Below are positions 1-64,000 of a DNA stretch of 64,000 nt, piece after piece. Where the stretch lies: NCBI GenBank assembly GCA_005778405.1, contig SXOA01000132.1:1-64000 (forward strand), in the 5' to 3' direction. The position numbers and the translations under genes are program-made. This DNA comes from Planctomycetaceae bacterium. GTDB taxonomy: Bacteria > Planctomycetota > Planctomycetia > Pirellulales > Pirellulaceae. A model generated the notes under the pieces. That model saw only the letters and a program-made list of their open reading frames with translations. It ran no database searches and was not told where the DNA came from. The stretch's first letter is position 1. The number at the start of each line of letters is the position of its first letter.

Positions 1-448
1 GGAGAGGGAGCAGCCGGGCGTAGTGGCCGGTGGCGACGAACTCGGCACCGACGCTGTCGGCGTAGTCAAAAAGCTTGCCGAACTTCAGCCAGTTGTTGCA
101 CTGCACACAGGGGTTCGGCGTCCGCCCGCGGGTGTATTCGTCGACGAAGTAGTCGATGATCTGCTTGAATTCCGCCTGTAAGTTCAAAGCATAGAACGGG
201 ATATCGAGCTTGTCCGCCACGCGGCGGGCATCCTCCGCGTCGCTAGCGCTGCAGCATCCCTGCTTGTGATCCGCCCGCGGATTGAAAATGGGGAGCGTCA
301 GCCCCGGCGAATCCGCGCGGCAGGCCTCTTGCGCCTCCTCCCCGTGCCGCATGAAGACCCCAATCACCTCATGCCCCTCCTCCCGCAGCAGATACGCCGC
401 CGCACTGCTATCTACGCCGCCGGACATGGCAAGGACGATGCGGGACAT
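1..448 (-). CDS. mnmA: tRNA-specific 2-thiouridylase MnmA, N-terminal part (runs off the window)
   Basis: Only the first 149 residues are inside the window. The protein begins MSRIVLAMSGGVDSS, the PP-loop ATP-binding motif of ATP-pyrophosphatases (SGGVDSS at residues 9-15). NPCVQCN follows at 112-118 and holds the catalytic cysteine position of the MnmA family. The GCCS..DAEDARRVAD segment (residues 64-79) is also typical. MnmA adds sulfur to C2 of the wobble uridine of tRNA Lys, Glu and Gln in the cytoplasm, using sulfur relayed from a cysteine desulfurase. The start is the ATG at 448. The 97 bases to the next gene, which diverges, would hold the promoter. Family assignment is secure; the C-terminal half is not seen. 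Confidence 0.93.
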   Translation of the reverse strand, partial: MSRIVLAMSGGVDSSAAAYLLREEGHEVIGVFMRHGEEAQEACRADSPGLTLPIFNPRADHKQGCCSASDAEDARRVADKLDIPFYALNLQAEFKQIIDYFVDEYTRGRTPNPCVQCNNWLKFGKLFDYADSVGAEFVATGHYARLLPL

Positions 449-545
449 TGTGTAGAAGGCAAAGGGCAGAAGGCAGTCGCTCAGTCCTTGATTATACTGC
501 TAACAACTCTCGCTGGCCCTACCTCCAAATTCCTGCGGCACTCTT

Positions 546-884
546 ATGTCCAATCCCTATCAATCTCCCTCAAACTTTCCCCATCCTCAGTACCCGCATG
601 GCCAGGGGGACGCGACCGGCGGCGTGATTCCGTACAAGAATCCGAATGCGCTGATCGCTTACTACGTAGGGATCATCAGCATGCTCCTGTGCTTCTTTGG
701 CCTCCCGGTCGGAATTATTGCCGTGGTGCTGGGGATTATCGGGCTGAGAAAGCGGGCGGAGAATCCGGTGATCAAGGGCTCGGTACACGCCTGGATCGGC
801 ATCGTGCTCGGAAGTATCTCGACGCTCGGCGCGATCTTTGCCATCTTAATAATCATCCTGGCAATGGCCGCTCCGCGGAGGTAG
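546..884 (+). CDS. small DUF4190-like membrane protein
   Basis: A 112-residue protein. The N-terminal 30 residues are rich in Pro, Gln, Ser and Asn (MSNPYQSPSNFPHPQYPHGQ), as is common in DUF4190 proteins. Two hydrophobic segments follow at about residues 37-66 and 80-108. A small basic loop (GLRKRAE) sits between them, with a G-rich turn before the second. This is the usual DUF4190 architecture of two membrane spans with a short cytoplasmic tail. Its function is unknown. Its last 32 bases overlap the 3' end of the convergent permease gene. Confidence 0.7.
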   Translation: MSNPYQSPSNFPHPQYPHGQGDATGGVIPYKNPNALIAYYVGIISMLLCFFGLPVGIIAVVLGIIGLRKRAENPVIKGSVHAWIGIVLGSISTLGAIFAILIIILAMAAPRR

Positions 885-2337
885 GCACAGCCACCCCCTG
901 CGGAATCGCTTTCCCATGCGGATCGATCTGGCGGCCGGCGAGCTGCTGGTCGAGCTGCTGCTGAAGGTCGGGATCGAGGAAGTGCTCCATCCGTTCGGCC
1001 GGCTCGTGCAAGTGGTCAGAGGGAAGGTCGAAGTTCGCCTCCAGGAAAGACTCCCAGAGGCGGTGGGCGCGGACGATGTTGCGGGCGGCGTTGCGACCTT
1101 GATGGGTAAGCTCGGTGCTGCCAACGGCGTTCGTGGCGACGAGTCCTTTCCGCCGCAGCGACTGGCGTGAAAGCCAGCCGATGATACCAACGGGGGCGGA
1201 GGATGGGCGAATTGCCGCCAGTTGCGAGCCGGCGGGTAATGCCGCTGCTTCTTCCGCCCGGTAAAGCTGGCCGATGGTGTCTTCGCTGGCGATACGGACG
1301 GAAAGCCGCAGGTTGCGGAGCCAGCGGCTGAGGAGGCCGTGCCGGGGAGCGAGCAGGACCGCGCCGCCGAATTGCACACCCGCCATTACCGCCATCATGC
1401 CGGCGGCGCTAGTGTTCAGGGCCGCTGCCGAGAGATAGCCAAAAATGGCGCTGTGAGCGGCGATGACGAGCGACCAGATAAGCATCTGCCAAAGCCGGTC
1501 GGTGAGCAGTCCGGCGGCAGCGGCGGGGACAATCAGCATCGCCACCACCAGAATTGAGCCAACCGATTCAAAAGAGGCCACGGTCACACCGGCCACCATG
1601 CCCATCAGCAGATAGTGCACGAGCCAAACCTTGATTCCCAGTGCCGCCGCTAGGGCCGGGTCAAACGAGACGATTTTCAGTTCCTTCCAGAGGAGCGCGA
1701 TAAAGCCAAGCGTGAGCACTGCCGCGGGAACGAGCGCGAGCAGTGCCCGCGGCACTTCGTGGCCAAACATTGGAACTGTGCGGTTCATGGTAAAGATGAT
1801 GTCGCCGTAGAGCACGCAGTCGGCGTCAAGATGGGCGCGCGGCCCCCAAAGCTGAATCAGGATAACGCCAAGGGCGAACAGCGAGGTGAAGACTACTCCC
1901 ATGCTGGCGTCTTCGCTCACTCTCCCCAGAGAGTGCAGGGATTGTGTGAGGAAGCTGGTCAGCATTCCCAGAGCCATCGCCCCCAGCATGATGCCGATGC
2001 CGTAGGGCTGGCCGGTGAAGTAGAAGGCGATGGCAATGCCCGGAAGAACCGCGTGGCTGATGGCGTCTCCGATCAGGCTCATCCGCCGCAGCACCAGGTA
2101 GCAACCCAGCAGCGAGCAACAGCCGCTGCAGAGGATGCCGATGCCGATGATACCGAGCGCTTTTGGAGTATCCTTGGTGCTGAATTCCAAATAGCGAAAC
2201 CAGATGCCGGCGATGAAGAGCAGGATCAGGAAGTAAACGGCGGGGAGCAGCCAGTCGGGTGAGAGGCCGCTTGCGTACTTCGTGCGCGATGTGGTCGTCT
2301 GCGCTTGTTTCGTCGGGCTCAGTGTCGAGGCGCTCAT
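853..2337 (-). CDS. metal ABC transporter permease fused to a C-terminal DtxR-like module
   Basis: Residues about 30-330 are a TroC/ZnuB/MntC-type permease with about nine membrane spans and family motifs such as LIGDAISHAVLPGIAIAF and EDASMGVVFTSLFALGV. After about residue 350 the chain becomes cytosolic and looks like a DtxR/MntR regulator. It has a winged-helix stretch, then HRLWESFL, then DHLHEPAERMEHFLD, then DPHGKAIP, which matches the (C/D)PHG.PIP signature of DtxR metal and dimer domains. The His and Glu positions expected for metal binding are present. It is the last gene of the importer operon and overlaps the preceding permease by four bases (ATGA). The fusion suggests metal-dependent gating or DNA binding from the membrane; that is inference. 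Confidence 0.88.
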   Translation of the reverse strand: MSASTLSPTKQAQTTTSRTKYASGLSPDWLLPAVYFLILLFIAGIWFRYLEFSTKDTPKALGIIGIGILCSGCCSLLGCYLVLRRMSLIGDAISHAVLPGIAIAFYFTGQPYGIGIMLGAMALGMLTSFLTQSLHSLGRVSEDASMGVVFTSLFALGVILIQLWGPRAHLDADCVLYGDIIFTMNRTVPMFGHEVPRALLALVPAAVLTLGFIALLWKELKIVSFDPALAAALGIKVWLVHYLLMGMVAGVTVASFESVGSILVVAMLIVPAAAAGLLTDRLWQMLIWSLVIAAHSAIFGYLSAAALNTSAAGMMAVMAGVQFGGAVLLAPRHGLLSRWLRNLRLSVRIASEDTIGQLYRAEEAAALPAGSQLAAIRPSSAPVGIIGWLSRQSLRRKGLVATNAVGSTELTHQGRNAARNIVRAHRLWESFLEANFDLPSDHLHEPAERMEHFLDPDLQQQLDQQLAGRQIDPHGKAIPQGVAVPTSAERPLPG

Positions 2338-3617
2338 ACCGCGGCCTCCGCGGTTTCCGTCGGCAATTCCGGCCAGCGACTTTGTCTTTTAAGGCTAGCG
2401 GTGAGGTCGGCGATGATGGCTGGCTCAACGTACTTGTCCACGCTTTCGCTCGCCAAATTCACCACGCTTCCGGCGAGCTCCGGGTATTCGGTCAACAGCT
2501 CTTCCCAGAGCCGATGTCCGCGGGTCACTTCGACCGCGCGGACCAGGCCAGCCGGGGTGAAGCGGATTTCATCCGTTTCAAGTCGTTCGACAAGTCCGCT
2601 GCTGGCGGCATTGGAAATGAGTCCATTGACCTTTCCTGGCGACCAGGATTTGCGGGCGAGAAGGTCGGCCGCGCTGACCCGCGCTTGCCCGGTGCGAGAG
2701 GCAACGTCGTAGGTGGCTAGGAGCAGTTGCCGTTCTCCATAGTCGCGTTGGAAGCAACGATGTTCCAGCAGCCGGACCATCGCGCCGCGACGAGTGCCCA
2801 AGAGCATCGAAATCAGAAAGATGACCGAGCCGCTGAGCACGATAATCGGCCCGGCTGGAAACAACGAAAACAGCGCGCTAAAAACGGTGCCGATAAGGCC
2901 GGTCAGTAGGCCAAACGCGCCGGCAATGAAGAGCAGCCAACCCAGGCTGTCCGTCCAGAACCGGGCCCCCGCTCCCGGCAAAATGAGCAGCGCGGCCATC
3001 ATGATGATGCCGACGGCTGGCAGGCCGATGACCACGGCCACGGCGATAAGCGACATCAGCAGCAGGTCCAGCCAATAGACCGGCCAGCCCAGCGAGCGGG
3101 CGAAGCCGGTGTCGAAGGCGACGACCTTGAATTCCTTGTAGAGAACGAGGACCACCGCCAGGCAGAACAAGGCGGACGCCAGAATCAGATACACGTCGGG
3201 CCGCGTCATTCCCGCGGTCTTGCCAAGGATGAACGATTCGAGGCCCGCTTTGCTGCCGTTCGTCGTCATGTTTTGAATCATGCGGCTGAGAGCGAAGCCG
3301 AGGCCGGGGAAGACAGAGAGAACAATGCCGATGGCGGCGTCTTCCCGCACGCGGGTCCAGCGGCAGAGGGCGGCGATGATGACAATGCCTAGCACGCCGC
3401 TGGCCAGGGCTCCCAGCAACATGAACGTCAAATTCCGCTCGCCGAGTATGAGGAATGCCACACAGACTCCTGGCAGTGCGGCGTGAGCGACGGCATCGCC
3501 GGTCAGCGCCCGCTTCCTCAGCACCGCGAAGCTGCCGACCATGCCTGCTCCTGCTCCCAGAATGCTTACCCCCAGCAGCACCACGATGGTGTTGTATGCG
3601 AGTAGCTGCTCGATCAT
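2334..3617 (-). CDS. metal ABC transporter permease fused to a degenerate DtxR-like module
   Basis: A 427-residue protein. Residues 1-280 are a manganese/zinc-family permease (ZnuB/MntC fold), including [18 protein letters not shown] and [20 protein letters not shown], with eight or nine spans. Residues about 295-420 form a winged-helix plus helical module like DtxR ([40 protein letters not shown]). Unlike its partner, the second metal-ligand helix reads [13 protein letters not shown], so the His/Glu ligands are lost and no PHG motif follows. It pairs with the next permease, presumably as a heterodimer. The gene overlaps both neighbours by four bases, so the operon is probably translationally coupled. 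The substrate (Mn, Zn or Fe) cannot be decided from sequence. Confidence 0.87.
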
Positions 3618-4378
3618 GGGGCCTCGCTCCCCGCCTTCATCGCTTCGCCCGCGGCATCCAGAATCGCCAAGCGGCCTCCGTAAGTCTTGCGGAGGTTCTC
3701 GGGCGTAAACGTGGTCTCCACCGGCCCGCTGGCAACGAGTCGCATGTTGAGCAGCGCGACCCAGTCGAAATACAGCGGCACCGTGCGCAGGTCGTGATGC
3801 ACGGCGATGATGGTCTTGCCCTGCTGCCGCAACTCGCGGAGCAGCTCGAAAATGATTTGCTCGGTGGCGGCATCCACTCCTGCCATCGGCTCATCCATGA
3901 AGTAGATTTCGGCCTTTTGTGCGAGGGCCCGGGCGAGAAACACCAGCTGCTGCTGGCCACCGGAGAGTTGGCCAATCTGCCGCCGCTCGAATTGCGAGAG
4001 GCCCACTTTGTTCAAGCACTGCCGAGCCCATTCCCGCTCCGCATGCCCCGGCCGTCGGAACCAGCCGAGCCGTCCGTAGGTCCCCATGAGCACGACATCC
4101 AGGACGCTGACGGGAAAATCCCAGTCCACGCTCTCCCGCTGCGGCACATAGCCAATCTTTTTCCGCTGTCGAGCGACCGGTTCCCCCAACACCTGCACCG
4201 AGCCGCTGGCCATAGGGATGAGGCCGAGCACGGCTTTGATCAGTGTGCTCTTTCCTGCCCCATTCGGCCCCACAATCGCCGCCAGCTGCGGCTGCTCGAT
4301 GATGAGGTCCACATCCCACAGCACCGGCTTGCGCTGGTAGGCGACCGTGACGTCGTGGATGTCGAGGATGGGGGACAT
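3614..4378 (-). CDS. metal ABC transporter ATP-binding protein (ZnuC/MntB-like)
   Basis: A 254-residue ABC ATPase with Walker [11 protein letters not shown]-loop [14 protein letters not shown], signature LSGGQQQ, Walker [13 protein letters not shown] and a switch His in AVHHD. The YVPQR..VDWDFP segment is typical of Mn/Zn/Fe-chelate-type ATPases of this transporter class. The ATG at 4378 ([10 protein letters not shown]) is preferred. A longer frame from 4450 would add about 24 residues that are only the translation of an intergenic repeat (FVIRISSF type). It overlaps the following permease by four bases (ATGA) and hydrolyses ATP for the importer. Confidence 0.92.
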
Positions 4379-4382
4379 GGGA

Positions 4383-4472
4383 AATGACGAAATTCGAATG
4401 ACGAATGACGAACGAGAAATGCGGATGAATTGTTCCTCTTCATTCGCCATTCGTCATTCGGACTTCGTCATT
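4383..4472. repeat. AATGACG-type inverted repeat hairpin (REPIN-like)
   Basis: Two 32-base arms, 4383-4414 and 4441-4472, are inverted copies separated by 26 bases. Each arm is built of heptamers of the form AATGACG with a few substitutions. The hairpin lies between the binding-protein stop and the ATPase start and ends five bases before the ATPase ATG. Related arms occur at 35731, 44647, 44711 and 54722, and diverged types at 14302, 14757 and 36649. Translation through it gives the spurious N-terminal extension of the ATPase. Confidence 0.9.
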
Positions 4473-4478
4473 CCACGG

Positions 4479-5456
4479 TTACTTCAGCGCCTTCACAATC
4501 GTCTCCACATTGTGCCTCACCATCCCCTCATACGTCCCCTCCGGCGTGCCATCATCGCCCATCGCGTCGGAGAAGAGCTCACCGCCGATGACGACTTTGT
4601 GGCCGCTGGCGTCGCAGCCTTCGATCAGGGATTTGATATTCTGATCGGAAACACTTGTTTCTACAAAGACCGCTTTGATCTTGCGTTTGGTGAGGAAATC
4701 GACCAGATCGTTGATTTGCTTCACGCCGGCTTCGCTTTCCGTGCTGATCCCCTGAATGCCGCGGACCTCGATGTCATAGGCCCGACCGAAATAGCGGAAG
4801 GCATCGTGGGCGGTGACCATCACCCGCTGCTCCTTGGGAATGGTGGCAATCGTCGTCTTGGCTTCGTCATGCAACTGCGCCAGCCGGGCTTGGTAGGCGG
4901 CAGCGTTGGCCTTATAGTCCGCGGCATTCGCCGGGTCGAACTCGATGAGAGCATCGCGGGCGGCTCCCGCGGCCAGGCTCCAGTGGGAAACGTCGAACCA
5001 GACGTGCGGGTCGTGCGCGCCGTCGGATTCTAGAACCTGGTCGTGCGGAATGCCTCTCTCCGCCACGGGGACGGCCGGCTTCTCGCGCTGAAGGGTGTCG
5101 AAGACCTCGGTCATTTTTCCTTCCAGGTGCCAGCCGGAATACAGAATCATGTCCGCATTGCTCATCAGGCTCAAATCGCCGGGCGAGGCTTTGTAGAGAT
5201 GCGGGTCCACCCCCGCTCCCATCAAGGCTTTGACCTCGACATGCTTCCCCCCGACGTTGCGGGCCAAATCCGCAACCATTCCCGTAGTGCAAACAATTTT
5301 GATCGGAAGCTGGCCGGCAAACTTATGTTTGAGAGCGGCCGTTTTGGAATGCTCTTCCGTTTCCGCCGAGCCATTAGTGGGGAGGGAGCAGCCGGCGAAT
5401 GGGAAGAGAAGAATTGCAGTGAGCGAAGTGAGAACCAGCGTAGAAACTCGGAACAT
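4479..5456 (-). CDS. metal ABC transporter substrate-binding lipoprotein (ZnuA/MntA/TroA family)
   Basis: A 325-residue protein. The N-terminus has a hydrophobic signal ending LLFPFAGC, a lipobox with Cys22, so it is predicted to be a lipoprotein. The mature part has the cluster A-I fold hallmarks: IKIVCTTGMVADLARNVGG near residues 53-71, a first ligand His in GVDPHLYKASPGD, a second His in HDPHVWFDVSHW, a third in MVTAHDAFRYFGRAY, and a terminal acidic ligand region VIGGELFSDAMG. Ligands of this kind bind Mn(II) or Zn(II). It is the first gene of the operon, and a palindrome lies about 50 bases before its ATG. Confidence 0.92.
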   Translation of the reverse strand: MFRVSTLVLTSLTAILLFPFAGCSLPTNGSAETEEHSKTAALKHKFAGQLPIKIVCTTGMVADLARNVGGKHVEVKALMGAGVDPHLYKASPGDLSLMSNADMILYSGWHLEGKMTEVFDTLQREKPAVPVAERGIPHDQVLESDGAHDPHVWFDVSHWSLAAGAARDALIEFDPANAADYKANAAAYQARLAQLHDEAKTTIATIPKEQRVMVTAHDAFRYFGRAYDIEVRGIQGISTESEAGVKQINDLVDFLTKRKIKAVFVETSVSDQNIKSLIEGCDASGHKVVIGGELFSDAMGDDGTPEGTYEGMVRHNVETIVKALK

Positions 5457-5505
5457 GGAAGGAAATCCGCGTGAGCGGCGAGTATTTTTAGTGTTCGAAA
5501 CTATT

Positions 5506-5523
5506 ATTTTGATACATCAAAAT
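5506..5523. promoter_or_regulatory. perfect palindrome, candidate operator of the metal importer operon
   Basis: ATTTTGATACATCAAAAT is a perfect inverted repeat with 8-base arms and a 2-base centre. It lies in an unusually AT-rich stretch about 50 bases before the binding-protein ATG (5456). Size and symmetry fit the sites bound by DtxR/MntR or Fur-family dimers, and the operon encodes DtxR-like modules. No exact match to a published box is claimed, and the promoter elements could not be placed with confidence. Confidence 0.55.
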
Positions 5524-5553
5524 TATCGGCGGTGCAAGGGGGAAGGAAAGAGG

Positions 5554-5647
5554 AGAGCAGAATAATAAGAAAAGAGGCAGTAATGAGAGTGATTTTGAGG
5601 CGTCGCACGCCGTTTTGCGCACCCATTATTCTGTCCCCCATTACTCT
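5554..5647. repeat. degenerate inverted repeat with GCAGAATAATG-like units
   Basis: The left side (5554-5589) contains GCAGAATAAT and GGCAGTAATG in direct orientation. The right side (5622-5647) contains CATTATTCTG and CCCATTACTC in inverse orientation. The arms resemble inverted copies separated by about 30 bases, with several mismatches. It lies between the amino-acid permease 3' end and the metal operon promoter, so it could also act as a weak terminator. Confidence 0.4.
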
Positions 5648-5660
5648 ATCACGAGGACTT

Positions 5661-7217
5661 TTACTTCTTTCGCTGCTTGGACCTCCGCTTCACCGGCCGA
5701 TCGTCCGCCGCGAATTCCTGCGCTCGGAAGAAGGCATAGATGAGCATCCCGACTGAAAGCAGCGAGATTACTGCGATGACCTGCCACTGTCCGTTCTTGC
5801 TGCTGAGGCATCCATAGGCCACCCCGGCCGCTGCCGCCAGGTAAAGTGCGGGAGTGAGGGGGTAGCCCCAAGTACGGTACGGCCGCTCAGCCTCCGGCAT
5901 TTTCCGGCGGAGAACGTAGACCGCGGCCACAGTGAGCGCGTAAAAAATTGTACCACCCAGAACCACGAAGTCGGTCAATTCGCCAAATGCCTCTTTAGGA
6001 GAAATGGCGTAGCAAAACACCACGATGATTTGCAGCACCGACCAGAACGTCTGGGCCAGAATCGCGTTCGCGGGAGTCCGGAATCGCGGATGCACACTGC
6101 CCAGAGCCTTGGGAAACAATCCGTCGCGGGCCATCGAAAAATAGATCCGCGGCCCTGCCAGCAAATTGGAATTGAGCGCGCCGAACGTGGAAACCATGAC
6201 GCCGAGCGACGCCAGAATTGCCAGCCATTTCCAATTCATCCAGCTTTCCGGCTCCCGCTCGCCCAGTGTTTTGAAAAGTTCGCTGGCGACGGCATTTGCT
6301 TCTTGCACCTGTCCAATGGAGAGTACGGAGTGGTAGCTGAGATTGGCGCAGACGTAGATTAGCGAGACGATCAGCACTCCTATGCCCAGTGCAAGTGGAA
6401 CATTCCGTTGAGGCTTTTTCACTTCCTCCGCAATCGGGCCAATATTGATCCAGCCATCATACGGCCAGAACACGGCGAGCATCGCCAGTCCAACTCCCTT
6501 GAAAAAGTTAAAGTTAGGATCATCCGGCCAAGCCATGGGGGCCGGAGTGATCCGCGAGGAGTTGCTGGCCAGCCAGGGGCCGATAATAATCAGCCCCAGA
6601 AAGCTGACCTTGATAATCGTGGTGAGGTTTTGCACCCACGCGCTGGACTTCGTCCCCACGATGTTGATCCACGAGAGCAGCAGCACAGCAGCAATGGCCA
6701 ATAGCGCCTGGGAAAAATGCGACATGCCGGGATGCTTCAGGTCATTACTCAGTCGCTCGGCCAGCCACTCCGGTGCGTATCCTTGCTGCTTGAGCGACAT
6801 TAAGAATTCGTTGAAATAAATGACCGTGCCGCAAGCCAGGCTGCCGAGTGAGCCCGTGCGGATAATGGAAAACTCCGCCCAGCCCCACAGAAATGCCGCC
6901 GGCCGTCCATAGGCTTCGCGGAGATAGACATACGGTCCTCCCGCTTGCGGCAGCATCGCGGCAAGCTCCGCCAGGGCCAGTGCCCCGCACAGCGTGACAA
7001 TCCCCCCCACAATCCAAATCGCCATGATCAAGGCAAAGCTGGGGACTTCCTTATCGATATCCGACACCTTCAGAAAAATCCCCGAGCCGATGATACCGCC
7101 GACCACGATCATCACGGCATCAAACGGGCCGAGCACGCGTGGCAGCAAGGCCTTGGCGGGATTGGTATGAGCCGCGGTGGAATCGAAGGGTGGCTGTGCC
7201 GGCTTGGGCTGCGTCAT
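5661..7217 (-). CDS. APC-family amino-acid permease
   Basis: A 518-residue membrane protein with about 12-13 hydrophobic segments. Near the N-terminus is VVGGIIGSGIFLKVSDID, the GSGIF substrate-binding loop of the APC superfamily. LAELAAMLPQAGGPYVYLREAYG follows, with the acidic and Gly-Gly-Pro motif of LAT/SLC7-like members. FWPYDGWINIGPIAEEVKKPQRN is also typical of this branch. It probably imports or exchanges amino acids across the inner membrane; the substrate is not predictable. The C-terminal tail is Lys/Arg-rich (RPVKRRSKQRKK). It appears monocistronic. Confidence 0.88.
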   Translation of the reverse strand: MTQPKPAQPPFDSTAAHTNPAKALLPRVLGPFDAVMIVVGGIIGSGIFLKVSDIDKEVPSFALIMAIWIVGGIVTLCGALALAELAAMLPQAGGPYVYLREAYGRPAAFLWGWAEFSIIRTGSLGSLACGTVIYFNEFLMSLKQQGYAPEWLAERLSNDLKHPGMSHFSQALLAIAAVLLLSWINIVGTKSSAWVQNLTTIIKVSFLGLIIIGPWLASNSSRITPAPMAWPDDPNFNFFKGVGLAMLAVFWPYDGWINIGPIAEEVKKPQRNVPLALGIGVLIVSLIYVCANLSYHSVLSIGQVQEANAVASELFKTLGEREPESWMNWKWLAILASLGVMVSTFGALNSNLLAGPRIYFSMARDGLFPKALGSVHPRFRTPANAILAQTFWSVLQIIVVFCYAISPKEAFGELTDFVVLGGTIFYALTVAAVYVLRRKMPEAERPYRTWGYPLTPALYLAAAAGVAYGCLSSKNGQWQVIAVISLLSVGMLIYAFFRAQEFAADDRPVKRRSKQRKK

Positions 7218-7288
7218 GCATCACCTGGGAAGGAAGGATGGCGCAGCATAGCGAGGCAAGCCACCGGCGAACAAGCGGACAGGCCAAT

Positions 7289-7696
7289 CTATCGTCCGGC
7301 TGTCGCCGCAGCCTCGGGCATTGGCACCAAATAGGGCCGCATCCCGTCGAGCGTCTTGGGCCCAATGCCGCGGACACGGCGGAGATCGGCATGGTCCTGG
7401 AAAGGGCCGTTCGTTTCGCGGTCGGTGACGATCCGCTTGGCGAGGACTTCGCCGATGCCCGGCATGAGTGCGACCTCCGGCCAATCGGCGGCGTTGATAT
7501 CGACTTTGAAATCAGCCAGCTCGGGCTCCACACGGTCGATTTCAATGAGTCGGCGGCGGTGGGCGGCTTGCCAGGTCCAATGAGAACCGATGGCGAAAAG
7601 GGCAAGGGCGAGAAATAAAGCGGCAACGGCCTGGTCGCGGCGGTGGAGGAAGAAGACCGGCCAGCGGGGAGGCTCGCTCTCGCGATCTGTAGGCAT
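7289..7696 (-). CDS. ComEA-like helix-hairpin-helix protein
   Basis: A 135-residue protein. A short N-terminal cytoplasmic part is followed by one membrane span at about residues 24-42 (QAVAALFLALALFAIGSHW). The C-terminal half is a helix-hairpin-helix pair: VDINAADWPEVALMPGIGEV, then LRRVRGIGPKTLDGMRPYL. This is the ComEA/T2SK-like DNA-binding fold, anchored in the membrane with the fold outside. ComEA binds incoming DNA during transformation, but many bacteria carry ComEA-like proteins of unproven role, and no other competence gene is nearby. Confidence 0.8.
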   Translation of the reverse strand: MPTDRESEPPRWPVFFLHRRDQAVAALFLALALFAIGSHWTWQAAHRRRLIEIDRVEPELADFKVDINAADWPEVALMPGIGEVLAKRIVTDRETNGPFQDHADLRRVRGIGPKTLDGMRPYLVPMPEAAATAGR

Positions 7697-7733
7697 TTTC
7701 TTTGGGAACTGGAATTCGCGCCTTTCGAATCCG

Positions 7734-7982
7734 TCAATTCGAGCTGGCGGCTGGTTTTTGTTTTTCCACCAGGTTCTGGGCGTAGCGCACTAATTCCTTC
7801 ACGGTCCGCTGCTCCAGCACCCCTTCATCCAATCGAATCTTCAGCCGCTGCTCAATTTCCAGAGCCACCTCCGCCATGGCCAGGGAGTCGATACTCAGTC
7901 GGGAAAGGTCGTCGGTAAGCTGTGCGCGAGGGCCCACTTTCGTTTTCAATACCTCGATTACGATTGCTTCCACATCGTCCAT
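7734..7982 (-). CDS. acyl carrier protein
   Basis: An 82-residue acidic protein with the phosphopantetheine attachment motif as IDSLAMAE (Ser32; the usual form is DSL). The surrounding four-helix pattern is of normal ACP length (VEAIVIEVL..., LTDDLSRLSIDSLAMAEVALEIEQ). A Shine-Dalgarno-like AGGA sits 7-9 bases before the ATG at 7982. It is not next to fab genes. It follows two unrecognised membrane proteins on the same strand, so it is more likely a dedicated carrier for a specialised acyl or peptidyl pathway than the housekeeping AcpP; that is inference. Confidence 0.85.
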   Translation of the reverse strand: MDDVEAIVIEVLKTKVGPRAQLTDDLSRLSIDSLAMAEVALEIEQRLKIRLDEGVLEQRTVKELVRYAQNLVEKQKPAASSN

Positions 7983-8125
7983 GAATTCATCCTGTCAAAC
8001 TTGCCAATCACTAACGGCTGGAGTTTCTCGGGCTGGGTATGTAGTCCACTAGTTTATCAGAGATTGCCCGGCAATTGCGGTCAAGGGTTGGAAAGGGAAT
8101 CGCGTGCGGAGGTCGGCGGCGGCGT

Positions 8126-8542
8126 TCAGTCTCCAGGGCTCCAAAACAGCCAGAGCATTGCCCCGCCTATCAGGAAAGAAGCCAGATTGGCGGCGACGAT
8201 GGCGGTCATGTCCCTGAGGAACACTCCACGTTTTTCGGCTGTGCCGTCCTCACCATTCCCTCCCTGATAAAACGCCAGCCAGAACAGCAGACACTCCGCC
8301 AGCGGCGCGAAGGATTCCGCAACCGTCAGAAAGACGATTCGGCCAAATCGCTCTTCAAGGAGCAACGGCAATACAAGAATGACGATGGGGTAGGTGCAGG
8401 CCGTCAACCAAAAACCGGCCAAGAGCTTGCGCCGCCAGGAATGCTGCGTCGAAAGGCCGACGAACAGGACGGGTATTTCCAAGCAAATGGTGAGAAAATA
8501 TCCCAGCGGCAAGAAGAGCCAGAGGTCGGCGGCGTCATACAT
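8126..8542 (-). CDS. unrecognised membrane protein (four predicted spans)
   Basis: A 138-residue protein with hydrophobic segments at about 8-28, 39-62, 72-92 and 108-134. A polar loop (GGNGEDGTAEKRGVF) precedes the last span. No family signature was recognised. A GAGGGGG-type ribosome-binding site lies just before the ATG at 8542. The gene begins 17 bases after the upstream membrane-protein gene (8560-9621), so the two are almost certainly co-transcribed. The ACP gene lies 143 bases further down. Confidence 0.6.
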   Translation of the reverse strand: MYDAADLWLFLPLGYFLTICLEIPVLFVGLSTQHSWRRKLLAGFWLTACTYPIVILVLPLLLEERFGRIVFLTVAESFAPLAECLLFWLAFYQGGNGEDGTAEKRGVFLRDMTAIVAANLASFLIGGAMLWLFWSPGD

Positions 8543-8559
8543 TCTCGCCCCCTCTGGAG

Positions 8560-9621
8560 CTACAACAGCCGCAATAGGAAAGGAACTTCAGCCAGGACAT
8601 GCAGCATGGCAACGGTGAAGTAAATATTGCGCGTGACCGGGTAATCGGCAAGAAAAGCGGTCCACAGGATGAGCACAATTGCGAAACCGCAAGCGATAGT
8701 CCCCAGCAAGATTGGTCGCCAAACTGGACTGCGTTTGGTCAGTGGAACATTGTCAAGCTTCCAGGGGACCATGCGAATGCTCAGAAGTGGAATCGCCAGA
8801 ATCCAGACGCCATAGTGGAGCATCTCTAGAAATGTATGAGCTGCAACCAGGAAGTGAGTGGATACACCGGAGTAAACGCCCTCACCCGCATGCTGGGTGA
8901 TTTGCAGCGTGAGCAAGTCTGTTCCCGGAAGGTTTGGTGCCGCTGCCAGATTCCACCAGAGAGCCGCGAGGCAAAACGGCACCAGCGCGACGCAGCGACG
9001 GTAGACCGGCTGCCAGGCGGAATGGCTTTTGCACAGTTCGCGGTCGAGAAACCACAGGGCCATCAACGGATGGAGGTAAACAAGCGCCAGGCTCCACCCT
9101 ATCGGCCAGAGCCAATTGACAGCGACTAGCAAACAAGAAACGGGCACGACCCAAATCCAGTTCCGATGCGGATTCTGCCGGCTGCGAAGGAGGATGAGCG
9201 AGGTGATCCAGCCAATGAGGAGAGTGTTCCAGAAGGCGATGAGCATGAGCCAGGTGGATTCGCTCCAGCTTTGCCATTGCACTAGATAGGGAATGGCCGC
9301 ATTGGCAGCGGTGAGGAGAAACACGCCGCCGATGCCGGTCAGAAAATACATGCGCAGCGGACCCCAGCGTCCTGGCATCCGGGTCAGTATGTAACGGGCT
9401 TCGAACCAGTTATGTGGGCCGGCGAAAAGGAATACCGTGGCGATGGAAAACCAAATGGGGGTCCAGCCGGCCAAAAGGCAGGAGGCGAGCATCACCGCCA
9501 GGCAAACGCCAGCGAAGGCAAAGCGCTGTGTCATTGTCAGCGGGCTGCGCAGCGCAGCAAGCGGGCGTTCCAAAGTGACTGCGCGCGTTTCATGGGTGTT
9601 GTCGACTAGGGCGGAGGACAT
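8560..9621 (-). CDS. unrecognised polytopic membrane protein with conserved-looking His motifs
   Basis: A 353-residue protein from the ATG at 9621 (MSSALVDNTHETRAV); a longer frame would run back into the upstream gene. About ten hydrophobic segments follow a short polar start. Striking polar motifs sit inside or beside spans: GPHNWFEARYILTRMPGRWG near residue 60, STHFLVAAHTFLEMLHYGVW near 240, and MLHVLAEVPFLLRLL at the end. Paired His residues within membrane segments recall di-metal membrane enzymes, but no known family could be assigned. It is co-directional with the two genes below and the exported protein above it (19-base gap). Confidence 0.6.
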   Translation of the reverse strand: MSSALVDNTHETRAVTLERPLAALRSPLTMTQRFAFAGVCLAVMLASCLLAGWTPIWFSIATVFLFAGPHNWFEARYILTRMPGRWGPLRMYFLTGIGGVFLLTAANAAIPYLVQWQSWSESTWLMLIAFWNTLLIGWITSLILLRSRQNPHRNWIWVVPVSCLLVAVNWLWPIGWSLALVYLHPLMALWFLDRELCKSHSAWQPVYRRCVALVPFCLAALWWNLAAAPNLPGTDLLTLQITQHAGEGVYSGVSTHFLVAAHTFLEMLHYGVWILAIPLLSIRMVPWKLDNVPLTKRSPVWRPILLGTIACGFAIVLILWTAFLADYPVTRNIYFTVAMLHVLAEVPFLLRLL

Positions 9622-9640
9622 GGGTACGTCGCCAAGGGCG

Positions 9641-10225
9641 CTACTTCGGCAGAACGAGCGTGATGGAATCCCCGTCTTCGACCACTTCCAGCAATATGAC
9701 GCTATCCCCGCCAGGTTGCGCCGGTTCAGGTGGGCGACGGGGACCATTTGGCCGGCCGGGAAGGAGGTCCGCTTGAGCAACGGACCAGATGCCGATACCG
9801 CTGGCGATGACAAGCATACTGATGGCCACAGTTCGGCCTGCTTTGTTCTTCCTCAGCAAGAACACACAGCTCACCGCGGCAAGTGACAGGGCGATGCCCG
9901 CGATGATGGTGTTGGTGGAGCCGATGCTGGACTGCTTTTCGATCGCGACTTTCTTGTCGCCGGGAAGCAGGCTGCGGGGAATGATGATTTTGGCCTTGAT
10001 AATGCGGGCATCCATGATGTTGGCGTGCTTGAGCGCATCCCGCTTCACCACGACGGGTTTGGCCTGGGAGGTGTCGGCAGCGACCGGCGGAGGAGCGGGG
10101 AGTTCCGGACCTCGAGGACGGAATTTCTGGCCGGGAATGGGAATGTCCGCCAGCGACAGCGCCGGTAACAGCAAGCCCAGCACAAGAGCTGCGGGCACGA
10201 AGGGAAGGATGTCGTCAATCCGCAT
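9641..10225 (-). CDS. exported or membrane-anchored protein of unknown function
   Basis: A 194-residue protein from the ATG at 10225, which has a strong AGGAGG ribosome-binding site 7 bases upstream; a start at 10261 lacks this. The N-terminus (LPFVPAALVLGLLLPALSLA) is a signal peptide. A Pro-rich mature stretch and a basic segment (DARIIKAKIIIPRSLLPGDK) follow. Two hydrophobic spans lie at about 98-120 and 127-147, then a Pro/Gly-rich linker and a short acidic C-terminus. No homologue was recognised. It heads the group that also includes two membrane proteins and an ACP. Confidence 0.55.
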   Translation of the reverse strand: MRIDDILPFVPAALVLGLLLPALSLADIPIPGQKFRPRGPELPAPPPVAADTSQAKPVVVKRDALKHANIMDARIIKAKIIIPRSLLPGDKKVAIEKQSSIGSTNTIIAGIALSLAAVSCVFLLRKNKAGRTVAISMLVIASGIGIWSVAQADLLPGRPNGPRRPPEPAQPGGDSVILLEVVEDGDSITLVLPK

Positions 10226-10373
10226 CGAATTGCCTCCTAAGTGTGGAAGTTCACCGGTCACGGCCCAGAGCCAGCCTATAACGCCGTATGCCGCTTAGGC
10301 AACAGGAATCCCGCCGCGTGCGACGCCATTCGGCAATGGTTTAGACGAAGGATGGATGCCGCCGGATTGCGGT

Positions 10374-10853
10374 TTATTCGCCGGCCGGCGATATCTGCCG
10401 CAGCAGCCGCACCATTTCCAGGGCGGCCTCGGCGCATTCGACCCCTTTGTTTCCCACGTTTCCACCCGACCGGTGGATGGCCTGCTCCATGGTGTTGCAG
10501 GTAAGCACACCAAACAGCACCGGCAAATCCAATTCCAGGGCAATCTGTCCGAGGCTCTGGCTGACCTGGCGGTTGATGTGTTCGTCGTGTGTCGTTTCGC
10601 CCCGAATGACGGCTCCCAGGCAAAGCACGGCTTCATAATCACCGGAGCGGCCCAAATGGCGGGCGACGAGCGGAATCTCCCACGCGCCGGGAACCCAGGC
10701 GACGGCAATGTCTGTGTCGTCGATTCCCGCTTGGGCTAGAGTTTCCGTTGCTCCGGCCAGCAGCTTGCCGGTGATGTTATCGTTGTACTTGGAAACGACA
10801 ATCGCGTATTTGCCTGCGGCTGAGCCGTTGTCGCCGCGGAAGATGTGAGGCAT
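10374..10853 (-). CDS. ribH: 6,7-dimethyl-8-ribityllumazine synthase
   Basis: A 159-residue protein of normal length. Family motifs include VVSKYNDNITGKLLAGA, VPGAWEIPLVA (PGaxEiP), CLGAVIRGETTHDEHI with the catalytic His, and a FGVLTCNTMEQA stretch. RibH condenses 5-amino-6-ribitylaminouracil with 3,4-dihydroxybutanone 4-phosphate in riboflavin synthesis and usually assembles as a 60-subunit shell or pentamers. The ATG at 10853 is preferred over 10889 because of length and an AGCAGG upstream. Other riboflavin genes are not adjacent. Confidence 0.95.
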   Translation of the reverse strand: MPHIFRGDNGSAAGKYAIVVSKYNDNITGKLLAGATETLAQAGIDDTDIAVAWVPGAWEIPLVARHLGRSGDYEAVLCLGAVIRGETTHDEHINRQVSQSLGQIALELDLPVLFGVLTCNTMEQAIHRSGGNVGNKGVECAEAALEMVRLLRQISPAGE

Positions 10854-11027
10854 GAAAACCTGCTCGTGTCCGTTGAAAAAAGCGAACAATCGTTTGCGAA
10901 ATGGAGTAGTAACTGTTGCTACCCGTTCAGGTTAGGCCCGCCCGCCTGCGGCGTCAATTGCGACGGTAGCATGGCGCCGGAGGCAGTGTTAGACTGGCCA
11001 TCCGCTGGAAAACCTGGGAGTATGTCG

Positions 11028-11885
11028 ATGCGCGTGGATATCTGCCGGCTACCGCTATTTGCATTCGTGGTAGCGCATTTCTTGGGTGGCCTTACCTCTT
11101 CAATACCGGCAACGGCTGCGGAGATGATCTATCCTCTATCGACGGTGGTGGATGCTGCCGGCAATATCTTCGTGGCCGATCGGGATTTGCCGGGAATCTG
11201 GAAAGTGGCGGACGGTGCGCTATCTCTCCACTTCCAAGGGGAGAGAAAATTCGGCACGCCTCTCAATGCCGTCCGCTGTCTGGCTCTCGACCATGAAGGA
11301 AAGCTCCTAGCTGGCGACAGCGCCACGCGAGAAGTCTACCGCTTCGATGGAGAAGGAAAGCCACAGCCTCTGACAAAACGAGGGATTGGCATCCCCATCG
11401 CCATTGCAGTGAACAAAGCGGGAGACATTTTCGTCGCTGATTTGGAACTGCACATCATCTACAAAATTCCCGCCACGGGAGGCAAGCCGGCGGAGTTCGC
11501 GAGGGTCAATGCGCCGCGAGGAATGACCCTCGATAGCGAAGACAACCTATGGATCATCTGCCACCGCGATGATCTGCTGATCAAACTCTCGCCGGAAGCG
11601 AAGAAAACCGTCGTTGTTAAGGGGCAACCGCTGGCGGCACCGTCGTTTCCCGCGGGGATCGTCGTCGGCAAGGATGGCACGGCTTACATCGCCGATGGTT
11701 ACAATAAAGCCGTTTGGAAAGTCGCTGCTGAAGCCAAGCCGTCGAAGCTTGTCGCTGGCGAGCCTTTGGTTCATCCCGTTGGCTTGGCCTGGCGCGGGGA
11801 AAATTTGCTCGTCACGGATCCGAAAGCGAAGGGGCTGATTGAAATTGACATGGATGGAAAGGCAGCGAAGTTGGAAATCAAATGA
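11028..11885 (+). CDS. exported NHL/SMP-30-like six-bladed propeller protein
   Basis: A 285-residue protein starting MRVDICRLPLFAFVV, with a signal peptide cut near residue 30 (IPATAAE). GGGAG lies 7 bases before this ATG, which favours it over the ATG at 11022. The mature part is made of repeats of the type VDAAGNIFVADR, LDHEGKLLAGDS, VNKAGDIFVADL, LDSEDNLWIICH and VGKDGTAYIADG. These are NHL blades forming a beta-propeller. It probably acts in the periplasm as a lactonase-like or scaffold protein; the substrate is unknown. The gene ends 61 bases before the DUF1080 gene, so they may be co-transcribed. Confidence 0.78.
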   Translation: MRVDICRLPLFAFVVAHFLGGLTSSIPATAAEMIYPLSTVVDAAGNIFVADRDLPGIWKVADGALSLHFQGERKFGTPLNAVRCLALDHEGKLLAGDSATREVYRFDGEGKPQPLTKRGIGIPIAIAVNKAGDIFVADLELHIIYKIPATGGKPAEFARVNAPRGMTLDSEDNLWIICHRDDLLIKLSPEAKKTVVVKGQPLAAPSFPAGIVVGKDGTAYIADGYNKAVWKVAAEAKPSKLVAGEPLVHPVGLAWRGENLLVTDPKAKGLIEIDMDGKAAKLEIK

Positions 11886-11946
11886 CGTAGCCCCACGCGA
11901 CCTGCGTGCAGACTTCCCGATTGTGATTCGAATCCAAGGTGAACCC

Positions 11947-13305
11947 ATGTTCTTTCGGCCAACTCGCCACTTCCTTGCGGCTTTTCTGGCATTCGTCTCA
12001 GTCCAATCGGCAACTGCCGCCGACGAATCTCCCGACAAGAAAGACGATAAGTTCGTCCCCTTATTCAACGGCAAAGACCTGACCGGCTGGGTTCCCGTCA
12101 ACGTCGCTCCGGAAACTTTCAGCGTGAAGGACGGCCTCATCGTTAGCACCGGCAAGCCGACCGGCACGATGCGGACGGCGAAGATGTACGAGAACTTCAT
12201 CCTGGAACTGGAGTGGCGGCACATGGTGGCGGGGGGCAATGCCGGCGTCTTCATTTGGGGCGATCCCATCACCGCCGTCGGCACTCCCTTCAGCCGCGGG
12301 ATCGAGGTGCAGGTGCTCGACGGCCGCAACACCGATTCATACACCAGCCACGGTGATGTTTTCAGTATCTGGGGGGCGAAGATGAAACCCGACCGGCCGC
12401 ATCCTAAGGGAGCCGAACGCTGCCTCCCCAGCGAGCGGCGGGCGAAGCCGTCGCCGGAGTGGAATCACTACCGCGTGACGTGCAAAGACGGCATCCTCAA
12501 ACTCGCCGTCAATGGCAAAGAGGTTTCTGGTGGAAGCGAATGCAAGCCGCGGAAGGGTTACATCTGCCTGGAGTCCGAAGGCTCCGAGTGCCACTTCCGC
12601 AATCTGAAAATCCAGGAACTTCCGTCGACCAATCCCAAGCCGGAGGAAGTCGCGGCTGAGTATCAAGGCTCCAAAACCATGTACAGCGGCCTGGACCTCG
12701 CCGGCTGGAAGACAGATCCCTCGAACCAGAACCATTGGCAGGCCAAGGACTGGGTTCTGTACCACGACGGCCAAGGGGAAGCCAAGGACAAAAAATACAA
12801 TCACCTTTGGACGGACAAGAACTACCGCAACTTCGAAATGGTCGTCGATTGGCGGATGGACCCCAAGCGGATCACGAAGAAGAAATGGCCCGTCGTTCTC
12901 CCCAGCGGTGACGACGCGGTAGGCGATGACGGCAAGCTCAAGGAAGTGGAGGTCGATGACGCCGGCAACAGCGGCATTCTGCTCCGCGGCAACGAGGACG
13001 CCCAGGTCAACATTTGCTGCCGGCCGGTCGGCTCAGGGGAAATCACGGCTTTCAGGGTGAACAAGGAACTCCCCGCGGAGATTAGGGCCGGTTGCACACC
13101 GAAGAAGCGAGTGGATGCCAAGATTGGCACTTGGAACCGCTTCATCATCACTGTGAAAGGCGAGCAGGTCAGCGTCGTTCTCAACGGCGAGAAAATCATC
13201 GACGCTGTAAAGCTCCCTGGAATGCCCGAAACCGGCCCCATCGGCCTGCAACAACACGGCGAGCCGCTAGAATTCGCCAATTTGTTCATCCGCGAGCTGC
13301 CGTAG
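11947..13305 (+). CDS. exported protein with two DUF1080 (3-keto-disaccharide hydrolase) domains
   Basis: A 452-residue protein with a signal peptide (FLAAFLAFVSVQSATAADES) and AAGGTG before the ATG at 11947. Domain 1 (about 35-235) starts FVPLFNGKDLTGW and carries GNAGVFIWGDP and IEVQVLDGR. Domain 2 (about 255-450) starts MYSGLDLAGWK and carries AGNSGILLRGNED and PIGLQQHGEPLEFANLFIREL. These concanavalin-like jelly-roll domains are common in planctomycetes and include glycan-processing 3-keto-glycoside hydrolases. It is probably periplasmic; the exact substrate is not predictable. Confidence 0.85.
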   Translation: MFFRPTRHFLAAFLAFVSVQSATAADESPDKKDDKFVPLFNGKDLTGWVPVNVAPETFSVKDGLIVSTGKPTGTMRTAKMYENFILELEWRHMVAGGNAGVFIWGDPITAVGTPFSRGIEVQVLDGRNTDSYTSHGDVFSIWGAKMKPDRPHPKGAERCLPSERRAKPSPEWNHYRVTCKDGILKLAVNGKEVSGGSECKPRKGYICLESEGSECHFRNLKIQELPSTNPKPEEVAAEYQGSKTMYSGLDLAGWKTDPSNQNHWQAKDWVLYHDGQGEAKDKKYNHLWTDKNYRNFEMVVDWRMDPKRITKKKWPVVLPSGDDAVGDDGKLKEVEVDDAGNSGILLRGNEDAQVNICCRPVGSGEITAFRVNKELPAEIRAGCTPKKRVDAKIGTWNRFIITVKGEQVSVVLNGEKIIDAVKLPGMPETGPIGLQQHGEPLEFANLFIRELP

Positions 13306-13350
13306 CACTTCACGCCGCGCCATTGCGTTGTTAGAATCGATAAGCAACGC

Positions 13351-14310
13351 ATGAGCACGCTCGCCGCCGACTTCGCGCACCTCCCCGCGGTCTGGAAACG
13401 CCGCCATCTACTCGATTTGGAAAGTCTTTCGGCGGACGAAATCACCTGCATTCTCGATGCGGCCGCCGCGTTCAAAGCCGCCACGAACGACTGCCGAACC
13501 AAGCTCAGCGTTCTTTCCGGCAAGACGCTCGCCAACCTATTCTTTGAGAACTCCACCCGCACCCGCAACAGCTTCTCGCTGGCGGCCAAACGGCTGGGGG
13601 CGGATACGGTCGAGTTCTCCTCCTCCGGCAGCAGCGTGGCGAAGGGGGAAACCTTCATCGACACGGCCAAGAACATCGAGGCCATGAACGTCGATGCGGT
13701 CGTCATCCGGCATCGTACGCCGGGCACGCCCCACCTGCTCGCCAAAAACCTTCGCTGCACGGTGATCAGTGCCAGCGACGGCCCGCACGAGCATCCGACG
13801 CAAGGGCTGCTCGACATCATGACCATCCGCGAGCGTCGCCCCAACCTGGCCGGACTCACCGTCGCCCTCGTCGGCGACATCGCCCACAGCCGCACGGCCC
13901 GCTCGAATATCTGGGGGCTGACGAAACTGGGGGCCAAGGTCATCCTCTGCGGCCCCGCCACGCTCGTCTCCCGCCGCTGGGAGGAGTTCGGCATCGAGGT
14001 CGCCTACAACCTCGACGACATCCTCCCCCGCTGCGACGTCCTCAACCTCCTCCGCATCCAGTTCGAGCGGCAGCACACCCGCCCATTCCCCTCCGTCCGC
14101 GAATACGCCCTGCTCTACGCCATGAACCGAGAGCGGATGGCCCGGGCCAAAGACAACATCCTCATCATGGCCCCCGGCCCCATCAACCGCGGCGTCGAAA
14201 TCACCCCCGACGTGGCGGACGGGCCGCATAGCGTGATTTTGGAGCAAGTGACGAATGGGATTGCGGTCAGGATGGCAGTGCTGTGGCTGACGCTGAATGC
14301 AAATGACTAA
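13351..14310 (+). CDS. pyrB: aspartate carbamoyltransferase catalytic subunit
   Basis: A 319-residue protein with [20 protein letters not shown] (carbamoyl-phosphate STRTR motif), [12 protein letters not shown], and [18 protein letters not shown] (HPTQ motif). The C-terminal half has the aspartate-binding LLRIQFER and the final [12 protein letters not shown] of ATCases. It catalyses carbamoyl phosphate plus aspartate to carbamoyl aspartate, the second step of pyrimidine synthesis. The last codons (AAT GAC TAA) lie inside the left 32-base repeat of the following element, so the stop codon comes from the insertion. A pyrC-like gene follows that element. Confidence 0.95.
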
Positions 14311-14333
14311 ATCCTAATGTCTAATGACTAATG
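14302..14333 (+). repeat. left 32-bp terminal inverted repeat (AATGACT type)
   Basis: Built of AATGACT-like heptamers and ending in ATG at 14331-14333, which is a possible start codon of the enclosed gene. It contains the pyrB stop codon (14308-14310). It matches 14757-14788 in inverse orientation without mismatch. Confidence 0.95.
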
Positions 14334-14738
14334 TTTGGGTGGGTTATGGTGGAACCAATCGATGGTGGTAGCCAGGAGAAGCAGGAGCGGAAGTTTGATT
14401 TGGAGGAGCGGACGGCTAAGTTTGGGGAGAACATTATTCGGTTCTGCAAAACCGTTGCGTACAACGCCATCACGCGGCCGCTGATTAGTCAATTGGTTCG
14501 ATCGGCAACAAGCATCGGTGCCAACTATTGCGAAGGGGACGATGCTCAGACCAAGAAGGAATTCCGCTACAAAATGGGACTCTGCCGCAAAGAGTCTCGC
14601 GAAACAAAATACTGGCTGCGCATGATCGCCGCAGCCTCAGATAAGAATGTCGAGCAATCCCGAATCCACTGGCAAGAAGCCAAAGAACTCCACCTGATTT
14701 TCGTCGCCATCATCCGTAACAGCAAGGACGATGAGTAA
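14331..14738 (+). CDS. four-helix-bundle protein (S23/23S rRNA intervening-sequence protein family)
   Basis: A 135-residue protein. Signatures of the family are FDLEERTAKFGENIIRFCK, LVRSATSIGANYCEG, DAQTKKEFRYKMG and RKESRETKYWLRMI, in the usual order and spacing. The fold is a pentameric four-helix bundle related to the Avd protein of diversity-generating retroelements; its biochemical role is not established. The first ATG (14331) is the last codon of the left repeat, and an ATG at 14346 (MVEPID) is an alternative. The family core begins near residue 22. It is the only gene of the element and is unrelated to the pyrimidine genes on either side. Confidence 0.88.
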   Translation: MFGWVMVEPIDGGSQEKQERKFDLEERTAKFGENIIRFCKTVAYNAITRPLISQLVRSATSIGANYCEGDDAQTKKEFRYKMGLCRKESRETKYWLRMIAAASDKNVEQSRIHWQEAKELHLIFVAIIRNSKDDE

Positions 14739-14756
14739 AGCTGCAATCCCCTCTTC

Positions 14757-14788
14757 CATTAGTCATTAGACATTAGGATTTAGTCATT
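14757..14788 (-). repeat. right 32-bp terminal inverted repeat (AATGACT type)
   Basis: Perfect inverse of 14302-14333. Its last three bases, ATT at 14786-14788, occupy the place of the start codon of the pyrC-like gene. AGGA at 14775-14778, also within the repeat, sits 7 bases before that ATT and could serve as ribosome-binding site. Confidence 0.95.
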
Positions 14789-16054
14789 CCGCGTCTCCTC
14801 CTTACCTCCGGCCGAGTCATCGATCCGAGTCAGGGTCTCGACCGTGTGACCAATCTGCTCATCGAACACGGCAAAATTGCCGCTTACGACGTCCTCCCGC
14901 GCGGCGATGAAAAAATCATCGACGCCACTGGCAAAATCGTCGCTCCCGGACTCGTCGATATTAGCGCCGAGCTTCGCGAGCCCGGTTGCGAAGAGGATGA
15001 GACTATTGAAACAGGGACAGCAGCGGCGATTGCGGGGGGATATACATCGATTGCCTGCATGCCCGAGACAGAGCCGCCGATTGATACGCCGGCGGCGGTG
15101 GAGTTTGTGCGGCAGAAGGCGGCCCGGGCAAAGAACTGCAACGTGTTCGTTATCGCCTGCGTCAGCAAGGACCGGGAAGGGAAAGAGCTGGCGGAGATCG
15201 GCTCGCTGGTGGAGGCGGGGGCGGTTGGTTTTTCGGATGGCTCCCGTCCGGTGCAGAACGCAGAGCTGCTCCGGCGGGCTCTCGAATACTGCCTGATGTT
15301 CGATAAGCCGATTCTCAACCATCCGGAGGTGCTGGAACTGGCCCGCGGCGGCGTTATGCATGAGGGGCGGACGAGCATGGTCCTGGGTCTCGCCGGCCTC
15401 CCCGCCGAAGCCGAGGACGTGATGACCAGCCGCGACATCCGCCTGGCGGAGTCAACCGGCGGGCGGCTGCATTTGTCGAACATCTCCACGACCGGCAGCG
15501 TGGACCTGATTCGCCGAGTGAAACAGCGGGGCGTCAACCTGACCTGCAGCATCGCCTCCGCCAATATCGCCCTGCTGGACGAATCGCTCCGCGAGTTCGA
15601 CGCCCACTGCAAGCTCAGCCCGCCGCTCCGCTCCCGCGGCCACCTGGAATCCTGCCTCACGGGGCTGAAGGATGGCACCATCGACGTCATCGCCAGCGGC
15701 CACACCCCGCGGGCCAGCGAAAAAAAGATGCAGGACATCGACCTCGCCCCTTTCGGCATGGTCAGCCTGGAAACCACCCTCTCCCTCGTCATCACCCACC
15801 TCATCCGCCCCGGCCACCTCGACTGGCCAGCCGCCCTCGCCAAACTCTCCACCAACCCCGCGCGCCTGCTTGGTTTGCCCAAAGGAACTCTCGCCATCGG
15901 CGCGGACGCCGACGTGGTAATTGTTGATCCCGACGCCAAGTGGACCGTCGATCCCAAGCAGTTCAAGTCCAAGAGCAGCAGCACGCCGCTTGTGGGAAAG
16001 GAGCTTTGTGGGCGAGTGGAGAAGGTGATCGTGGGGGGAGAAGTAAGGTTCTAG
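14786..16054 (+). CDS. dihydroorotase-like protein lacking the metal site (PyrC' type), probable ATT start
   Basis: The DHOase fold begins with PRLLLTSGRVIDPSQGLDRV, read in frame from ATT at 14786. The first conventional start is GTG at 14846, which would remove this conserved first strand. The chain is 422 residues and clearly DHOase-related (ELREPG, DETIETGTAAAIAGGYTS, GLAGLPAEAEDVM). However, DxHxH is DISAE at 58-62, the HVST histidine is Asn (HLSNIST), the PHH motif is ASANIAL and IATDHAPH is IASGHTPR. All metal ligands seem lost except one His. Such inactive homologues in pseudomonads (PyrC') are needed for assembly of the PyrB enzyme, so a structural role beside pyrB is likely. Confidence 0.82.
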   Translation: MPRLLLTSGRVIDPSQGLDRVTNLLIEHGKIAAYDVLPRGDEKIIDATGKIVAPGLVDISAELREPGCEEDETIETGTAAAIAGGYTSIACMPETEPPIDTPAAVEFVRQKAARAKNCNVFVIACVSKDREGKELAEIGSLVEAGAVGFSDGSRPVQNAELLRRALEYCLMFDKPILNHPEVLELARGGVMHEGRTSMVLGLAGLPAEAEDVMTSRDIRLAESTGGRLHLSNISTTGSVDLIRRVKQRGVNLTCSIASANIALLDESLREFDAHCKLSPPLRSRGHLESCLTGLKDGTIDVIASGHTPRASEKKMQDIDLAPFGMVSLETTLSLVITHLIRPGHLDWPAALAKLSTNPARLLGLPKGTLAIGADADVVIVDPDAKWTVDPKQFKSKSSSTPLVGKELCGRVEKVIVGGEVRF

Positions 16055-16125
16055 ATTTGAGGCACCAAACTGGTTTTAGCTTCGCGCTTCGTTTTTTTTG
16101 ATGTCATGGCGACGTAAACCTACCT

Positions 16126-16866
16126 ATGGCGACCAAAGACCAGTTTTCCTTTCTGGGGGGCGAACCGAAGCCTGAGAACTCGACGCTTCGCCCAATGGAC
16201 ATTCAGCTCAAACAAGAAAGTGCTTCGCCAAAGGAGAGTATCCCGAGCGGGCAAACTGGACTTCCTTGGGACACACGTGGAGCGTCATTTGACTCTTTCA
16301 CTTCGACCTTTCTACTTGTTGTCTCATCACCGCGCCGAGCGTTTCGCCTCATGAGCCCAGGCGGAGGAATTCTAAGACCAATGCACTTCGCATTGGTGGG
16401 AATGTGTGTCGGTGGGATCGGGCTGTTTCTTCTCAACCTCGCAGCTACCGTGCTGCTAAATCCTTCGGCAAGTACGGCGAACTCCCAGGCGTCCGTGCAA
16501 CTTGGACTAACGGGACTCATTCTGATCATTGGGATACCGATTTCGATGCTGGGTCTATTGCTGCAGGCAATGGTGCTCCACTATTGCTTGCGCCTCACCG
16601 GAAGCGGCAAACGAGGATTTGAAGCAACATATCGGGTGATTGCGTACGCGACTGGGTCTAACTGGGTCTTGGTCGCAATTCCGTTTATAGGGGTTGTGAT
16701 TCAGCCGATTTGGCAGGTGTGTGAAATCATTCTTGGTCTAGCCGTGGTACATGAGTCTTCAGTTGGCAGAGTCGTTTTTGCCGTATTGCTTCCAATATTC
16801 ATGGTCATCCTACTTGGCGTGTTGCTCGTCGCATTGACAGCACTAATCGTTAGCGTGTCACCATGA
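16126..16866 (+). CDS. YIP1-family membrane protein
   Basis: A 246-residue protein. The first 60 residues are polar and probably disordered. SFTSTFLLVVSSPRRAFRLM follows, typical of the amphipathic start of bacterial YIP1 proteins. Hydrophobic spans then lie at about 86-110, 125-150, 170-195 and 210-243. YRVIAYATGSNWVLVAIPFIG is the conserved YIP1 stretch preceding the last spans. The role is unknown; eukaryotic Yip1 proteins act in vesicle traffic. No ribosome-binding site is obvious before the ATG. Confidence 0.7.
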   Translation: MATKDQFSFLGGEPKPENSTLRPMDIQLKQESASPKESIPSGQTGLPWDTRGASFDSFTSTFLLVVSSPRRAFRLMSPGGGILRPMHFALVGMCVGGIGLFLLNLAATVLLNPSASTANSQASVQLGLTGLILIIGIPISMLGLLLQAMVLHYCLRLTGSGKRGFEATYRVIAYATGSNWVLVAIPFIGVVIQPIWQVCEIILGLAVVHESSVGRVVFAVLLPIFMVILLGVLLVALTALIVSVSP

Positions 16867-17285
16867 ACACCTTCGAACAGTAGCCGGTCGGGACGACGCG
16901 GTCGAAAGAACGCCCTAAGGGTTCCTTTTTCTCTGACTCGCTTTATGCCGATGGCCGACGCAACTTTACGCGCCGGTTTCACGGCTTGGCCACCCGCGAA
17001 CATCCGAATGGAGAAGAGGAACCCGTACCCATCTCTGCGGGCTCCGCGCCTCCGCGTGATGCTCTCCTATCAAGTAGGGGCATCACGCCAAGGCGCAGAG
17101 ACCGCAGAGGTAAGACAGATGGGAGTCATGCGGCTGATGTGATTTCTCTCCGCGCCCCTCTGTGTGCAGCGCGGTTCAATTCAGGCTCATTGCCGGCGAT
17201 TTGCAGGCTCCTTGTCAGTCCCTAGCCAATCTGTCACGATGCTGGTTTCTTGCCCAGTTTTCCGTCCATTTCACCGAGCCCTCCC
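16867..17285. other. 419-base intergenic region with one inverted repeat
   Basis: No gene is supported here. It contains the CTCTGCGG-type inverted repeat at 17033-17109, listed separately. The last 100 bases before the xylA ATG are fairly T- and C-rich and would hold its promoter, but no clear -35/-10 pair or ribosome-binding site was recognised. A CTAAGGG...CCTTTTTCT stretch near 16914-16931 could end transcription of the YIP1 gene. Confidence 0.5.
17033..17109. repeat. CTCTGCGG-type inverted repeat hairpin
   Basis: Arms 17033-17062 and 17080-17109 are inverse copies over 30 bases with about four mismatches and a 17-base loop. The unit reads CTCTGCGGTCTCTGCGCC and then ends GCGTGATGC. It resembles a widely scattered type of intergenic bacterial repeat. 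In design (inverse pair, short spacer) it matches the AATGACx hairpins. Confidence 0.8.
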
Positions 17286-18596
17286 ATGCCCGCATTCCCT
17301 GAAATCCAGAAGATCAAGTACGAAGGTCCGCAGTCGAAGAATCCGCTGGCGTTTCGCTGGTACAACGAAGGCGAAGTCGTCGAAGGGAAGACGATGAAGG
17401 AGCAGCTCCGGTTCGCGGTGGTGTATTGGCACACGTTCCGCGGGACGGGGAGCGATCCGTTTGGCTCGGCGACGATGGTCCGGCCGTGGGATGACGGGAG
17501 CGACAGCGTGGAGAACGCCCAGCGGCGGGCGCGGGTGGCGTTTGAGTTCATCGAGAAGGTCGGGGCTCCGTTCTATGCGTTCCACGACCGGGACGTGGCC
17601 CCTGAAGGGAAGACCGTCGCCGAGAGCAACAAGAACTTCGACGCGGTGGAGAAGGTGCTGAAGGAGGAGCAGCAGCGGACGGGGATCAAGCTGCTGTGGG
17701 GGACGGCCAACATGTTCAGCCACCCGCGATACATGCACGGGGCGGCGACGACCTGCAATGCCGACGTCTTCGCCTAGGCCGCCTGCCAGGTAAAGAAGTG
17801 CCTGGAGGTGACACTGGAACTCGGTGGCGAGAACTATGTCTTCTGGGGTGGCCGCGAAGGGTATCAGAACCTGCTCGGCACCGACATGAAGCGGGAGCTC
17901 GACCACCTGGGCCGCTTCTTCCACATGGCGGTCGATTACGCGAAGCAGATCGGCTTTAAGGGGACGTTCCTGATCGAGCCCAAGCCCAAAGAGCCGACCA
18001 AACACCAGTACGACAGCGACGCGGCTGCCTGCCTCAACTTCCTGCGGCAATACGACCTGATGAAGCATTTTAAATTGAACATCGAGACCAACCACGCGAC
18101 GCTCGCCGGCCACACGATGATGCACGAGCTAGACTACGCGGGGGCCCAGGGGGCGCTCGGCTCGATCGACGCCAACACCGGCGACCTGATGCTCGGCTGG
18201 GACACCGACCAGTTCCCGACCAGCTACTACCTGACTGCCGAGATCATGTGGATGATCCTAAAGCACGGCGGCATCGGCAGCGGCGGCGTGAACTTTGACG
18301 CCAAGGTCCGCCGCGAAAGCTTCGAGCCCATCGACCTGTTCCACGCCCACATCGGCGGCATGGACGCTTTTGCCCGCGGCCTGAAAGTCGCAGCCGCCAT
18401 TCGGGCCGAAGGGGAGTTCGCCCGGTTCGTGAAGGACCGCTACAGTAGCTTCGACAGCGGCATTGGGGCGGAGATTGAAGCCGGAAAAACCGACTTCACC
18501 AAGCTGGAAAAGTATATCATGGAGAAGGGCGACATCACCCCGAACAAGAGCGGCAGGCAAGAAATGCTGGAGAATTTGTTCAACCGGTATCTATAA
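17286..18596 (+). pseudogene. xylA: xylose isomerase interrupted by one in-frame TAG
   Basis: The frame encodes a full-length xylose isomerase of 436 residue positions broken only by TAG at 17775-17777, after NADVFA. Translation continues in the same frame with [11 protein letters not shown]. The stop stands at an aromatic position (Trp in the E. coli enzyme), one base change from a sense codon. Everything else is intact: the active-site His in FYAFHDRDV, the metal ligands in [32 protein letters not shown] and GWDTDQFPT, and NFDAKVRR. The enzyme would convert xylose to xylulose. A very recent null mutation, a sequence error or amber readthrough are all possible. No xylB lies nearby. Confidence 0.88.
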
Positions 18597-18680
18597 TCAA
18601 CGGAGTCGGGAGGAGTTTCGCGGAATTGATTCTGCCGATGAAAAGTCGTCGACCGCGAAACCCCTCTCGACTCCTTTCGT

Positions 18681-19397
18681 ATGCCCGGCATGTCCATCGA
18701 CCGTCCCAGCGCCGAACAGGAATTAGAAGCCCTCAGGGCCGAGCGGCAGCAGCTTCTGCGCACGTTGGAGTTCCATGAAAGGGACCGGCAGCTCCTGGCG
18801 TTCGAAATCCACGACGGCATTGTGCAGGACATGACGGCGGCCCTCATCTTCCTGGATGCGGCAGCAGAAGGGGCGTCCTTTGCCGATGAAAGGGACAAGG
18901 GGGCGTGCGTGCGCGGGTTGCGGATACTCCGCGACAGCCTGGCCGAAGCCCGCCGGCTGATCCAGGGGCTGATTCCCGTGGTGCTTGATGAGCGGGGGCT
19001 TGCCATCTCCCTCGAGAATCTGGTGGCACGGTTTAAGAGCGACCACGGCCTGGAAGTCGACCTCACCACGAAAGTCAACTTCATCCACCTGACACCGGCC
19101 GTCGAGATGGTGGTCCTCCGCATCGTGCAGGAGGCCCTCAACAACGTCTTGCGTCATAGTCAGGCGAACAAAGCCGAAGTTCGCGTGACGCAGACCGATC
19201 ATGAATTGCGGGTTGGCGTCCAGGACTGGGGCGTTGGCTTCGATCCCGCTCAGGTGAAGAAGACTCGTTATGGCCTGACCGGAATGCGGGAGCGAGCCCG
19301 ACTCTTCGGTGGCACGACAGAAATCGACAGCTCCGTGGGCAAGGGCACACGAATCATTGTCACGCTGCCCCTGGCGGACGCGATTTTGCAAGTCTAA
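18681..19397 (+). CDS. cytoplasmic histidine kinase of the NarX/LiaS (HPK7) type
   Basis: A 238-residue protein with no membrane span and no sensor domain. A coiled-coil start (EQELEALRAERQQLLRTLEF) leads into the dimerisation/phosphoacceptor box FEIHDGIVQDM (His near residue 44). The N box QEALNNVLRHSQA, G1 box QDWGVGFD and G2 box GLTGMRERARLFGG follow, ending KGTRIIVTLPL. Such kinases phosphorylate NarL-type response regulators. No regulator gene is adjacent, so the partner is unknown; the input must come through the N-terminal coil. A start at 18690 (MSIDRP) is also possible. Confidence 0.87.
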   Translation: MPGMSIDRPSAEQELEALRAERQQLLRTLEFHERDRQLLAFEIHDGIVQDMTAALIFLDAAAEGASFADERDKGACVRGLRILRDSLAEARRLIQGLIPVVLDERGLAISLENLVARFKSDHGLEVDLTTKVNFIHLTPAVEMVVLRIVQEALNNVLRHSQANKAEVRVTQTDHELRVGVQDWGVGFDPAQVKKTRYGLTGMRERARLFGGTTEIDSSVGKGTRIIVTLPLADAILQV

Positions 19398-19446
19398 CCG
19401 CAGTGTCCACGTAGTGAATCCCCAAGTGGACGCGGGGGCTAGGCAA

Positions 19447-20511
19447 TTATCGTCGCCATCGAAGTCTTCGCGGGGCAGGGCAGGGGAGGGGGGCTACGTC
19501 CGCCACCGTCCGATTCACCATGCCATTCACCAGCCAGATATTCCGGAACATCACCGGATTGCCGTGGTCTTGCAAGTTAATGGGAAAGTCCTCTGGCCCT
19601 TCGACCTTGCCGCCGCCGGTTTTGCCAGTGATTTCACGCTCGGAATGAATTGGCACGCCGTTGTGCAGCACGGTGATGCGGGCATTGGCGAGTTTCGACT
19701 TGCCGTCCGCCGTCCACTGTGCCGCGGTGAACCAGATGTCATAGGTCTGCCACGCGAGCGGCGGCAAGCACATGTTCACCGAAGGAGCTGTTTGCGTATA
19801 GAGCCCACCACATTCGTTGTTCGCGCCGTCCAGGCCGAACGAGTCGAGAATCTGCACCTCGTAACGCTGCTGGATGTAGACGCCGCTATTGCCGCGTCCC
19901 TGGCCGCGAGCCTTGGGCATGTAAGGGGTGCGGAATTCCAAGTGCATGTGAAAATCGTGCACAGCTATTTTCGACAGCACGCCAGCGAGCAGCGTCCCGT
20001 CTGGAGCGAGTTTGCCACCAGTGAACTGCTCCGTATTACTCCCGTCGAACAGTACCGTCGCTTCCGGCGGGGCAGCGGCACCCATCGTCGGGCTCTCGCG
20101 GTGAGTTTTTGAAAGAACTCCCGCTTTTTTTCCGTCCGCGGTATAAATCGCCGCCTGATCGGCCGCCAGGAGCAACTGGTGAGTCACGCCTTGCAACAAG
20201 ATGCGGCTGCCGGCGCGAGAACCCGTCGTCTTTTGCCGCCGACTGCCGTCCCAACCAGCGCCAGGAAGTCCGCCGCGATAGAGGACGCCCTCAAACTTGC
20301 CCTCTCCGAGCGCGACGACTTGCAAGCCCACTTGCATCCACGGCTGTCCCGGCGGGGAAAGCTCACCGACGTACTCTCCTTGGACGACAAAATCGTCGTC
20401 GGCCTGGGAGGCGTCAATGACCGCCCCCTTGAAGAGATCCTTGGGCTGACCAAAGGTCTGGGTGGGAGACATTGCCGCGGCAAGGAGCAGAAAAAACAAA
20501 AGATGCCGCAT
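19447..20511 (-). CDS. exported DUF1080-domain protein
   Basis: A 354-residue protein from MRHLLFFLLLAAAMSPTQTF, a signal peptide. Residues about 30-150 are a beta-rich domain without a recognised family. The DUF1080 domain follows (VLFDGSNTEQFTGG, GRGNSGVYIQQRYEVQILDSFG, INLQDHGNPVMFRNIWLV), the jelly-roll fold of 3-keto-disaccharide hydrolases. The tail after VNGMVNRTVAD is basic and low in complexity. The longer start at 20541 adds ten residues ahead of the signal peptide and is less likely. Probably periplasmic glycan processing. Confidence 0.8.
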   Translation of the reverse strand: MRHLLFFLLLAAAMSPTQTFGQPKDLFKGAVIDASQADDDFVVQGEYVGELSPPGQPWMQVGLQVVALGEGKFEGVLYRGGLPGAGWDGSRRQKTTGSRAGSRILLQGVTHQLLLAADQAAIYTADGKKAGVLSKTHRESPTMGAAAPPEATVLFDGSNTEQFTGGKLAPDGTLLAGVLSKIAVHDFHMHLEFRTPYMPKARGQGRGNSGVYIQQRYEVQILDSFGLDGANNECGGLYTQTAPSVNMCLPPLAWQTYDIWFTAAQWTADGKSKLANARITVLHNGVPIHSEREITGKTGGGKVEGPEDFPINLQDHGNPVMFRNIWLVNGMVNRTVADVAPLPCPAPRRLRWRR

Positions 20512-20578
20512 GGAATTCTCGCAGTCGAAGGAGAGGAACAAAGAGGTGCCTCCATTCTGACTACCGAGAGCGGTGGGT

Positions 20579-22081
20579 TCAAGCGTTGCGAATTAGGTCT
20601 ACTACTCCGCTCATTGTGTATTCCATGGCTTCCGCAGTCGGTTCGAACCCCATTTCTCGTAGCGTAACGCTGGTAATTGGGCTGATGCTCACCAGCTTTG
20701 TGTTTTTCAGGCTCTCGCCAAACAACTTCACCAGCGATTTGGCGATGGCGGAGCTGGTGACCGTGACCCAGTCGATTTTTCCTGCTTCCATCAGTTCCAT
20801 AATCTGCGGGTCGGCAGCCGCCACATCGTTGCTCTGATAGACGACTACCTGTTCGACAACTCCGCCCGCAGCGGTCAACTCTTCCGCCAATATCTCTCGA
20901 CCGCGGCTAGCGCGGGCCAGCAGGAACCGCTGGCCGCGGGCCTTTCCGGCCAGGCTGCTGGCGAGCGACTCCGCCCGGAACTCATCGGGAATCAGGTCGG
21001 CCTTGAGGTGATATCGCAGCAGCTCTTCCGCTGTACCGGGGCCGATGGCGGCGAGCTTGAGAGAACCAAGTGCTCTCAAATCCCTGCCAGTCGCTAACAT
21101 TCTCTCCAGCAAGTACCGCACGCCGTTGGAACTCGAAAAGACCAGCCAATCAAACTCACTCAGCCGCTTCAATGCTGAATCCACCTCGCCCCAATCCGTC
21201 GGCGAACCGATTTCAATCGCCGGGTGGAGCAGCACGTCCGCCCCAAGTTCCGCCAGCGGACCAGCAAGCGCCGTCGCTTGATGTGCGGGCCGGGTCACCA
21301 GGATTTTCTTCCCGAACAGAGGACGCTTCTCGAACCAGCCGTAGCTTTCCGCCAAAGCCGCCACGCTCCCGATGATGAAAATGACCGGTGGCCGGAGCTT
21401 GGCTTGCTCGACTGTCGCGGCTACTTCACCGAGCGTTGTCCGCAGCGTCCGCTGATCTGTCTGGGAGCAGCGGCGAACGACGGCGACCGGCGTGTTTGCT
21501 GGTTTACCGTGGGCGAACAATTCCGCCGCCCAGTGCCGCACGGTCGTCACCCCCATGTAGAAAACGAGCGTCCCCGGAAATTTTGCCAGCGCTGCAAAAT
21601 CCACGGCTTGTTCGTGCTTCTCCGAATCCTCGCGTCCCGTCACTAGTGCCACCGCTGACGCCAGATCTCGGTGTGTAATCGGAATCCCCGCATAACTTCC
21701 CGCCGCCAGTGCCGCCGTGATGCCTGGAACGATCTCGAACTCGATTCCCTCCCGCATCAGCCGCTCTACTTCCTCCGCCCCTCGGGCAAAGATCGCCGGG
21801 TCACCGCTCTTGAGCCGCACGACGGTCTTTCCGGCGCGGGCATGGGCCACAAGCTGGTCGTTAATCTCCTCTTGCGGCCAAATCCGCCCACCACCATGTT
21901 TCCCCAGGCAAATCCGCTCCGTCTGATCGCGGCAGTGGGCGACGAGGACTGGGTTCACTAGGTAGTCGAACAGCACGACATCCGCCCGCCGCAAACACTC
22001 CGCCCCGCGCAGCGTCAGCAGAGCCGGGTCGCCGGGACCGGCACCGACAAGGTAAACTTTGCCTGGAGTTTGCTGCATCAT
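20579..22081 (-). CDS. cobA-hemD: fused uroporphyrinogen-III C-methyltransferase / uroporphyrinogen-III synthase
   Basis: A 500-residue two-domain enzyme. Residues 5-245 are SUMT/CobA: VYLVGAGPGDPALLTLRG, VRLKSGDPAIFARG and VPGITAALAAGSYAGIPITHR are the SAM-binding and active-site motifs. Residues 255-495 are HemD: KILVTRPAHQATALAGPLAELG, FDWLVFSSSNGVRYLL and ITSVTLREMGFEPTAEA. HemD closes hydroxymethylbilane to uroporphyrinogen III, and CobA methylates it to precorrin-2 for siroheme and cobalamin. The neighbouring hemX-like and hemA genes on the other strand support a tetrapyrrole cluster. Confidence 0.93.
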   Translation of the reverse strand: MMQQTPGKVYLVGAGPGDPALLTLRGAECLRRADVVLFDYLVNPVLVAHCRDQTERICLGKHGGGRIWPQEEINDQLVAHARAGKTVVRLKSGDPAIFARGAEEVERLMREGIEFEIVPGITAALAAGSYAGIPITHRDLASAVALVTGREDSEKHEQAVDFAALAKFPGTLVFYMGVTTVRHWAAELFAHGKPANTPVAVVRRCSQTDQRTLRTTLGEVAATVEQAKLRPPVIFIIGSVAALAESYGWFEKRPLFGKKILVTRPAHQATALAGPLAELGADVLLHPAIEIGSPTDWGEVDSALKRLSEFDWLVFSSSNGVRYLLERMLATGRDLRALGSLKLAAIGPGTAEELLRYHLKADLIPDEFRAESLASSLAGKARGQRFLLARASRGREILAEELTAAGGVVEQVVVYQSNDVAAADPQIMELMEAGKIDWVTVTSSAIAKSLVKLFGESLKNTKLVSISPITSVTLREMGFEPTAEAMEYTMSGVVDLIRNA

Positions 22082-22117
22082 GGAGACTCCATACTAAACC
22101 AAATCAAGAGTTGACGG

Positions 22118-22155
22118 AGCCACGGATGAAAAACGGATTGAACATGGATGAAAAG
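22118..22155. repeat. dispersed CCACGGATGAAAAACGGATT-type repeat
   Basis: This AT-richer segment before the TPR gene reads as successive near-copies of CGGAT(T/G)GAACA and CGGATGAAAA. An inverse, similar copy lies at 63250-63286 before the multiheme cytochrome gene. In both places ATGs in the repeat create unlikely longer starts. Confidence 0.6.
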
Positions 22156-22165
22156 GCTGGGGTCT

Positions 22166-23464
22166 ATGCCTGACTCCCTCCCCCACATCACCCCCGCTCA
22201 GCGTCAGCGGCTGCAAAAGCTGTGGGAGGAGGCTCGCGCCGTCATGGCTCAAGCCAGTTCGTCGCCAGGTCGCAAGGATGCCGAGAAAGTCCATGATCTG
22301 CTCTCCGAATGCGTCATCGCCGATCCTGGTAACACAGTCTATCTCGATGCCCTGCTGGTAAACCTTCGGCACGTGCCGATTACGCCGAGATTCAGCATCC
22401 GATATGTTCTTTCAAAGACTGGCTCGGGGTATCACAGGCTTCTAAAAGCAAATTCGGATCATGATCTCGTCAAAGTGCTTACGCTTGGGCCGGCGGCGTT
22501 GCGGGACGCCGGGAATCGGTCCAGCGAAATCCTGTTCGCCCTTTCTCAAGCCTGCCAAGCTTTGGACCTGCCTCAGGCGGAGGTTCGCTATCTGCAGGAA
22601 GGACTGTGTTACATGCCGGGAAATCTGTTTGCGGCAATTCTGTTTCGATCGCTCATGCGACAAGGCCGATTCGACGAAGCTCGCAAGACGATTGAACCCA
22701 TTCGAGACACTGTGAGTGACATGGATGACCTGCTGGCCGTATTGGACGGAACGCCCCCCACTAACGTTGCGCAAAAGGGCGCGTTTTCGTGGAGCGAATG
22801 CCAGGATAATGCGAATGACTATCTTGCTCTCGCTGCCGAGCATGTAAAGCTTGGTCACTTCGATGAAGCAGAGGCGGCCGCTGCCAAGGCCATGTCGCTA
22901 TCGGGCGGGGATCTCGCCGTCCGCGAGACAATGGAAGAGATCTCCCTGACTCGCCTCAAAGACAACGTCGCCATCGCCCGCCGCCTAGTAGGGCACGACC
23001 CATCTCCGGCCCACCAGCAAACGCTCCGTCGCTGGGAGGAGGAGCTTGGCCGGCTGGAACTGGCTACGTTTTACGCCAGGAGTGAGCGTTTCCCGCAGGA
23101 TGCGGGGCTCAAGCTGGAAGTCGCCCGCCGTCTCAAACGGGCTGGCAACTTTAGCGGGGCCATCCAGCGGCTGGAAGAAATTGCCGCCGACCAAAAGCTC
23201 CGCTCCGGTGTCTTCCTCGAACTCGGCGAATGCTGGCAGCACCTGCGGCAGTTCGACAAGGCCCTGGACCTTTACACCCAGGCCATCGCCGCCGCAGAAC
23301 AATGGAGCCAAGGGGAGTCTCTCCATCTCGCTCTCTACCGCGCCGGTTCCCTCGCTGCCGCATTGCAGCGAGGGGCTGACGCTAAAGCCTTGTTCCAACG
23401 TCTCGTTACTCTCGCCCCTGATTTCAAGGACGCCCGCCAGTGGCTGCTAAAACTGGCTCCTTAG
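22166..23464 (+). CDS. TPR-repeat protein
   Basis: A 432-residue soluble protein from the ATG at 22166 (MPDSLPHITPAQRQRLQKLW); an ATG at 22148 lies next to a dispersed repeat. Helical pairs typical of tetratricopeptide repeats occur throughout: LLSECVIADPGNTVYLDALL, FALSQACQALDLPQAEVRYL, LFAAILFRSLMRQGRFDEAR, HVKLGHFDEAEAAAAKAM and LELGECWQHLRQFDKALDLY. No signal peptide is seen, so it is probably cytoplasmic and serves as a protein-interaction scaffold. It precedes the hemX-like gene by about 150 bases on the same strand. Function not predictable. Confidence 0.75.
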   Translation: MPDSLPHITPAQRQRLQKLWEEARAVMAQASSSPGRKDAEKVHDLLSECVIADPGNTVYLDALLVNLRHVPITPRFSIRYVLSKTGSGYHRLLKANSDHDLVKVLTLGPAALRDAGNRSSEILFALSQACQALDLPQAEVRYLQEGLCYMPGNLFAAILFRSLMRQGRFDEARKTIEPIRDTVSDMDDLLAVLDGTPPTNVAQKGAFSWSECQDNANDYLALAAEHVKLGHFDEAEAAAAKAMSLSGGDLAVRETMEEISLTRLKDNVAIARRLVGHDPSPAHQQTLRRWEEELGRLELATFYARSERFPQDAGLKLEVARRLKRAGNFSGAIQRLEEIAADQKLRSGVFLELGECWQHLRQFDKALDLYTQAIAAAEQWSQGESLHLALYRAGSLAAALQRGADAKALFQRLVTLAPDFKDARQWLLKLAP

Positions 23465-23615
23465 CATGCGTCCCAGAGAAACACGAATTCGAGCCCCGGC
23501 ACCCCTGACTCTTGGGCGTTTTGCGTGATCGGCTTGGTACAATGGAAGCGACACCAGGCCCCGGTGCCCCAGACGGTTGTCGCACTGTTGGAATGCCGGC
23601 GCGCTATTTACGGGC

Positions 23616-24560
23616 ATGTTTGCATTCATTTTCCTTCCCATGCTGACCGGTATTTCCCTCGTCTGTTTTTCGACCAGCTATGCGATTACGCTGGCGCTGG
23701 AAGTGTCGCGGCTGTTTTTTCGCATGCCAATCCGGGTCGTGGTGATGCTGCTGTTCGCGGTTATCGGCTTCGCGATGCAGACGCTGTATCTTTACAACCG
23801 GGCGACCGCGCCGGGGCTAGCGAGCGTTCCCCTTTCCAACTGGCACGACTGGTATGTGATTGCCGCATGGGTCCTGGCGGCTGCGTATGTCTTTCTCGCG
23901 GCTTCCCGCCCGCGGACATCAGTCGGGCTATTTCTGCTCCCGGTCGTGCTGGTGCTGATAGGCGTGGCGTATGCCTTCCCTCAGGACCGTTCGCTGGCAC
24001 AAACGAGCGCCGAGAATGTTTGGGGCATTGCTCATGGCGTACTGCTGTTGCTCGGCACCATCGCCATCTCACTAGGTTTTGTGGCAGGGCTAATGTACCT
24101 CGCCCAGTCCTACCGGCTTAAGCAAAAGCTGCCACCGCGGCCGGGATTCAAGCTTCCCAATCTGGAGTGGCTGCAGAGAATCAATAAGCAACTGCTGGCG
24201 GTGTCGAGCTTCTTCATCGCCCTGGGCATCATCGCCGGCGCTATCTTGAATCTGGTTAAACACCAGGAGGTGCCGTGGGGAGATCCAATTGTCATCATGT
24301 CCGGCGTACTGCTGGCGTGGCTCACCGTGGCGACCATTTTCGAGTGGACCTACAAGCCGGCCCAACAAGGGCGGAAGGTAGCATACTTGACCGTCGCCAG
24401 CTTCATTATGCTGGCGATGGTGATGGGACTGCTCTTGATGGGGTCGACGCAGCACACGAAAGGGGCCGGTGGGATAGGCTTCCAGTCTGCCCAGCAGACT
24501 TCTTGGAACAGCATTTCTCTGGGCAGGCTGGAAGCCTACCCCACGGAGGGATCCCTATGA
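23616..24560 (+). CDS. HemX/CcsA-like inner-membrane protein with repeat-derived C-terminus
   Basis: A 314-residue protein with eight hydrophobic segments. WGIAHGVLLLLGTIAISLGFVAGLMYLAQSY and the surrounding His positions resemble the CcsA/HemX/CcmC heme-handling family. A partner cytochrome-biogenesis protein is absent, and the position directly before hemA matches hemX. The ATG at 23616 is preferred to an upstream TTG. After LMGSTQHTKG the last 20 or so residues (IGFQSAQQTSWNSISLGRL) are the translation of a dispersed inverted repeat, so the true C-terminus was extended or replaced. The stop overlaps the hemA start (ATGA). Confidence 0.78.
   Translation: MFAFIFLPMLTGISLVCFSTSYAITLALEVSRLFFRMPIRVVVMLLFAVIGFAMQTLYLYNRATAPGLASVPLSNWHDWYVIAAWVLAAAYVFLAASRPRTSVGLFLLPVVLVLIGVAYAFPQDRSLAQTSAENVWGIAHGVLLLLGTIAISLGFVAGLMYLAQSYRLKQKLPPRPGFKLPNLEWLQRINKQLLAVSSFFIALGIIAGAILNLVKHQEVPWGDPIVIMSGVLLAWLTVATIFEWTYKPAQQGRKVAYLTVASFIMLAMVMGLLLMGSTQHTKGAGGIGFQSAQQTSWNSISLGRLEAYPTEGSL
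24471..24542. repeat. inverted repeat of the TAGGCTTCCAGCCTGCCCAG family inside a coding end
   Basis: Arms 24471-24494 and 24519-24542 are inverse copies over 24 bases with two mismatches and a 24-base spacer. They encode the last residues of the HemX-like protein and end four bases before the GGAGGG that serves as hemA ribosome-binding site. Related single arms are at 53381-53402 and 58014-58032. Confidence 0.88.
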
Positions 24561-25831
24561 AGCTGCAAATGGTCGGCTGCAGCCATCATACCGCTCCGGT
24601 GGAAGTGCGCGAGCGGCTGGCCTTCAGCAAGGATCAGGCAGTCGATGCCCTGTCGCGGTTACGATTGCAGTATCCGGAAGCGGAGGCGGTGCTGCTTTCC
24701 ACTTGCAACCGCGTGGAGTTGTACGTCGCCAGCGAAACGGCGGAGTCGTGTCCGTCGCATCACGATGTGGTGGCGTTCCTGGCCAGCTTTCATGGGCTCG
24801 ACCCGGTGGAGGTATTCAACGACCTTTTCGAGCGGACCGGCGAGGACTTTGTGCGGCACCTGTTCACCGTGGCGGCCAGCCTGGATAGCATGGTGGTCGG
24901 AGAGGCCCAGATCCTCGCGCAAGTTAAGCAAGCCTATGAACTGGCGACCGCGGCGAGCAGCGTGGGCCCGCTGACCAATGCCGCGTTTCAGGCAGCCCTC
25001 CGCGTCGCCAAACGGGTGGCGACAGAAACCGCCATCCAGCAGAAGCGAGTGAGCATTCCCAGCGTCGCCGTGGCCGACTACGCGAAGGAGTTCTTCGAGC
25101 GGTTTGACGACAAGAAGGTGCTGGTCATCGGTGCCGGCGAGATGGGAGAGGAGACGCTACGATATCTCATCGACGAAGGGGTCCGCGATATCAGCATCGT
25201 CAGCCGCACTATGCAGCGGTCGGAAGAGCTGGCCACGAAGCTGGCGGGCAAACCGGCGGCGTGGGAAAAGCTGCACGATCTGCTGATTGAGGCAGACCTG
25301 GTCGTCTCTGCGACGGGGGCCAGCGAGCAGGTTGTCACAGTGGCAATGTTTGAGGAAATCGAGAAGGCCCGATATCAACGGCCTCTGCTCATTTTGGATC
25401 TCGCCATCCCCCGCGATTTTGAGCCGGCGGTGGGGGACTTCACGGGCGTCTATCTTTGCACCATCGACGACCTCTCGCAAGTCTGCCAGCGGAATCGCCG
25501 CGAGCGGGAAAAAGAGTGGCCCCGAGCCGAGCGCATCATCGCGGAAGAGACGGCCCGCTTCATGGCCGACTTGCACCACCGGGCCACCGCCCCCACCATC
25601 AAACGGCTCAAGGCTCGGGCCGACGAAGTCAAGGCCGAGGAGCTGGCCCGGCTGCTGAACAAGCTCGCGTCACTCGATGCCAAGACACATGGTGAAATCC
25701 GCCAGGCATTCGACCGGCTCGTGAACAAGCTTTTGCACCCGCCGCTGGAATCACTGCGGGATGAAGCAACCAAGGGAGCGCCGCATGGATTGCTGGACGC
25801 GCTGAAGAGGCTGTTTCAATTGAAGGACTAA
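24557..25831 (+). CDS. hemA: glutamyl-tRNA reductase
   Basis: A 424-residue protein of normal length. The N-terminal catalytic domain has GCSHHTAPVEVRERLAF and the nucleophile Cys in LLSTCNRVELYV. VGEAQILAQVKQAYELA follows, and the NADPH-binding domain has VLVIGAGEMGEETLRYL and SRTMQRSEELA. It ends with the helical dimerisation domain (TIKRLKARADEVKAEELARLL). It reduces Glu-tRNA(Glu) to glutamate-1-semialdehyde, the first step of C5 tetrapyrrole synthesis. GGAGGG lies 5 bases before the ATG, and the start overlaps the previous stop by ATGA, so translation is coupled. Confidence 0.96.
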   Translation: MKLQMVGCSHHTAPVEVRERLAFSKDQAVDALSRLRLQYPEAEAVLLSTCNRVELYVASETAESCPSHHDVVAFLASFHGLDPVEVFNDLFERTGEDFVRHLFTVAASLDSMVVGEAQILAQVKQAYELATAASSVGPLTNAAFQAALRVAKRVATETAIQQKRVSIPSVAVADYAKEFFERFDDKKVLVIGAGEMGEETLRYLIDEGVRDISIVSRTMQRSEELATKLAGKPAAWEKLHDLLIEADLVVSATGASEQVVTVAMFEEIEKARYQRPLLILDLAIPRDFEPAVGDFTGVYLCTIDDLSQVCQRNRREREKEWPRAERIIAEETARFMADLHHRATAPTIKRLKARADEVKAEELARLLNKLASLDAKTHGEIRQAFDRLVNKLLHPPLESLRDEATKGAPHGLLDALKRLFQLKD

Positions 25832-25835
25832 AGTG

Positions 25836-25881
25836 GTCCGCTCACTCCATGAGCGGACATGTCGGCACACGAAGAGTGCCG
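25836..25881. repeat. twin-hairpin repeat at a convergent gene junction
   Basis: Hairpin 1 (25836-25858) has the 9-base stem GTCCGCTCA/TGAGCGGAC. Hairpin 2 (25863-25881) has CGGCAC/GTGCCG. It fills the 54 bases between hemA and the convergent PQQ gene, and the bases just after it supply the TAG stop of the PQQ frame. A closely similar pair lies at 52437-52485. It could act as a two-way terminator, though no T-run is present. Confidence 0.75.
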
Positions 25882-25885
25882 GCTA

Positions 25886-27043
25886 CTATAGTTCCAGACA
25901 GACTACATGCGTGCTGGAACGGAGATAGAGCCGCTTGCCAACCAGGGCCGGATGGGCGTAGACGCCGCTTTCGTCGGGAAAGACGGTCAATCGGCTGATG
26001 AGCTTGAAGGAATCGGCCTGGGCGTCGACGAGCAGGAGTTGTCCGTTCTGCGAGGTGATTAGGAGCCTGTCCTCGGTGGCAATGATGGTGGCATATTCGG
26101 TGAAGGCTTCGTCTTCGGCAGTCCAAACGACCTTCAAGCTGTCCGCCAGGTTCAGACAATGGAGCTTATTGTAAACTCCGAACAGCCGGTGGCCGACGAT
26201 GACTGGAGTGTGCATGTCTGGCGCGAGCGGCTCATAAATGGCCAGTGGCTTGGCGATGATGCGGCCGGCGTCGAACCCAAAGAGCCGAGTACCGTTGTTC
26301 TCGGTGCTGAGCAGCAGCTTGTCCTTCCAGACCAAGGGGGTCGGCACATTGAAGTCGTGATCGTTCTCCGGCGTGAGCGTCCACAGCCGCTTACCATTCC
26401 CTGCATCCCAACCGCCGAGACTCGTCTGGTCATAGCCAACCAGTTGTTCCTTGCCGCTAATTGTCGTGAACAGAAAAGAGGCGAAAGCGGCTGGCTGGCC
26501 GGCGGATTTCCAGAGGACGTCGCCGGTCTTGGGTTCCAGGGCGACAAGTGCGGCGTCGGGGCCGCCGGGATTAATGATGAGTTTGCCCTGGGCGATCAGC
26601 GGCGAGCTGGCCATGCCCCACTTCATTTCGTCGGTCGCGCCGAACTCCTTGCGGACTTCTTTCTTCCACAGAACCTTGCCGGTCTTTAGCTCCACGCAGT
26701 GGAGCTGGCCGAACGCACCGTAGAGGAACGCCAGGTCTCCCGCAATGTGCGGCGTGGCCCGCGGCGAGTTGCCGTAGTCAAGGTTTCCCTTGGCAAGGTA
26801 ACGAACCGTCCAGGCTTCTTCGCCCGTATCGGACTTGAAACAGCGGAAGATGTCGGACGAGTCGAGCAGATCCCGGTCGCTGACGATGACCAGGTCTTCG
26901 GTCGCCGCAATGCCGCCGAGCCCTTGGTTACTGAGCTTCTTTTTCCAGAGAAATTTGGCTTCCTGCGGAAGTTCGTTCGGCAGCCAGGGAACATGGCCGT
27001 CGCGGTTGGGGCCTCGCCATTCGGGCCAGTCAACGGCTGCTAC
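25886..27043 (-). CDS. PQQ-type beta-propeller domain reachable only by -1 frameshift from the PhnD-like gene
   Basis: The frame encodes 385 residues starting V-A-A-V-DWPEWRGPNRDGHVPWLP, the classical first blade of planctomycete PQQ_2 propellers. Blades such as LHCVELKTGKVLWKKEV, ALVALEPKTGDVLWKSAG and GWDAGNGKRLWTLTPE follow. From its beginning to 26695 (116 codons) there is no ATG, GTG or TTG, and no signal peptide. The frame is -1 relative to the upstream binding-protein gene and enters at a run of nine A residues. The domain is therefore most likely expressed as a C-terminal extension by frameshifting or transcript slippage, or else the homopolymer length is wrong. It would be periplasmic with its fusion partner. 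Confidence 0.8.
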   Translation of the reverse strand, partial: VAAVDWPEWRGPNRDGHVPWLPNELPQEAKFLWKKKLSNQGLGGIAATEDLVIVSDRDLLDSSDIFRCFKSDTGEEAWTVRYLAKGNLDYGNSPRATPHIAGDLAFLYGAFGQLHCVELKTGKVLWKKEVRKEFGATDEMKWGMASSPLIAQGKLIINPGGPDAALVALEPKTGDVLWKSAGQPAAFASFLFTTISGKEQLVGYDQTSLGGWDAGNGKRLWTLTPENDHDFNVPTPLVWKDKLLLSTENNGTRLFGFDAGRIIAKPLAIYEPLAPDMHTPVIVGHRLFGVYNKLHCLNLADSLKVVWTAEDEAFTEYATIIATEDRLLITSQNGQLLLVDAQADSFKLISRLTVFPDESGVYAHPALVGKRLYLRSSTHVVCLEL

Positions 27044-27906
27044 TTTTTTTTTGCTGCCGTCAGCGGAGCGGCTTCGACTTCTACGAAGCCGGCTTTGGTT
27101 TCCAGAGCCAGGCAGAGAAGAGGTTCATTCTTAAGTGCCAGGAGTTCCGCCTTCACAACCGCCTGAAGCTTGGCATCGAGTTGCTCGGAGACGAACGCAG
27201 CGACGAAGGGGACGGGGCTCGTTTCGCCGATGACCCGCAAGTCTCCCTTCTTCACGGTGCCGCAACCTTCCAAGAGCGGCTTGGCATAGCTGCTGATGAC
27301 GGCGGCGCCTCGCTGGTCCTTGGGGAGTTCCAGGATGAGCACGGCCCCTTCGTTGCAAGCGGCGCGGGTTTCGATTTCCTGCGGCGCGGAAACCTTGTAA
27401 GACTTGAGCAGAGCCAAAGCGGCGGTGTGCTTCTCGTCGCACTCCTTGGGGCCAAAGATGATCCGGTAGTCCGCCAGGTCCGCCACGCTCTTGGCCTTGT
27501 CGCCAGTGTGGACGACAATCAGTCCGGTCTGCGTCGTTTTCCCGTCTTTGCCGGTCAAGCTGGCGACTTGCTTCACTTGCACGCCTGCTTTGGCGGCGTC
27601 AAATAGCACGACCGAATGCTTACCGATGATGAGGTCCGCTTTGCCGTCGGTCTTGGATTTGAGAGCCGAGACAAGGGACTCGCTGTAAACAATCTTCACT
27701 GCTCGTCCCAGCTTCACTTGTAGGTGGGCAGCCAGTTTGTCGTAATCCCGCTGGGCGTAGCCTTTTACGCATGGGCAGGACAAGGGCGCTGCCAGCGGGT
27801 CCATAATGACGATCGTCAGCGAGTCATCCGCAGGGGCGGGCTTGGCTTCGTACGTGAGCGCGAATGTAGTGACGATAACAAAGACGAGAGCGAGGGCGTA
27901 ACGCAT
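27040..27906 (-). CDS. PhnD/SsuA/transferrin-type substrate-binding protein, cysteine-rich
   Basis: A 288-residue protein. The ATG at 27906 (MRYALALVFVIVTTFALTY) has AGGA 8 bases upstream and a signal peptide cut near residue 25. The fold resembles the periplasmic binding proteins of phosphonate transporters: a first lobe with LTIVIMDPL..., YDKLAAHLQVKLGRAVKIVY, ADLIIGKHSVVLFDAAK, then TQTGLIVVHTGDKAKSVADL. It has unusual cysteines in PLSCPCVKGYA, GPKECDEKH, RAACNEG, EGCGTV and LLCLAL. No permease or ATPase is adjacent, so it may act as a sensor or electron-transfer partner. It ends AAKKK then TAG at 27040-27042 directly after a slippery run; see the PQQ frame. Confidence 0.75.
   Translation of the reverse strand: MRYALALVFVIVTTFALTYEAKPAPADDSLTIVIMDPLAAPLSCPCVKGYAQRDYDKLAAHLQVKLGRAVKIVYSESLVSALKSKTDGKADLIIGKHSVVLFDAAKAGVQVKQVASLTGKDGKTTQTGLIVVHTGDKAKSVADLADYRIIFGPKECDEKHTAALALLKSYKVSAPQEIETRAACNEGAVLILELPKDQRGAAVISSYAKPLLEGCGTVKKGDLRVIGETSPVPFVAAFVSEQLDAKLQAVVKAELLALKNEPLLCLALETKAGFVEVEAAPLTAAKKK
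27043..27052 (-). promoter_or_regulatory. slippery sequence A AAA AAG followed by TAG
   Basis: On the minus strand the zero frame reads GCA AAA AAA AAG TAG, a run of nine A then G. A AAA AAG in this phase is the classical -1 shift heptamer of E. coli dnaX. A -1 shift, or one extra A in the transcript, joins the PhnD-like frame to the PQQ frame, giving about 673 residues. No strong upstream Shine-Dalgarno stimulator was seen. Confidence 0.65.
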
Positions 27907-28008
27907 GACGAATTCCTCAGACAATTGAACTAGCCCTTGTCGTGCTTAGCCGCCGCGTCCGCGCGGCGCTGTGGGCGATCATTCCCCGCGTGGTCGCGGG
28001 GGCAAAGC

Positions 28009-29541
28009 TTACCCTGCCGGCTTCGCGTCTTCCTGTTTCGCCAGGATGATGATTTGCGAGCCGCCGAGATCGTAGAAGTAGATGTACTTGCCGTCCTTCG
28101 ACGAACCGATGGCGACGTTCTTGCAACCGCCGCTGACGGCTGCGCTGGCAGCGAGGCCGATGTACTTTCCCTCGGGAGTGAAGCACTTAACTTTACCTTC
28201 GGACTCGGACGTCAGGATGTTCCCTTCGGGCGTGAAGCAAACATTCATCGGATTGCAGCAGCCGCCAAAGCTGGGACCGCTAGATTCCCGCTCGCGCGAG
28301 CCGAAGGAGCCGAGCTTCTTCCCCTCTTTGCTGTAGTGGACGACGGAGTGGCGAGAGTTCTCAGCGACCCAGAGTTCGTCGCCGCGAGCTTGCACATCCA
28401 TCTGCCCACAGCAGCCCGAAAGGCCAGTGATGACTTGCTTGGCGTTCTTGAATTCCATGTCCGTCCGCCAAACCGCAAAGCCATAGCCTTTGGTGGCGGC
28501 AGTGGTCAGGTAGACGTTGTCCGCGGAGACCGTAACGGAATGGATTTTCTGCAGCCGCGCCGTGATTTCGTTGATGACGTCCTCGACCGATTTCTTGTCG
28601 AGCTGCGCGACCATCGACTCATAGCTCTTGATGATCTGCTTGTACTGGCGCACCTGGTTTTCCAGGATTTGCTTCTGGCTGGTGCCGGGCTGGTTCGCAC
28701 CGCCGAGGATGATGGTAGCTCGAACTGCTTTCTTCTCTTCCTTCTCTTCGCCAGGATTGTCTTCAGTCTTTTCGGCAGGTTTATCCTCAGCCTTTTCGGT
28801 CGGCTTGTCTTTGGGCGTATCGGCTGGATTGTTTTTCGCGTCCTCCTTCTTCTCCGCCGCATTGAGCTCCTGGAGCTGGTTTTCAAACCCCTTGATCGTC
28901 TCGGTGAATTGCTCCACCTGCTGCTTGTACAGTTCTTTTTGCTCTTTGAGCTGCTCGGTCGCTTGTTCGCGGAGGCTGTCCATGTCTTTCAGCACGGCCT
29001 CGACGTGCGGCGAAGCGACTTCCAACAGCAGCTGGCCGGCGTGGTCATATTTCGCCATCCGTCCGCTGCCGCCGACGTAGATGTTGCCAGTGGGGTCCGC
29101 GGCAATCCGCTGCGGAGTAAAGGGGGTGGTCCATTGTGTGACTGCTTTTCCTTCCGCGGAGAAGACGTGGATTTCGCCGCCGACCTTTAATTTCGTTTCC
29201 ACATCTGCGCCGTAAGTGACCGGCGCGGAGACGACTGCGTAGATCTGGTCCCCCGCGCCAACGCAAAAGGTTTGCAATGTTCCGCTGCCATCTTTGCCAC
29301 GGACAACCACCTTCGTCAGTTCCTTGTGCGTCGTCGGCTCCGTCTCCTTCGCCGCCTCGGGAATGACGTTGAGAGCGCGGAGCGTCGTGGTTGCCTTGGG
29401 TTGATCCTTTGCGGGAGCGGGTCTTACAGGATCGGCCTGTGCTGGTTCATCGCCGTTCCCGGTGGAGAGCAAACCCGCGGAAAGCAGGCTGGCGACTGCC
29501 GCGCCGGCCAGCAGATTGCGGATAGAAAACCAGGCTCGCAT
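28009..29541 (-). CDS. exported NHL-like propeller protein with a coiled-coil insert
   Basis: A 510-residue protein from MRAWFSIRNLLAGAAVASLL (signal peptide), with AAGGAG 7 bases before the ATG at 29541. Propeller-like blades (GEIHVFSAEGKAVTQW, QRIAADPTGNIYVGGSGRMA, GDELWVAENSRHSVVHYSKE, NVCFTPEGNILTSESEGKV) are split by a long charged insert at about 165-310. The insert is a Gln/Glu/Lys-rich coiled coil (EQATEQLKEQKELYKQQVEQ) followed by a Lys/Glu/Pro repeat tract. Paired cysteines SGCCGQMD and GGCCNPMN occur in the later blades. It heads the operon with the PhnD-like and PQQ genes. Function unknown. Confidence 0.72.
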   Translation of the reverse strand: MRAWFSIRNLLAGAAVASLLSAGLLSTGNGDEPAQADPVRPAPAKDQPKATTTLRALNVIPEAAKETEPTTHKELTKVVVRGKDGSGTLQTFCVGAGDQIYAVVSAPVTYGADVETKLKVGGEIHVFSAEGKAVTQWTTPFTPQRIAADPTGNIYVGGSGRMAKYDHAGQLLLEVASPHVEAVLKDMDSLREQATEQLKEQKELYKQQVEQFTETIKGFENQLQELNAAEKKEDAKNNPADTPKDKPTEKAEDKPAEKTEDNPGEEKEEKKAVRATIILGGANQPGTSQKQILENQVRQYKQIIKSYESMVAQLDKKSVEDVINEITARLQKIHSVTVSADNVYLTTAATKGYGFAVWRTDMEFKNAKQVITGLSGCCGQMDVQARGDELWVAENSRHSVVHYSKEGKKLGSFGSRERESSGPSFGGCCNPMNVCFTPEGNILTSESEGKVKCFTPEGKYIGLAASAAVSGGCKNVAIGSSKDGKYIYFYDLGGSQIIILAKQEDAKPAG

Positions 29542-29772
29542 GACAAACTCCTTGAGAAGGGAGCAAAGCTCCAATACCCCGCATTTCGACAGGCCGATTA
29601 TACGTGAGTGCAGGGTGGGGCGGCAATTGTTGCTTCGAGATTTAATTAATCCGACCTGCAGTAGTGGCACCGTCATGACAGTCATAACACATTTCGTTGA
29701 CCCAACACCGCCCTGCCGTTAGGATTAAGACTTGCCAAATTGTTCCCGTTTTCAGACGGACCAGGCGACTTT

Positions 29773-32235
29773 ATGGATTTGCCATGCTGCAAATATGCCC
29801 TGTTTCTGGCTACCTTTCTCGCCACAGCCGCTTCGTCGCTAGCGGATGATGCAGCCAAGCCGACGCCGGAGCAACTGCAGTTTTTCGAAGCCAGGGTCCG
29901 CCCCATCCTGGTGGCCAGTTGCCAGAAGTGTCATTCGGGAAAGGAGCCCAAGGGAGACTTAAGCCTGGACTCGCGTGGCGGGCTGCTTGCGGGAGGTGAG
30001 TCCGGCGATGTGGTCGTTCCCGGTCAGCCGGAAAAAAGTCTGCTCGTCGAAGCGATCAATCGCACCTCGATCGAAATGCCGCCGGACAAGAAACTGCCGG
30101 ATGCCGACATTGCCACGCTGACCGAATGGGTGAAACTCGGCGCGCCCTGGCCTGAGGAGTCGGGAGGAAACGGGCCGACGCTTCGCAAGAGTCGCGGCAA
30201 AATAACGGACGAAGACCGCAGCTATTGGGCCTTCCAGCCGGTCAAGAAAACGGTCGCTCCCGAAATCGAGAACGACGGCTGGTCCCGCGGCAGTATCGAC
30301 CGTTTCTTGCTTGCGAAGATGATTCCCGAAGGGCTCCGCCCCGCAGCCGAAGCGGACAAGGCGACGCTCATCCGCCGCGTCACGTTCGACATGCTCGGCC
30401 TGCCGCCGTCGCCGGAAGAAGTGGCCACGTTTGTGAATGACAGTGGACCAGATGCTTATGAGCGGCTTATCGATCGGCTGCTCGCCAGCCCACTCTATGG
30501 CGAACGTTGGGCGCGGCATTGGCTGGACCTCGTCCGCTACGCCGAGTCGGACGGTTACAAGCAGGATGGCTATCGCCCGAGTGCCTGGCGCTATCGCGAT
30601 TACATCATCCGCAGCCTCAACGCCGACAAGCCGTATGACCGGTTCGTGCAGGAACAGATTGCCGGGGATGAAATCGCCCCAGAAGACCCCGAGGCCCTCA
30701 TCGCCACCGGCTACTACCGGCTCGGCATCTATGAGTACAACCAGCGAGACGTGCGGAACCAGTGGAACATCATTCTCAACGACATTACCGACGTGACGGC
30801 CGACGTCTTCCTCGGCATGGGGATGAGCTGTGCCCGCTGCCACGACCACAAGTTTGATCCGATCCTGCAAAAGGACTATTACCGATTGCAGGCGTTCTTC
30901 GCCCCCATCATCCAGCGGGACGACGTGCCGGCTGCCACCCCGCAAGCTTGCAGTGATTACCGCGAGAAGATGAAGACGTGGGAAGAAAAGACGGCCGATC
31001 TCCGGCGGCAGATTGACGAAATTGAGAAGCCGTATGTCGATGCCGCGGCTAAGGCGTTCATCGCCAAGTTCCCTGTCGATGTTGAGCCGCTCTTTTCCAA
31101 ATCAGAAAGTGAACGCACACCGTTGGAGGCTCAACTCGTCCGTCTCGCGGGACGGCAGATCATCGAAGAAGGGGGAAAGGTCGATTTCCCCAAGAAGCTG
31201 AAGGGGGACGAGAAGACGAAGTGGGAAGGACTCAAAAAACAACTCGCCGAGCAAGAAAAAACGAAGCCGCTGCCTCTGCCGGAAGCGATGATGGTGAGCG
31301 ATGTAGGTCCGGTCGCTTCGCCGGTTGTGATTCCTGGCAAACGCAAGGCGGAAGAGATTGCTCCCGGCGGTCCTAGCGTTCTCGATCTCAACCCGCTGGA
31401 AATCTTGCAGCCGTCCACCTCGCTGAACTCCACCGGCCGGCGGACGGCGCTCGCTCAGTGGCTGACACGGACGGACAACCCGCTGACGCCGCGGGTGATG
31501 GTCAATCGCATTTGGCAATACCACTTCGGCAAGGGTCTTGTCGAAAGCAGCAGCGACTTCGGCCGCCTCGGCCAGCCCCCCAGCCATCCGGAATTGCTCG
31601 ACAACCTCGCAGCCGACTTCGTGGAGTGCGGCTGGAGCATGAAGGACGTTCACCGACGGCTGCTCAGCTCCGCGGCCTATCGGCAAGTCTCGCATGGACC
31701 GGCTCTGGACGAGTCAGCCACCAAAGATCCTGGTAACAAGTGGCTCTCACGCATGACCGTTCGCCGACTCGGCGCCGAGCAAATTCGCGATGCAGCCCTT
31801 TCCGCCACCGGCGAGCTCGATGGCAACTCGAGCGGCCCCGGCAGTGACTATGCTTCATCCCGCCGGAGCGTCTATCTCAAAGTCCTTCGCAACAAGCGGG
31901 ACGACCTCCTCGACGTCTTCGACGTCCCCGACGGCTCCAGCAGCATCCCCGAGCGAAACGTCACCACTACGCCGACACAGTCGCTGCTCATGATCAACGG
32001 CCCGTGGATGCTGGCGCGGGCCAAGGCACTGGCAACTGGAATCGAACGCGAGCAGAGCAGCGCGAACAAAGAAAAGAAGATTGCTGCCGTTTATTCCAAC
32101 CTCTTCGGCCGCGCCCCAACTGGGGATGAATCCGCCAATGCCATGAAGTTTCTCGGAAATGACAATTCCAAAGAACGGCTGATTGATTTGTGCCACGTAC
32201 TGCTGAACTCCAACGAGTTCTTATATGTTGACTGA
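29773..32235 (+). CDS. exported cytochrome c-like DUF1549/DUF1553 protein (PSCyt1-PSCyt2-PSD1)
   Basis: An 820-residue protein with a signal peptide and then a cytochrome-like domain with VASCQKCHSGKEPKG (CXXCH heme motif). PSCyt2/DUF1549 follows (SIDRFLLAKMIPEGLRPA, TFDMLGLPPSPEEV, LLASPLYGERWARHWLDLVR, GMGMSCARCHDHKFDPI), with a second CXXCH. DUF1553/PSD1 comes next (LTRTDNPLTPRVMVNRIWQY, GLVESSSDFGRLG, PTQSLLMINGPWMLARA). This architecture is almost restricted to planctomycetes and relatives. It is periplasmic and its role is unproven, probably in polysaccharide use. The 3' end overlaps the DUF1501 gene by 11 bases, the usual partner. Confidence 0.93.
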   Translation: MDLPCCKYALFLATFLATAASSLADDAAKPTPEQLQFFEARVRPILVASCQKCHSGKEPKGDLSLDSRGGLLAGGESGDVVVPGQPEKSLLVEAINRTSIEMPPDKKLPDADIATLTEWVKLGAPWPEESGGNGPTLRKSRGKITDEDRSYWAFQPVKKTVAPEIENDGWSRGSIDRFLLAKMIPEGLRPAAEADKATLIRRVTFDMLGLPPSPEEVATFVNDSGPDAYERLIDRLLASPLYGERWARHWLDLVRYAESDGYKQDGYRPSAWRYRDYIIRSLNADKPYDRFVQEQIAGDEIAPEDPEALIATGYYRLGIYEYNQRDVRNQWNIILNDITDVTADVFLGMGMSCARCHDHKFDPILQKDYYRLQAFFAPIIQRDDVPAATPQACSDYREKMKTWEEKTADLRRQIDEIEKPYVDAAAKAFIAKFPVDVEPLFSKSESERTPLEAQLVRLAGRQIIEEGGKVDFPKKLKGDEKTKWEGLKKQLAEQEKTKPLPLPEAMMVSDVGPVASPVVIPGKRKAEEIAPGGPSVLDLNPLEILQPSTSLNSTGRRTALAQWLTRTDNPLTPRVMVNRIWQYHFGKGLVESSSDFGRLGQPPSHPELLDNLAADFVECGWSMKDVHRRLLSSAAYRQVSHGPALDESATKDPGNKWLSRMTVRRLGAEQIRDAALSATGELDGNSSGPGSDYASSRRSVYLKVLRNKRDDLLDVFDVPDGSSSIPERNVTTTPTQSLLMINGPWMLARAKALATGIEREQSSANKEKKIAAVYSNLFGRAPTGDESANAMKFLGNDNSKERLIDLCHVLLNSNEFLYVD

Positions 32236-33676
32236 AATGCCTGCCACTCACCACACACCATTCGGCACTCCGCGCTCCCGCCGCGACATGCTTCTTTCCG
32301 CCGGCGCTGGCTTCGGCGGCTTGGTTCTCGCACACCTACTGCCAAACTCCGTCCTCTCTGGCCCAACCCCCAACCCCCAGCCCTTATCCTCCAAAACCCC
32401 CCACGTCCTCCCTCGCGCCAAGTCCATCATCTTCCTATTCATGGAAGGTGGCCCCAGCCATCTCGACACGTTCGACCCCAAGCCGCTGCTCAAGGAGCTC
32501 AGCGGCAAGCCGATGCCGCCGACGTTCAAGCCGGTGATTCTGGCGATGGGGGAGAACAACAGCCCGATCATGGATTCGCCGCGGAAGTGGAAGCAGCATG
32601 GCGATGGGGGGCTGTGGGTTTCCGATTGGCTGCCGCACACGGCGACCTGTGCGGACGACCTGTGTGTCATCCGCTCCTGCTGGACCAACGGGCTCAACCA
32701 TTCCGGTGGCGTCTGCCAGATGAACACCGGCAGCACCATCGGCGGCCGCCCGTCGCTGGGGGCCTGGGTCACCTATGGCCTGGGAACGGAGAATGAGAAC
32801 CTCCCCGCGTTCGTGGTGATGGAGGATAACCCGGGCTCCGTTATCAATGGCCCCCGCAACTGGTCCGCCGGTTTCATGCCCGCCGGGTACCAAGGGACAC
32901 CGCTCGCCAGCGGGCCGGAGCCGATTCGGTTTCTGGCATCGCCAAAGGGCACGACCGATGGTGAGCAGCAGCTGAAGCTGGACTTGCTCAAGCAGCTCAA
33001 TCAGAAGCATGCTGCCGAGCGGGCCGGCCAGAGCGAGCTCGAAGCCCGTATCGCCAGCTACGAACTCGCCTTTCGCATGCAGGCAGAAGCGCCAGACGCC
33101 GTGGACCTCAAGGACGAAACGGCCGAAACGCAGGCCCTCTACGGACTCGATCAGAAAGAGACGCAAGGCTTCGGCCGGATGTGTCTCCTCTCACGCCGCC
33201 TTGTCGAGCGGGGAGTCCGCTTCGTGCAGCTTTACAGCGGAGCCGGCAGCAAGTGGGATGCCCACAGCGGCATCGAGAAGAACCACGGCGGTCTCTGCAA
33301 AGCGGTCGATCAGCCGATTGCGGCACTGCTAAAGGACCTCAAGCGCCGCGGACTCTTGAACGACACGCTAGTCATCTGGGGTGGCGAATTCGGTCGCACG
33401 CCGATGAGCGAAAAGGGGGACGGCCGGGACCACAATCCCTATGGCTTCACCATGTGGGTCGCCGGCGGCGGCATTCGCGGCGGCCGGACCGTCGGCACCA
33501 CCGACGACATCGGCCTGCATGCCGTTGAGGACCGGTTGCATGTGCACGACTTGCACGCCACTTTCCTCCGCGTTCTCGGTGTCGATCACATGCGGCTTTC
33601 CTACCTCAACAAAGGCCGCCCTGAACGGCCGACGATTAACGAGGGGAGCCCATGCGAAAAGGTCATTAGTGGTTAA
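32225..33676 (+). CDS. Tat-exported DUF1501 protein
   Basis: A 483-residue protein. A twin-arginine signal (SRRDMLLSAGAGFGGLVLAHLL) is followed by IIFLFMEGGPSHLDTFDPKP, the metal-binding start of the DUF1501 alkaline-phosphatase-like fold. CWTNGLNHSGGVCQMNTG, LLSRRLVERGVRFVQLYSG, WDAHSGIEKNH and IWGGEFGRTPMSEKGDGRDHNP complete the pattern. It belongs to the sulfatase/phosphatase superfamily but lacks a known substrate. It is translated from an ATG that overlaps the end of the DUF1549/1553 gene, and the two are presumed partners in the periplasm. Confidence 0.93.
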   Translation: MLTEMPATHHTPFGTPRSRRDMLLSAGAGFGGLVLAHLLPNSVLSGPTPNPQPLSSKTPHVLPRAKSIIFLFMEGGPSHLDTFDPKPLLKELSGKPMPPTFKPVILAMGENNSPIMDSPRKWKQHGDGGLWVSDWLPHTATCADDLCVIRSCWTNGLNHSGGVCQMNTGSTIGGRPSLGAWVTYGLGTENENLPAFVVMEDNPGSVINGPRNWSAGFMPAGYQGTPLASGPEPIRFLASPKGTTDGEQQLKLDLLKQLNQKHAAERAGQSELEARIASYELAFRMQAEAPDAVDLKDETAETQALYGLDQKETQGFGRMCLLSRRLVERGVRFVQLYSGAGSKWDAHSGIEKNHGGLCKAVDQPIAALLKDLKRRGLLNDTLVIWGGEFGRTPMSEKGDGRDHNPYGFTMWVAGGGIRGGRTVGTTDDIGLHAVEDRLHVHDLHATFLRVLGVDHMRLSYLNKGRPERPTINEGSPCEKVISG

Positions 33677-34257
33677 CGCATTTCGCGGTCCCCTTCGAAC
33701 GTCCGCTCCCCATTCTTCAGCCGCACCAGCAACTCCCGGCGAGAACGGACCCCTAGCAGCTTGTAGATGACCCGCACATGATTATGCACCATGTGGTAAC
33801 TGCGACCAGTTTGCGAGGCAACCTCGTCTTCGGTCAGCCCTTCCGCGATGAGGTTTAGCACTTCCACTTGAGGGGGCGACAGATCGACGTCCAACGGCAA
33901 TTTACGAGGGGCCGGGCCGGGCGTGCCGCCATGGGTGGAGTTATCGTCCAGTGCGAAGGACTTGAGTTGCCGCTCCAGGGTGATCAGGCAGGGAACCGCC
34001 CCCAAACGGATGCGATCGTTCAGGTTCAGGACTCCGAATTGCGTCAGTTTGCCGTTTATGTCCACTCCATTACGGCTAGCGAGATCCTCGATGGTGATGT
34101 CCCCCAGCTCGGCAACGCGCAAGCGCGCGTGGATGCGCGAGATGGACGAATCACAAATCACGATCGGATGCTCCGAGGAGCGGCCAATCGTGTAGTCCCC
34201 CGGTTTGAGCTCGAAAGGCAGATTTCCACCCACCGGCCAAGCGCTGACAATCCACAT
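33673..34257 (-). CDS. FHA domain fused to a LuxR-type DNA-binding domain
   Basis: A 194-residue protein from MWIVSAWPVGG (34257), with GGGAGCAGG upstream. Residues 15-95 are an FHA domain with the phosphothreonine-binding core GRSSEHPIVICDSSISRIHARL and ASRNGVDINGKL. Residues 125-190 are a GerE/LuxR helix-turn-helix: LSPPQVEVLNLIAEGLTEDEVASQTG, then MVHNHVRVIYKLLGVRSRREL. It probably links Ser/Thr phosphorylation to transcription, binding a phosphorylated partner and then DNA. A longer start at 34380 adds 41 non-conserved residues. Its 3' end overlaps the convergent DUF1501 gene by four bases. Confidence 0.87.
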   Translation of the reverse strand: MWIVSAWPVGGNLPFELKPGDYTIGRSSEHPIVICDSSISRIHARLRVAELGDITIEDLASRNGVDINGKLTQFGVLNLNDRIRLGAVPCLITLERQLKSFALDDNSTHGGTPGPAPRKLPLDVDLSPPQVEVLNLIAEGLTEDEVASQTGRSYHMVHNHVRVIYKLLGVRSRRELLVRLKNGERTFEGDREMR

Positions 34258-34471
34258 TTCCTGCTCCCTCTCAGAATGCAGGTGCGAATAGATAATTCCC
34301 CTACATATAAAGTCGCAATCGGCGCGCAAAACCGGACTCGAATTCCGAAAAGAATTTTTCTGGGAGGCAAGGGCCACCATTTAGCGGCTAAGAGTAGGGG
34401 CGCACCGAGCTCTTTGCCCAAGTTGCATCGGCGACCACTTATCTTTGCTGGAATCGCCTGTAGTGGTCTGT

Positions 34472-35146
34472 CTAATCGATATACTTCGCGTCCGAGTTGA
34501 AATCGAGCGTTTTATCGAAGGCGTAGAAGTCCTTGGCCAGCCGGTGGGCGATTTGCTGCACGAAGAGCTTGCGGAAGTTCACGGCACTTTCGGTGACGTG
34601 AATCTGGCCATGTTCCGGGAACGTAATCTGCGTTTCTTCGATCGTGTGGACCGGCTCATGGGGTTTCGACATGTCATAGACCTTGGCTTCCACGGTGGCC
34701 CGGCCGCGGAGGGTGGTCCCCCCCGGTTCATAGATGCTGATCGGTTTGAGGTCGATGCCGACCACCATGTCCGCCTTGACCCCCTTGGCCACGTCGCGAA
34801 AATCCACCACGTCGTCCCGCTGATTGTCCATCCAGTCGGCAACTTTGCCTTCGGAAATGAGCTTCATGTCCTTGACGTTGGCGGCCAGTTCCTTGCCCAG
34901 CGCTCGGGCCAGGGCCTCGGCGTCCCCTCCCGGTTCGCGGAGGGAGTGAGTGTCGAGGCAGACGATGGCGACTTTTTTTCCTTCCAGGCCGTTGAATTTG
35001 GCGTCGACGCGGCGATCCTGCATCGTCATGACGACTTGCGACAAAAACGTGCAGCCGGCGGAATTGGCCACGAGCCCAGTCAAAGCCCCGAGCCCCAGCA
35101 GCCGCGAGAGGCACAGACGACGCGAAGTGAAAAGAGTCTGGTTCAT
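34472..35146 (-). CDS. lipoprotein of unknown function
   Basis: A 224-residue protein from the ATG at 35146 (MNQTLFTSRRLCLSRLL), with AAAGGA 7 bases upstream. The signal ends LVANSAGC, a lipobox. The mature protein alternates strands and helices (GKKVAIVCLDTHSLREPGGD, KADMVVGIDLKPISIYEPGG, GRATVEAKVYDMSKPHEPVH, FVQQIAHRLAKDFYAFDK). This pattern resembles small periplasmic lipoproteins of the LptE or CsgG-like kind seen in planctomycetes, but no family is claimed. DUF2752 lies 54 bases upstream on the same strand. Confidence 0.6.
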   Translation of the reverse strand: MNQTLFTSRRLCLSRLLGLGALTGLVANSAGCTFLSQVVMTMQDRRVDAKFNGLEGKKVAIVCLDTHSLREPGGDAEALARALGKELAANVKDMKLISEGKVADWMDNQRDDVVDFRDVAKGVKADMVVGIDLKPISIYEPGGTTLRGRATVEAKVYDMSKPHEPVHTIEETQITFPEHGQIHVTESAVNFRKLFVQQIAHRLAKDFYAFDKTLDFNSDAKYID

Positions 35147-35200
35147 TGGCAATCCTTTGCGCTAATCGGATTCGTTGAAGCACTGCTGAGATTGGGTGCG

Positions 35201-35779
35201 TTACAGCGGCCAGCTCAGCCGAATCATCCAGTCCACCACGGACACAAAAACCACCGCCAACCCGACTCCCAGCACGGCCCATTCATTGGGTGGGCAAAGC
35301 AGCCAGCGGCCGCGCAGCCCACATACCAGCATCCACGGTCCCGTCGTCATCGCCACAATGGCCAGCAGGGCTCCGCCGGAATTCGCCTTCATCGAGCCCA
35401 GGACTTGCCCCCGGACCATGTGGGCCCACGAGGTCGTCATCCCACAACTCGGACAGCGAATTCCCACCAACTCCCGAACCGAACAGGGGGGCAAACCGAG
35501 CTGATGGTGTGTTCCCAGCCCCGCCGGATCGGGCGTGAGCCGCGAAGACACCCCCAGCAGCGTGACCAGTACCCCACCCACCAGCACCAGCGGCAGCCGT
35601 TCGTACCATTTCAAGGGAAACGGAAACCACAGCGGTCGGCGGCGCGCAGCGCCATTGGCAATGGAGCTGCCGCCAGTCGGGGGCGGAGGATAGTCGAGGG
35701 GTGGCGAGGCGGGCAAGGGCAGTTTGGGGGAATGACGAAGTTCGAATGACGAATGGCGAATGTGTGGCGAATCAGGCAA
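35201..35779 (-). CDS. DUF2752 membrane protein, start uncertain
   Basis: The DUF2752 core is clear: CSVRELVGIRCPSCGMTTSW (CPxCG motif), followed by GQVLGSMKANSGGALLAIVAM and two more hydrophobic spans. Function unknown. The first 16 or so residues of the frame (PHIRHSSFELRHS) are a translation of the AATGACG repeat at 35731-35762, and the frame opens with TTG at 35779. No ATG occurs before the CPSCG motif, so the true start may be an internal TTG near 35713. The repeat seems to have landed on the original 5' end. Confidence 0.72.
   Translation of the reverse strand: MPDSPHIRHSSFELRHSPKLPLPASPPLDYPPPPTGGSSIANGAARRRPLWFPFPLKWYERLPLVLVGGVLVTLLGVSSRLTPDPAGLGTHHQLGLPPCSVRELVGIRCPSCGMTTSWAHMVRGQVLGSMKANSGGALLAIVAMTTGPWMLVCGLRGRWLLCPPNEWAVLGVGLAVVFVSVVDWMIRLSWPL
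35731..35762. repeat. single AATGACG-type 32-base repeat arm
   Basis: One complete 32-base arm with the same heptamer structure as 4383-4414, and identical to the inverse of 4441-4472 except at one or two places. No inverse partner is recognisable within 100 bases. It lies at the 5' end of the DUF2752 frame. Confidence 0.88.
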
Positions 35780-35786
35780 GTTCAGG

Positions 35787-36614
35787 CTACATCAGCGGTG
35801 GTCCGGCTGGCAGAGGGGCCAGGCTGGATAGCTCGCTTTCTCTCACCACCAGCCGCCGGATGGCGATGGAGCGGCCGGTCGTTTCGTCGATCTCGACAAT
35901 CGTGCCGCAGAGCCGGACGTCGCCCGTGGCCACGTCGAACTGCGTCGGCTGAAAGGTGATGGTCGTTTCCAAGACCCGGTCGTAGTGGCGGCCGAGAATG
36001 CTATCATGCGGGCCCGTCATGCCGACATCGCACTGAAAGGCGGTGCCGCCGGGAAGTATCTGCTCGTCCGCGGTGGTGACGTGCGTGTGCGTTCCCAATA
36101 CCGCCGAAACCTTGCCGTCGAGGTATCGCCCCATCAATTGCTTGTCGCTGGTGGCTTCCGCATGGAGATCGACGACGCGGATCTTCACATCGGCGGGAAT
36201 TTCCGCCAGCACACGGTCAGCCGCCGAGAACGGGCAATCGACGGGCCGCATGAAGACCCGCCCCATCAGGCTGAAGACCGCGACCGGAATGCCCGCTGCT
36301 GATTTCACCACCGCCCACGCCTTTCCCGGCGCTTGCGGTGGGTAATTCGCCGGCTTGACGATGTTCCCTTCTGCTTGCAGCACAGGGCAGATTTCGCTTC
36401 GCCGATAAATGTGGTCCCCCAGCGTGATGCAGTCCACGCCCGCCGCAATCAGCTTCTTGTAAATGCTGGGAGCAATGCCACTGCCATCGGCCGAGTTCTC
36501 GGCATTGGCAATGACGAAATCCAGCCCCTCCCGCCTCCGCAGCCCGGCGAGCGACTGCGTCACAATTTTCACGCCTGGCTTGCCGACGATGTCGCCAATG
36601 AGAAGGATCCGCAT
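35787..36614 (-). CDS. YmdB-family metallophosphoesterase
   Basis: A 275-residue cytosolic protein that begins MRILLIGDIVGKPG, the first metal ligand Asp of the family. ANAENSADGSGI (Asn and Glu ligands), CITLGDHIYRR (GDHxW-like), DLHAEATSDKQLMG, VLGTHTHVTTADEQIL and DVGMTGPHDSILG follow. All di-metal ligands of the YmdB phosphodiesterase are present. B. subtilis YmdB hydrolyses 2',3'-cyclic nucleotides and affects biofilm and sporulation choices. The last 20 residues are not conserved in the family. DUF2752 follows on the same strand. Confidence 0.92.
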   Translation of the reverse strand: MRILLIGDIVGKPGVKIVTQSLAGLRRREGLDFVIANAENSADGSGIAPSIYKKLIAAGVDCITLGDHIYRRSEICPVLQAEGNIVKPANYPPQAPGKAWAVVKSAAGIPVAVFSLMGRVFMRPVDCPFSAADRVLAEIPADVKIRVVDLHAEATSDKQLMGRYLDGKVSAVLGTHTHVTTADEQILPGGTAFQCDVGMTGPHDSILGRHYDRVLETTITFQPTQFDVATGDVRLCGTIVEIDETTGRSIAIRRLVVRESELSSLAPLPAGPPLM

Positions 36615-36648
36615 GGCGTCAGTCTGGCATCTTTCGCCGGCGGAAGCA

Positions 36649-36697
36649 AATGACCAATGTGCTTTAGTTGGTCATTGGGATTTGATCACCGGTCATT
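36649..36697. repeat. AATGACC-type inverted repeat, degenerate
   Basis: AATGACCAA (36649-36657) and its inverse TTGGTCATT (36668-36676) form a small hairpin. A further stretch to 36697 contains the inverse of AAATCCCAATGACC and ends GGTCATT. The layout matches the AATGACx family, with C in the variable position, but one arm is truncated. It lies between the YmdB start and the downstream end of the next gene. Confidence 0.7.
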
Positions 36698-37811
36698 CCC
36701 GACTGGGCAGATACTTCCGATTGAAGATTTCGGGATCGAACGGATCCCGCGGAGCCGCATGGGGTCCGTCCCCTTCGCTCTGGATGTCTTTGACGGAGGG
36801 AGCTCGCGGAGCATTGGGCTTGTCGCTGTCGGTTTTTCCTCCGCCGTTCATGGGAGCGATATTCGGCGGGACTTTGCCGCCGTTCTTCTCCGCGGACGCC
36901 CCCGACTGCGTGAGCAATGTTTCCGCGGGACCGATTGTGGCCGGCAACACCACCGCCTGCGGCTTGGGGGCCAGCAATTTGCCCCAGGCAATCAAATCAT
37001 CAAGCTGGTGCTGGGAACGCTTGTCAAACACGGGAGCCAGCGTATTGCCGTGCCGTTCCTGCGGCATGGTCACCAGGCGGCTTTCGTCGGGGTGGTCCTT
37101 GTCCATGTACTGCAACACGGTGAACAGGTTCCGCTGCGTGAAGCGCTTGGACATCATCTGCCCCGCCGTCGGCCGAAGCAGGTGAAAGTTCGATTTCGCC
37201 GACGGCCCGTGGCAACCGTTCGCCCCGCAGCGATTGATAAGCATCGGCTGAATGGTGACGGAGAACCGCTCCATGCTCCCTTTGGGAAGCTCCGCCAGCG
37301 TCTCTTCCAGCTGCCTGGTGCCGACCGTGGTTGACGACCTGTCCGACTTCGCGCCGCTGGAAACTGGTGCCGCTGCCGCCGTCTTGAGCCGCAGCTCAAT
37401 CTGGGCAATGCGGGCATTTTCCGGCTCGGATTGCCGGGCAAAAGCGACCTGATCTTCCGCCTGCTGCTTGAGGCCATAGCGGAGGCACCACTCGGCGAGC
37501 GCCAAATGGGGTTCGGCTTTCTTATTGGAAAGAAGGGCCGCCTGATAACGGTATGCATCGTCGAGGTCAACGCACTGCGTCTCCACGTCGGCAGCGGGAA
37601 GGCGAACTTCCCCGGACTTGCCCAGCGTCAGCACGAAGTAATCACCCGCTTTCGTGATGCTCCCTTGCATCACATGCCCGTTCTTCAGCAGCAGCACCCC
37701 TTCCCGCGGCGCCAGCGCCGGCCCATCCCCGAGCAACGGGGAATCATCCCCGCGCAGCGGAACAGCAACTAGCACGGCAATGAGGGCCGCCAGCCCGAAT
37801 CGGTAGAACAT
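36693..37811 (-). CDS. exported protein with a CxxxCH heme-like motif
   Basis: A 372-residue protein with a signal peptide (FGLAALIAVLVAVPLRGDDS). Residues 35-75 are a small beta domain (LLLKNGHVMQGSITKAGDYF). A helical repeat stretch follows (LALAEWCLRYGLKQQAEDQV). At about 195 the sequence INRCGANGCHGPSAKSNFHL gives CGANGCH, a CxxxCH spacing, followed by LDDLIAWGKLLAPK, as in planctomycete cytochrome-like PSCyt domains. The C-terminal 100 residues are Pro/Gly/Asn-rich and probably unstructured. Whether it binds heme is not certain. Confidence 0.65.
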   Translation of the reverse strand: MFYRFGLAALIAVLVAVPLRGDDSPLLGDGPALAPREGVLLLKNGHVMQGSITKAGDYFVLTLGKSGEVRLPAADVETQCVDLDDAYRYQAALLSNKKAEPHLALAEWCLRYGLKQQAEDQVAFARQSEPENARIAQIELRLKTAAAAPVSSGAKSDRSSTTVGTRQLEETLAELPKGSMERFSVTIQPMLINRCGANGCHGPSAKSNFHLLRPTAGQMMSKRFTQRNLFTVLQYMDKDHPDESRLVTMPQERHGNTLAPVFDKRSQHQLDDLIAWGKLLAPKPQAVVLPATIGPAETLLTQSGASAEKNGGKVPPNIAPMNGGGKTDSDKPNAPRAPSVKDIQSEGDGPHAAPRDPFDPEIFNRKYLPSRE

Positions 37812-37989
37812 GGCGGCGGGAGAGTAGGCAGGTGCGGAAGGAGGGTCAAGGGCAGAATCTGCAAAACTCGCGCGAATCCACTCGGACGGCTCGCCACGGG
37901 ACTCGCGGCCTACCTTTCTTGGCTCATGCAGGCCGGCTGGAGGGAATTCCTTTCGCGTAAAGACTGCTTCGGAAGGGAGGGTTCACGGT

Positions 37990-39396
37990 TCATTCCGGCG
38001 GTAGGTAAGCCCGTGCGTGGAGGGCTCCCCTTTTCAGTGCGGCCCTGGTCCAGGGGTCTTTGGCGTTGGCCAGGCAGTCCAGGATCGCCCGCCCGCGGAC
38101 GGATTGCAGCCGGTGCTTCATCAGTTCCAGGGCCGTCTCCGTCTTCGGACTGACGGCCAGCAGCGCGCGGCCCGCGGCCTCGAACTGCGGCGGACCGATC
38201 TGCCGAGCTTCCTCGTCCGTCAGTGCCAGATAATCGCGGCAGAGTTTCTCGGTCGCTTCTCCCGGAAGGTGCTGCAGAGCCGGAAAGATGACCATCTTCA
38301 CACGGAAGTCGGTCCACGCGCGCGGGTTCTTGTACTTCGGATCGGCGACCTTCTCTAGCTCTGGGTCGTCCCGCCACAAGGTGAACCGGGCCAGCTCGAC
38401 GGCGCTGGGGGCCTTGAGCAGGATGAGCGCCCTTAGTGCAGTGGCCCCGTCCTGGCCGTGGTACATCCACTCCTTGTGGAGCGCCCGATTGCGGACTCGC
38501 GCCTCCAGGACGGCGAACGCCTCTTTCGACATGACCCGCAATTCAAGCAGCTGATCGGCTGCCCTTGCCAGGTGCAGGATCCGATCAGTGGTGGCCTCGG
38601 TTGTCTCCAAGATCGCCAGCGGGTTTGCTACAACTTCCCGCCTGATCGGCTCGGGATGCAGTTTGCGGGACACCGGCTCCGTCGATAGCTTGCCGAGCCT
38701 TCGACCCAGGGCGACCGCGACTCCACGGGGGTCATCCACGATCACGCCATCACCAGGCATTTTCAGTATCGCCGCGATCGCATCCGGGAACACCTCGCCG
38801 CGATCCAGGTACAGTCCCCCCTTGTAGCGCCGCGGCATATATCGCTCGTCCTTCAGAATCACTCCACCGTGGTCGGTGTTGCAGTAGCCGACGTGGTCCC
38901 ACAGATCCATTTTTGTCAGCAGTTCGGCAATCGCCTTGTCCAAACCGGGCCGCTTGATGTCCAGGTGCATCAGGCCCGCGTGACTGCGGTGCAGCTCGAA
39001 GACCTCGGCCAGCGTTGGGATGCGGCACTGGTCGCCAAATCGGCCTGGGTTGCGGAACCGGAACCGCTGCAATTCGTCCCAAGGCAAATCGGCGACGTCG
39101 CCATAAGCCTGCAGAATATGGTCGAGCATGTCGTCGTGAAAGCAGACGAGCACTCCGTCCTTGGTAATCCGGATGTCAATCTCGTTGCCGTCCCCGCCGA
39201 GTTCGAACGCGGCCCTGTATGCCTCCAAGGTGTTCTCCTGGGCAAACTCGGACGCGCCCCGATGGCAAATGATATCCGTGCCCCCGCGACGCTCGGCGAC
39301 GCGCTCGTGTCGTTGCCTCGCCTCATTCGGCGTCTCGATTGGATCTGCCGCGCCCAACGGGGCGGCGAAGATCAAGAGAGTGACGATATATCTCAT
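37990..39396 (-). CDS. exported glycerophosphodiester phosphodiesterase with a long C-terminal extension
   Basis: A 468-residue protein with a signal peptide (YIVTLLIFAAPLGAAD). The GDPD barrel is marked by ICHRGASEFAQENTLEAYRAAFELG (HRG, E.NT), GNEIDIRITKDGVLVCFHDD (ExD, HDD) and LMHLDIKRPG. It hydrolyses glycerophosphodiesters to sn-glycerol-3-phosphate and an alcohol in the periplasm. After about residue 235 the chain becomes an all-helical extension with repeat-like pairs (TALRALILLKAPSAVELARF, AGRALLAVSPKTETALELM) not part of the usual enzyme. It is the last gene of the cassette with the transporter, nucleotidyltransferase and MetE-like genes. Confidence 0.88.
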   Translation of the reverse strand: MRYIVTLLIFAAPLGAADPIETPNEARQRHERVAERRGGTDIICHRGASEFAQENTLEAYRAAFELGGDGNEIDIRITKDGVLVCFHDDMLDHILQAYGDVADLPWDELQRFRFRNPGRFGDQCRIPTLAEVFELHRSHAGLMHLDIKRPGLDKAIAELLTKMDLWDHVGYCNTDHGGVILKDERYMPRRYKGGLYLDRGEVFPDAIAAILKMPGDGVIVDDPRGVAVALGRRLGKLSTEPVSRKLHPEPIRREVVANPLAILETTEATTDRILHLARAADQLLELRVMSKEAFAVLEARVRNRALHKEWMYHGQDGATALRALILLKAPSAVELARFTLWRDDPELEKVADPKYKNPRAWTDFRVKMVIFPALQHLPGEATEKLCRDYLALTDEEARQIGPPQFEAAGRALLAVSPKTETALELMKHRLQSVRGRAILDCLANAKDPWTRAALKRGALHARAYLPPE

Positions 39397-39466
39397 GTCA
39401 GACGTCTCCCACGCGGATGATGCCGGCGTAATCGACCGTTAAGGTGACTCAGCGCCTCCCCCGTAG

Positions 39467-40528
39467 CTAGCCGTACTTCTCCCGCAGCCGCCTGGCCGCC
39501 TCGACTTCGTTTTTCAGCTTCGTGTAGACTTCGTCGAGGCTCACTTCGGCAGCGCTGCCGGGAGCAAAGCCGCAGTCGGGGTTGAGAGTGATCCGCGAGG
39601 GGGCAACGTGCTTCAGGGCCATCTCGACCCGCTCGACGATCGTATCGGTCGAGTCGATCTGCCCCGGCTGACAGCTCACGCACCCTAGGCCGATCTCAAC
39701 GTGCTCCGGCAGCTGCTTGAAGACCGACATATCGCCGGCCCCCGGAGAGGTGAACTCCATCGTGATGTGGCCGACGTTCAGTCGCGCGAGCTGGCGGAGG
39801 ATTGGATCGTAACTGCCGCGATGGTCAGCCTCGCCGCGGGCCCGCGCCCCGGCCCGCCGGCAGAGGTGCACCGCAAGCTTGACTCCCGAAATGCCGGCGA
39901 CGACCTGATTGTCCATATCAACAGCAAAGTCGGAGGCTTTCTCCGCGTCGTTATATTGCTTGCGCACGGCTGGATCGACGAACAGGCAGAGGTGCGGGTC
40001 ATCGACCTGGATGATCGAAACTCCTTCGCTCTTCAGCAATTCCACTTCGCGGCGGAGGATCGGCACGCAGTCGCGCACAAAGTCTTCCCGTTTGGGATAG
40101 GCCTTGGCCGACTTAACCGGATCCCACATCCGCTCCCCCAGGAGTGCCGGTGCGGGAACGGTCGCTTTGATCTGCCGTTTCGTAAGGGTCTTGAGGTAGC
40201 GGACTTCCTGGGCGATGAAGCCGGGTTTTTTCGGCGAGAGCTTATCCACGACGACCGTCCAGGGCCTGCCATCGGCAGCCTGGCTCAGCTCGAATCCGTG
40301 TGCCAGCTCGGCAATCACGCCGATGTAGCTCTTGCGCCACCACTCGCCGTCCGTGATGACATCCAGGCCGGCGGCCTCCTGCATGGCGACCGCGGCGCGG
40401 ATCGCATTGCCCATCAGTCGCCGGTATTCGTCTCCCTGAATCGGGCAGTCGTCGGCAATCAAGTCCTTCACGAACAGCGGCCGAGGCAGCGAGCCGATGA
40501 CGGAAGTGGGGAAGAGGAGGTTGGGCAT
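39467..40528 (-). CDS. MetE C-terminal-like (cobalamin-independent methionine synthase fold) protein
   Basis: A 353-residue protein. PTSVIGSLPRP at the start and AGLDVITDGEWWRKSY are the usual MetE-like opening. VSIIQVDDPHL supplies the substrate-binding Asp, VKLAVHLCRRAG supplies the zinc ligands His and Cys, and ITLNPDCGFAP supplies the last Cys. It is a stand-alone catalytic half without the N-terminal folate half of MetE, like archaeal or methylthiol-transferring homologues. It may transfer a methyl group onto homocysteine or another thiol. It starts two bases after the nucleotidyltransferase stop, with GAGGA 8 bases upstream, so the pair is coupled. Confidence 0.88.
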   Translation of the reverse strand: MPNLLFPTSVIGSLPRPLFVKDLIADDCPIQGDEYRRLMGNAIRAAVAMQEAAGLDVITDGEWWRKSYIGVIAELAHGFELSQAADGRPWTVVVDKLSPKKPGFIAQEVRYLKTLTKRQIKATVPAPALLGERMWDPVKSAKAYPKREDFVRDCVPILRREVELLKSEGVSIIQVDDPHLCLFVDPAVRKQYNDAEKASDFAVDMDNQVVAGISGVKLAVHLCRRAGARARGEADHRGSYDPILRQLARLNVGHITMEFTSPGAGDMSVFKQLPEHVEIGLGCVSCQPGQIDSTDTIVERVEMALKHVAPSRITLNPDCGFAPGSAAEVSLDEVYTKLKNEVEAARRLREKYG

Positions 40529-40530
40529 GA

Positions 40531-41298
40531 CTATTTTCCTCGATGCTTTGTGAGCCAGTGCTGCCGGGCGTACTCAAAATCCTGCTGCGTATCGACCTCG
40601 ATGTAGCCCCCGGGCGTATCGACGTGGGCGAAACGTTCGCCGGCTTCGATCATTTCCTGGAAGAGAAGGATTTTGTACGCCTTCTCGAAGATGGTCGCTT
40701 CGCGCCATGGCCGGCCGGTGAATGCCGCTTGGGCAGGACGATAGTAGTCCCGCAGCCGCGCCGCCCCTGCCGCGGAGAATTTCGCCACGCCGATGTACTC
40801 GCCGTACGCGTCACTCTCGGGAATCTGCCGATGGACGCGAGTCACGCTGCCATTGGCGACGGTCACCTTCTCGGCGTCGTCCGACGGATGATCGGTTCGC
40901 TGCTCGTAGCGCGCGAGCCAGGCCGTATCCACGCCGAGCGCCATGTCGTCCTTGGCTGCCACGAGTCGCCCAATCACGTCGGCCGTAAACAGGATATCGC
41001 TGTAGCAGCAGATGAACGGTTCATCCATCAAGTCGGCGGCACAAAACAGCGATGCCAGGATATTGTTGTGCTCCCACTGCGTGTTGTGGCGGAACGTGAA
41101 CTGGGGATAGTCGGACTTGACCCTGTCGATCTGGTAACCGCCGATGAAACAGACGTCCTTCAGATCATTTTCGGAAAACGCATCGACTGCCCAGTCGATG
41201 AGCCGCTTGCCTGCAACTTCGGCAAAGCACTTGGGGGCGTCGGCGGTCGTGGGCATCAGTCGTCTGCCGCGGCCAGCGCCGATCACAATCACTCGCAT
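40531..41298 (-). CDS. sugar-phosphate/choline-type nucleotidyltransferase
   Basis: A 255-residue protein starting MRVIVIGAGRGRRLMPTTAD, the GxGxRL motif of nucleotidyltransferases, then PKCFAEVAGKRLIDWAVDAF with the Lys. FICCYSDILFTADVI carries the metal Asp, and VDTPGGYIEVDTQQDFEYARQ ends the fold. It belongs with small NTP_transf_3 enzymes such as LicC (CTP:phosphocholine) and phosphonate cytidylyltransferases; the nucleotide and acceptor are not certain. AAAGGAT lies 6 bases before the ATG at 41298. The start overlaps the transporter end by ten bases. Confidence 0.85.
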   Translation of the reverse strand: MRVIVIGAGRGRRLMPTTADAPKCFAEVAGKRLIDWAVDAFSENDLKDVCFIGGYQIDRVKSDYPQFTFRHNTQWEHNNILASLFCAADLMDEPFICCYSDILFTADVIGRLVAAKDDMALGVDTAWLARYEQRTDHPSDDAEKVTVANGSVTRVHRQIPESDAYGEYIGVAKFSAAGAARLRDYYRPAQAAFTGRPWREATIFEKAYKILLFQEMIEAGERFAHVDTPGGYIEVDTQQDFEYARQHWLTKHRGK

Positions 41299-42947
41299 GC
41301 TTGATCCTTTCGTTCCACCAAAATCATAAGCGTGGCAATCATCGTCAGGCCGTATGAGACCATGGCAATCGCCTGGTCCCAGGTGACCCCGTCCTTCATC
41401 CGCACGTACGACACAAACACCGTCAGCACGCCAGCGGCAGCGACAATGAGGCCGGGCACCGCCACCCACCGCGTGAAAAATGATCCGAGCAGACAGATTG
41501 CCGCTGTTGCGGTGGCAATCGTCAGCGGCAGCGGCTGGCTGCCGCGCGACGCGCTAGCCGTGGCAATTCCCAGCAAAGCGACTGCCGCCAGCTTGGGAAA
41601 CATCGAGGGGAGGACGCCGAGCCGCCTGGACGTGGTGTTCCACATGACGGCGGTAATGGCCGCCCCGGCAAACGCCCAGCCGGCCCAGATATAGATCGCC
41701 ACCTGCCAGCCGCCATGTGCGTCGGCCGAGTAATAGCCCGTGACCACATCCCCCGTCGCCGCCCCCATGTACCCTAGAAAATTGACAAAGCCAGCCGCGG
41801 CTGCGGCCGTGCCCCGGTGAGCGAGATCCGCCGGCGCGGTGCCGACCAGCAGAACCTGCGGCCCATAGACGCAAAAGCCGATCACCACGAGCAGCCCCAT
41901 CGTGGCCAGGGCACTCCAGCCGGCGGCGAAGTGATAAACGAGCGTGAGCGCACCGAGCAGAATCATCAAAAGGCAAATGACCGGGGCGCGGCGGCTGCCA
42001 AAGAACTTGTCGGTCGCCCAGCCCGCCAGATAGGCCCCCGCGGTGGCGCCGATGGCGATGACGACGTATTGCAGGCCCGCCTTGCCCACGCCAACTTTCT
42101 GCGTCTCCATCAGGTGAGTGACGCCCCAATCGAGAAACCCGTAGCGGCAAGCGTTGAGGAGCCCCAGCGCGAGACCGATCAGCCACAGTGCCGGGTTGTA
42201 GAGGGTCCAGTACAAACTGTCGACGAACGAAATCTGCGACTCAGCACGCGACTTGCGAGGCTGGCCGTGCGCCGTTTCTTCTTGATCCGGGGGCACTTCC
42301 CGCAAGAAGAAGAGCATGAACACGCCGGTGGCTGCCAGGAGGATTGCGGGTACATAGAGCGCGGCGCGCCACCCGAGATGCTGCGCCGCCTGACTCGCGA
42401 TGAAGTACGTGAGCCCCAAGGTGATTTGATAGCCGGTGCCGATGAGACCGATCGCGTGCCCGCGTCGCTCGATAGGGACCCAATTAGCCGCGACCCTCAC
42501 GCACGGCGTCCAGCCAAGCGACTGGCAAAAGCCGTTGGTGGCCCACACGAAAAGCAGGAACCAGAAGCCGGCACTCAGGCCGAAGAGCACGTTGAGGGCG
42601 GCCGAGCCAAACATGCCGATCGCCAGCATAACCCGCGGAGATATGCGCTCCGACAACTGGCCGTTGAGGAGTTGCCCGACGCCATAAGCGATTTTTAGCG
42701 ACGCCAAAATCCAGCCGACCTCTTCGCCGACAAGACCCAAGCCCCCCTCCGCCAGTGGCGTTTTCATTCCCGCTGCCGCCGAGGAGATGTTGGTGCGGCA
42801 GAAATAGAAGGCCCCGTACGTCAGCCACAAGGTCCAAAGCACCCCATTTTCGCCAAGCAGGTTCGAGGGACGGGACAGAGGCGGAGACGACACGTCAGCG
42901 GCGGCCGGTGCGGCGCAATCGATTGGCTTGGCGGTCGTCTGTTCCAT
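41289..42947 (-). CDS. MFS transporter of the organophosphate:phosphate antiporter (GlpT/UhpT) type
   Basis: A 552-residue protein from the ATG at 42947 (MEQTTAKPID); a TTG at 42980 would add 11 residues. Twelve spans with LWLTYGAFYFCRTNISSA at the first, SLGWTPCVRVAANWVPIERRGHAIG between spans 4 and 5, and GYMGAATGDVVTGYYSA later match the GlpT/UhpT/PgtP family. That family exchanges phosphate for glycerol-3-phosphate, hexose phosphates or related anions. Two extra hydrophobic segments follow the standard twelve at the C-terminus. First gene of the four-gene cassette. Confidence 0.87.
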   Translation of the reverse strand: MEQTTAKPIDCAAPAAADVSSPPLSRPSNLLGENGVLWTLWLTYGAFYFCRTNISSAAAGMKTPLAEGGLGLVGEEVGWILASLKIAYGVGQLLNGQLSERISPRVMLAIGMFGSAALNVLFGLSAGFWFLLFVWATNGFCQSLGWTPCVRVAANWVPIERRGHAIGLIGTGYQITLGLTYFIASQAAQHLGWRAALYVPAILLAATGVFMLFFLREVPPDQEETAHGQPRKSRAESQISFVDSLYWTLYNPALWLIGLALGLLNACRYGFLDWGVTHLMETQKVGVGKAGLQYVVIAIGATAGAYLAGWATDKFFGSRRAPVICLLMILLGALTLVYHFAAGWSALATMGLLVVIGFCVYGPQVLLVGTAPADLAHRGTAAAAAGFVNFLGYMGAATGDVVTGYYSADAHGGWQVAIYIWAGWAFAGAAITAVMWNTTSRRLGVLPSMFPKLAAVALLGIATASASRGSQPLPLTIATATAAICLLGSFFTRWVAVPGLIVAAAGVLTVFVSYVRMKDGVTWDQAIAMVSYGLTMIATLMILVERKDQACE

Positions 42948-43077
42948 CACCGCATCCAGGCTGAACGGAGTTCGTTTCAAGGGACGGGTGTGAGTGTATC
43001 ATTGGGACCGGGTAATTTCAGCGGGTAAGGCAGTCCCGAACCTCGGGCATAGCTGCCGGACTTCGGATGAGGAAAAG

Positions 43078-43258
43078 GTGCCAGAAATCGGTGTTCGATT
43101 CAAAGCCAATCTTAGAGGCTCAGTTTTGCGGGATGCGCAACTCGATGGAGTCGACTTCTATCTGCTCGACCTGCGTGATGCCCGCATCGACGCCGAACCT
43201 AGAAACCACTTGCTAACCTGCCGGGCGTTTTGGCAGGACCGCCGCCCGGAAAACTTCT
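43078..43258 (+). pseudogene. remnant of a pentapeptide-repeat protein
   Basis: From a GTG at 43078, preceded by GAGGAAAAG, the frame reads PEIGVRFKANLRGSVLRDAQ and then LDGVDFYLLDLRDARID. These are four or five consecutive A(N/D)Lxx-like pentapeptides, followed by AEPRNHLLTCRAFW, which resembles the end of such proteins. The frame then runs into the antisense of the next gene without a stop, so it looks like a broken 3' part or remnant. Otherwise the 311-base gap between the transporter and the oxidoreductase shows nothing. Confidence 0.4.
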
Positions 43259-44557
43259 CTACACAAACTTCGTCAGCCCCGGCACGGCAATTTCCACTTT
43301 TGGCCCCGGTCCCCACTCGAGCTTTTCGGGGACAAGGCTTTCCTGGCTGTTCATGGCCATTTCCCAGGTCACTTTCTGCCCGGTGTAGCAGGCCATGCGC
43401 CCCATAATCGCGAGCAGCGTACTGTAGCACATGTAAATGCCGTTGTTGATCGGCTTGCCGCTGCGGATGGCTTTGAATAGCTCAACGTGCTCCACATCGT
43501 ACATGCTCGGCTTGTCGCCGCGATACTTCCAAGTCTCGGTGCCGCTGATGATTTCATGCTTGAGAACGCGGGCATTTCCCTTGGTACCCCAGACGTAATC
43601 TTCCACGTCGGTCGAGCAATCTTTCATCTGCCGCGTATAGGCGAAGGCTTTCACACCGCTGGCCCATTCGTAGCAGACGGCGTGATGATCGTAGATGTTC
43701 CCCCATTGGGCTTCGGTTCGCTGCTGGCGTCCACCCATGCCGAAGCAGGAGACCGGCGGCACGTCACGGTTCAGCCACATTGCCTTGTCCAGGCTGTGGA
43801 TGTGCTGCTCGACGTTGTGATCGCCCGAGAGCCAGGTGTAGTAGTACCAGTTGCGGCACTGGTTCTCCATGTCAGTCCATTCCGGCTTGGGAACCCGATA
43901 CCAGAGGGGATTGGTCAGATAGTTTTCCTGAATCGTTACGATGTCGCCGATGGCCCCGTCCAGAAGTTTTTCCATCGTCGCCTTCACGCCGTAGTCGTAT
44001 CGCCAACAGAGGCCGGAGACCAGATTGAGGTTCTTCGCCGACGCCAGGGCGGTCGATTGAAGGCAACTCCGCACGCCGGGGGCGTCCACAGCGACCGGCT
44101 TCTCGCAAAAGACGTGTTTGCCGGCTTCCAAGGCGGCCTTCAAATGCACGGGGCGGAAAGCGGGAGTTGTGCAGAGCAGCACCACGTCCACGTCGCTTTC
44201 CATCACCTTTTTGTACCCGTCAAAGCCGGTGAAACAGTGGTCGTCTGTCACGGCGTACTGCTTGCCGAGCGTACGGGTGAGATTCTCCTTGCAGTGCTGC
44301 AGATAGTCCGGAAACAAGTCGCACATCACGGTGAGCTGGGTGTTCTCATCCGCATGCATCGCATTCACCGCCGCGCTGGTGCCGCGGCCGCCGCAGCCAA
44401 TGAGCCCGACCTTGAGCATGTCACTTCCCGCCGCGTGCACAGCCGGCGGATTGGCCAGAGCACTCACCAGCGTCCCCCCCACAGCTGCGGCTGTGGTGGA
44501 AGCCAGAAAATCGCGGCGGGACGAGCTGTTCGAGGAAGGCTGCGGATTAGTAGTCAT
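43259..44557 (-). CDS. Tat-exported Gfo/Idh/MocA-family oxidoreductase
   Basis: A 432-residue protein. A twin-arginine signal (SSRRDFLASTTAAAVGGTLV) is followed by the Rossmann start LKVGLIGCGGRGTSAAVNAM and DVDVVLLCTTPAFRPVHLKAALEAGKHVFCEKP, the EKP motif of the family. WRYDYGVKATMEKLLDGAIGDI and WLSGDHNVEQHIHSLDKAMW complete the pattern (HxxH, catalytic His region). It carries its NAD(P) cofactor folded into the periplasm and oxidises or reduces a sugar-like compound. AGGAG lies 8 bases before the ATG. It stands alone. Confidence 0.9.
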   Translation of the reverse strand: MTTNPQPSSNSSSRRDFLASTTAAAVGGTLVSALANPPAVHAAGSDMLKVGLIGCGGRGTSAAVNAMHADENTQLTVMCDLFPDYLQHCKENLTRTLGKQYAVTDDHCFTGFDGYKKVMESDVDVVLLCTTPAFRPVHLKAALEAGKHVFCEKPVAVDAPGVRSCLQSTALASAKNLNLVSGLCWRYDYGVKATMEKLLDGAIGDIVTIQENYLTNPLWYRVPKPEWTDMENQCRNWYYYTWLSGDHNVEQHIHSLDKAMWLNRDVPPVSCFGMGGRQQRTEAQWGNIYDHHAVCYEWASGVKAFAYTRQMKDCSTDVEDYVWGTKGNARVLKHEIISGTETWKYRGDKPSMYDVEHVELFKAIRSGKPINNGIYMCYSTLLAIMGRMACYTGQKVTWEMAMNSQESLVPEKLEWGPGPKVEIAVPGLTKFV

Positions 44558-44646
44558 GAAGGAAGCTCCTGGCAGGCTGGACGGGAGTGAATGGCTAGAT
44601 ACGCATCTTAATCCTCTCCTCTTCTTAACGCAAAGGCGGGAAAGGA

Positions 44647-44742
44647 AATGTCGAAGCCCGAATGACGAATGACGCCGGGGACAGCATCGAGTCTAATTGA
44701 CTTTGCATTTCATTCGCCATTCGTCATTCGGATTTCGTCATT
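44647..44742. repeat. AATGACG-type inverted repeat hairpin abutting the mtfA start
   Basis: Arms 44647-44678 and 44711-44742 are inverse copies of the 32-base heptamer repeat. The right arm is very regular; the left has several changes. The spacer is 32 bases. The right arm ends exactly where the GTG start of the MtfA-like gene begins, and its internal CGGAT may stand in for a ribosome-binding site. Confidence 0.9.
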
Positions 44743-45534
44743 GTGTTCTCCTGGTTCCGCTCCTCCCGTCGGAAAAAGCTTCTCGCCGAGCCGTTCCCGG
44801 CTCCCTGGCTGGAAGTGTTGCAGCAAAACGTGGGGCATTTCGCCCTGCTGCCGACGGAACTGCAGCAGCGCATGCGGGATGCGACTCGGATTCTGGTCGC
44901 TGAGCGGACGTTTGTCGGCGCGAGCGGCCTTATGGTGACCGACGAGATGAAGGTGACGGTGGCGGCCCAGGCGGCGCTGCTGATTTTGGGAGGACATGAC
45001 TACTACTTTGACCGGATGAGCGAAATCTATCTGTATCCTCGCCGCGTCAAAGCTGCCCTCACCACCTATCAGCATCGGCTGCACAGCGGTTTGGGGTTCG
45101 TCGATGAGGACGCGATCAACCTCGGCGAAGCCTGGCACGACCGCCGCGTGCGGCTCTCCTGGCCCGACGTCCTCCGCGGCGGACGCGACCCCCACGACGG
45201 CATCAACCTCGTCCTGCACGAATTCGCCCACCACCTCGACGGCCTGGACGGCGACATGGGGGGCCTCCCTCCGCAAGAGACTCGCGCCAAGCAAGATCGC
45301 TGGGAGCAAGTCATCGACCAGGAATACGACCGCCACCTCGCCGACCTCGAAGCCGGCCGCGAAACGCTCCTCGACCCGTACGGCGCGGAAAACGAAGCCG
45401 AATTCTTCGCCGTCGCCACTGAATGCTTCTACGAGCAGGGGCGTGAGCTGCGCCAGGAGCATCCCGAGCTATATGCCATCCTGCGAGATTTCTACCACGT
45501 CGAGCCTGCGGAATGGCATGCTCGCTCAGCCTGA
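44743..45534 (+). CDS. mtfA: MtfA-family zinc peptidase
   Basis: A 263-residue soluble protein. INLVLHEFAHHLDGLDG carries the HEXXH zinc site (His-Glu-x-x-His), and NEAEFFAVATECFYEQ provides the third ligand Glu. WPDVLRGGRDPHDG and YFDRMSEIYLYP are also typical. E. coli MtfA binds the Mlc repressor and has aminopeptidase activity; no Mlc homologue is seen here. The frame opens with GTG at 44743, immediately after a repeat arm, with no ATG upstream, so the repeat provides the leader of this gene. Confidence 0.9.
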   Translation: MFSWFRSSRRKKLLAEPFPAPWLEVLQQNVGHFALLPTELQQRMRDATRILVAERTFVGASGLMVTDEMKVTVAAQAALLILGGHDYYFDRMSEIYLYPRRVKAALTTYQHRLHSGLGFVDEDAINLGEAWHDRRVRLSWPDVLRGGRDPHDGINLVLHEFAHHLDGLDGDMGGLPPQETRAKQDRWEQVIDQEYDRHLADLEAGRETLLDPYGAENEAEFFAVATECFYEQGRELRQEHPELYAILRDFYHVEPAEWHARSA

Positions 45535-45784
45535 TGACCAGGCTGGATGAAATGTGCGCGGTAAGGAGGCATTATCCGTTCTTACCCGCACCACCGCGAC
45601 AACCCCATCCTGGCCGCGGCTGGTTCAGGCACACCCCTGGACGCGAAGCACCGGAAGTTACGGAAAACTGTCGAATCGCTCATCCTTCGCAAGAGCAATT
45701 TCGGGTAACGCGGCCTAAGATTCTTCGATTCATCATTCTTGCCTGGCGGTGAGATGAGGGTAGCACCTCCTTGAGGATTGACTC

Positions 45785-48541
45785 ATGGCGTCAGGATTTC
45801 AACGTATTTGCGGTACGGCATTGGGCATCCGAATGCGCTGGTATCACTCCTACTACCTGCTGGCAGCCTTTAGCGTTGCCACAATTCTGCTCTGCGTTTG
45901 GATGAACCATCGCTTGCTGATTCTGCATGGAGAAACAATCGAGAGCCATCGCGGGTGGGCGGAGCGCGCCGCGCGTTTCAACTCGCTTAGCGAGTTGGCG
46001 AGTGCCGTCAATAGTCCTGGAAACGATGTCTTTAGCTCCCACGATGTCGCCGCGGAATCGGCGGCCTTGGATGGCCATTTGGTGCGGTTTCGCGTCGCCA
46101 TCGCGGCAAGTCGCGAGGAATTGGAGCAGAATGTTCCGCCGGAGACAGCTCGTCCGCTGGATGAGAACTTACGCGCGATCGCGTCCCATATGGATCTAGT
46201 GGAGCGCGAGGCCCGCAAGGTCTTTGCCTCCCTGGATCGCCAGGATACGCGGCAGGCCGCCAATCATATGGCCCATATGGATCGCCACTTCTCGGGTGCC
46301 CTCCAGGAGATTTCCAATTTGGGGCACCACGTCCGTGGTTTCCAGCAAGCGATGTTTGACCAGGAGCAACTGCACGACTTGGGTTGGGTGAGGATGCAGC
46401 GTCTGATGGCACTCTTCGTGGTGGTCGTAGTCGGTGGCATCGCCTGGTATGGACGAAAGTTAAGTGTTCAATTCGCCAAGTCCAATGAGTTGCTGCGAAT
46501 CGCTACCGAACATGCGGATTCGTCGAATCGCGCGAAGAGCGAGTTTCTCGCCAACATGAGCCATGAAATCCGTACCCCCATGAATGGAGTGCTGGGGATG
46601 ACGGAATTGCTCCTCGAAACAGAGCTGAACAGCGAACAGCGCGAGTCGCTGGAGATGGTCAAGATGTCGGGAGATTCACTGATGGCCATCATCAACGACA
46701 TCCTCGATTTTTCCAAGATCGAGGCCCAAAAACTGGAACTGGACCCTGTCGACTTTCGGGTGCGGGACGTCATCGACAATGCGCTCAAGCCTCTGGCCTT
46801 GCGGGCCCATCGGCAGGGTCTGGAGTTGAACTGCGATATTCAGCATGCCGTCCCCGAGTATGTCATGGGAGATCCCGGCCGGTTGAGCCAGATCCTGATC
46901 AATCTGGTGGGAAACGCCCTGAAATTCACCAACCACGGCGAAGTGACCCTGCGTGTGGAGCTGGCGAAGAAGACCCCGGGAGAGTGCCAGATCCGGTTTG
47001 CCGTGACCGATTCCGGCATCGGCATTCCCGCCGAAAAACAGCGTCTCATTTTTGATGCGTTCTCTCAGGCAGACGGTTCGATTACCCGCAACTACGGCGG
47101 AACGGGCCTGGGACTGACCATTTCTTCCCGGCTCGCGATCATGATGGGGGGCATGCTGCAGGTGGAAAGCAAACTTGGATCGGGAAGCACGTTTCATTTC
47201 ACGGCCCGTTTCGGCGAAGCGTCCCCGGCGAGCTCCGCGGGTCGACCCCACGCGCAAGTGGAATTGCAAGGACTCCGCTTGCTGGCTGTCGATGACAATG
47301 CGACCAACCGCCACATTCTCGAGGAAACGCTGCGGCACTGGAATGTGCGGACGACCATCGTGGACAGTGGAGAAGCTGCGATCCAGGAGCTGCGCCGCGC
47401 CGCCCAGGCCGGCGAGCCATATCCCCTGCTGCTCGTCGATGCGATGATGCCGGAAATGGATGGTTTTGCGCTAATCGAAAAGATCAAGCTGGAAACGGGC
47501 CTGGCACCGCCGGCGATCATGATGCTGACCTCCGCGGATCGCCAGGGAGATGCCAAGCGCTGCCGCTCCTTGGGCGTGGCTTCCTATCTCCTCAAGCCGA
47601 TCAAGTCCCGGGATCTGAATAGCGCAATTGTGGCCGCGATGCGAGGGACGCCGGGATTTGTCGAGGGGCCGGCCTCCGCGAAACAAGGCAATCCCGTCGG
47701 CAACGCCAGGGCTCGTCAGCCGCCACTGCATGTCTTGCTGGCGGAAGACAATCCTGTCAACCGTCGAGTCGCGACCCGTCTCATTGAAAAACAAGGCTGG
47801 TCCCTCCTGGCCGTGGAAAATGGCCGGGAGGCGGTTCAGGCACTTCAAAGCCAGCGATTTGACGTGGTGTTGATGGACGTCCAAATGCCCGTCATGGATG
47901 GATGGCAGGCGACCAAGGCGATACGAATCGTCGAGGAAACACGCGGCGGTCATGTCCCGATCGTTGCCATGACCGCGCATGCCATGAAGGGAGATCGGGA
48001 GCGGTGTCTGGCTGCAGGGATGGACGACTACGTCACCAAGCCGATCAACGCGGGACATTTCGTCGCTGCCGTCGAACGCGCGCTAAAATCTGCTGTCGCC
48101 ACTTCCTCCAGCGGCTGCGGCCATTGCGGCGAGATTTCATCCAGCACTAACGAAGGGCAAGTTCAGGCGGTGGCCAATTCTGACAAGGACACCCAAGAGC
48201 CTTTCGACCTGGTTGCTTTGCAAGAGCGCATGGAAGGTGACATGGAGCTCATCGCAGAGATTGTCGAAGTGTTTCTCGACACTTCGTCCGGCATGCTCGA
48301 GAAGATTCAACGGGCAGCCGCCGAGCGAGACTGCCAGGCGCTCGAACTCGCCGCCCATGCGATGAAAGGGATGCTGTGGACCTTGTGCGCCTCGCCGGCC
48401 GCCCAGGCAGCTATGGATTTGGAAACGAGCGGGCGAAACGGCGAATTGTCGGAAACCTCGCACAACCTAGACAGGTTGGAGCAGGAACTGCTGCGTCTCG
48501 GGCCGGCCTTGACTCAAATTGACAAAGGGATACTTGTATGA
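45785..48541 (+). CDS. hybrid histidine kinase with two receiver domains and an HPt domain
   Basis: A 918-residue protein, ATG at 45785 with GAGGA 8 bases upstream. A span at 18-42, a periplasmic or linker domain of about 160 residues, and a second span at 206-222 come first. HisKA follows ([19 protein letters not shown], His near 261), then HATPase_c ([33 protein letters not shown]). Receiver 1 has [10 protein letters not shown] and [12 protein letters not shown]; receiver 2 has [11 protein letters not shown] and [14 protein letters not shown]. HPt holds LAAHAMKGM near 855. It forms a full internal phosphorelay, probably ending on the response regulator encoded next, with which it overlaps by four bases. 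Confidence 0.92.
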
Positions 48542-49473
48542 AGATTCTCGTTGCCGATGACGATGCCATAACGTTGCGGACTCTCGAAGGCTCTTTGCAA
48601 CGTTGGGGACACGAAGTCCTTGTGGCTCAGGATGGGTTGGAAGCCGCGCGAATCCTCGAGGAGCCGGACGCTCCCAAACTGTTGCTATTGGATTGGAAGA
48701 TGCCGGGCCGGACCGGGGTGGAACTTTGCCGGGACATTCGAGGACGGACAACCGAGGGCTACACCTATGTGGTGATGCTCACGGCGATGCAAAGGAAGAC
48801 CGACCTCGTGGAGGCCCTCGAGGGGGGAGCCGATGACTTTATCCGCAAGCCCTTTGATCCCCAGGAACTGCGGACCCGGCTGCTCACGGGAGAACGGATC
48901 CTGACCCTGATGGATCAGCTCGTGGCAGCCAAAGAGGCGATCCGCCAGATGTCGCTCCACGATGGGCTGACCGGACTGTGGAATCGCAGTGGGATTCTGG
49001 AGATCCTTGATCGTGAATTGAACCGTGCTCGCCGGCAAGGGTCGCCGTTGGGACTCGTCCTCGTCGATCTTGATTACTTCAAAGGAGTGAATGACACCTA
49101 TGGACATTTAGTTGGCGACGACGCGCTCCGCGCCACGGGCCGCTTGATTCAAGGGTCGATTCGGCCTTATGATTTTGCCGGCCGCTATGGGGGCGAAGAA
49201 ATGCTCATCCTGTTACCGGGATGCGGCGAGGACGATGCAATCAATCATGCCGAGCGCCTCCGCTTGGCACTGTCCACTATCTCCCTGCCTGCCGGCACGG
49301 GTGGTTTGCGGATCACGGCCAGTTTTGGGGTCACAGTTGCCGATCACGGCGCATCTTTTGACCCCATTCGCCTGATCGCGTTTGCCGACGCGGCCCTTTA
49401 TCGTGCCAAGCATTTGGGACGCAATCGGGTCGAATTCGCCGCCACCAAGGAATTGGTAATGGCTAGGGCGTAA
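48538..49473 (+). CDS. response regulator diguanylate cyclase (REC-GGDEF)
   Basis: A 311-residue protein. Residues 1-118 are a receiver domain ([13 protein letters not shown], phosphoacceptor in [18 protein letters not shown]). A helical linker ([20 protein letters not shown]) joins a GGDEF domain at 140-305, with [32 protein letters not shown] and the active site GRYGGEEM. An RPYD inhibitory (I) site stands five residues before the GGEEM. It makes cyclic di-GMP on phosphorylation, with product inhibition. It overlaps the hybrid kinase by ATGA, so the two are coupled. Confidence 0.93.
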
Positions 49474-49878
49474 TAGCGAAATCGAAGCCACCAACCGCGG
49501 AGCGGCGTTAGAATCGAGCCCACAGCGCAGGAAATGGGTGAGAATGTGAACGCCCATCGAATGCACTGGCAAGGGCGACTGAAACGTCGCCTTCGGGGAG
49601 TGTTCCTCGACGACGCGCGAAAAGCTAGTGCATCGCCTCATTTCACCCCAGCCGGGATTCTGTAATTGTCATTCCCGTGTTCCCATTGCTTGCGCCGTGG
49701 GCTGGGTTCTGTCGCCGCTGCACCGACTGAAGGGATGGCCGTTCTCGTTGGCGAGATGGTACGCGAGCGACGGCGGTGGGCCTGTTTCGCGCAACTCGGC
49801 AGTCGTTGACTTCCGGCTGCCATGCGGTCCAGTTATCCTGGAATCAAGTTACCACTACCTAACTACAGACCCACTACC
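49474..49878. other. 405-base intergenic region, nothing clearly identified
   Basis: No protein gene is supported. A stem GGCGAC/GTCGCC lies at 49574-49591, and GC-rich stretches around 49690-49790 (GCTGGGTTCTGTCGCCGC) look structured. The stretch was compared by eye with RNase P, tmRNA and SRP RNA hallmarks, and none of the conserved cores was found. A structured RNA of another kind cannot be excluded. The final 50 bases hold the leader of the peptidase gene. Confidence 0.4.
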
Positions 49879-52437
49879 ATGCCTCGCGTCATTCTTCTCC
49901 TTCTTGCTCTCTTTCCCTCCACCCTCCTCGCCCAACAGCCGGGGCCGCGGACCGGACCATTCACGGCTCCCCAGCGATCCGTTCGCAGCCGGGCGATTGA
50001 CCAGCAGCATGTGCGGCTGGATTTGAAGTTTGATTGGGAGAAGCAGGAGATGAAGGGAAAGGCGTCGCATACCCTGGCGCTGCTCGCCCCGGCTTCGAGC
50101 ATTGAACTCGATGCGGCGGAGATGGCGATTGGGGAGGTGACGCTGGCGACGGAAGAGACGGTGAACCCATCGCAGAAGCTGCAGAAGAACCACCAGGGGA
50201 ACAAGCTGACGATTCAGCTTGGCAAGGAATACCCCGCCGGGCAGAAATTGCAAATCGCCATTGAGTACGTCGTGACCAAGCCGAATCAGGGAGCCCACTT
50301 CGTCATCCCCGACGCCAGCGAACCGACTCAGCCGAAGATGGTCTGGACGCAGAGCGAGCCGGAGGACGCTCGCTACTGGTTTCCCTGCTTCGATTCCCCC
50401 AACGACCGGCTGACAAGCGAGATTGTCACGGTCGCCCCGGCGAATTTCATGGTGCTGTCAAACGGCTCGCTGATCAGCAAGCGGGAAAACGACGACAAGA
50501 CGGTCACTTGGCACTGGTCGCAGGTCAAAAGCCATTCCCCGTATTTGATGTCGGTCGTGGCCGGTGATTTCGAGGTGCTGGAGCAGAACTGGGACGGAAT
50601 TCCGGTCCTGTCGTACGTCCCCCGCGGCCGGCTGGCGGAAGCGGCCCGGAGTTTTGACAAAACGCCGGCGATGATGGCGTATTTCAGCGAGAAAATCGGC
50701 TACCGCTATCCCTGGCCCAAGTACGCCCAAATCTGCGTCGACGAATACGGCTGGGGAGGCATGGAGCACACCTCGGCCACCACGCTCAACCTGAATACGC
50801 TGCACGACGAGCGAGCCCACGCCGACGTCTCGAGCATCAACCTGGTCGCCCACGAGCTGGCCCATCAGTGGTGGGGAGATTTGGTCACCTGCAAGGACTG
50901 GGGGGAAATCTGGCTGAACGAGAGTTTCGCCACTTACTTCGCCACGCTCTGGACCGAGCACGACCAAGGGTGGGACGAGGCAGCTTGGGAGCGATACCAC
51001 GAGGCCGAGAGTTATTTCGGCGAAGACACTCGCTACCGCCGCTCGATTGTGAATTACAAGTACAACTCGCCGATGAACGTGTTCGACAGCCACGCCTACC
51101 CCAAAGGGGGCCGCGTGCTGCACATGCTCCGCTTCGAGCTCGGTGACGAGCAATTTTGGCGGGCCCTCCGCCGCTATGCCGAGGTCAATCAGTTCCGCAC
51201 GGTGGAAACCGCCGACCTCCGGATCGCCATCGAGGACGCCACCGGCCAGGGGCTCAACTGGTTTTGCGACCAGTGGCTCTACCACGGCGGCCACCCGGAA
51301 TTCACTGTGAGCTGGGAGTGGGACGCCGCGGCCAAGGACGTGCGACTGACCGTGAAGCAGACGCAGAAAGTGGACGAGACGACGCCCCTCTTTCGCACGA
51401 CTGCGGAAATTGAAATCGCCCTTCCCGGCGAAACGCTGATGAAGAGGATTCAAATCACCAAGCCCGAAGAGACGTATCACTTCCAAGTCGCCGAGCGGCC
51501 GACGCGGGTTTGCTTTGACCCCAAGGACTGGCTGCTGAAGAAATTGAGCTTTTCCAAGAGCAAGGAAGAGTTGCTCGACCAATTGGCGAACGATAAAAAC
51601 GTCATCTGCCGGTTACAGGCGATTCAGGGACTGGATTCGCAAAAGGGGGACCCGCAAGTTGCGGCGGCTTTGATGACGGCTGCTACGAAGGATGCCTTCT
51701 GGGGCATCCGCGAGGAAGCAGTGAGGATCATCGGCAAGCTGAATGGCGACGCCGCCCGCAAAGCGCTCATTTCCGCCGCCAAGGACGACAAAAAATCGCT
51801 CGTCCGACGCGCCGCCGTCGGCGGGCTCGGGAATTTCGCCCACGACGACAGCCGAGCGGCGCTCAAGGAAGTTTTTCACAAGGACGGCAGCTACTACGCA
51901 GCGGCGGAAGCTTTGCGGGCGCTGCTCAAGATCGACCGGGAAAACGTTCGCGACCTGCTCGTCGCCGCACTAGACCGTCCCAGCCACCACGAAGTCCTGC
52001 TCCGGGCTGCCTGCGACGGTCTCGCCGAGCTAAAGGACTCCGGCGCGGCCGACAAAGTCGCCGTGATGCTCAAATCGCCGCAAACGCCCGATCGTCGTAT
52101 CGTCCTGCTCGGAGCGCTCGCCCAGTTGCAAGGGGGCGATGCCGCCGTGGTCAAGCAAGTCGAGGAACAACTTTCCAACGACCGCGTCAGCGTCCGCCGC
52201 GCCGCCGTCCAGTCGCTCGTCGCCCTCGCCCAACCAGCCGCCATCTCCGCGCTTCAAGCTCGCCGCGAAAAAGAGCAGCACCGCGGCACGGTTCGCGACA
52301 TCGACGAAGCGATTGCCAAACTCCGCGACAAAGATAAGTCGGCCGATGACCTCCGCAAGGAAGTGGAAGCCCTGCGGAAGAAGAATGACGACTTGGAAAG
52401 CCGGCTGAAGAAGCTGGAAGGGAAGGGAAAAGAGTAG
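49879..52437 (+). CDS. exported M1-family aminopeptidase with HEAT repeats and a coiled-coil tail
   Basis: An 852-residue protein from MPRVILLLLALFPSTLLAQQ, a signal peptide. The M1 catalytic region has GWGGMEHTSATTLNL (GxMEN-like exopeptidase motif as GGMEH) and VAHELAHQWWGDLVTCKDWGEIWLNESFATYF, the HEXXH-x18-E zinc site. After about residue 560 come HEAT-like repeats (AALMTAATKDAFWGIREEAV, ALISAAKDDKKSLVRRAAVG, KQVEEQLSNDRVSVRRAAVQ). It ends in a charged coiled coil (LRKEVEALRKKNDDLESRL). It trims N-terminal residues of peptides in the periplasm. The stop lies at the edge of a twin-hairpin repeat. Confidence 0.92.
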   Translation: MPRVILLLLALFPSTLLAQQPGPRTGPFTAPQRSVRSRAIDQQHVRLDLKFDWEKQEMKGKASHTLALLAPASSIELDAAEMAIGEVTLATEETVNPSQKLQKNHQGNKLTIQLGKEYPAGQKLQIAIEYVVTKPNQGAHFVIPDASEPTQPKMVWTQSEPEDARYWFPCFDSPNDRLTSEIVTVAPANFMVLSNGSLISKRENDDKTVTWHWSQVKSHSPYLMSVVAGDFEVLEQNWDGIPVLSYVPRGRLAEAARSFDKTPAMMAYFSEKIGYRYPWPKYAQICVDEYGWGGMEHTSATTLNLNTLHDERAHADVSSINLVAHELAHQWWGDLVTCKDWGEIWLNESFATYFATLWTEHDQGWDEAAWERYHEAESYFGEDTRYRRSIVNYKYNSPMNVFDSHAYPKGGRVLHMLRFELGDEQFWRALRRYAEVNQFRTVETADLRIAIEDATGQGLNWFCDQWLYHGGHPEFTVSWEWDAAAKDVRLTVKQTQKVDETTPLFRTTAEIEIALPGETLMKRIQITKPEETYHFQVAERPTRVCFDPKDWLLKKLSFSKSKEELLDQLANDKNVICRLQAIQGLDSQKGDPQVAAALMTAATKDAFWGIREEAVRIIGKLNGDAARKALISAAKDDKKSLVRRAAVGGLGNFAHDDSRAALKEVFHKDGSYYAAAEALRALLKIDRENVRDLLVAALDRPSHHEVLLRAACDGLAELKDSGAADKVAVMLKSPQTPDRRIVLLGALAQLQGGDAAVVKQVEEQLSNDRVSVRRAAVQSLVALAQPAAISALQARREKEQHRGTVRDIDEAIAKLRDKDKSADDLRKEVEALRKKNDDLESRLKKLEGKGKE

Positions 52438-52485
52438 TCCGCTCACTCCGTGAGCGGACCATGCCTGCACACGGAGTGTGCAGGC
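52437..52485. repeat. twin-hairpin repeat at a convergent gene junction (second copy)
   Basis: Hairpin 1 (52437-52459) has the stem GTCCGCTCA/TGAGCGGAC. Hairpin 2 (52463-52485) has GCCTGCACA/TGTGCAGGC with a 5-base loop. It fills the gap between the M1 peptidase and the convergent GspE gene, and the TAG stop of the GspE gene is made from its last bases. Closely similar to 25836-25881. Confidence 0.85.
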
Positions 52486-53714
52486 TACTCATCAAATCCC
52501 AGCACGCGGCGAATTTCGGCGGGGTCGGTCTGCCCGGCTTCTACGGCTTGGCAGGCGCGGGTGAGCAGAGGGATCAGGCCGGCGCTTACGGCAGTAGAGA
52601 AAAGCGCCTGGCTGTCGCGACGCGCGAGGACGGCGGCGGCGAGGTCTCCTTCGAGTGGCGGCAAGATTTCGGCGAGAACCAGGCGGCCGGAATAGCCGGT
52701 GCTGGAGCAAGCTTCGCACTTGCCCGCGACTCTTCCCGATGCAACAGGCAGGGCCAGCTTCTGCTCGTCTCGCTCGATGGGCTGTGCACAAACGCAGAGC
52801 TTGCGAACCAAGCGCTGGCTGAGGACGCCACGGACGCCGCTCCGGAGGAGATACGGCTCGATGCCCATATCCGCGAGCCGGCTCAGGGCACTGGTGCAGT
52901 TGCTGGCGTGGAAGGTGGTCAGCACTAGATGGCCAGTGAGGGCTGCCTGGAAAGCAGTTTCCGCAGCGGGGCGATCGCGGATTTCACCGACGAGGATGAC
53001 TTCCGGATCTTGCCGCATCAGCGAGCGCAGCCCAGCCGCTAAATCGAAGCCAGCCGCCGCATTCACCTGCGACTGAGCGATGCCGGGAATGGCGACTTCA
53101 ATCGGGTCTTCCAGCGACACGAGGCTTTTCGACCCGGCGACCTTGCGGGCCAGATGACGGATCGCGGCATAAGCCGTCGTCGTCTTCCCTGAGCCAGCCG
53201 GTCCTGTGATGAGCAGGGCTCCACTCGTCTCTTCCAGTTTCCGCAGCAGGCTCGCGTGAACTTCTTCCGGCAGGCCGAGATCTTCGGGATACAGGTATCG
53301 TCCCTCGGCTGCAAAGATGCGGACGACCGCCCGCTCGCCGTAGAGCGTGGGAAACGTGCTGACCCGCATTTCGATTTTTTGGGCAGGCTGGAAGCCCACC
53401 CCGCTGACTGCATCCCCCAGCCGTCCTTCTTGCGGCACGTCCGTGCGGTACGTCAGCAAGCCAGCCAGCACTTTCATTCGCGAGACTACGTCGGCGGCTT
53501 CGCCAGGGGAAAAGGTGCCAACGCTTTGGAGGACACCATCAATCCGCCAGCGGACTTCGAGGCCGCTGGCGGTGGGATGTAGGTGAACGTCGCTAGCACC
53601 TTGCTGGCAAGCCGCTGCCAGCAGTTCGTTGACAAACTGGGATGCGTAGGCGTTCTGGGCGGCGTTCAGCTTGGCAAGTTGAGCGGCAAGCTGCGGAGCG
53701 GAGGTCATGGTCAC
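52485..53714 (-). CDS. GspE/PilB-like secretion or pilus ATPase, short form
   Basis: A 409-residue ATPase with VHLHPTASGLEVRWRIDGVL (N2 domain), Walker A GPAGSGKTTTAY, the Asp box SLEDPIE, Walker B MRQDPEVILVGEIRD, and the His box TGHLVLTTFHASNC. A cysteine pair region (KLCVCAQP, GKCEACSSTGYSGRL) matches the zinc module of T2SS/T4P ATPases, although the first pair is CxC. It lacks the N1 domain. In the N2 domain SGVGFQPAQK is encoded by a 22-base dispersed repeat (53381-53402) inserted in frame. The start is GTG at 53714; ATG at 53708 is possible. No other secretion gene is adjacent. Confidence 0.9.
   Translation of the reverse strand: MTMTSAPQLAAQLAKLNAAQNAYASQFVNELLAAACQQGASDVHLHPTASGLEVRWRIDGVLQSVGTFSPGEAADVVSRMKVLAGLLTYRTDVPQEGRLGDAVSGVGFQPAQKIEMRVSTFPTLYGERAVVRIFAAEGRYLYPEDLGLPEEVHASLLRKLEETSGALLITGPAGSGKTTTAYAAIRHLARKVAGSKSLVSLEDPIEVAIPGIAQSQVNAAAGFDLAAGLRSLMRQDPEVILVGEIRDRPAAETAFQAALTGHLVLTTFHASNCTSALSRLADMGIEPYLLRSGVRGVLSQRLVRKLCVCAQPIERDEQKLALPVASGRVAGKCEACSSTGYSGRLVLAEILPPLEGDLAAAVLARRDSQALFSTAVSAGLIPLLTRACQAVEAGQTDPAEIRRVLGFDE
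53381..53402 (-). repeat. GGCTTCCAGCCTGCC-family repeat inside the GspE gene
   Basis: One arm of the family seen as an inverted pair at 24471-24542. It is in frame and encodes GVGFQPAQ, just before the conserved MRVSTFPT strand of the N2 domain, without breaking the reading frame. An extra surface loop is the likely outcome. Confidence 0.85.
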
Positions 53715-53852
53715 TGGAGAGGTTCCTGGAATGGACTACGCATCCTACCAAGTCTCGCCAGCAGGCAAACTTCCCTCAAGCGCTATAATTGCCCCGCCGA
53801 TAAGCGCATCCGCAGTCCTGCGCGCGCTCCTGACTCCTGACCCCTGCTTCCC

Positions 53853-54716
53853 ATGTCCACCGCCTCCGCCTCCCAACCCGCCAACCACGGCATCTTGTCT
53901 GGCCTCGCGGACTCCATTGCCGATTGGGGCGGTGTCATTCTGAATTCGCTGGTCGTTACCGGCGACGTGGCGATGTTCACCTGGCGCACGGTCTCCTGGC
54001 TCTTCTGGCGATTGCCGCGGAAGGAAACGCTGCTGCCCAATTTTTATCAAGTGGGAGTGCTCAGCCTGCCGGTCATTGCGCTCACGGGCACGTTTATCGG
54101 CATGGTGCTGGCGGTGCAGGCGTACTTCACTTTCAAGGATCTGGGGCTCGAAACGCGGCTGGGGGCGGTGATCAACATGTCGCTGGTGCGGGAGCTCGGG
54201 CCCGTGCTGGCGGCGACCATGCTGGCCGGACGAGTCGGGGCGGCGATGGCCGCGGAGCTCGGCACCATGCGGGTCACCGAGCAGATCGACGCCCTCGACA
54301 GCATGGGGGCCGACCCCATTCACTATCTGGTCGTGCCACGGCTCTTGGCGTGCATTTTCTTGATACCAACGCTCACCATCATGGCGGATTTTATGGGAGT
54401 GGTCGGGGGCTACTTCTATAGCATTGTGATTCTGGACATTGACATGCACCATTACTGGACGAACAGCGAGAAGTTCGTGGACTCCTTTGACTTTTTCAGC
54501 GGCATCATCAAGAGCTTCTTCTTCGGCGGCGCGATCGCGATTGTCAGTTGCTACCGGGGCTTCCATTGCACACCCGGGGCTGAAGGTGTCGGCCGGGCCG
54601 CCACGACTGCCTTCGTCTGGTCGTTCGTGCTGATCCTGGCCATTGACTTGTTCCTGGGAAATGCGATGTATTCGACCTACTACCGGCTGTTCCCGGATGC
54701 AACGAAACACTTTTAG
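53853..54716 (+). CDS. mlaE: MlaE-family ABC permease
   Basis: A 287-residue membrane protein with five or six spans. Family motifs include GVLSLPVIALTGTFIGMVLAVQAYFTF, LGAVINMSLVRELGPVLAATMLAGRVGAAMAAELGTMRVTEQIDAL (the MlaE coupling stretch) and AIAIVSCYRGFHCTPGAEGVGRAAT. It forms the membrane part of the system that moves phospholipids between outer and inner membrane (Mla) or a related MCE substrate. The ATPase and MCE genes follow in the usual order. Confidence 0.95.
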   Translation: MSTASASQPANHGILSGLADSIADWGGVILNSLVVTGDVAMFTWRTVSWLFWRLPRKETLLPNFYQVGVLSLPVIALTGTFIGMVLAVQAYFTFKDLGLETRLGAVINMSLVRELGPVLAATMLAGRVGAAMAAELGTMRVTEQIDALDSMGADPIHYLVVPRLLACIFLIPTLTIMADFMGVVGGYFYSIVILDIDMHHYWTNSEKFVDSFDFFSGIIKSFFFGGAIAIVSCYRGFHCTPGAEGVGRAATTAFVWSFVLILAIDLFLGNAMYSTYYRLFPDATKHF

Positions 54717-54721
54717 AACTG

Positions 54722-54749
54722 CGAAATTCGAATGACGAATTCGTCATTC
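54722..54749. repeat. truncated AATGACG-type inverted repeat
   Basis: The left arm is shortened (CGAAATTCGAATGACGAA) and runs straight into the inverse end TTCGTCATTC, so that 54730-54749 is a perfect 20-base palindrome. It is located between mlaE and mlaF. An apparent ATG inside it would add the residues MTNSSFRR to MlaF. Confidence 0.85.
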
Positions 54750-54755
54750 AGACGT

Positions 54756-55598
54756 ATGCCTGCCCAATCAACCACCACCGACACTCCTCTCGTCCAAGTG
54801 ACAGGTCTGCACGTCACTTTCGGACGCCAAAAGGTGCTGCGCGATATCAACATCTCTGTCCCCAAGGGGCAGACCGTCGCGATTGTCGGAGAGAGCGGGT
54901 GTGGAAAAACGGTGCTGCTGAAGGCCATCATTGGGCTCATCAAGCCGACATCTGGGCAAATCCTGTTTGACGGCAAGGATCTGTTCGAGCTCACGGACAA
55001 GGAGCTGGTGGTACAGCGGATTCGTTTTGGCTATGTGTTTCAGAACGCCGCCCTGTTCGACAGCATGACTGTGGGACAGAACGTCGCTTTCCCGCTGCGG
55101 CAACATCGCCGCCTGCAGGAGCCGGAGTTGCAGCAAATGGTGCTGGCCCGGTTGGCGGAAGTGGGTCTGCCGGAAAACATCGTCGCCAAAAAGCCGGCGG
55201 AGCTTTCCGGCGGCATGAGAAAGCGGGTCGGCATGGCCCGGGCGCTGATCCTGAAGCCGGAGCTCGTCTTGTACGACGAGCCAACGACCGGTTTGGACCC
55301 GATCATGAGCGACGTGATCAACGAGCTCATGCTTAATACGCGCCGCAACTATCAGGTAACTGGGTTGGTGGTAACGCACGACATGCACACGGCCCGCAAG
55401 GTCGCCGAACGGGTCATCATGCTCTATCCGCTCTCCCGCCTCGGTCCCAACGATCCGCAAATCGTATTCGATGGTCCGCCGCAGGAACTCGATCGTTCTT
55501 CTGATCACCGCGTGCGCCAGTTTGTCCGCGGCGAAGCGGGGGAACGCCTGATGGAGATGCGAGAGCAGGCGGAATCGGCGGGACACCACGCAAACTGA
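54756..55598 (+). CDS. mlaF: MlaF-family ABC ATPase
   Basis: A 280-residue ATPase with Walker A GESGCGKTVLLKAI, Q-loop YVFQNAALFDSMTVGQNVAF, signature LSGGMRKRVGMARAL and Walker B LVLYDEPTTGLDPIMSD. GGMRKRV and the DPIMSD stretch are typical of the MCE-associated ATPases. The ATG at 54756 (MPAQSTTTDTPLVQV) is chosen; an ATG at 54732 lies in a repeat. It powers lipid transport with MlaE and MlaD. Confidence 0.94.
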   Translation: MPAQSTTTDTPLVQVTGLHVTFGRQKVLRDINISVPKGQTVAIVGESGCGKTVLLKAIIGLIKPTSGQILFDGKDLFELTDKELVVQRIRFGYVFQNAALFDSMTVGQNVAFPLRQHRRLQEPELQQMVLARLAEVGLPENIVAKKPAELSGGMRKRVGMARALILKPELVLYDEPTTGLDPIMSDVINELMLNTRRNYQVTGLVVTHDMHTARKVAERVIMLYPLSRLGPNDPQIVFDGPPQELDRSSDHRVRQFVRGEAGERLMEMREQAESAGHHAN

Positions 55599-55622
55599 AG
55601 AGAATAGCGCAAGGCCATTGTC

Positions 55623-56819
55623 ATGGATGAAAGAATATTAAAACTTCGCGTCGGCATCGTGGTGCTGGCGGCTGCCATCATTTGTGGCATCCTGATCTGG
55701 CGATTTGGCGATATTGAATTGCCGGGAACGTCGAAGTACACCGTCTTTATCAATTTTCCCAAAGCACCCGGTGTCACGGTGGGGACTCCCGTGCGCGGCA
55801 ACGGAGTCTCGATTGGCCGCGTCAGAAAGGTGGAACGGCTGGATCGGCATGTGCAAGTAACAGCCGAAATCAACGGCAGCGAGAGAATCCGCGAAACCGA
55901 AATCTGCCGCATCAGCCAAGCCTCGGTTTTGGGGGATCCCGTGATTGAGTTTCTCCCGAGCGACGACGTCGATCCAAACACTCCCTACCTCGAAAACGGC
56001 TCAGAAATCGACGGCGACGTAACGGGCAATCCGCTAGAGGTTTTTGGCGAGCTGAAAGAGGAGCTGAAAGCAGCCGCCAATTCGCTCCGCGATGCCGGCA
56101 ACGAAATGAAACTCGCGGCCCGCAACGTGAACTCGGCTCTGGCCGGCAGCGAGACGGATTTTCCCCGCATCGTGCAAAAGATGGAGCGCGCCCTCGATCA
56201 GTCGCACAAAACGCTCGGCACCATCGACAGCCTGTTTGGCGATGCCGAGCTGAAGGACGGACTCAAACGGTCGCTGCGCGACTTGCCGGAAATGTTCGAT
56301 AAGACCAAGATCGTGCTCGACAAAGCCAGCACCACGTTTGATGGCTTCAAAACGGTGACCGAAAGGGCCGAACGCAACCTGGCGAACTTGGAAAAAATTA
56401 CGGGACCACTCTCGGAGCGTGCGCCGGAAATGGTAGACCTCACCCATGGCATTCTGTCCGACGTGCAGAACATCACCGAGAAACTCGACCAGGTGAGCAA
56501 CAGTTTTGGCAACCAGGAAGGGACCATCGGCCGGCTTCTCAACGACGACGATCTGTACGAGCGCCTGGAGCGGGCCATGGCCAATGTGGAGGACATCACG
56601 TTTAAGTTGCGGCCGATCATTGATGACGCCCGGGTCGTTTCCGACAAGCTGGCCCGCGACCCCAGCATCCTCGGCGTCCGTGGAGTTCTCGACCGCCGAC
56701 CCATCGGCTCCGGGAACAAGCTCCCGACCGTGGACACGAACTTCACGCCAGCTTCGCACTCCTCACCCTTTGGCGGAGGGTTGTTTCGGCGAACGTGGCA
56801 GGATGATGGGGAGTATTAA
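55623..56819 (+). CDS. mlaD: MlaD-family MCE lipid-transfer protein
   Basis: A 398-residue protein. An N-terminal signal anchor (VGIVVLAAAIICGILIWRFG) is followed by the MCE domain at about 38-118 (YTVFINFPKAPGVTVGTPVRGNGVSIGRV). A long helical tail follows (LKAAANSLRDAGNEMKLAARN, FDGFKTVTERAERNLANLEK). The MCE ring binds lipid in the periplasm while anchored in the inner membrane. The gene starts 24 bases after mlaF. The C-terminal helical extension is longer than in E. coli MlaD. Confidence 0.93.
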   Translation: MDERILKLRVGIVVLAAAIICGILIWRFGDIELPGTSKYTVFINFPKAPGVTVGTPVRGNGVSIGRVRKVERLDRHVQVTAEINGSERIRETEICRISQASVLGDPVIEFLPSDDVDPNTPYLENGSEIDGDVTGNPLEVFGELKEELKAAANSLRDAGNEMKLAARNVNSALAGSETDFPRIVQKMERALDQSHKTLGTIDSLFGDAELKDGLKRSLRDLPEMFDKTKIVLDKASTTFDGFKTVTERAERNLANLEKITGPLSERAPEMVDLTHGILSDVQNITEKLDQVSNSFGNQEGTIGRLLNDDDLYERLERAMANVEDITFKLRPIIDDARVVSDKLARDPSILGVRGVLDRRPIGSGNKLPTVDTNFTPASHSSPFGGGLFRRTWQDDGEY

Positions 56820-56820
56820 A

Positions 56821-56916
56821 AACACCAGCCGACCGACAAAAGCCTGAAGCGCAAGCGAAGGAAATCACTGCTATCAGGATAGCGGCACTTTCCTTCGCTT
56901 GCGCTTCAGGCTGGTG
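56821..56916. repeat. inverted repeat AGCCTGAAGCGCAAGCGAAG family, probable convergent terminator
   Basis: Arms 56841-56864 and 56889-56912 are perfect inverse copies over 24 bases with a 24-base loop. A further CACCAGCC (left, 56823-56830, displaced by ten bases) pairs with GGCTGGTG on the right, so the original arm was longer. It lies between mlaD and the convergent glycosyltransferase and could end transcription from both sides. Confidence 0.88.
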
Positions 56917-56925
56917 TCAGAGTTG

Positions 56926-57924
56926 TTACGCCGCTCGTCGACCGCGGATGGAAATGGTCTCGTCCTTTCCCAGCGGCTGCTTCTCAAAGTTCAGCAACTC
57001 CCGGATGGCGAAGTTTTGTTTGGGCTGGCTGGCGTAGTAGATGCGGGCGTTGACTTCGCCCAAGAGGCCGAGGCTGAAGAACTGCACGGAGCCGATGGAG
57101 GCGAGAATCGTGAGCAGCATAAACGGGTTGCCGGTCATGTCCACGCCGCCGGCGAACTTCATGAGGACGGTGGCGAGCGCGGCGAGCGCCCCGATGGCTC
57201 CGCAGGCGAAGCCGATCTGGCCGAAGAGCTTCATGGGGCTGGCGAAGTAGTCGAGCATGTATTTGACGGTGATCAGGTCGAGCACGACCCTGAGAGTGCG
57301 CGAGATACCGTATTTGGTCTGGCCGAACCGCCGCGGGTGGTGCCGCGTCTCCACTTCGACGCAGCGGGCCCCGCGCTGATGGGCCAGGACAGGGATGAAG
57401 CGGTGCATCTCGCCGTACAGCTCCAGCTCGCGGGCGATATCGCGACGGATGGCTTTGAGCGTGCAGCCGAGGTCGTGGATGGGGAACCGCGTGACCCGCG
57501 AGATCAGCCAGTTGGCCATCTTGGACGGCAGCTTGCGGTTGAGAAAAGCGTCCTGCCGCTGCTTCCGCCAGCCGTGAACGAGGTCGTAGCCTTCGTCGAG
57601 CTTCCTCACCATCATCGGAATGTCGGCCGGCTCGTTCTGCAAATCGCCGTCGAGCGTGACAATGACTTCGCCGCTGGCGTACTGTAAACCGGCGTGCATG
57701 GCCGCCGTCTGTCCGAAGTTGCGACGGAAGCGAATGACCTTCACCCGCTCATCTTTTGCCGCCAGCTCATCGAGCTTCGCCGCCGTGCCATCCTTGGAGC
57801 CGTCGTCCACGAACACGATTTCCCAGGGGCGGTTCAGTTCCGGCAGCACCGCCACGAGCTGGTTGTAAAGAAGGGGGACGTTTTCGACTTCGTTATAAAT
57901 GGGAACTACGATGGAAACGGACAT
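56926..57924 (-). CDS. GT2-family glycosyltransferase of the DPM1/ArnC type
   Basis: A 332-residue protein from [20 protein letters not shown] (57924). The GT-A fold has [30 protein letters not shown], and [15 protein letters not shown] (DxD as DGD). [13 protein letters not shown] and [17 protein letters not shown] follow, then two membrane spans at about 225-250 and 262-290. It likely transfers a sugar from a nucleotide sugar to polyprenyl phosphate on the cytoplasmic face. The longer frame from 57996 is not conserved. Confidence 0.9.
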
Positions 57925-58013
57925 GGGCGAGTCTTTCGCGCGGGAGAAATGGAGCGCGAAAGTGTAAGGCAGGACGCTGCGGAGGGGCAACGGCAAAAAG
58001 TGCTAGCGTGGAG

Positions 58014-58032
58014 CAGGCTTCCAGCCTGCCCA
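58014..58032. repeat. solitary arm of the GGCTTCCAGCCTGCCCAG repeat family
   Basis: A single arm, matching those at 24471-24542 and 53381-53402. It lies between the glycosyltransferase start and the end of the quinone oxidoreductase, in a 163-base gap that otherwise shows no gene. Confidence 0.75.
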
Positions 58033-58087
58033 GAAAAACGTAGGTGGCAAGAAAATTTTTGCAAAGAAGATGAGTTAGAGACGGACT

Positions 58088-59083
58088 TTAGAGACGGATG
58101 ATGGTTCGTCCGCCAACTTCCCCTTTTAGAATTTTCTGCACGTACTCTTCCGCCTGCTCTAGTCCGATTTCGGTGGCAACATCCTCGAGGTGTCTTGGCT
58201 TCCATTCGCCCGCGAGTTTCTGCCAGATGTCATTGCGGCGGCCCGCGGGAAAGTTCTGCGAGCTGATGCCGGCGAGGATGACGCCCCGCAGGATGAAGGG
58301 GTGGACGGTGAGGGGGAGGTCCGTGCCGCCGACGAGGCCGCAGGCGGAGACGACGCCGTATTCCTTGGTGGACCGCAGGATGGTGGCCAGCGTATTGCCA
58401 CCAACTGTGTCCACAGCTCCGGCCCACTTGGCACTGAGCAGCGGTTTGGGGCTGGAGTCGATGACGTCGTTACGCCCGATGACACGGCTGGCACCCCAGG
58501 CTTTGAGACGTGGCTCAAGCTCTGGCTTTCCCGTGACGGCCACCACGCTGTAACCGAGCTGCTTGAGAATCATCACGGCCAGGCACCCGACACCGCCGGT
58601 CGCGCCAGTAACAACAATTTCACCGGCCTCCGGCGACACGCCGTTGGTTTGAATCGCCTGCACGCACTGGGCCGCTGTAAAACCAGCGGTTCCGAGGATC
58701 ATCGATTCCCTCAAAGTCAAACCGCTCGGGCGCGGAACCACCCATCCCGCCGGAACGCGAATGTAGTCGGCCCAGCCGCCCCAATGCGCAGCCCCGAGGT
58801 CGTAGCTGGTGACGATGACCTCGTCGCCGGGCTTCCAAAGCGGCGAGCTGCTTTCTTCAACGACCCCCGCGGCATCGATCCCCGGCACGTGCGGCAGCTT
58901 GCGGACGACGCCCGGATGAGCTTCCGCGGCGAGACCATCCTTGTAGTTGAGCGACGAGTAGCGGACGCGAATGAGGACGTCCCCCGGCGGCAAATCCGAA
59001 AGTGGACGTCGGGTGATGGAGCGATGGACGTTTCCTGCGGCATCTTTCTCCACGATAAGGCATTGAAAGTCGGCTGCGGGCAT
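58088..59083 (-). CDS. YhdH/AcuI-type quinone oxidoreductase (acryloyl-CoA reductase-like)
   Basis: A 331-residue medium-chain dehydrogenase without zinc ligands. VRYSSLNYKDGLAA, LPHVPGIDAAGVVEES, GWADYIRVPAGWVV, MILGTAGFTAAQCVQAI and VVTGATGGVGCLAVMILKQLGY (nucleotide-binding) match the YhdH/AcuI subgroup, which reduces acryloyl-CoA to propionyl-CoA with NADPH. GGNTLATILRSTKEYGVVSACGLVGG is also typical. The ATG at 59083 follows the cytochrome gene by 12 bases on the same strand, so it may be co-transcribed with it. Confidence 0.9.
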   Translation of the reverse strand: MPAADFQCLIVEKDAAGNVHRSITRRPLSDLPPGDVLIRVRYSSLNYKDGLAAEAHPGVVRKLPHVPGIDAAGVVEESSSPLWKPGDEVIVTSYDLGAAHWGGWADYIRVPAGWVVPRPSGLTLRESMILGTAGFTAAQCVQAIQTNGVSPEAGEIVVTGATGGVGCLAVMILKQLGYSVVAVTGKPELEPRLKAWGASRVIGRNDVIDSSPKPLLSAKWAGAVDTVGGNTLATILRSTKEYGVVSACGLVGGTDLPLTVHPFILRGVILAGISSQNFPAGRRNDIWQKLAGEWKPRHLEDVATEIGLEQAEEYVQKILKGEVGGRTIIRL

Positions 59084-59095
59084 GAGTTTCTCCCG

Positions 59096-62000
59096 TTATC
59101 GCAGCCGGACAGACTTTCCTCCGGCGGCGGGTGCTTTGGCGTCTCGCGTCCTTTTATACACGGAATCGAAGGGGTCGTCGCTCACCTTCCAGACTTGCCC
59201 TTCGTGCGTCGGGAAATTGTCGGATCGCATTTTGCGGAACATCCGCTGCTGCTCTTCCCAGTTGAGGGGCCGCGCGCCGATGCGTCCGAAGACCGCAATC
59301 TGGTTGCCAGACTCATCCACCGCCCGGTCCCGGTCGAGACCTTCCGAGATGTGCAGGGCGTGGCCTCCCTTGGGCAGCTCGCGAGTCGCGATGAGTTTTG
59401 GGGCAGGGCGAGGGCTGAAGCCGCCGGTGCCGGGCGTTTCAGGAGATGTGAGTTGGACGACGTGCAGGCCGTTCTTGCCGTCGGCCAGATAGGCGAACTC
59501 GCTGGTGTAGGTGATGCCGAGCTTCACGTCATGGAGTTCGCTAATGCAGCCTTCCGCGTTGTAGATCTGGTCGATGGCCGGCTGATTGGCTTTGGTGATG
59601 TCCACGATAATCAGTCCTTCCTCGCCACCGGCGACATAGGCATAGGTCCGGGCGAGATAGACACTGTGGCATTCATGCAGCGGGAGCGTGTGCACCAACC
59701 GTGGGTCGTGCAGGTTGGTGATGTCGAGCGTGACCAACCCTTCGTGCTCATCGCAGACATAGGCGTAACGGAACTGGGCCTGCACGGCGACTGGATGTTT
59801 GGCGACATCGGGGCCGAGCACTGCCGTCACCGCTGGTTCCTTCGGATTTTCCAGCGAGATGACGACAATGCCGGCATCGCAGCAGACGTAGGCATAGGTA
59901 CCGATAAAGGTAATGTTCCGCGCCCCGGAGAGCAGGCCATCTGGATTGAAGGTCAGCTCGCGCTTGAGGAAGTTATTGGTCGGGTCGCCATCCAGCAGCG
60001 TGGCGGCGCTGACCAGGATCAGTCCTTCGTACTTGTCGGTCACATAGAGATAGGCGTAGGCCGGATGGACTGCCTGCTCCTGGTTCTCCGGCGGCTGGAT
60101 GCGAGTTGGGTCAGGGGCGAGTGTCGTTGGCGCGGCGACGGCGGTGGCGTACTTCGTCGGGACATAGAGCTGTTGGCCGACCGGCGAGACCGGCGCTGTG
60201 GTAATCCGTTCCGAGAAACCCTTGTGGTCGATGAAGGCAATGTCAAACACCCTAAGCCCGCCGCAACCGCAGGCGGCATAGAGATACTCGCCGCGGGCCT
60301 GCGTCATCAGAACTTCTGGCTTGAATCGCGGGGCCAGGATCTGCTGGATGATGTCCTTTCCGGGATGCTCGTGGGCATGTTCCAATTCGCGGCCGCGCTC
60401 TTTGTGTTCGCGGTAGAAATCCGGATATGCCAGCCGATGCAAGCTGGAGCCAATGACCGCTTGCGGCTCGGTCGACTCGGTGACGACAACCCCTTCCAGG
60501 CCGTGCTCGCCGGCTGCGATCCAGCAGTATTTGCCGATGAAGTTGGTGAAGTTCGTTCCCTGCATCATGAGCTGAGCCATGACGGCGTTGTTGTCGTTGT
60601 CCTTGGAAAGATGGCAATCGCTGCACATCTTGGTTTCGCTGGTGCCCGTCAGCGAAACATGGTTCTTATCCTTGGGTCCACCGCGAACCGTGTGCGGCAC
60701 ATTGGTGCTGAAAGCAATGCCGCTCATGCCGCCACCACTGATGGTTTGTTGCTGGGGATAGATGGATTCGCGGTTGCTGTTAAACGAGCTGACGTGAATG
60801 GCGCAACTCGACCGGGCGGGATTGATGCGATTGCCGGTGGCGGTGCCGTCGCGGGCAATCATGAACACATCTTCCCGAAGGGTCTGGAAGTTGTAGGACA
60901 CAATATTGCGACTCACCTCTCCTTCGTTGTGGAGGCTGGGCGATTTGCGGTTCGCCTTCTGCGGCAGATGGCAGCCAAAACAGCTTGGGTTCCAGGACGA
61001 ATGGCAAGCGATGCAGCTCATGTTCTTGTTCTGGTGGGCACAGCCGCGGCCGCCGACTTCCTCGTGTTCATTGACCGCGCCACCCCAGAGCATTTCGCCG
61101 TCGTCCCCCCAGCGAACCGTCTTGGCCTGGTGCGACTTGGGGTTGTAGCTTGGATGGCCGGGGCGAATGGTATCCTTCGTCTGCGTCACCACCCAAGTGC
61201 GGTTTTCGTCGACCATCGACCGCTGAATGAGGGCCTGATAGGGCTTCATGGTCAACGGGTTAATGACCGGTTTGCCGCCGCCATCTTTGAGCGCGACCAC
61301 TTCAAACCGGGGCTGGCGGCGAAGGTGGGGCGTGCGGAGAAGCATGAGGTCGGTGCCACTGTTTGGCGCGGCGGGACCGGAAGTGAGCATCCGCTTGCCG
61401 GCTGTCAGTTTCTCCGGAATGCTCTCCGCCGCGGAACCGTGGCAATCGACGCAGTCGATTTCAATAGCGGCCCGGACTTCGCCGTAGAGCTTGGTGTTGC
61501 CGTGATTGTCCTGGTTGAAGTGGCAGTCGACGCAGTGCATCCCCTTTTCCATGTGGATGTCCATCAGATGCACCGGCATGTCGTCCTTTTGGCTCTTGCA
61601 CTGGGCCAGGGTCTCGCCGGTCGTCGGGATCGGCAGCGGTTCATCGGGCTGGACGACCGCGGCCTTCAGCTTTTCGGTGGAAACATTGGAGACGATCTCT
61701 CCACGATGATCGAGCAAGTTCCCCTGCCGATCCTTCTTGAAGACGGCCCGAAAAACCCAGCCGTGGCCGTGGAAGTCGGCGAACTGCGTATGCCGAGCGG
61801 CACTGTTCAGCTCCGGAACACGCTCCAGGAAATTCGGGTCGGACCACAGGCCGCGAACCGACGATTCTTCCGGGTTGTTCATTTGCGCGCGGGTGTATTC
61901 CTCCGAAGTTGGGTACTTCTGCCGCGCGGGGTACATCAGTTCGCCGTCCGTCTCGTTGTCCCACCACATGAAGCCGGGATAGGTGTTGAGGACGTTCGTT

Positions 62001-63259
62001 CCTGGGTGGATGTGGCAGACGATGCACTGGCTGGTGGGAATCTGCAGGGTGAAGCGATGCGTGATGGGATGGCCCCGCTCGTCCTTGGGGATCGTCGGGT
62101 CCACTGTCTTCACGAAGCGACTCTCCTCGGGGCCGTCATCGGGAGTCGCCGCGGCCATGCCGAGGTTGCCGTACTTCGAGTACTTGCCGGAATGGGTCGG
62201 GCTCCGGTCGTTGGCATAGGCCACATGGCACGCGCTGCAGCCACTGGAGCGATAGTCGCCGGGATGGTCGTTGGTGCCGAGGAAGTTGAGCGTGGGGTCG
62301 AGGAGCCGCGTCTTTTGCAGGCCGATAAAAACGGGGTCGGTGCGGTTTTCCGTTCCCAGGCCACGTGTACCTAGTCGGGCTCGCGGCCGGCCGGGCTCTT
62401 CCCCTCGCTCGGGGATGCCGACTTCTGGGCGGAATCGCCCACCGGGCTCGAAGATGCGGAGGATATTGCCTGGTTGGCTGACTTCAAAGCGGGGGAGCGG
62501 GTCGAGAAAAGTGACAACCCCTTTGGAAGCCAGGTCGTCTTGCATATTTGCCGCTTCCTTTCCGCGCCAGACGGTTTGCAGCCGCTGCGGCACGCCGGTC
62601 ATTCCGTAGCTCTCACCAAACCTCGGAGTCTTATGCGGTATGGAGCCGTTGTTGTAGAGCGCAGCTCCCCAGAGCATGCAGCCGTGAGTCATCATGCTCT
62701 TGCGGACGGCCAGGACTTCCTGTTCATGGCAACTGCCGCAACTGATGTGGGCGACGCGAAGGTCGCCCGGATTGACGAAGCGGACGAACTCGGGGCTTTC
62801 ATGATTGAGCAAGGCATACGAGCGAACCGGATTGCCGGAGGTCGGCCAGGCATTGGGGAGCGACGGCGCGACATGGGCCCCGTCCTTGGTCTGGCAATCA
62901 GCGTTTCCCCCGTGGCAATCGACGCAGCCGAGCTTGACTGTCTCTTTGTCGTGCATGTCCCGTGCCCCTGCGTGGCACCTGATGCACCCCCAGCTCTTGC
63001 GGGCCACGTCGTCGTTGTTCTGGCGGAAGAGGTCTTCGGCAGAAGGATGGTTGGTGGGGAGTGGAAAGGGATTGATCGAGAGCGGTGCAGCAGGCTGAGT
63101 CGCTGAAGTCAATTTGACAGTGGCCGGCTTCGTGGCAGCGGGTTTCACGCGGCGCGAGGATTCCTGAGCGCTTAGATTCTCGCCGCAGAAATGGCAAGAA
63201 AATGGAGGCAAGAAAATGAGGAACAGAATCCACTTCAATCTGGCTTTGTCCGTGTTCAT
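59096..63259 (-). CDS. exported ten-CXXCH multiheme cytochrome fused to an LVIVD-type propeller
   Basis: A 1387-residue protein from the ATG at 63259 (MNTDKARLKWILFLIFLPPF), a signal peptide. Ten CXXCH heme motifs lie in the first 900 residues: CIRCH, CVDCH, CGSCH, CSACH, CIVCH, CVDCH, CVDCH, CIACH, CFGCH and CSDCH. After about residue 980 come LVIVD repeats (YLYVTDKYEGLILVSA, YAYVCCDAGIVVISLENP, YAYVCDEHEGLVTLDI, YAYVAGGEEGLIIVDI, FAYLADGKNGLHVV), a propeller. Longer frames up to 63355 only add translated repeat. With the adjacent outer-membrane barrel it may carry electrons to or across the outer membrane; that is inference. It ends 12 bases before the YhdH gene. Confidence 0.9.
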   Translation of the reverse strand: MNTDKARLKWILFLIFLPPFSCHFCGENLSAQESSRRVKPAATKPATVKLTSATQPAAPLSINPFPLPTNHPSAEDLFRQNNDDVARKSWGCIRCHAGARDMHDKETVKLGCVDCHGGNADCQTKDGAHVAPSLPNAWPTSGNPVRSYALLNHESPEFVRFVNPGDLRVAHISCGSCHEQEVLAVRKSMMTHGCMLWGAALYNNGSIPHKTPRFGESYGMTGVPQRLQTVWRGKEAANMQDDLASKGVVTFLDPLPRFEVSQPGNILRIFEPGGRFRPEVGIPERGEEPGRPRARLGTRGLGTENRTDPVFIGLQKTRLLDPTLNFLGTNDHPGDYRSSGCSACHVAYANDRSPTHSGKYSKYGNLGMAAATPDDGPEESRFVKTVDPTIPKDERGHPITHRFTLQIPTSQCIVCHIHPGTNVLNTYPGFMWWDNETDGELMYPARQKYPTSEEYTRAQMNNPEESSVRGLWSDPNFLERVPELNSAARHTQFADFHGHGWVFRAVFKKDRQGNLLDHRGEIVSNVSTEKLKAAVVQPDEPLPIPTTGETLAQCKSQKDDMPVHLMDIHMEKGMHCVDCHFNQDNHGNTKLYGEVRAAIEIDCVDCHGSAAESIPEKLTAGKRMLTSGPAAPNSGTDLMLLRTPHLRRQPRFEVVALKDGGGKPVINPLTMKPYQALIQRSMVDENRTWVVTQTKDTIRPGHPSYNPKSHQAKTVRWGDDGEMLWGGAVNEHEEVGGRGCAHQNKNMSCIACHSSWNPSCFGCHLPQKANRKSPSLHNEGEVSRNIVSYNFQTLREDVFMIARDGTATGNRINPARSSCAIHVSSFNSNRESIYPQQQTISGGGMSGIAFSTNVPHTVRGGPKDKNHVSLTGTSETKMCSDCHLSKDNDNNAVMAQLMMQGTNFTNFIGKYCWIAAGEHGLEGVVVTESTEPQAVIGSSLHRLAYPDFYREHKERGRELEHAHEHPGKDIIQQILAPRFKPEVLMTQARGEYLYAACGCGGLRVFDIAFIDHKGFSERITTAPVSPVGQQLYVPTKYATAVAAPTTLAPDPTRIQPPENQEQAVHPAYAYLYVTDKYEGLILVSAATLLDGDPTNNFLKRELTFNPDGLLSGARNITFIGTYAYVCCDAGIVVISLENPKEPAVTAVLGPDVAKHPVAVQAQFRYAYVCDEHEGLVTLDITNLHDPRLVHTLPLHECHSVYLARTYAYVAGGEEGLIIVDITKANQPAIDQIYNAEGCISELHDVKLGITYTSEFAYLADGKNGLHVVQLTSPETPGTGGFSPRPAPKLIATRELPKGGHALHISEGLDRDRAVDESGNQIAVFGRIGARPLNWEEQQRMFRKMRSDNFPTHEGQVWKVSDDPFDSVYKRTRDAKAPAAGGKSVRLR

Positions 63260-63286
63260 TCCGTGTTCCATCCGTGGCTCAAGTCT
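63250..63286. repeat. dispersed CCGTGTTCATTCCGTGTTCC-type repeat
   Basis: An inverse relative of the repeat at 22118-22155, with tandem CCGTGTTC units. On the minus strand it contains two ATGs (63271 and 63259) and covers the start codon of the multiheme cytochrome gene. Confidence 0.6.
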
Positions 63287-63305
63287 GAATTTCAGATTCA
63301 GTCGT

Positions 63306-64000
63306 TCAATACACCAGCGAAATGTCCAAGAAGCTCCCGACGAGCGTGTTCGCATTTCCCGTCAATGGCCGGTAGATGTCCGCAAAGCCTTTACCCGGCA
63401 CAAGGGCCGAGATGCCCCCCACGATGATGATGTTGTTGTTGAGGCGAGGGCGATACTCGGCTCCGAAACTCAGGTCCGCGCCAATGAAGTTGTGAATTCC
63501 ATCCTGAAAGACAAATTGTTCAAGAGCTTCGGTCTGGTCGAACCAGAGGAAGTTGATGTTGGCGATGGTGCGGAATTTGGGAGTGACTTCGGTATCCATG
63601 CCAAAATTCACCAGGTGCAGGCCGGGGTTGACGAAGTTGGACTGACCTTGGAACTTGCTGCTGCGGAGATCGGGCACCAGGCTCATGCGATTGACAAGGT
63701 TCACGCCGAGCAGCTTGATTTGCTGCCGCTGCCAATAGCTGAACTGGCCGCCGGCGAAGTTGGGATTGTCAAAGATGGTGTCAAAGCCGGTCGCTTCGCC
63801 GTCGTTGGCGTCTCCGTCGCCCGATGCGCCGAAGTAGGAGCTGCGGAAGCGAATCCAGTCCCGGTCGTAGGAGAGCTCGAGAGCCCCCATCCAGGCGTGG
63901 ATGTTTTGCGGGCTGCCAGCGATGGGGTTGAGCGCGTCCTTGCCGGTGACGTAGTAGCAGGCCTGGCTGACATTGATCCGGTTGATGTGTCCTTCGCTGG
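63306..64000 (-). CDS. outer-membrane beta-barrel protein, C-terminal part (runs off the window)
   Basis: The last 231 residues are visible. They alternate polar and aromatic or hydrophobic residues, as in barrels (HAWMGALELSYDRDWIRFRSSYF, GLHLVNFGMDTEVTPKFRTI, NFIGADLSFGAEYRPRLN), with short turns and longer Gly/Asp/Asn loops (GASGDGDANDGEATG). The chain ends GSFLDISLVY with a terminal aromatic, the usual barrel-insertion signal. No specific family was assigned. It precedes the multiheme cytochrome by 46 bases on the same strand, an arrangement like porin-cytochrome conduits. Confidence 0.75.
   Translation of the reverse strand, partial: SEGHINRINVSQACYYVTGKDALNPIAGSPQNIHAWMGALELSYDRDWIRFRSSYFGASGDGDANDGEATGFDTIFDNPNFAGGQFSYWQRQQIKLLGVNLVNRMSLVPDLRSSKFQGQSNFVNPGLHLVNFGMDTEVTPKFRTIANINFLWFDQTEALEQFVFQDGIHNFIGADLSFGAEYRPRLNNNIIIVGGISALVPGKGFADIYRPLTGNANTLVGSFLDISLVY

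Follow-up and report, generated by a model that had tools for sequence, protein, structure and literature searches.

A binding protein and a beta-propeller joined across a conserved A8/A9 run in planctomycetes: a candidate case of slippage yielding two exported products

Two domains in two frames at an A9 run

The stretch of DNA analysed here (the window, 64,000 nucleotides from a Planctomycetaceae bacterium) carries on its minus strand a gene (27906-25886) that occupies two frames, the second being -1 relative to the first. How can the second half be produced, if it has neither a start codon nor a signal peptide of its own? The first half is an open reading frame of 288 residues (27040..27906, minus) with a signal-like N-terminus. 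It encodes a PhnD-like binding protein, which matches Phosphonate-bd (PF12974) in Pfam at 6e-22 (78.6 bits, above the gathering score of 27) and has homologues at 33-62% identity. An invariant CxC motif and a later Cys are also present in it. The 3' end of this frame reads GCA AAA AAA AAG TAG. That is, the slippery site at 27043..27054, with its run of nine A's at 27044-27052, is directly followed by the stop codon TAG (27042-27040), and the short product would end KKK-stop.

The second half (25886..27046, minus) encodes a BamB-like propeller of 386 residues. Its sequence begins with DWPEWRGPNRDG and matches PQQ_2 (PF13360) in Pfam at 1e-23, and a structure search groups it with BamB. The sequence-only reading had placed this propeller in the -1 frame of the exported binding protein, with no ATG, GTG or TTG for 116 codons. 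Both statements agree with what we have read in the sequence and in a frame scan: the propeller frame is open from 72 nt 5' of the A9 run, and its first candidate start is a GTG at 26695. The propeller, which begins at the run, also lacks a signal peptide, and the fused relatives described below have a single one. A -1 shift would give a fusion of 673 residues, so that the two products predicted earlier, of 288 and about 673 residues, agree with the lengths of the open reading frames.

The run is the sole A9 in the window. Since shuffling gives an expectation of 0.36 per window, an A9 run is by itself unremarkable, and its weight has to come from comparison. In the stretches fetched from the window's genome there are 64 runs of at least eight A's, among which only the binding protein-propeller gene is clean for this design; the other raw candidates seem to be ends of genes or fortuitous overlaps. 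At one locus of the same genome (C78:17000-20000), a GAF-HlyD reading frame ends 65 nt past an A8 run near position 1566, and a second HlyD-type reading frame is open in the -1 frame, though it may be an ordinary neighbour gene. A class-wide look at A9GTAR, with 30 loci read, has found no other gene in which a long upstream frame closes at the run and a -1 frame of propeller length follows.

Conservation of the junction across the class

We have sought homologues in close relatives, in named genome contigs, and in 398 genomes of the class, and then sorted the regions. Among the 98 sorted loci, 6 were left out because nothing in the stretch fetched matched the propeller, leaving 92 with both domains. 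The -1 layout with A8 or A9 at the junction occurs in 60 of these 92 (the window's own counted in), with A9 in 44 and A8 in 16, while 28 are uninterrupted in-frame fusions. Of the remaining four, two were scored +1 and two have both domains in the same frame with a stop. The 60 loci span about 39 genera, and their protein identity to the window is roughly 40-60%. A homopolymer of about nine A's at the frame transition, with its length kept among homologues, is present throughout these 60 loci, and other runs of at least eight A's are rare (16 in 463 kb of these loci, both strands). Copies are few in the genomes searched beyond the class; four copies have both domains, and all four are in-frame fusions.

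The exceptions can be read individually. One locus scored +1 (L068) is, on reading, a -1 site with the propeller broken further on. In another (L055), an A10 run leaves the propeller in +1, and losing one A is needed to reach it. The propeller frames of L015 and L068 are interrupted within the domain, by decay or by assembly errors. In L112, whose genome (G100, contig C124) also holds L198, an in-frame TAG at the junction near oriented base 3256 splits the domains (...PEPA*RTNPGR...). No obvious start follows this TAG, pointing to readthrough, a sequencing error or decay.

This census also bears on whether the frame break is an artefact. The window comes from a 6.1-Mb genome in 203 contigs, a metagenome-type assembly, in which a homopolymer error in sequencing or assembly would be an obvious suspicion. 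However, the identical layout recurs in 60 loci, several of them on single-contig genomes, and with such conservation an error can be rejected for the family; we give it a negligible chance. The check on run length in relatives that was proposed with the sequence-only reading has thus come out, in 60 loci, as A8 or A9 in the same -1 layout, and neither of the refuting conditions set with that reading has held. No relative examined has a propeller with its own start and signal peptide, and in relatives where the frame is continuous, one signal peptide precedes exactly the fusion that was predicted.

In a tree of 96 copies, the label (fused or -1) changes about 8 times, with 7 of the changes forced by well-supported branches. 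A single genus, g104, contains A9 copies in -1, A10 copies in frame and A8 copies in frame. Such a difference of one A between close relatives (A9 in -1, A10 in frame) is what phase variation could leave, that is, a run changing its length in the DNA and toggling the fusion within a population. Nevertheless, switching loci are expected to show mixed frames and lengths among their copies, while we have observed 61 copies in -1, five run-bearing copies in frame and one in +1, with lengths almost only 8 or 9. Phase variation is accordingly very improbable. Three in-frame copies, namely two of the A10 copies of g104 (L048 and L064) and an unrelated one with A9 (L097), have a stop in the other frame right after the run. 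Loss of one A from the run would restore the short form in all three, although this stop could reflect inheritance and not selection.

Probable expression of the propeller and apparent selection on the short form

The possibility of two separate genes, the propeller being translated through reinitiation or an atypical start codon, might be suggested by the closeness of the propeller to the stop, and at least one NTG or ATN codon does lie somewhere in the propeller frame in 37 of the 60 loci. Yet 39 of the 60 have no ATG, GTG or TTG in that frame at all. In 14 loci, a TAA extends into the beginning of the run, so that the -1 frame is not open until within it; 9 of these 14 lack any NTG or ATN codon as well. 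In addition, an envelope-type propeller would be left without a signal peptide, and fused relatives exist. Considering the missing starts and the frames that open inside the run, we have rejected a start of its own for the propeller, and two separate genes are highly improbable. The 14 loci at the same time place the shift at the run.

The propeller is evidently expressed, since it is under purifying selection although a start of its own is impossible. Close pairs of relatives give a dN/dS of about 0.04-0.17 over both halves, and of about 0.07-0.17 over the propeller half alone. Together with the hard-wired fusions, the selection on the propeller implies that a protein of the shifted frame is produced. 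Many planctomycete genomes probably annotate two gene models for this one two-product gene, with a wrong start for the propeller.

Is the short form then a product, or merely waste? In 58 of the 60 loci, the 0 frame meets a stop no more than two codons past the run, compared with 7.9% at control positions of the same shifted frame. This stop usually arises from GTA, a valine codon when read in the frame of the propeller. The valine is encoded by GTA in 41 of 45 loci, while the choice of valine codons in these genes would predict 3.1; the corresponding probability of 1e-47 is only nominal and not to be read literally, because the loci share descent. The rare codon has been retained through many genera. 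As the stop next to the run appears selected, the short protein should be an intended product. A natural fusion (L064), modelled with AlphaFold, has two confident domains, with a disordered linker (residues 290-317, below pLDDT 50) that coincides with the position of the run in the slipping relatives, so that the short form would be a complete binding protein. Overall, both products look selected.

These observations bear on a neutral account as well, in which an indel was fixed in the run, slippage rescues enough of the fusion, and the short form has no role. The fused relatives are viable without an obvious short form, and similar cases are reported in endosymbionts (cited in PMC3711429). 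Against this account are the stop adjoining the run, which is strongly kept, the GTA bias, and a -1 state that has lasted over so many genera. We regard it as improbable, though less so than the accounts dismissed above.

As to function, an NHL/SMP-30-like propeller gene lies upstream in the same apparent operon (28009..29541, minus; the start at 29541 is our choice, as the listed reading frame starts at 29685) and has a signal-like start. In 85 of the 92 loci, a homologue immediately precedes the binding protein-propeller gene on its strand, and 3 of the other 7 have too little upstream sequence. The NHL protein (28009-29685, minus) contains the CC motifs SGCCGQMD and GGCCNPMN and a later GGCK. 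These motifs and the CxC and Cys of the binding protein may have a role involving metals or redox chemistry. Around the 92 loci, no consistent transporter neighbour (permease or ATPase gene) was found; genes for a GntR-family regulator and an ABC ATPase adjoin the operon in some genomes, upstream and divergent in L078, L082 and L108, and downstream in L021. The likeliest arrangement is that the short form acts as a free periplasmic ligand-binding protein, while the long form would be anchored by its propeller and work with the NHL-propeller partner.

Polymerase or ribosome, and comparison with known systems

The explanation that we consider best, with a probability of about 0.74, is that one gene gives two exported proteins through slippage at A8 or A9, mainly transcriptional, with the stop beside the run maintained by selection. 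Faithful reading of A9 (or A8) by RNA polymerase would yield the 288-residue binding protein. If the polymerase slips, adding one A or dropping two, ribosomes would continue into the propeller, and the slipped transcripts would encode the fusion of about 673 residues with its one signal peptide. Ribosomes that slip by -1 on A AAA AAG or A AAA AAA may raise the yield of fusion. The occurrence of slippage, its rate, its mainly transcriptional nature and the roles of both forms are what we infer from these sequence patterns.

The sequence-only reading had named the dnaX heptamer in this phase and left open whether the ribosome or the transcript slips. The heptamer is indeed there: in the 0 frame, 59 of the 60 sites read A AAA AAR, and one reads A AAA AAC. 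Programmed -1 frameshifting on faithful transcripts, in the manner of E. coli dnaX, could hence be the main mechanism; besides the heptamer, the phase is mostly constant, the stop adjoins the site, and there is a slight excess of downstream structure (mean z of -0.78, with 11 of 60 below -2), although the fused controls are also somewhat stronger (-0.47). However, six A's and a G are all that the dnaX heptamer requires, while all 60 sites keep at least eight A's, holding 8 or 9 where the bases 5' of the heptamer are otherwise free in an unstructured linker. That the length is kept although the surplus A's fall in this linker points to transcription. Moreover, the last codon of the run is AAC at five sites, and a stimulator is missing: a Shine-Dalgarno-like motif upstream of the run shows no enrichment (7 of 60, against 1-9 at control offsets). 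We therefore consider the ribosome an unlikely main agent, though the most serious alternative.

We had also considered the phase of the run as a discriminator, since 55 of 60 runs are phased AAA AAA AAG/AAC, which suits ribosomal slippage too. It was dropped, because inheritance can explain the phase, since a wobble substitution in the codon ahead of it turns A9 into A8, and the phase is thus silent on ribosome or polymerase. A point against transcriptional slippage as the best explanation is that A8 runs are less slippery in the best-studied bacteria. Published analysis sets the slippage threshold near nine A's in many bacteria, with eight reported for Deinococcus IS elements (PMC1088944). 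On balance, run length and the absent Shine-Dalgarno stimulator favour the transcript without proving it; we would put transcriptional over ribosomal slippage at about three to one, and the two may be mixed. The broader claim, that selection across the whole class keeps transcriptional slippage in a non-mobile chromosomal gene, setting the ratio of two exported proteins, with repeated switching to and from a hard-wired fusion, seems to us somewhat better than an even bet.

Most known cases of programmed slippage in bacteria come from mobile elements, along with a handful of individual genes. The mechanism itself is not new, but neither the gene family nor its conservation across the class seems to have been described: we found no report of the family in the open literature. 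In its domains, the gene shares the family of PhnD (PF12974; PDB 5jvb) and the fold of BamB (PF13360). It differs from PhnD in having no permease or ATPase gene consistently adjacent, in its conserved CxC, and in a score far under the NCBIfam PhnD equivalog cut-off (22 vs 261 bits), and from BamB in a propeller without its own signal peptide that is far under the BamB equivalog cut-off (50.7 vs 285 bits).

In its junction, the gene resembles E. coli dnaX, a -1 ribosomal frameshift on A AAA AAG, by the heptamer in the 0 frame and the nearby stop, but its run exceeds what the heptamer needs, and neither a Shine-Dalgarno stimulator nor a strong conserved hairpin was found. In Deinococcus IS elements, too, reading goes on in another frame at an A8 or A9 run (PMC1088944), whereas the planctomycete gene is non-mobile and has a conserved operon context. 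In Shigella spa13 and mxiE and Citrobacter tssM (PMC5009743, PMC4256274), a downstream frame is likewise reached through slippage; those are secretion-system genes, while this is an envelope gene kept over a bacterial class. Thermus thermophilus dnaX (PMC1088944) is similar in being a chromosomal gene with an A9 run and two products that differ at the C-terminus. There, however, faithful reading gives the long form, while in the planctomycete gene it would give the short form, and the planctomycete long form gains a whole second domain. A Thermus-like orientation is seen in the three in-frame relatives whose run is directly followed by an out-of-frame stop. The planctomycete gene is unusual in how deeply it is conserved for a non-mobile one, and in the series of hard-wired alternatives that nature provides. 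One tree holds dozens of its variants (A8, A9, A10, fused and unfused), so that comparison can test both the role and the mechanism of slippage.
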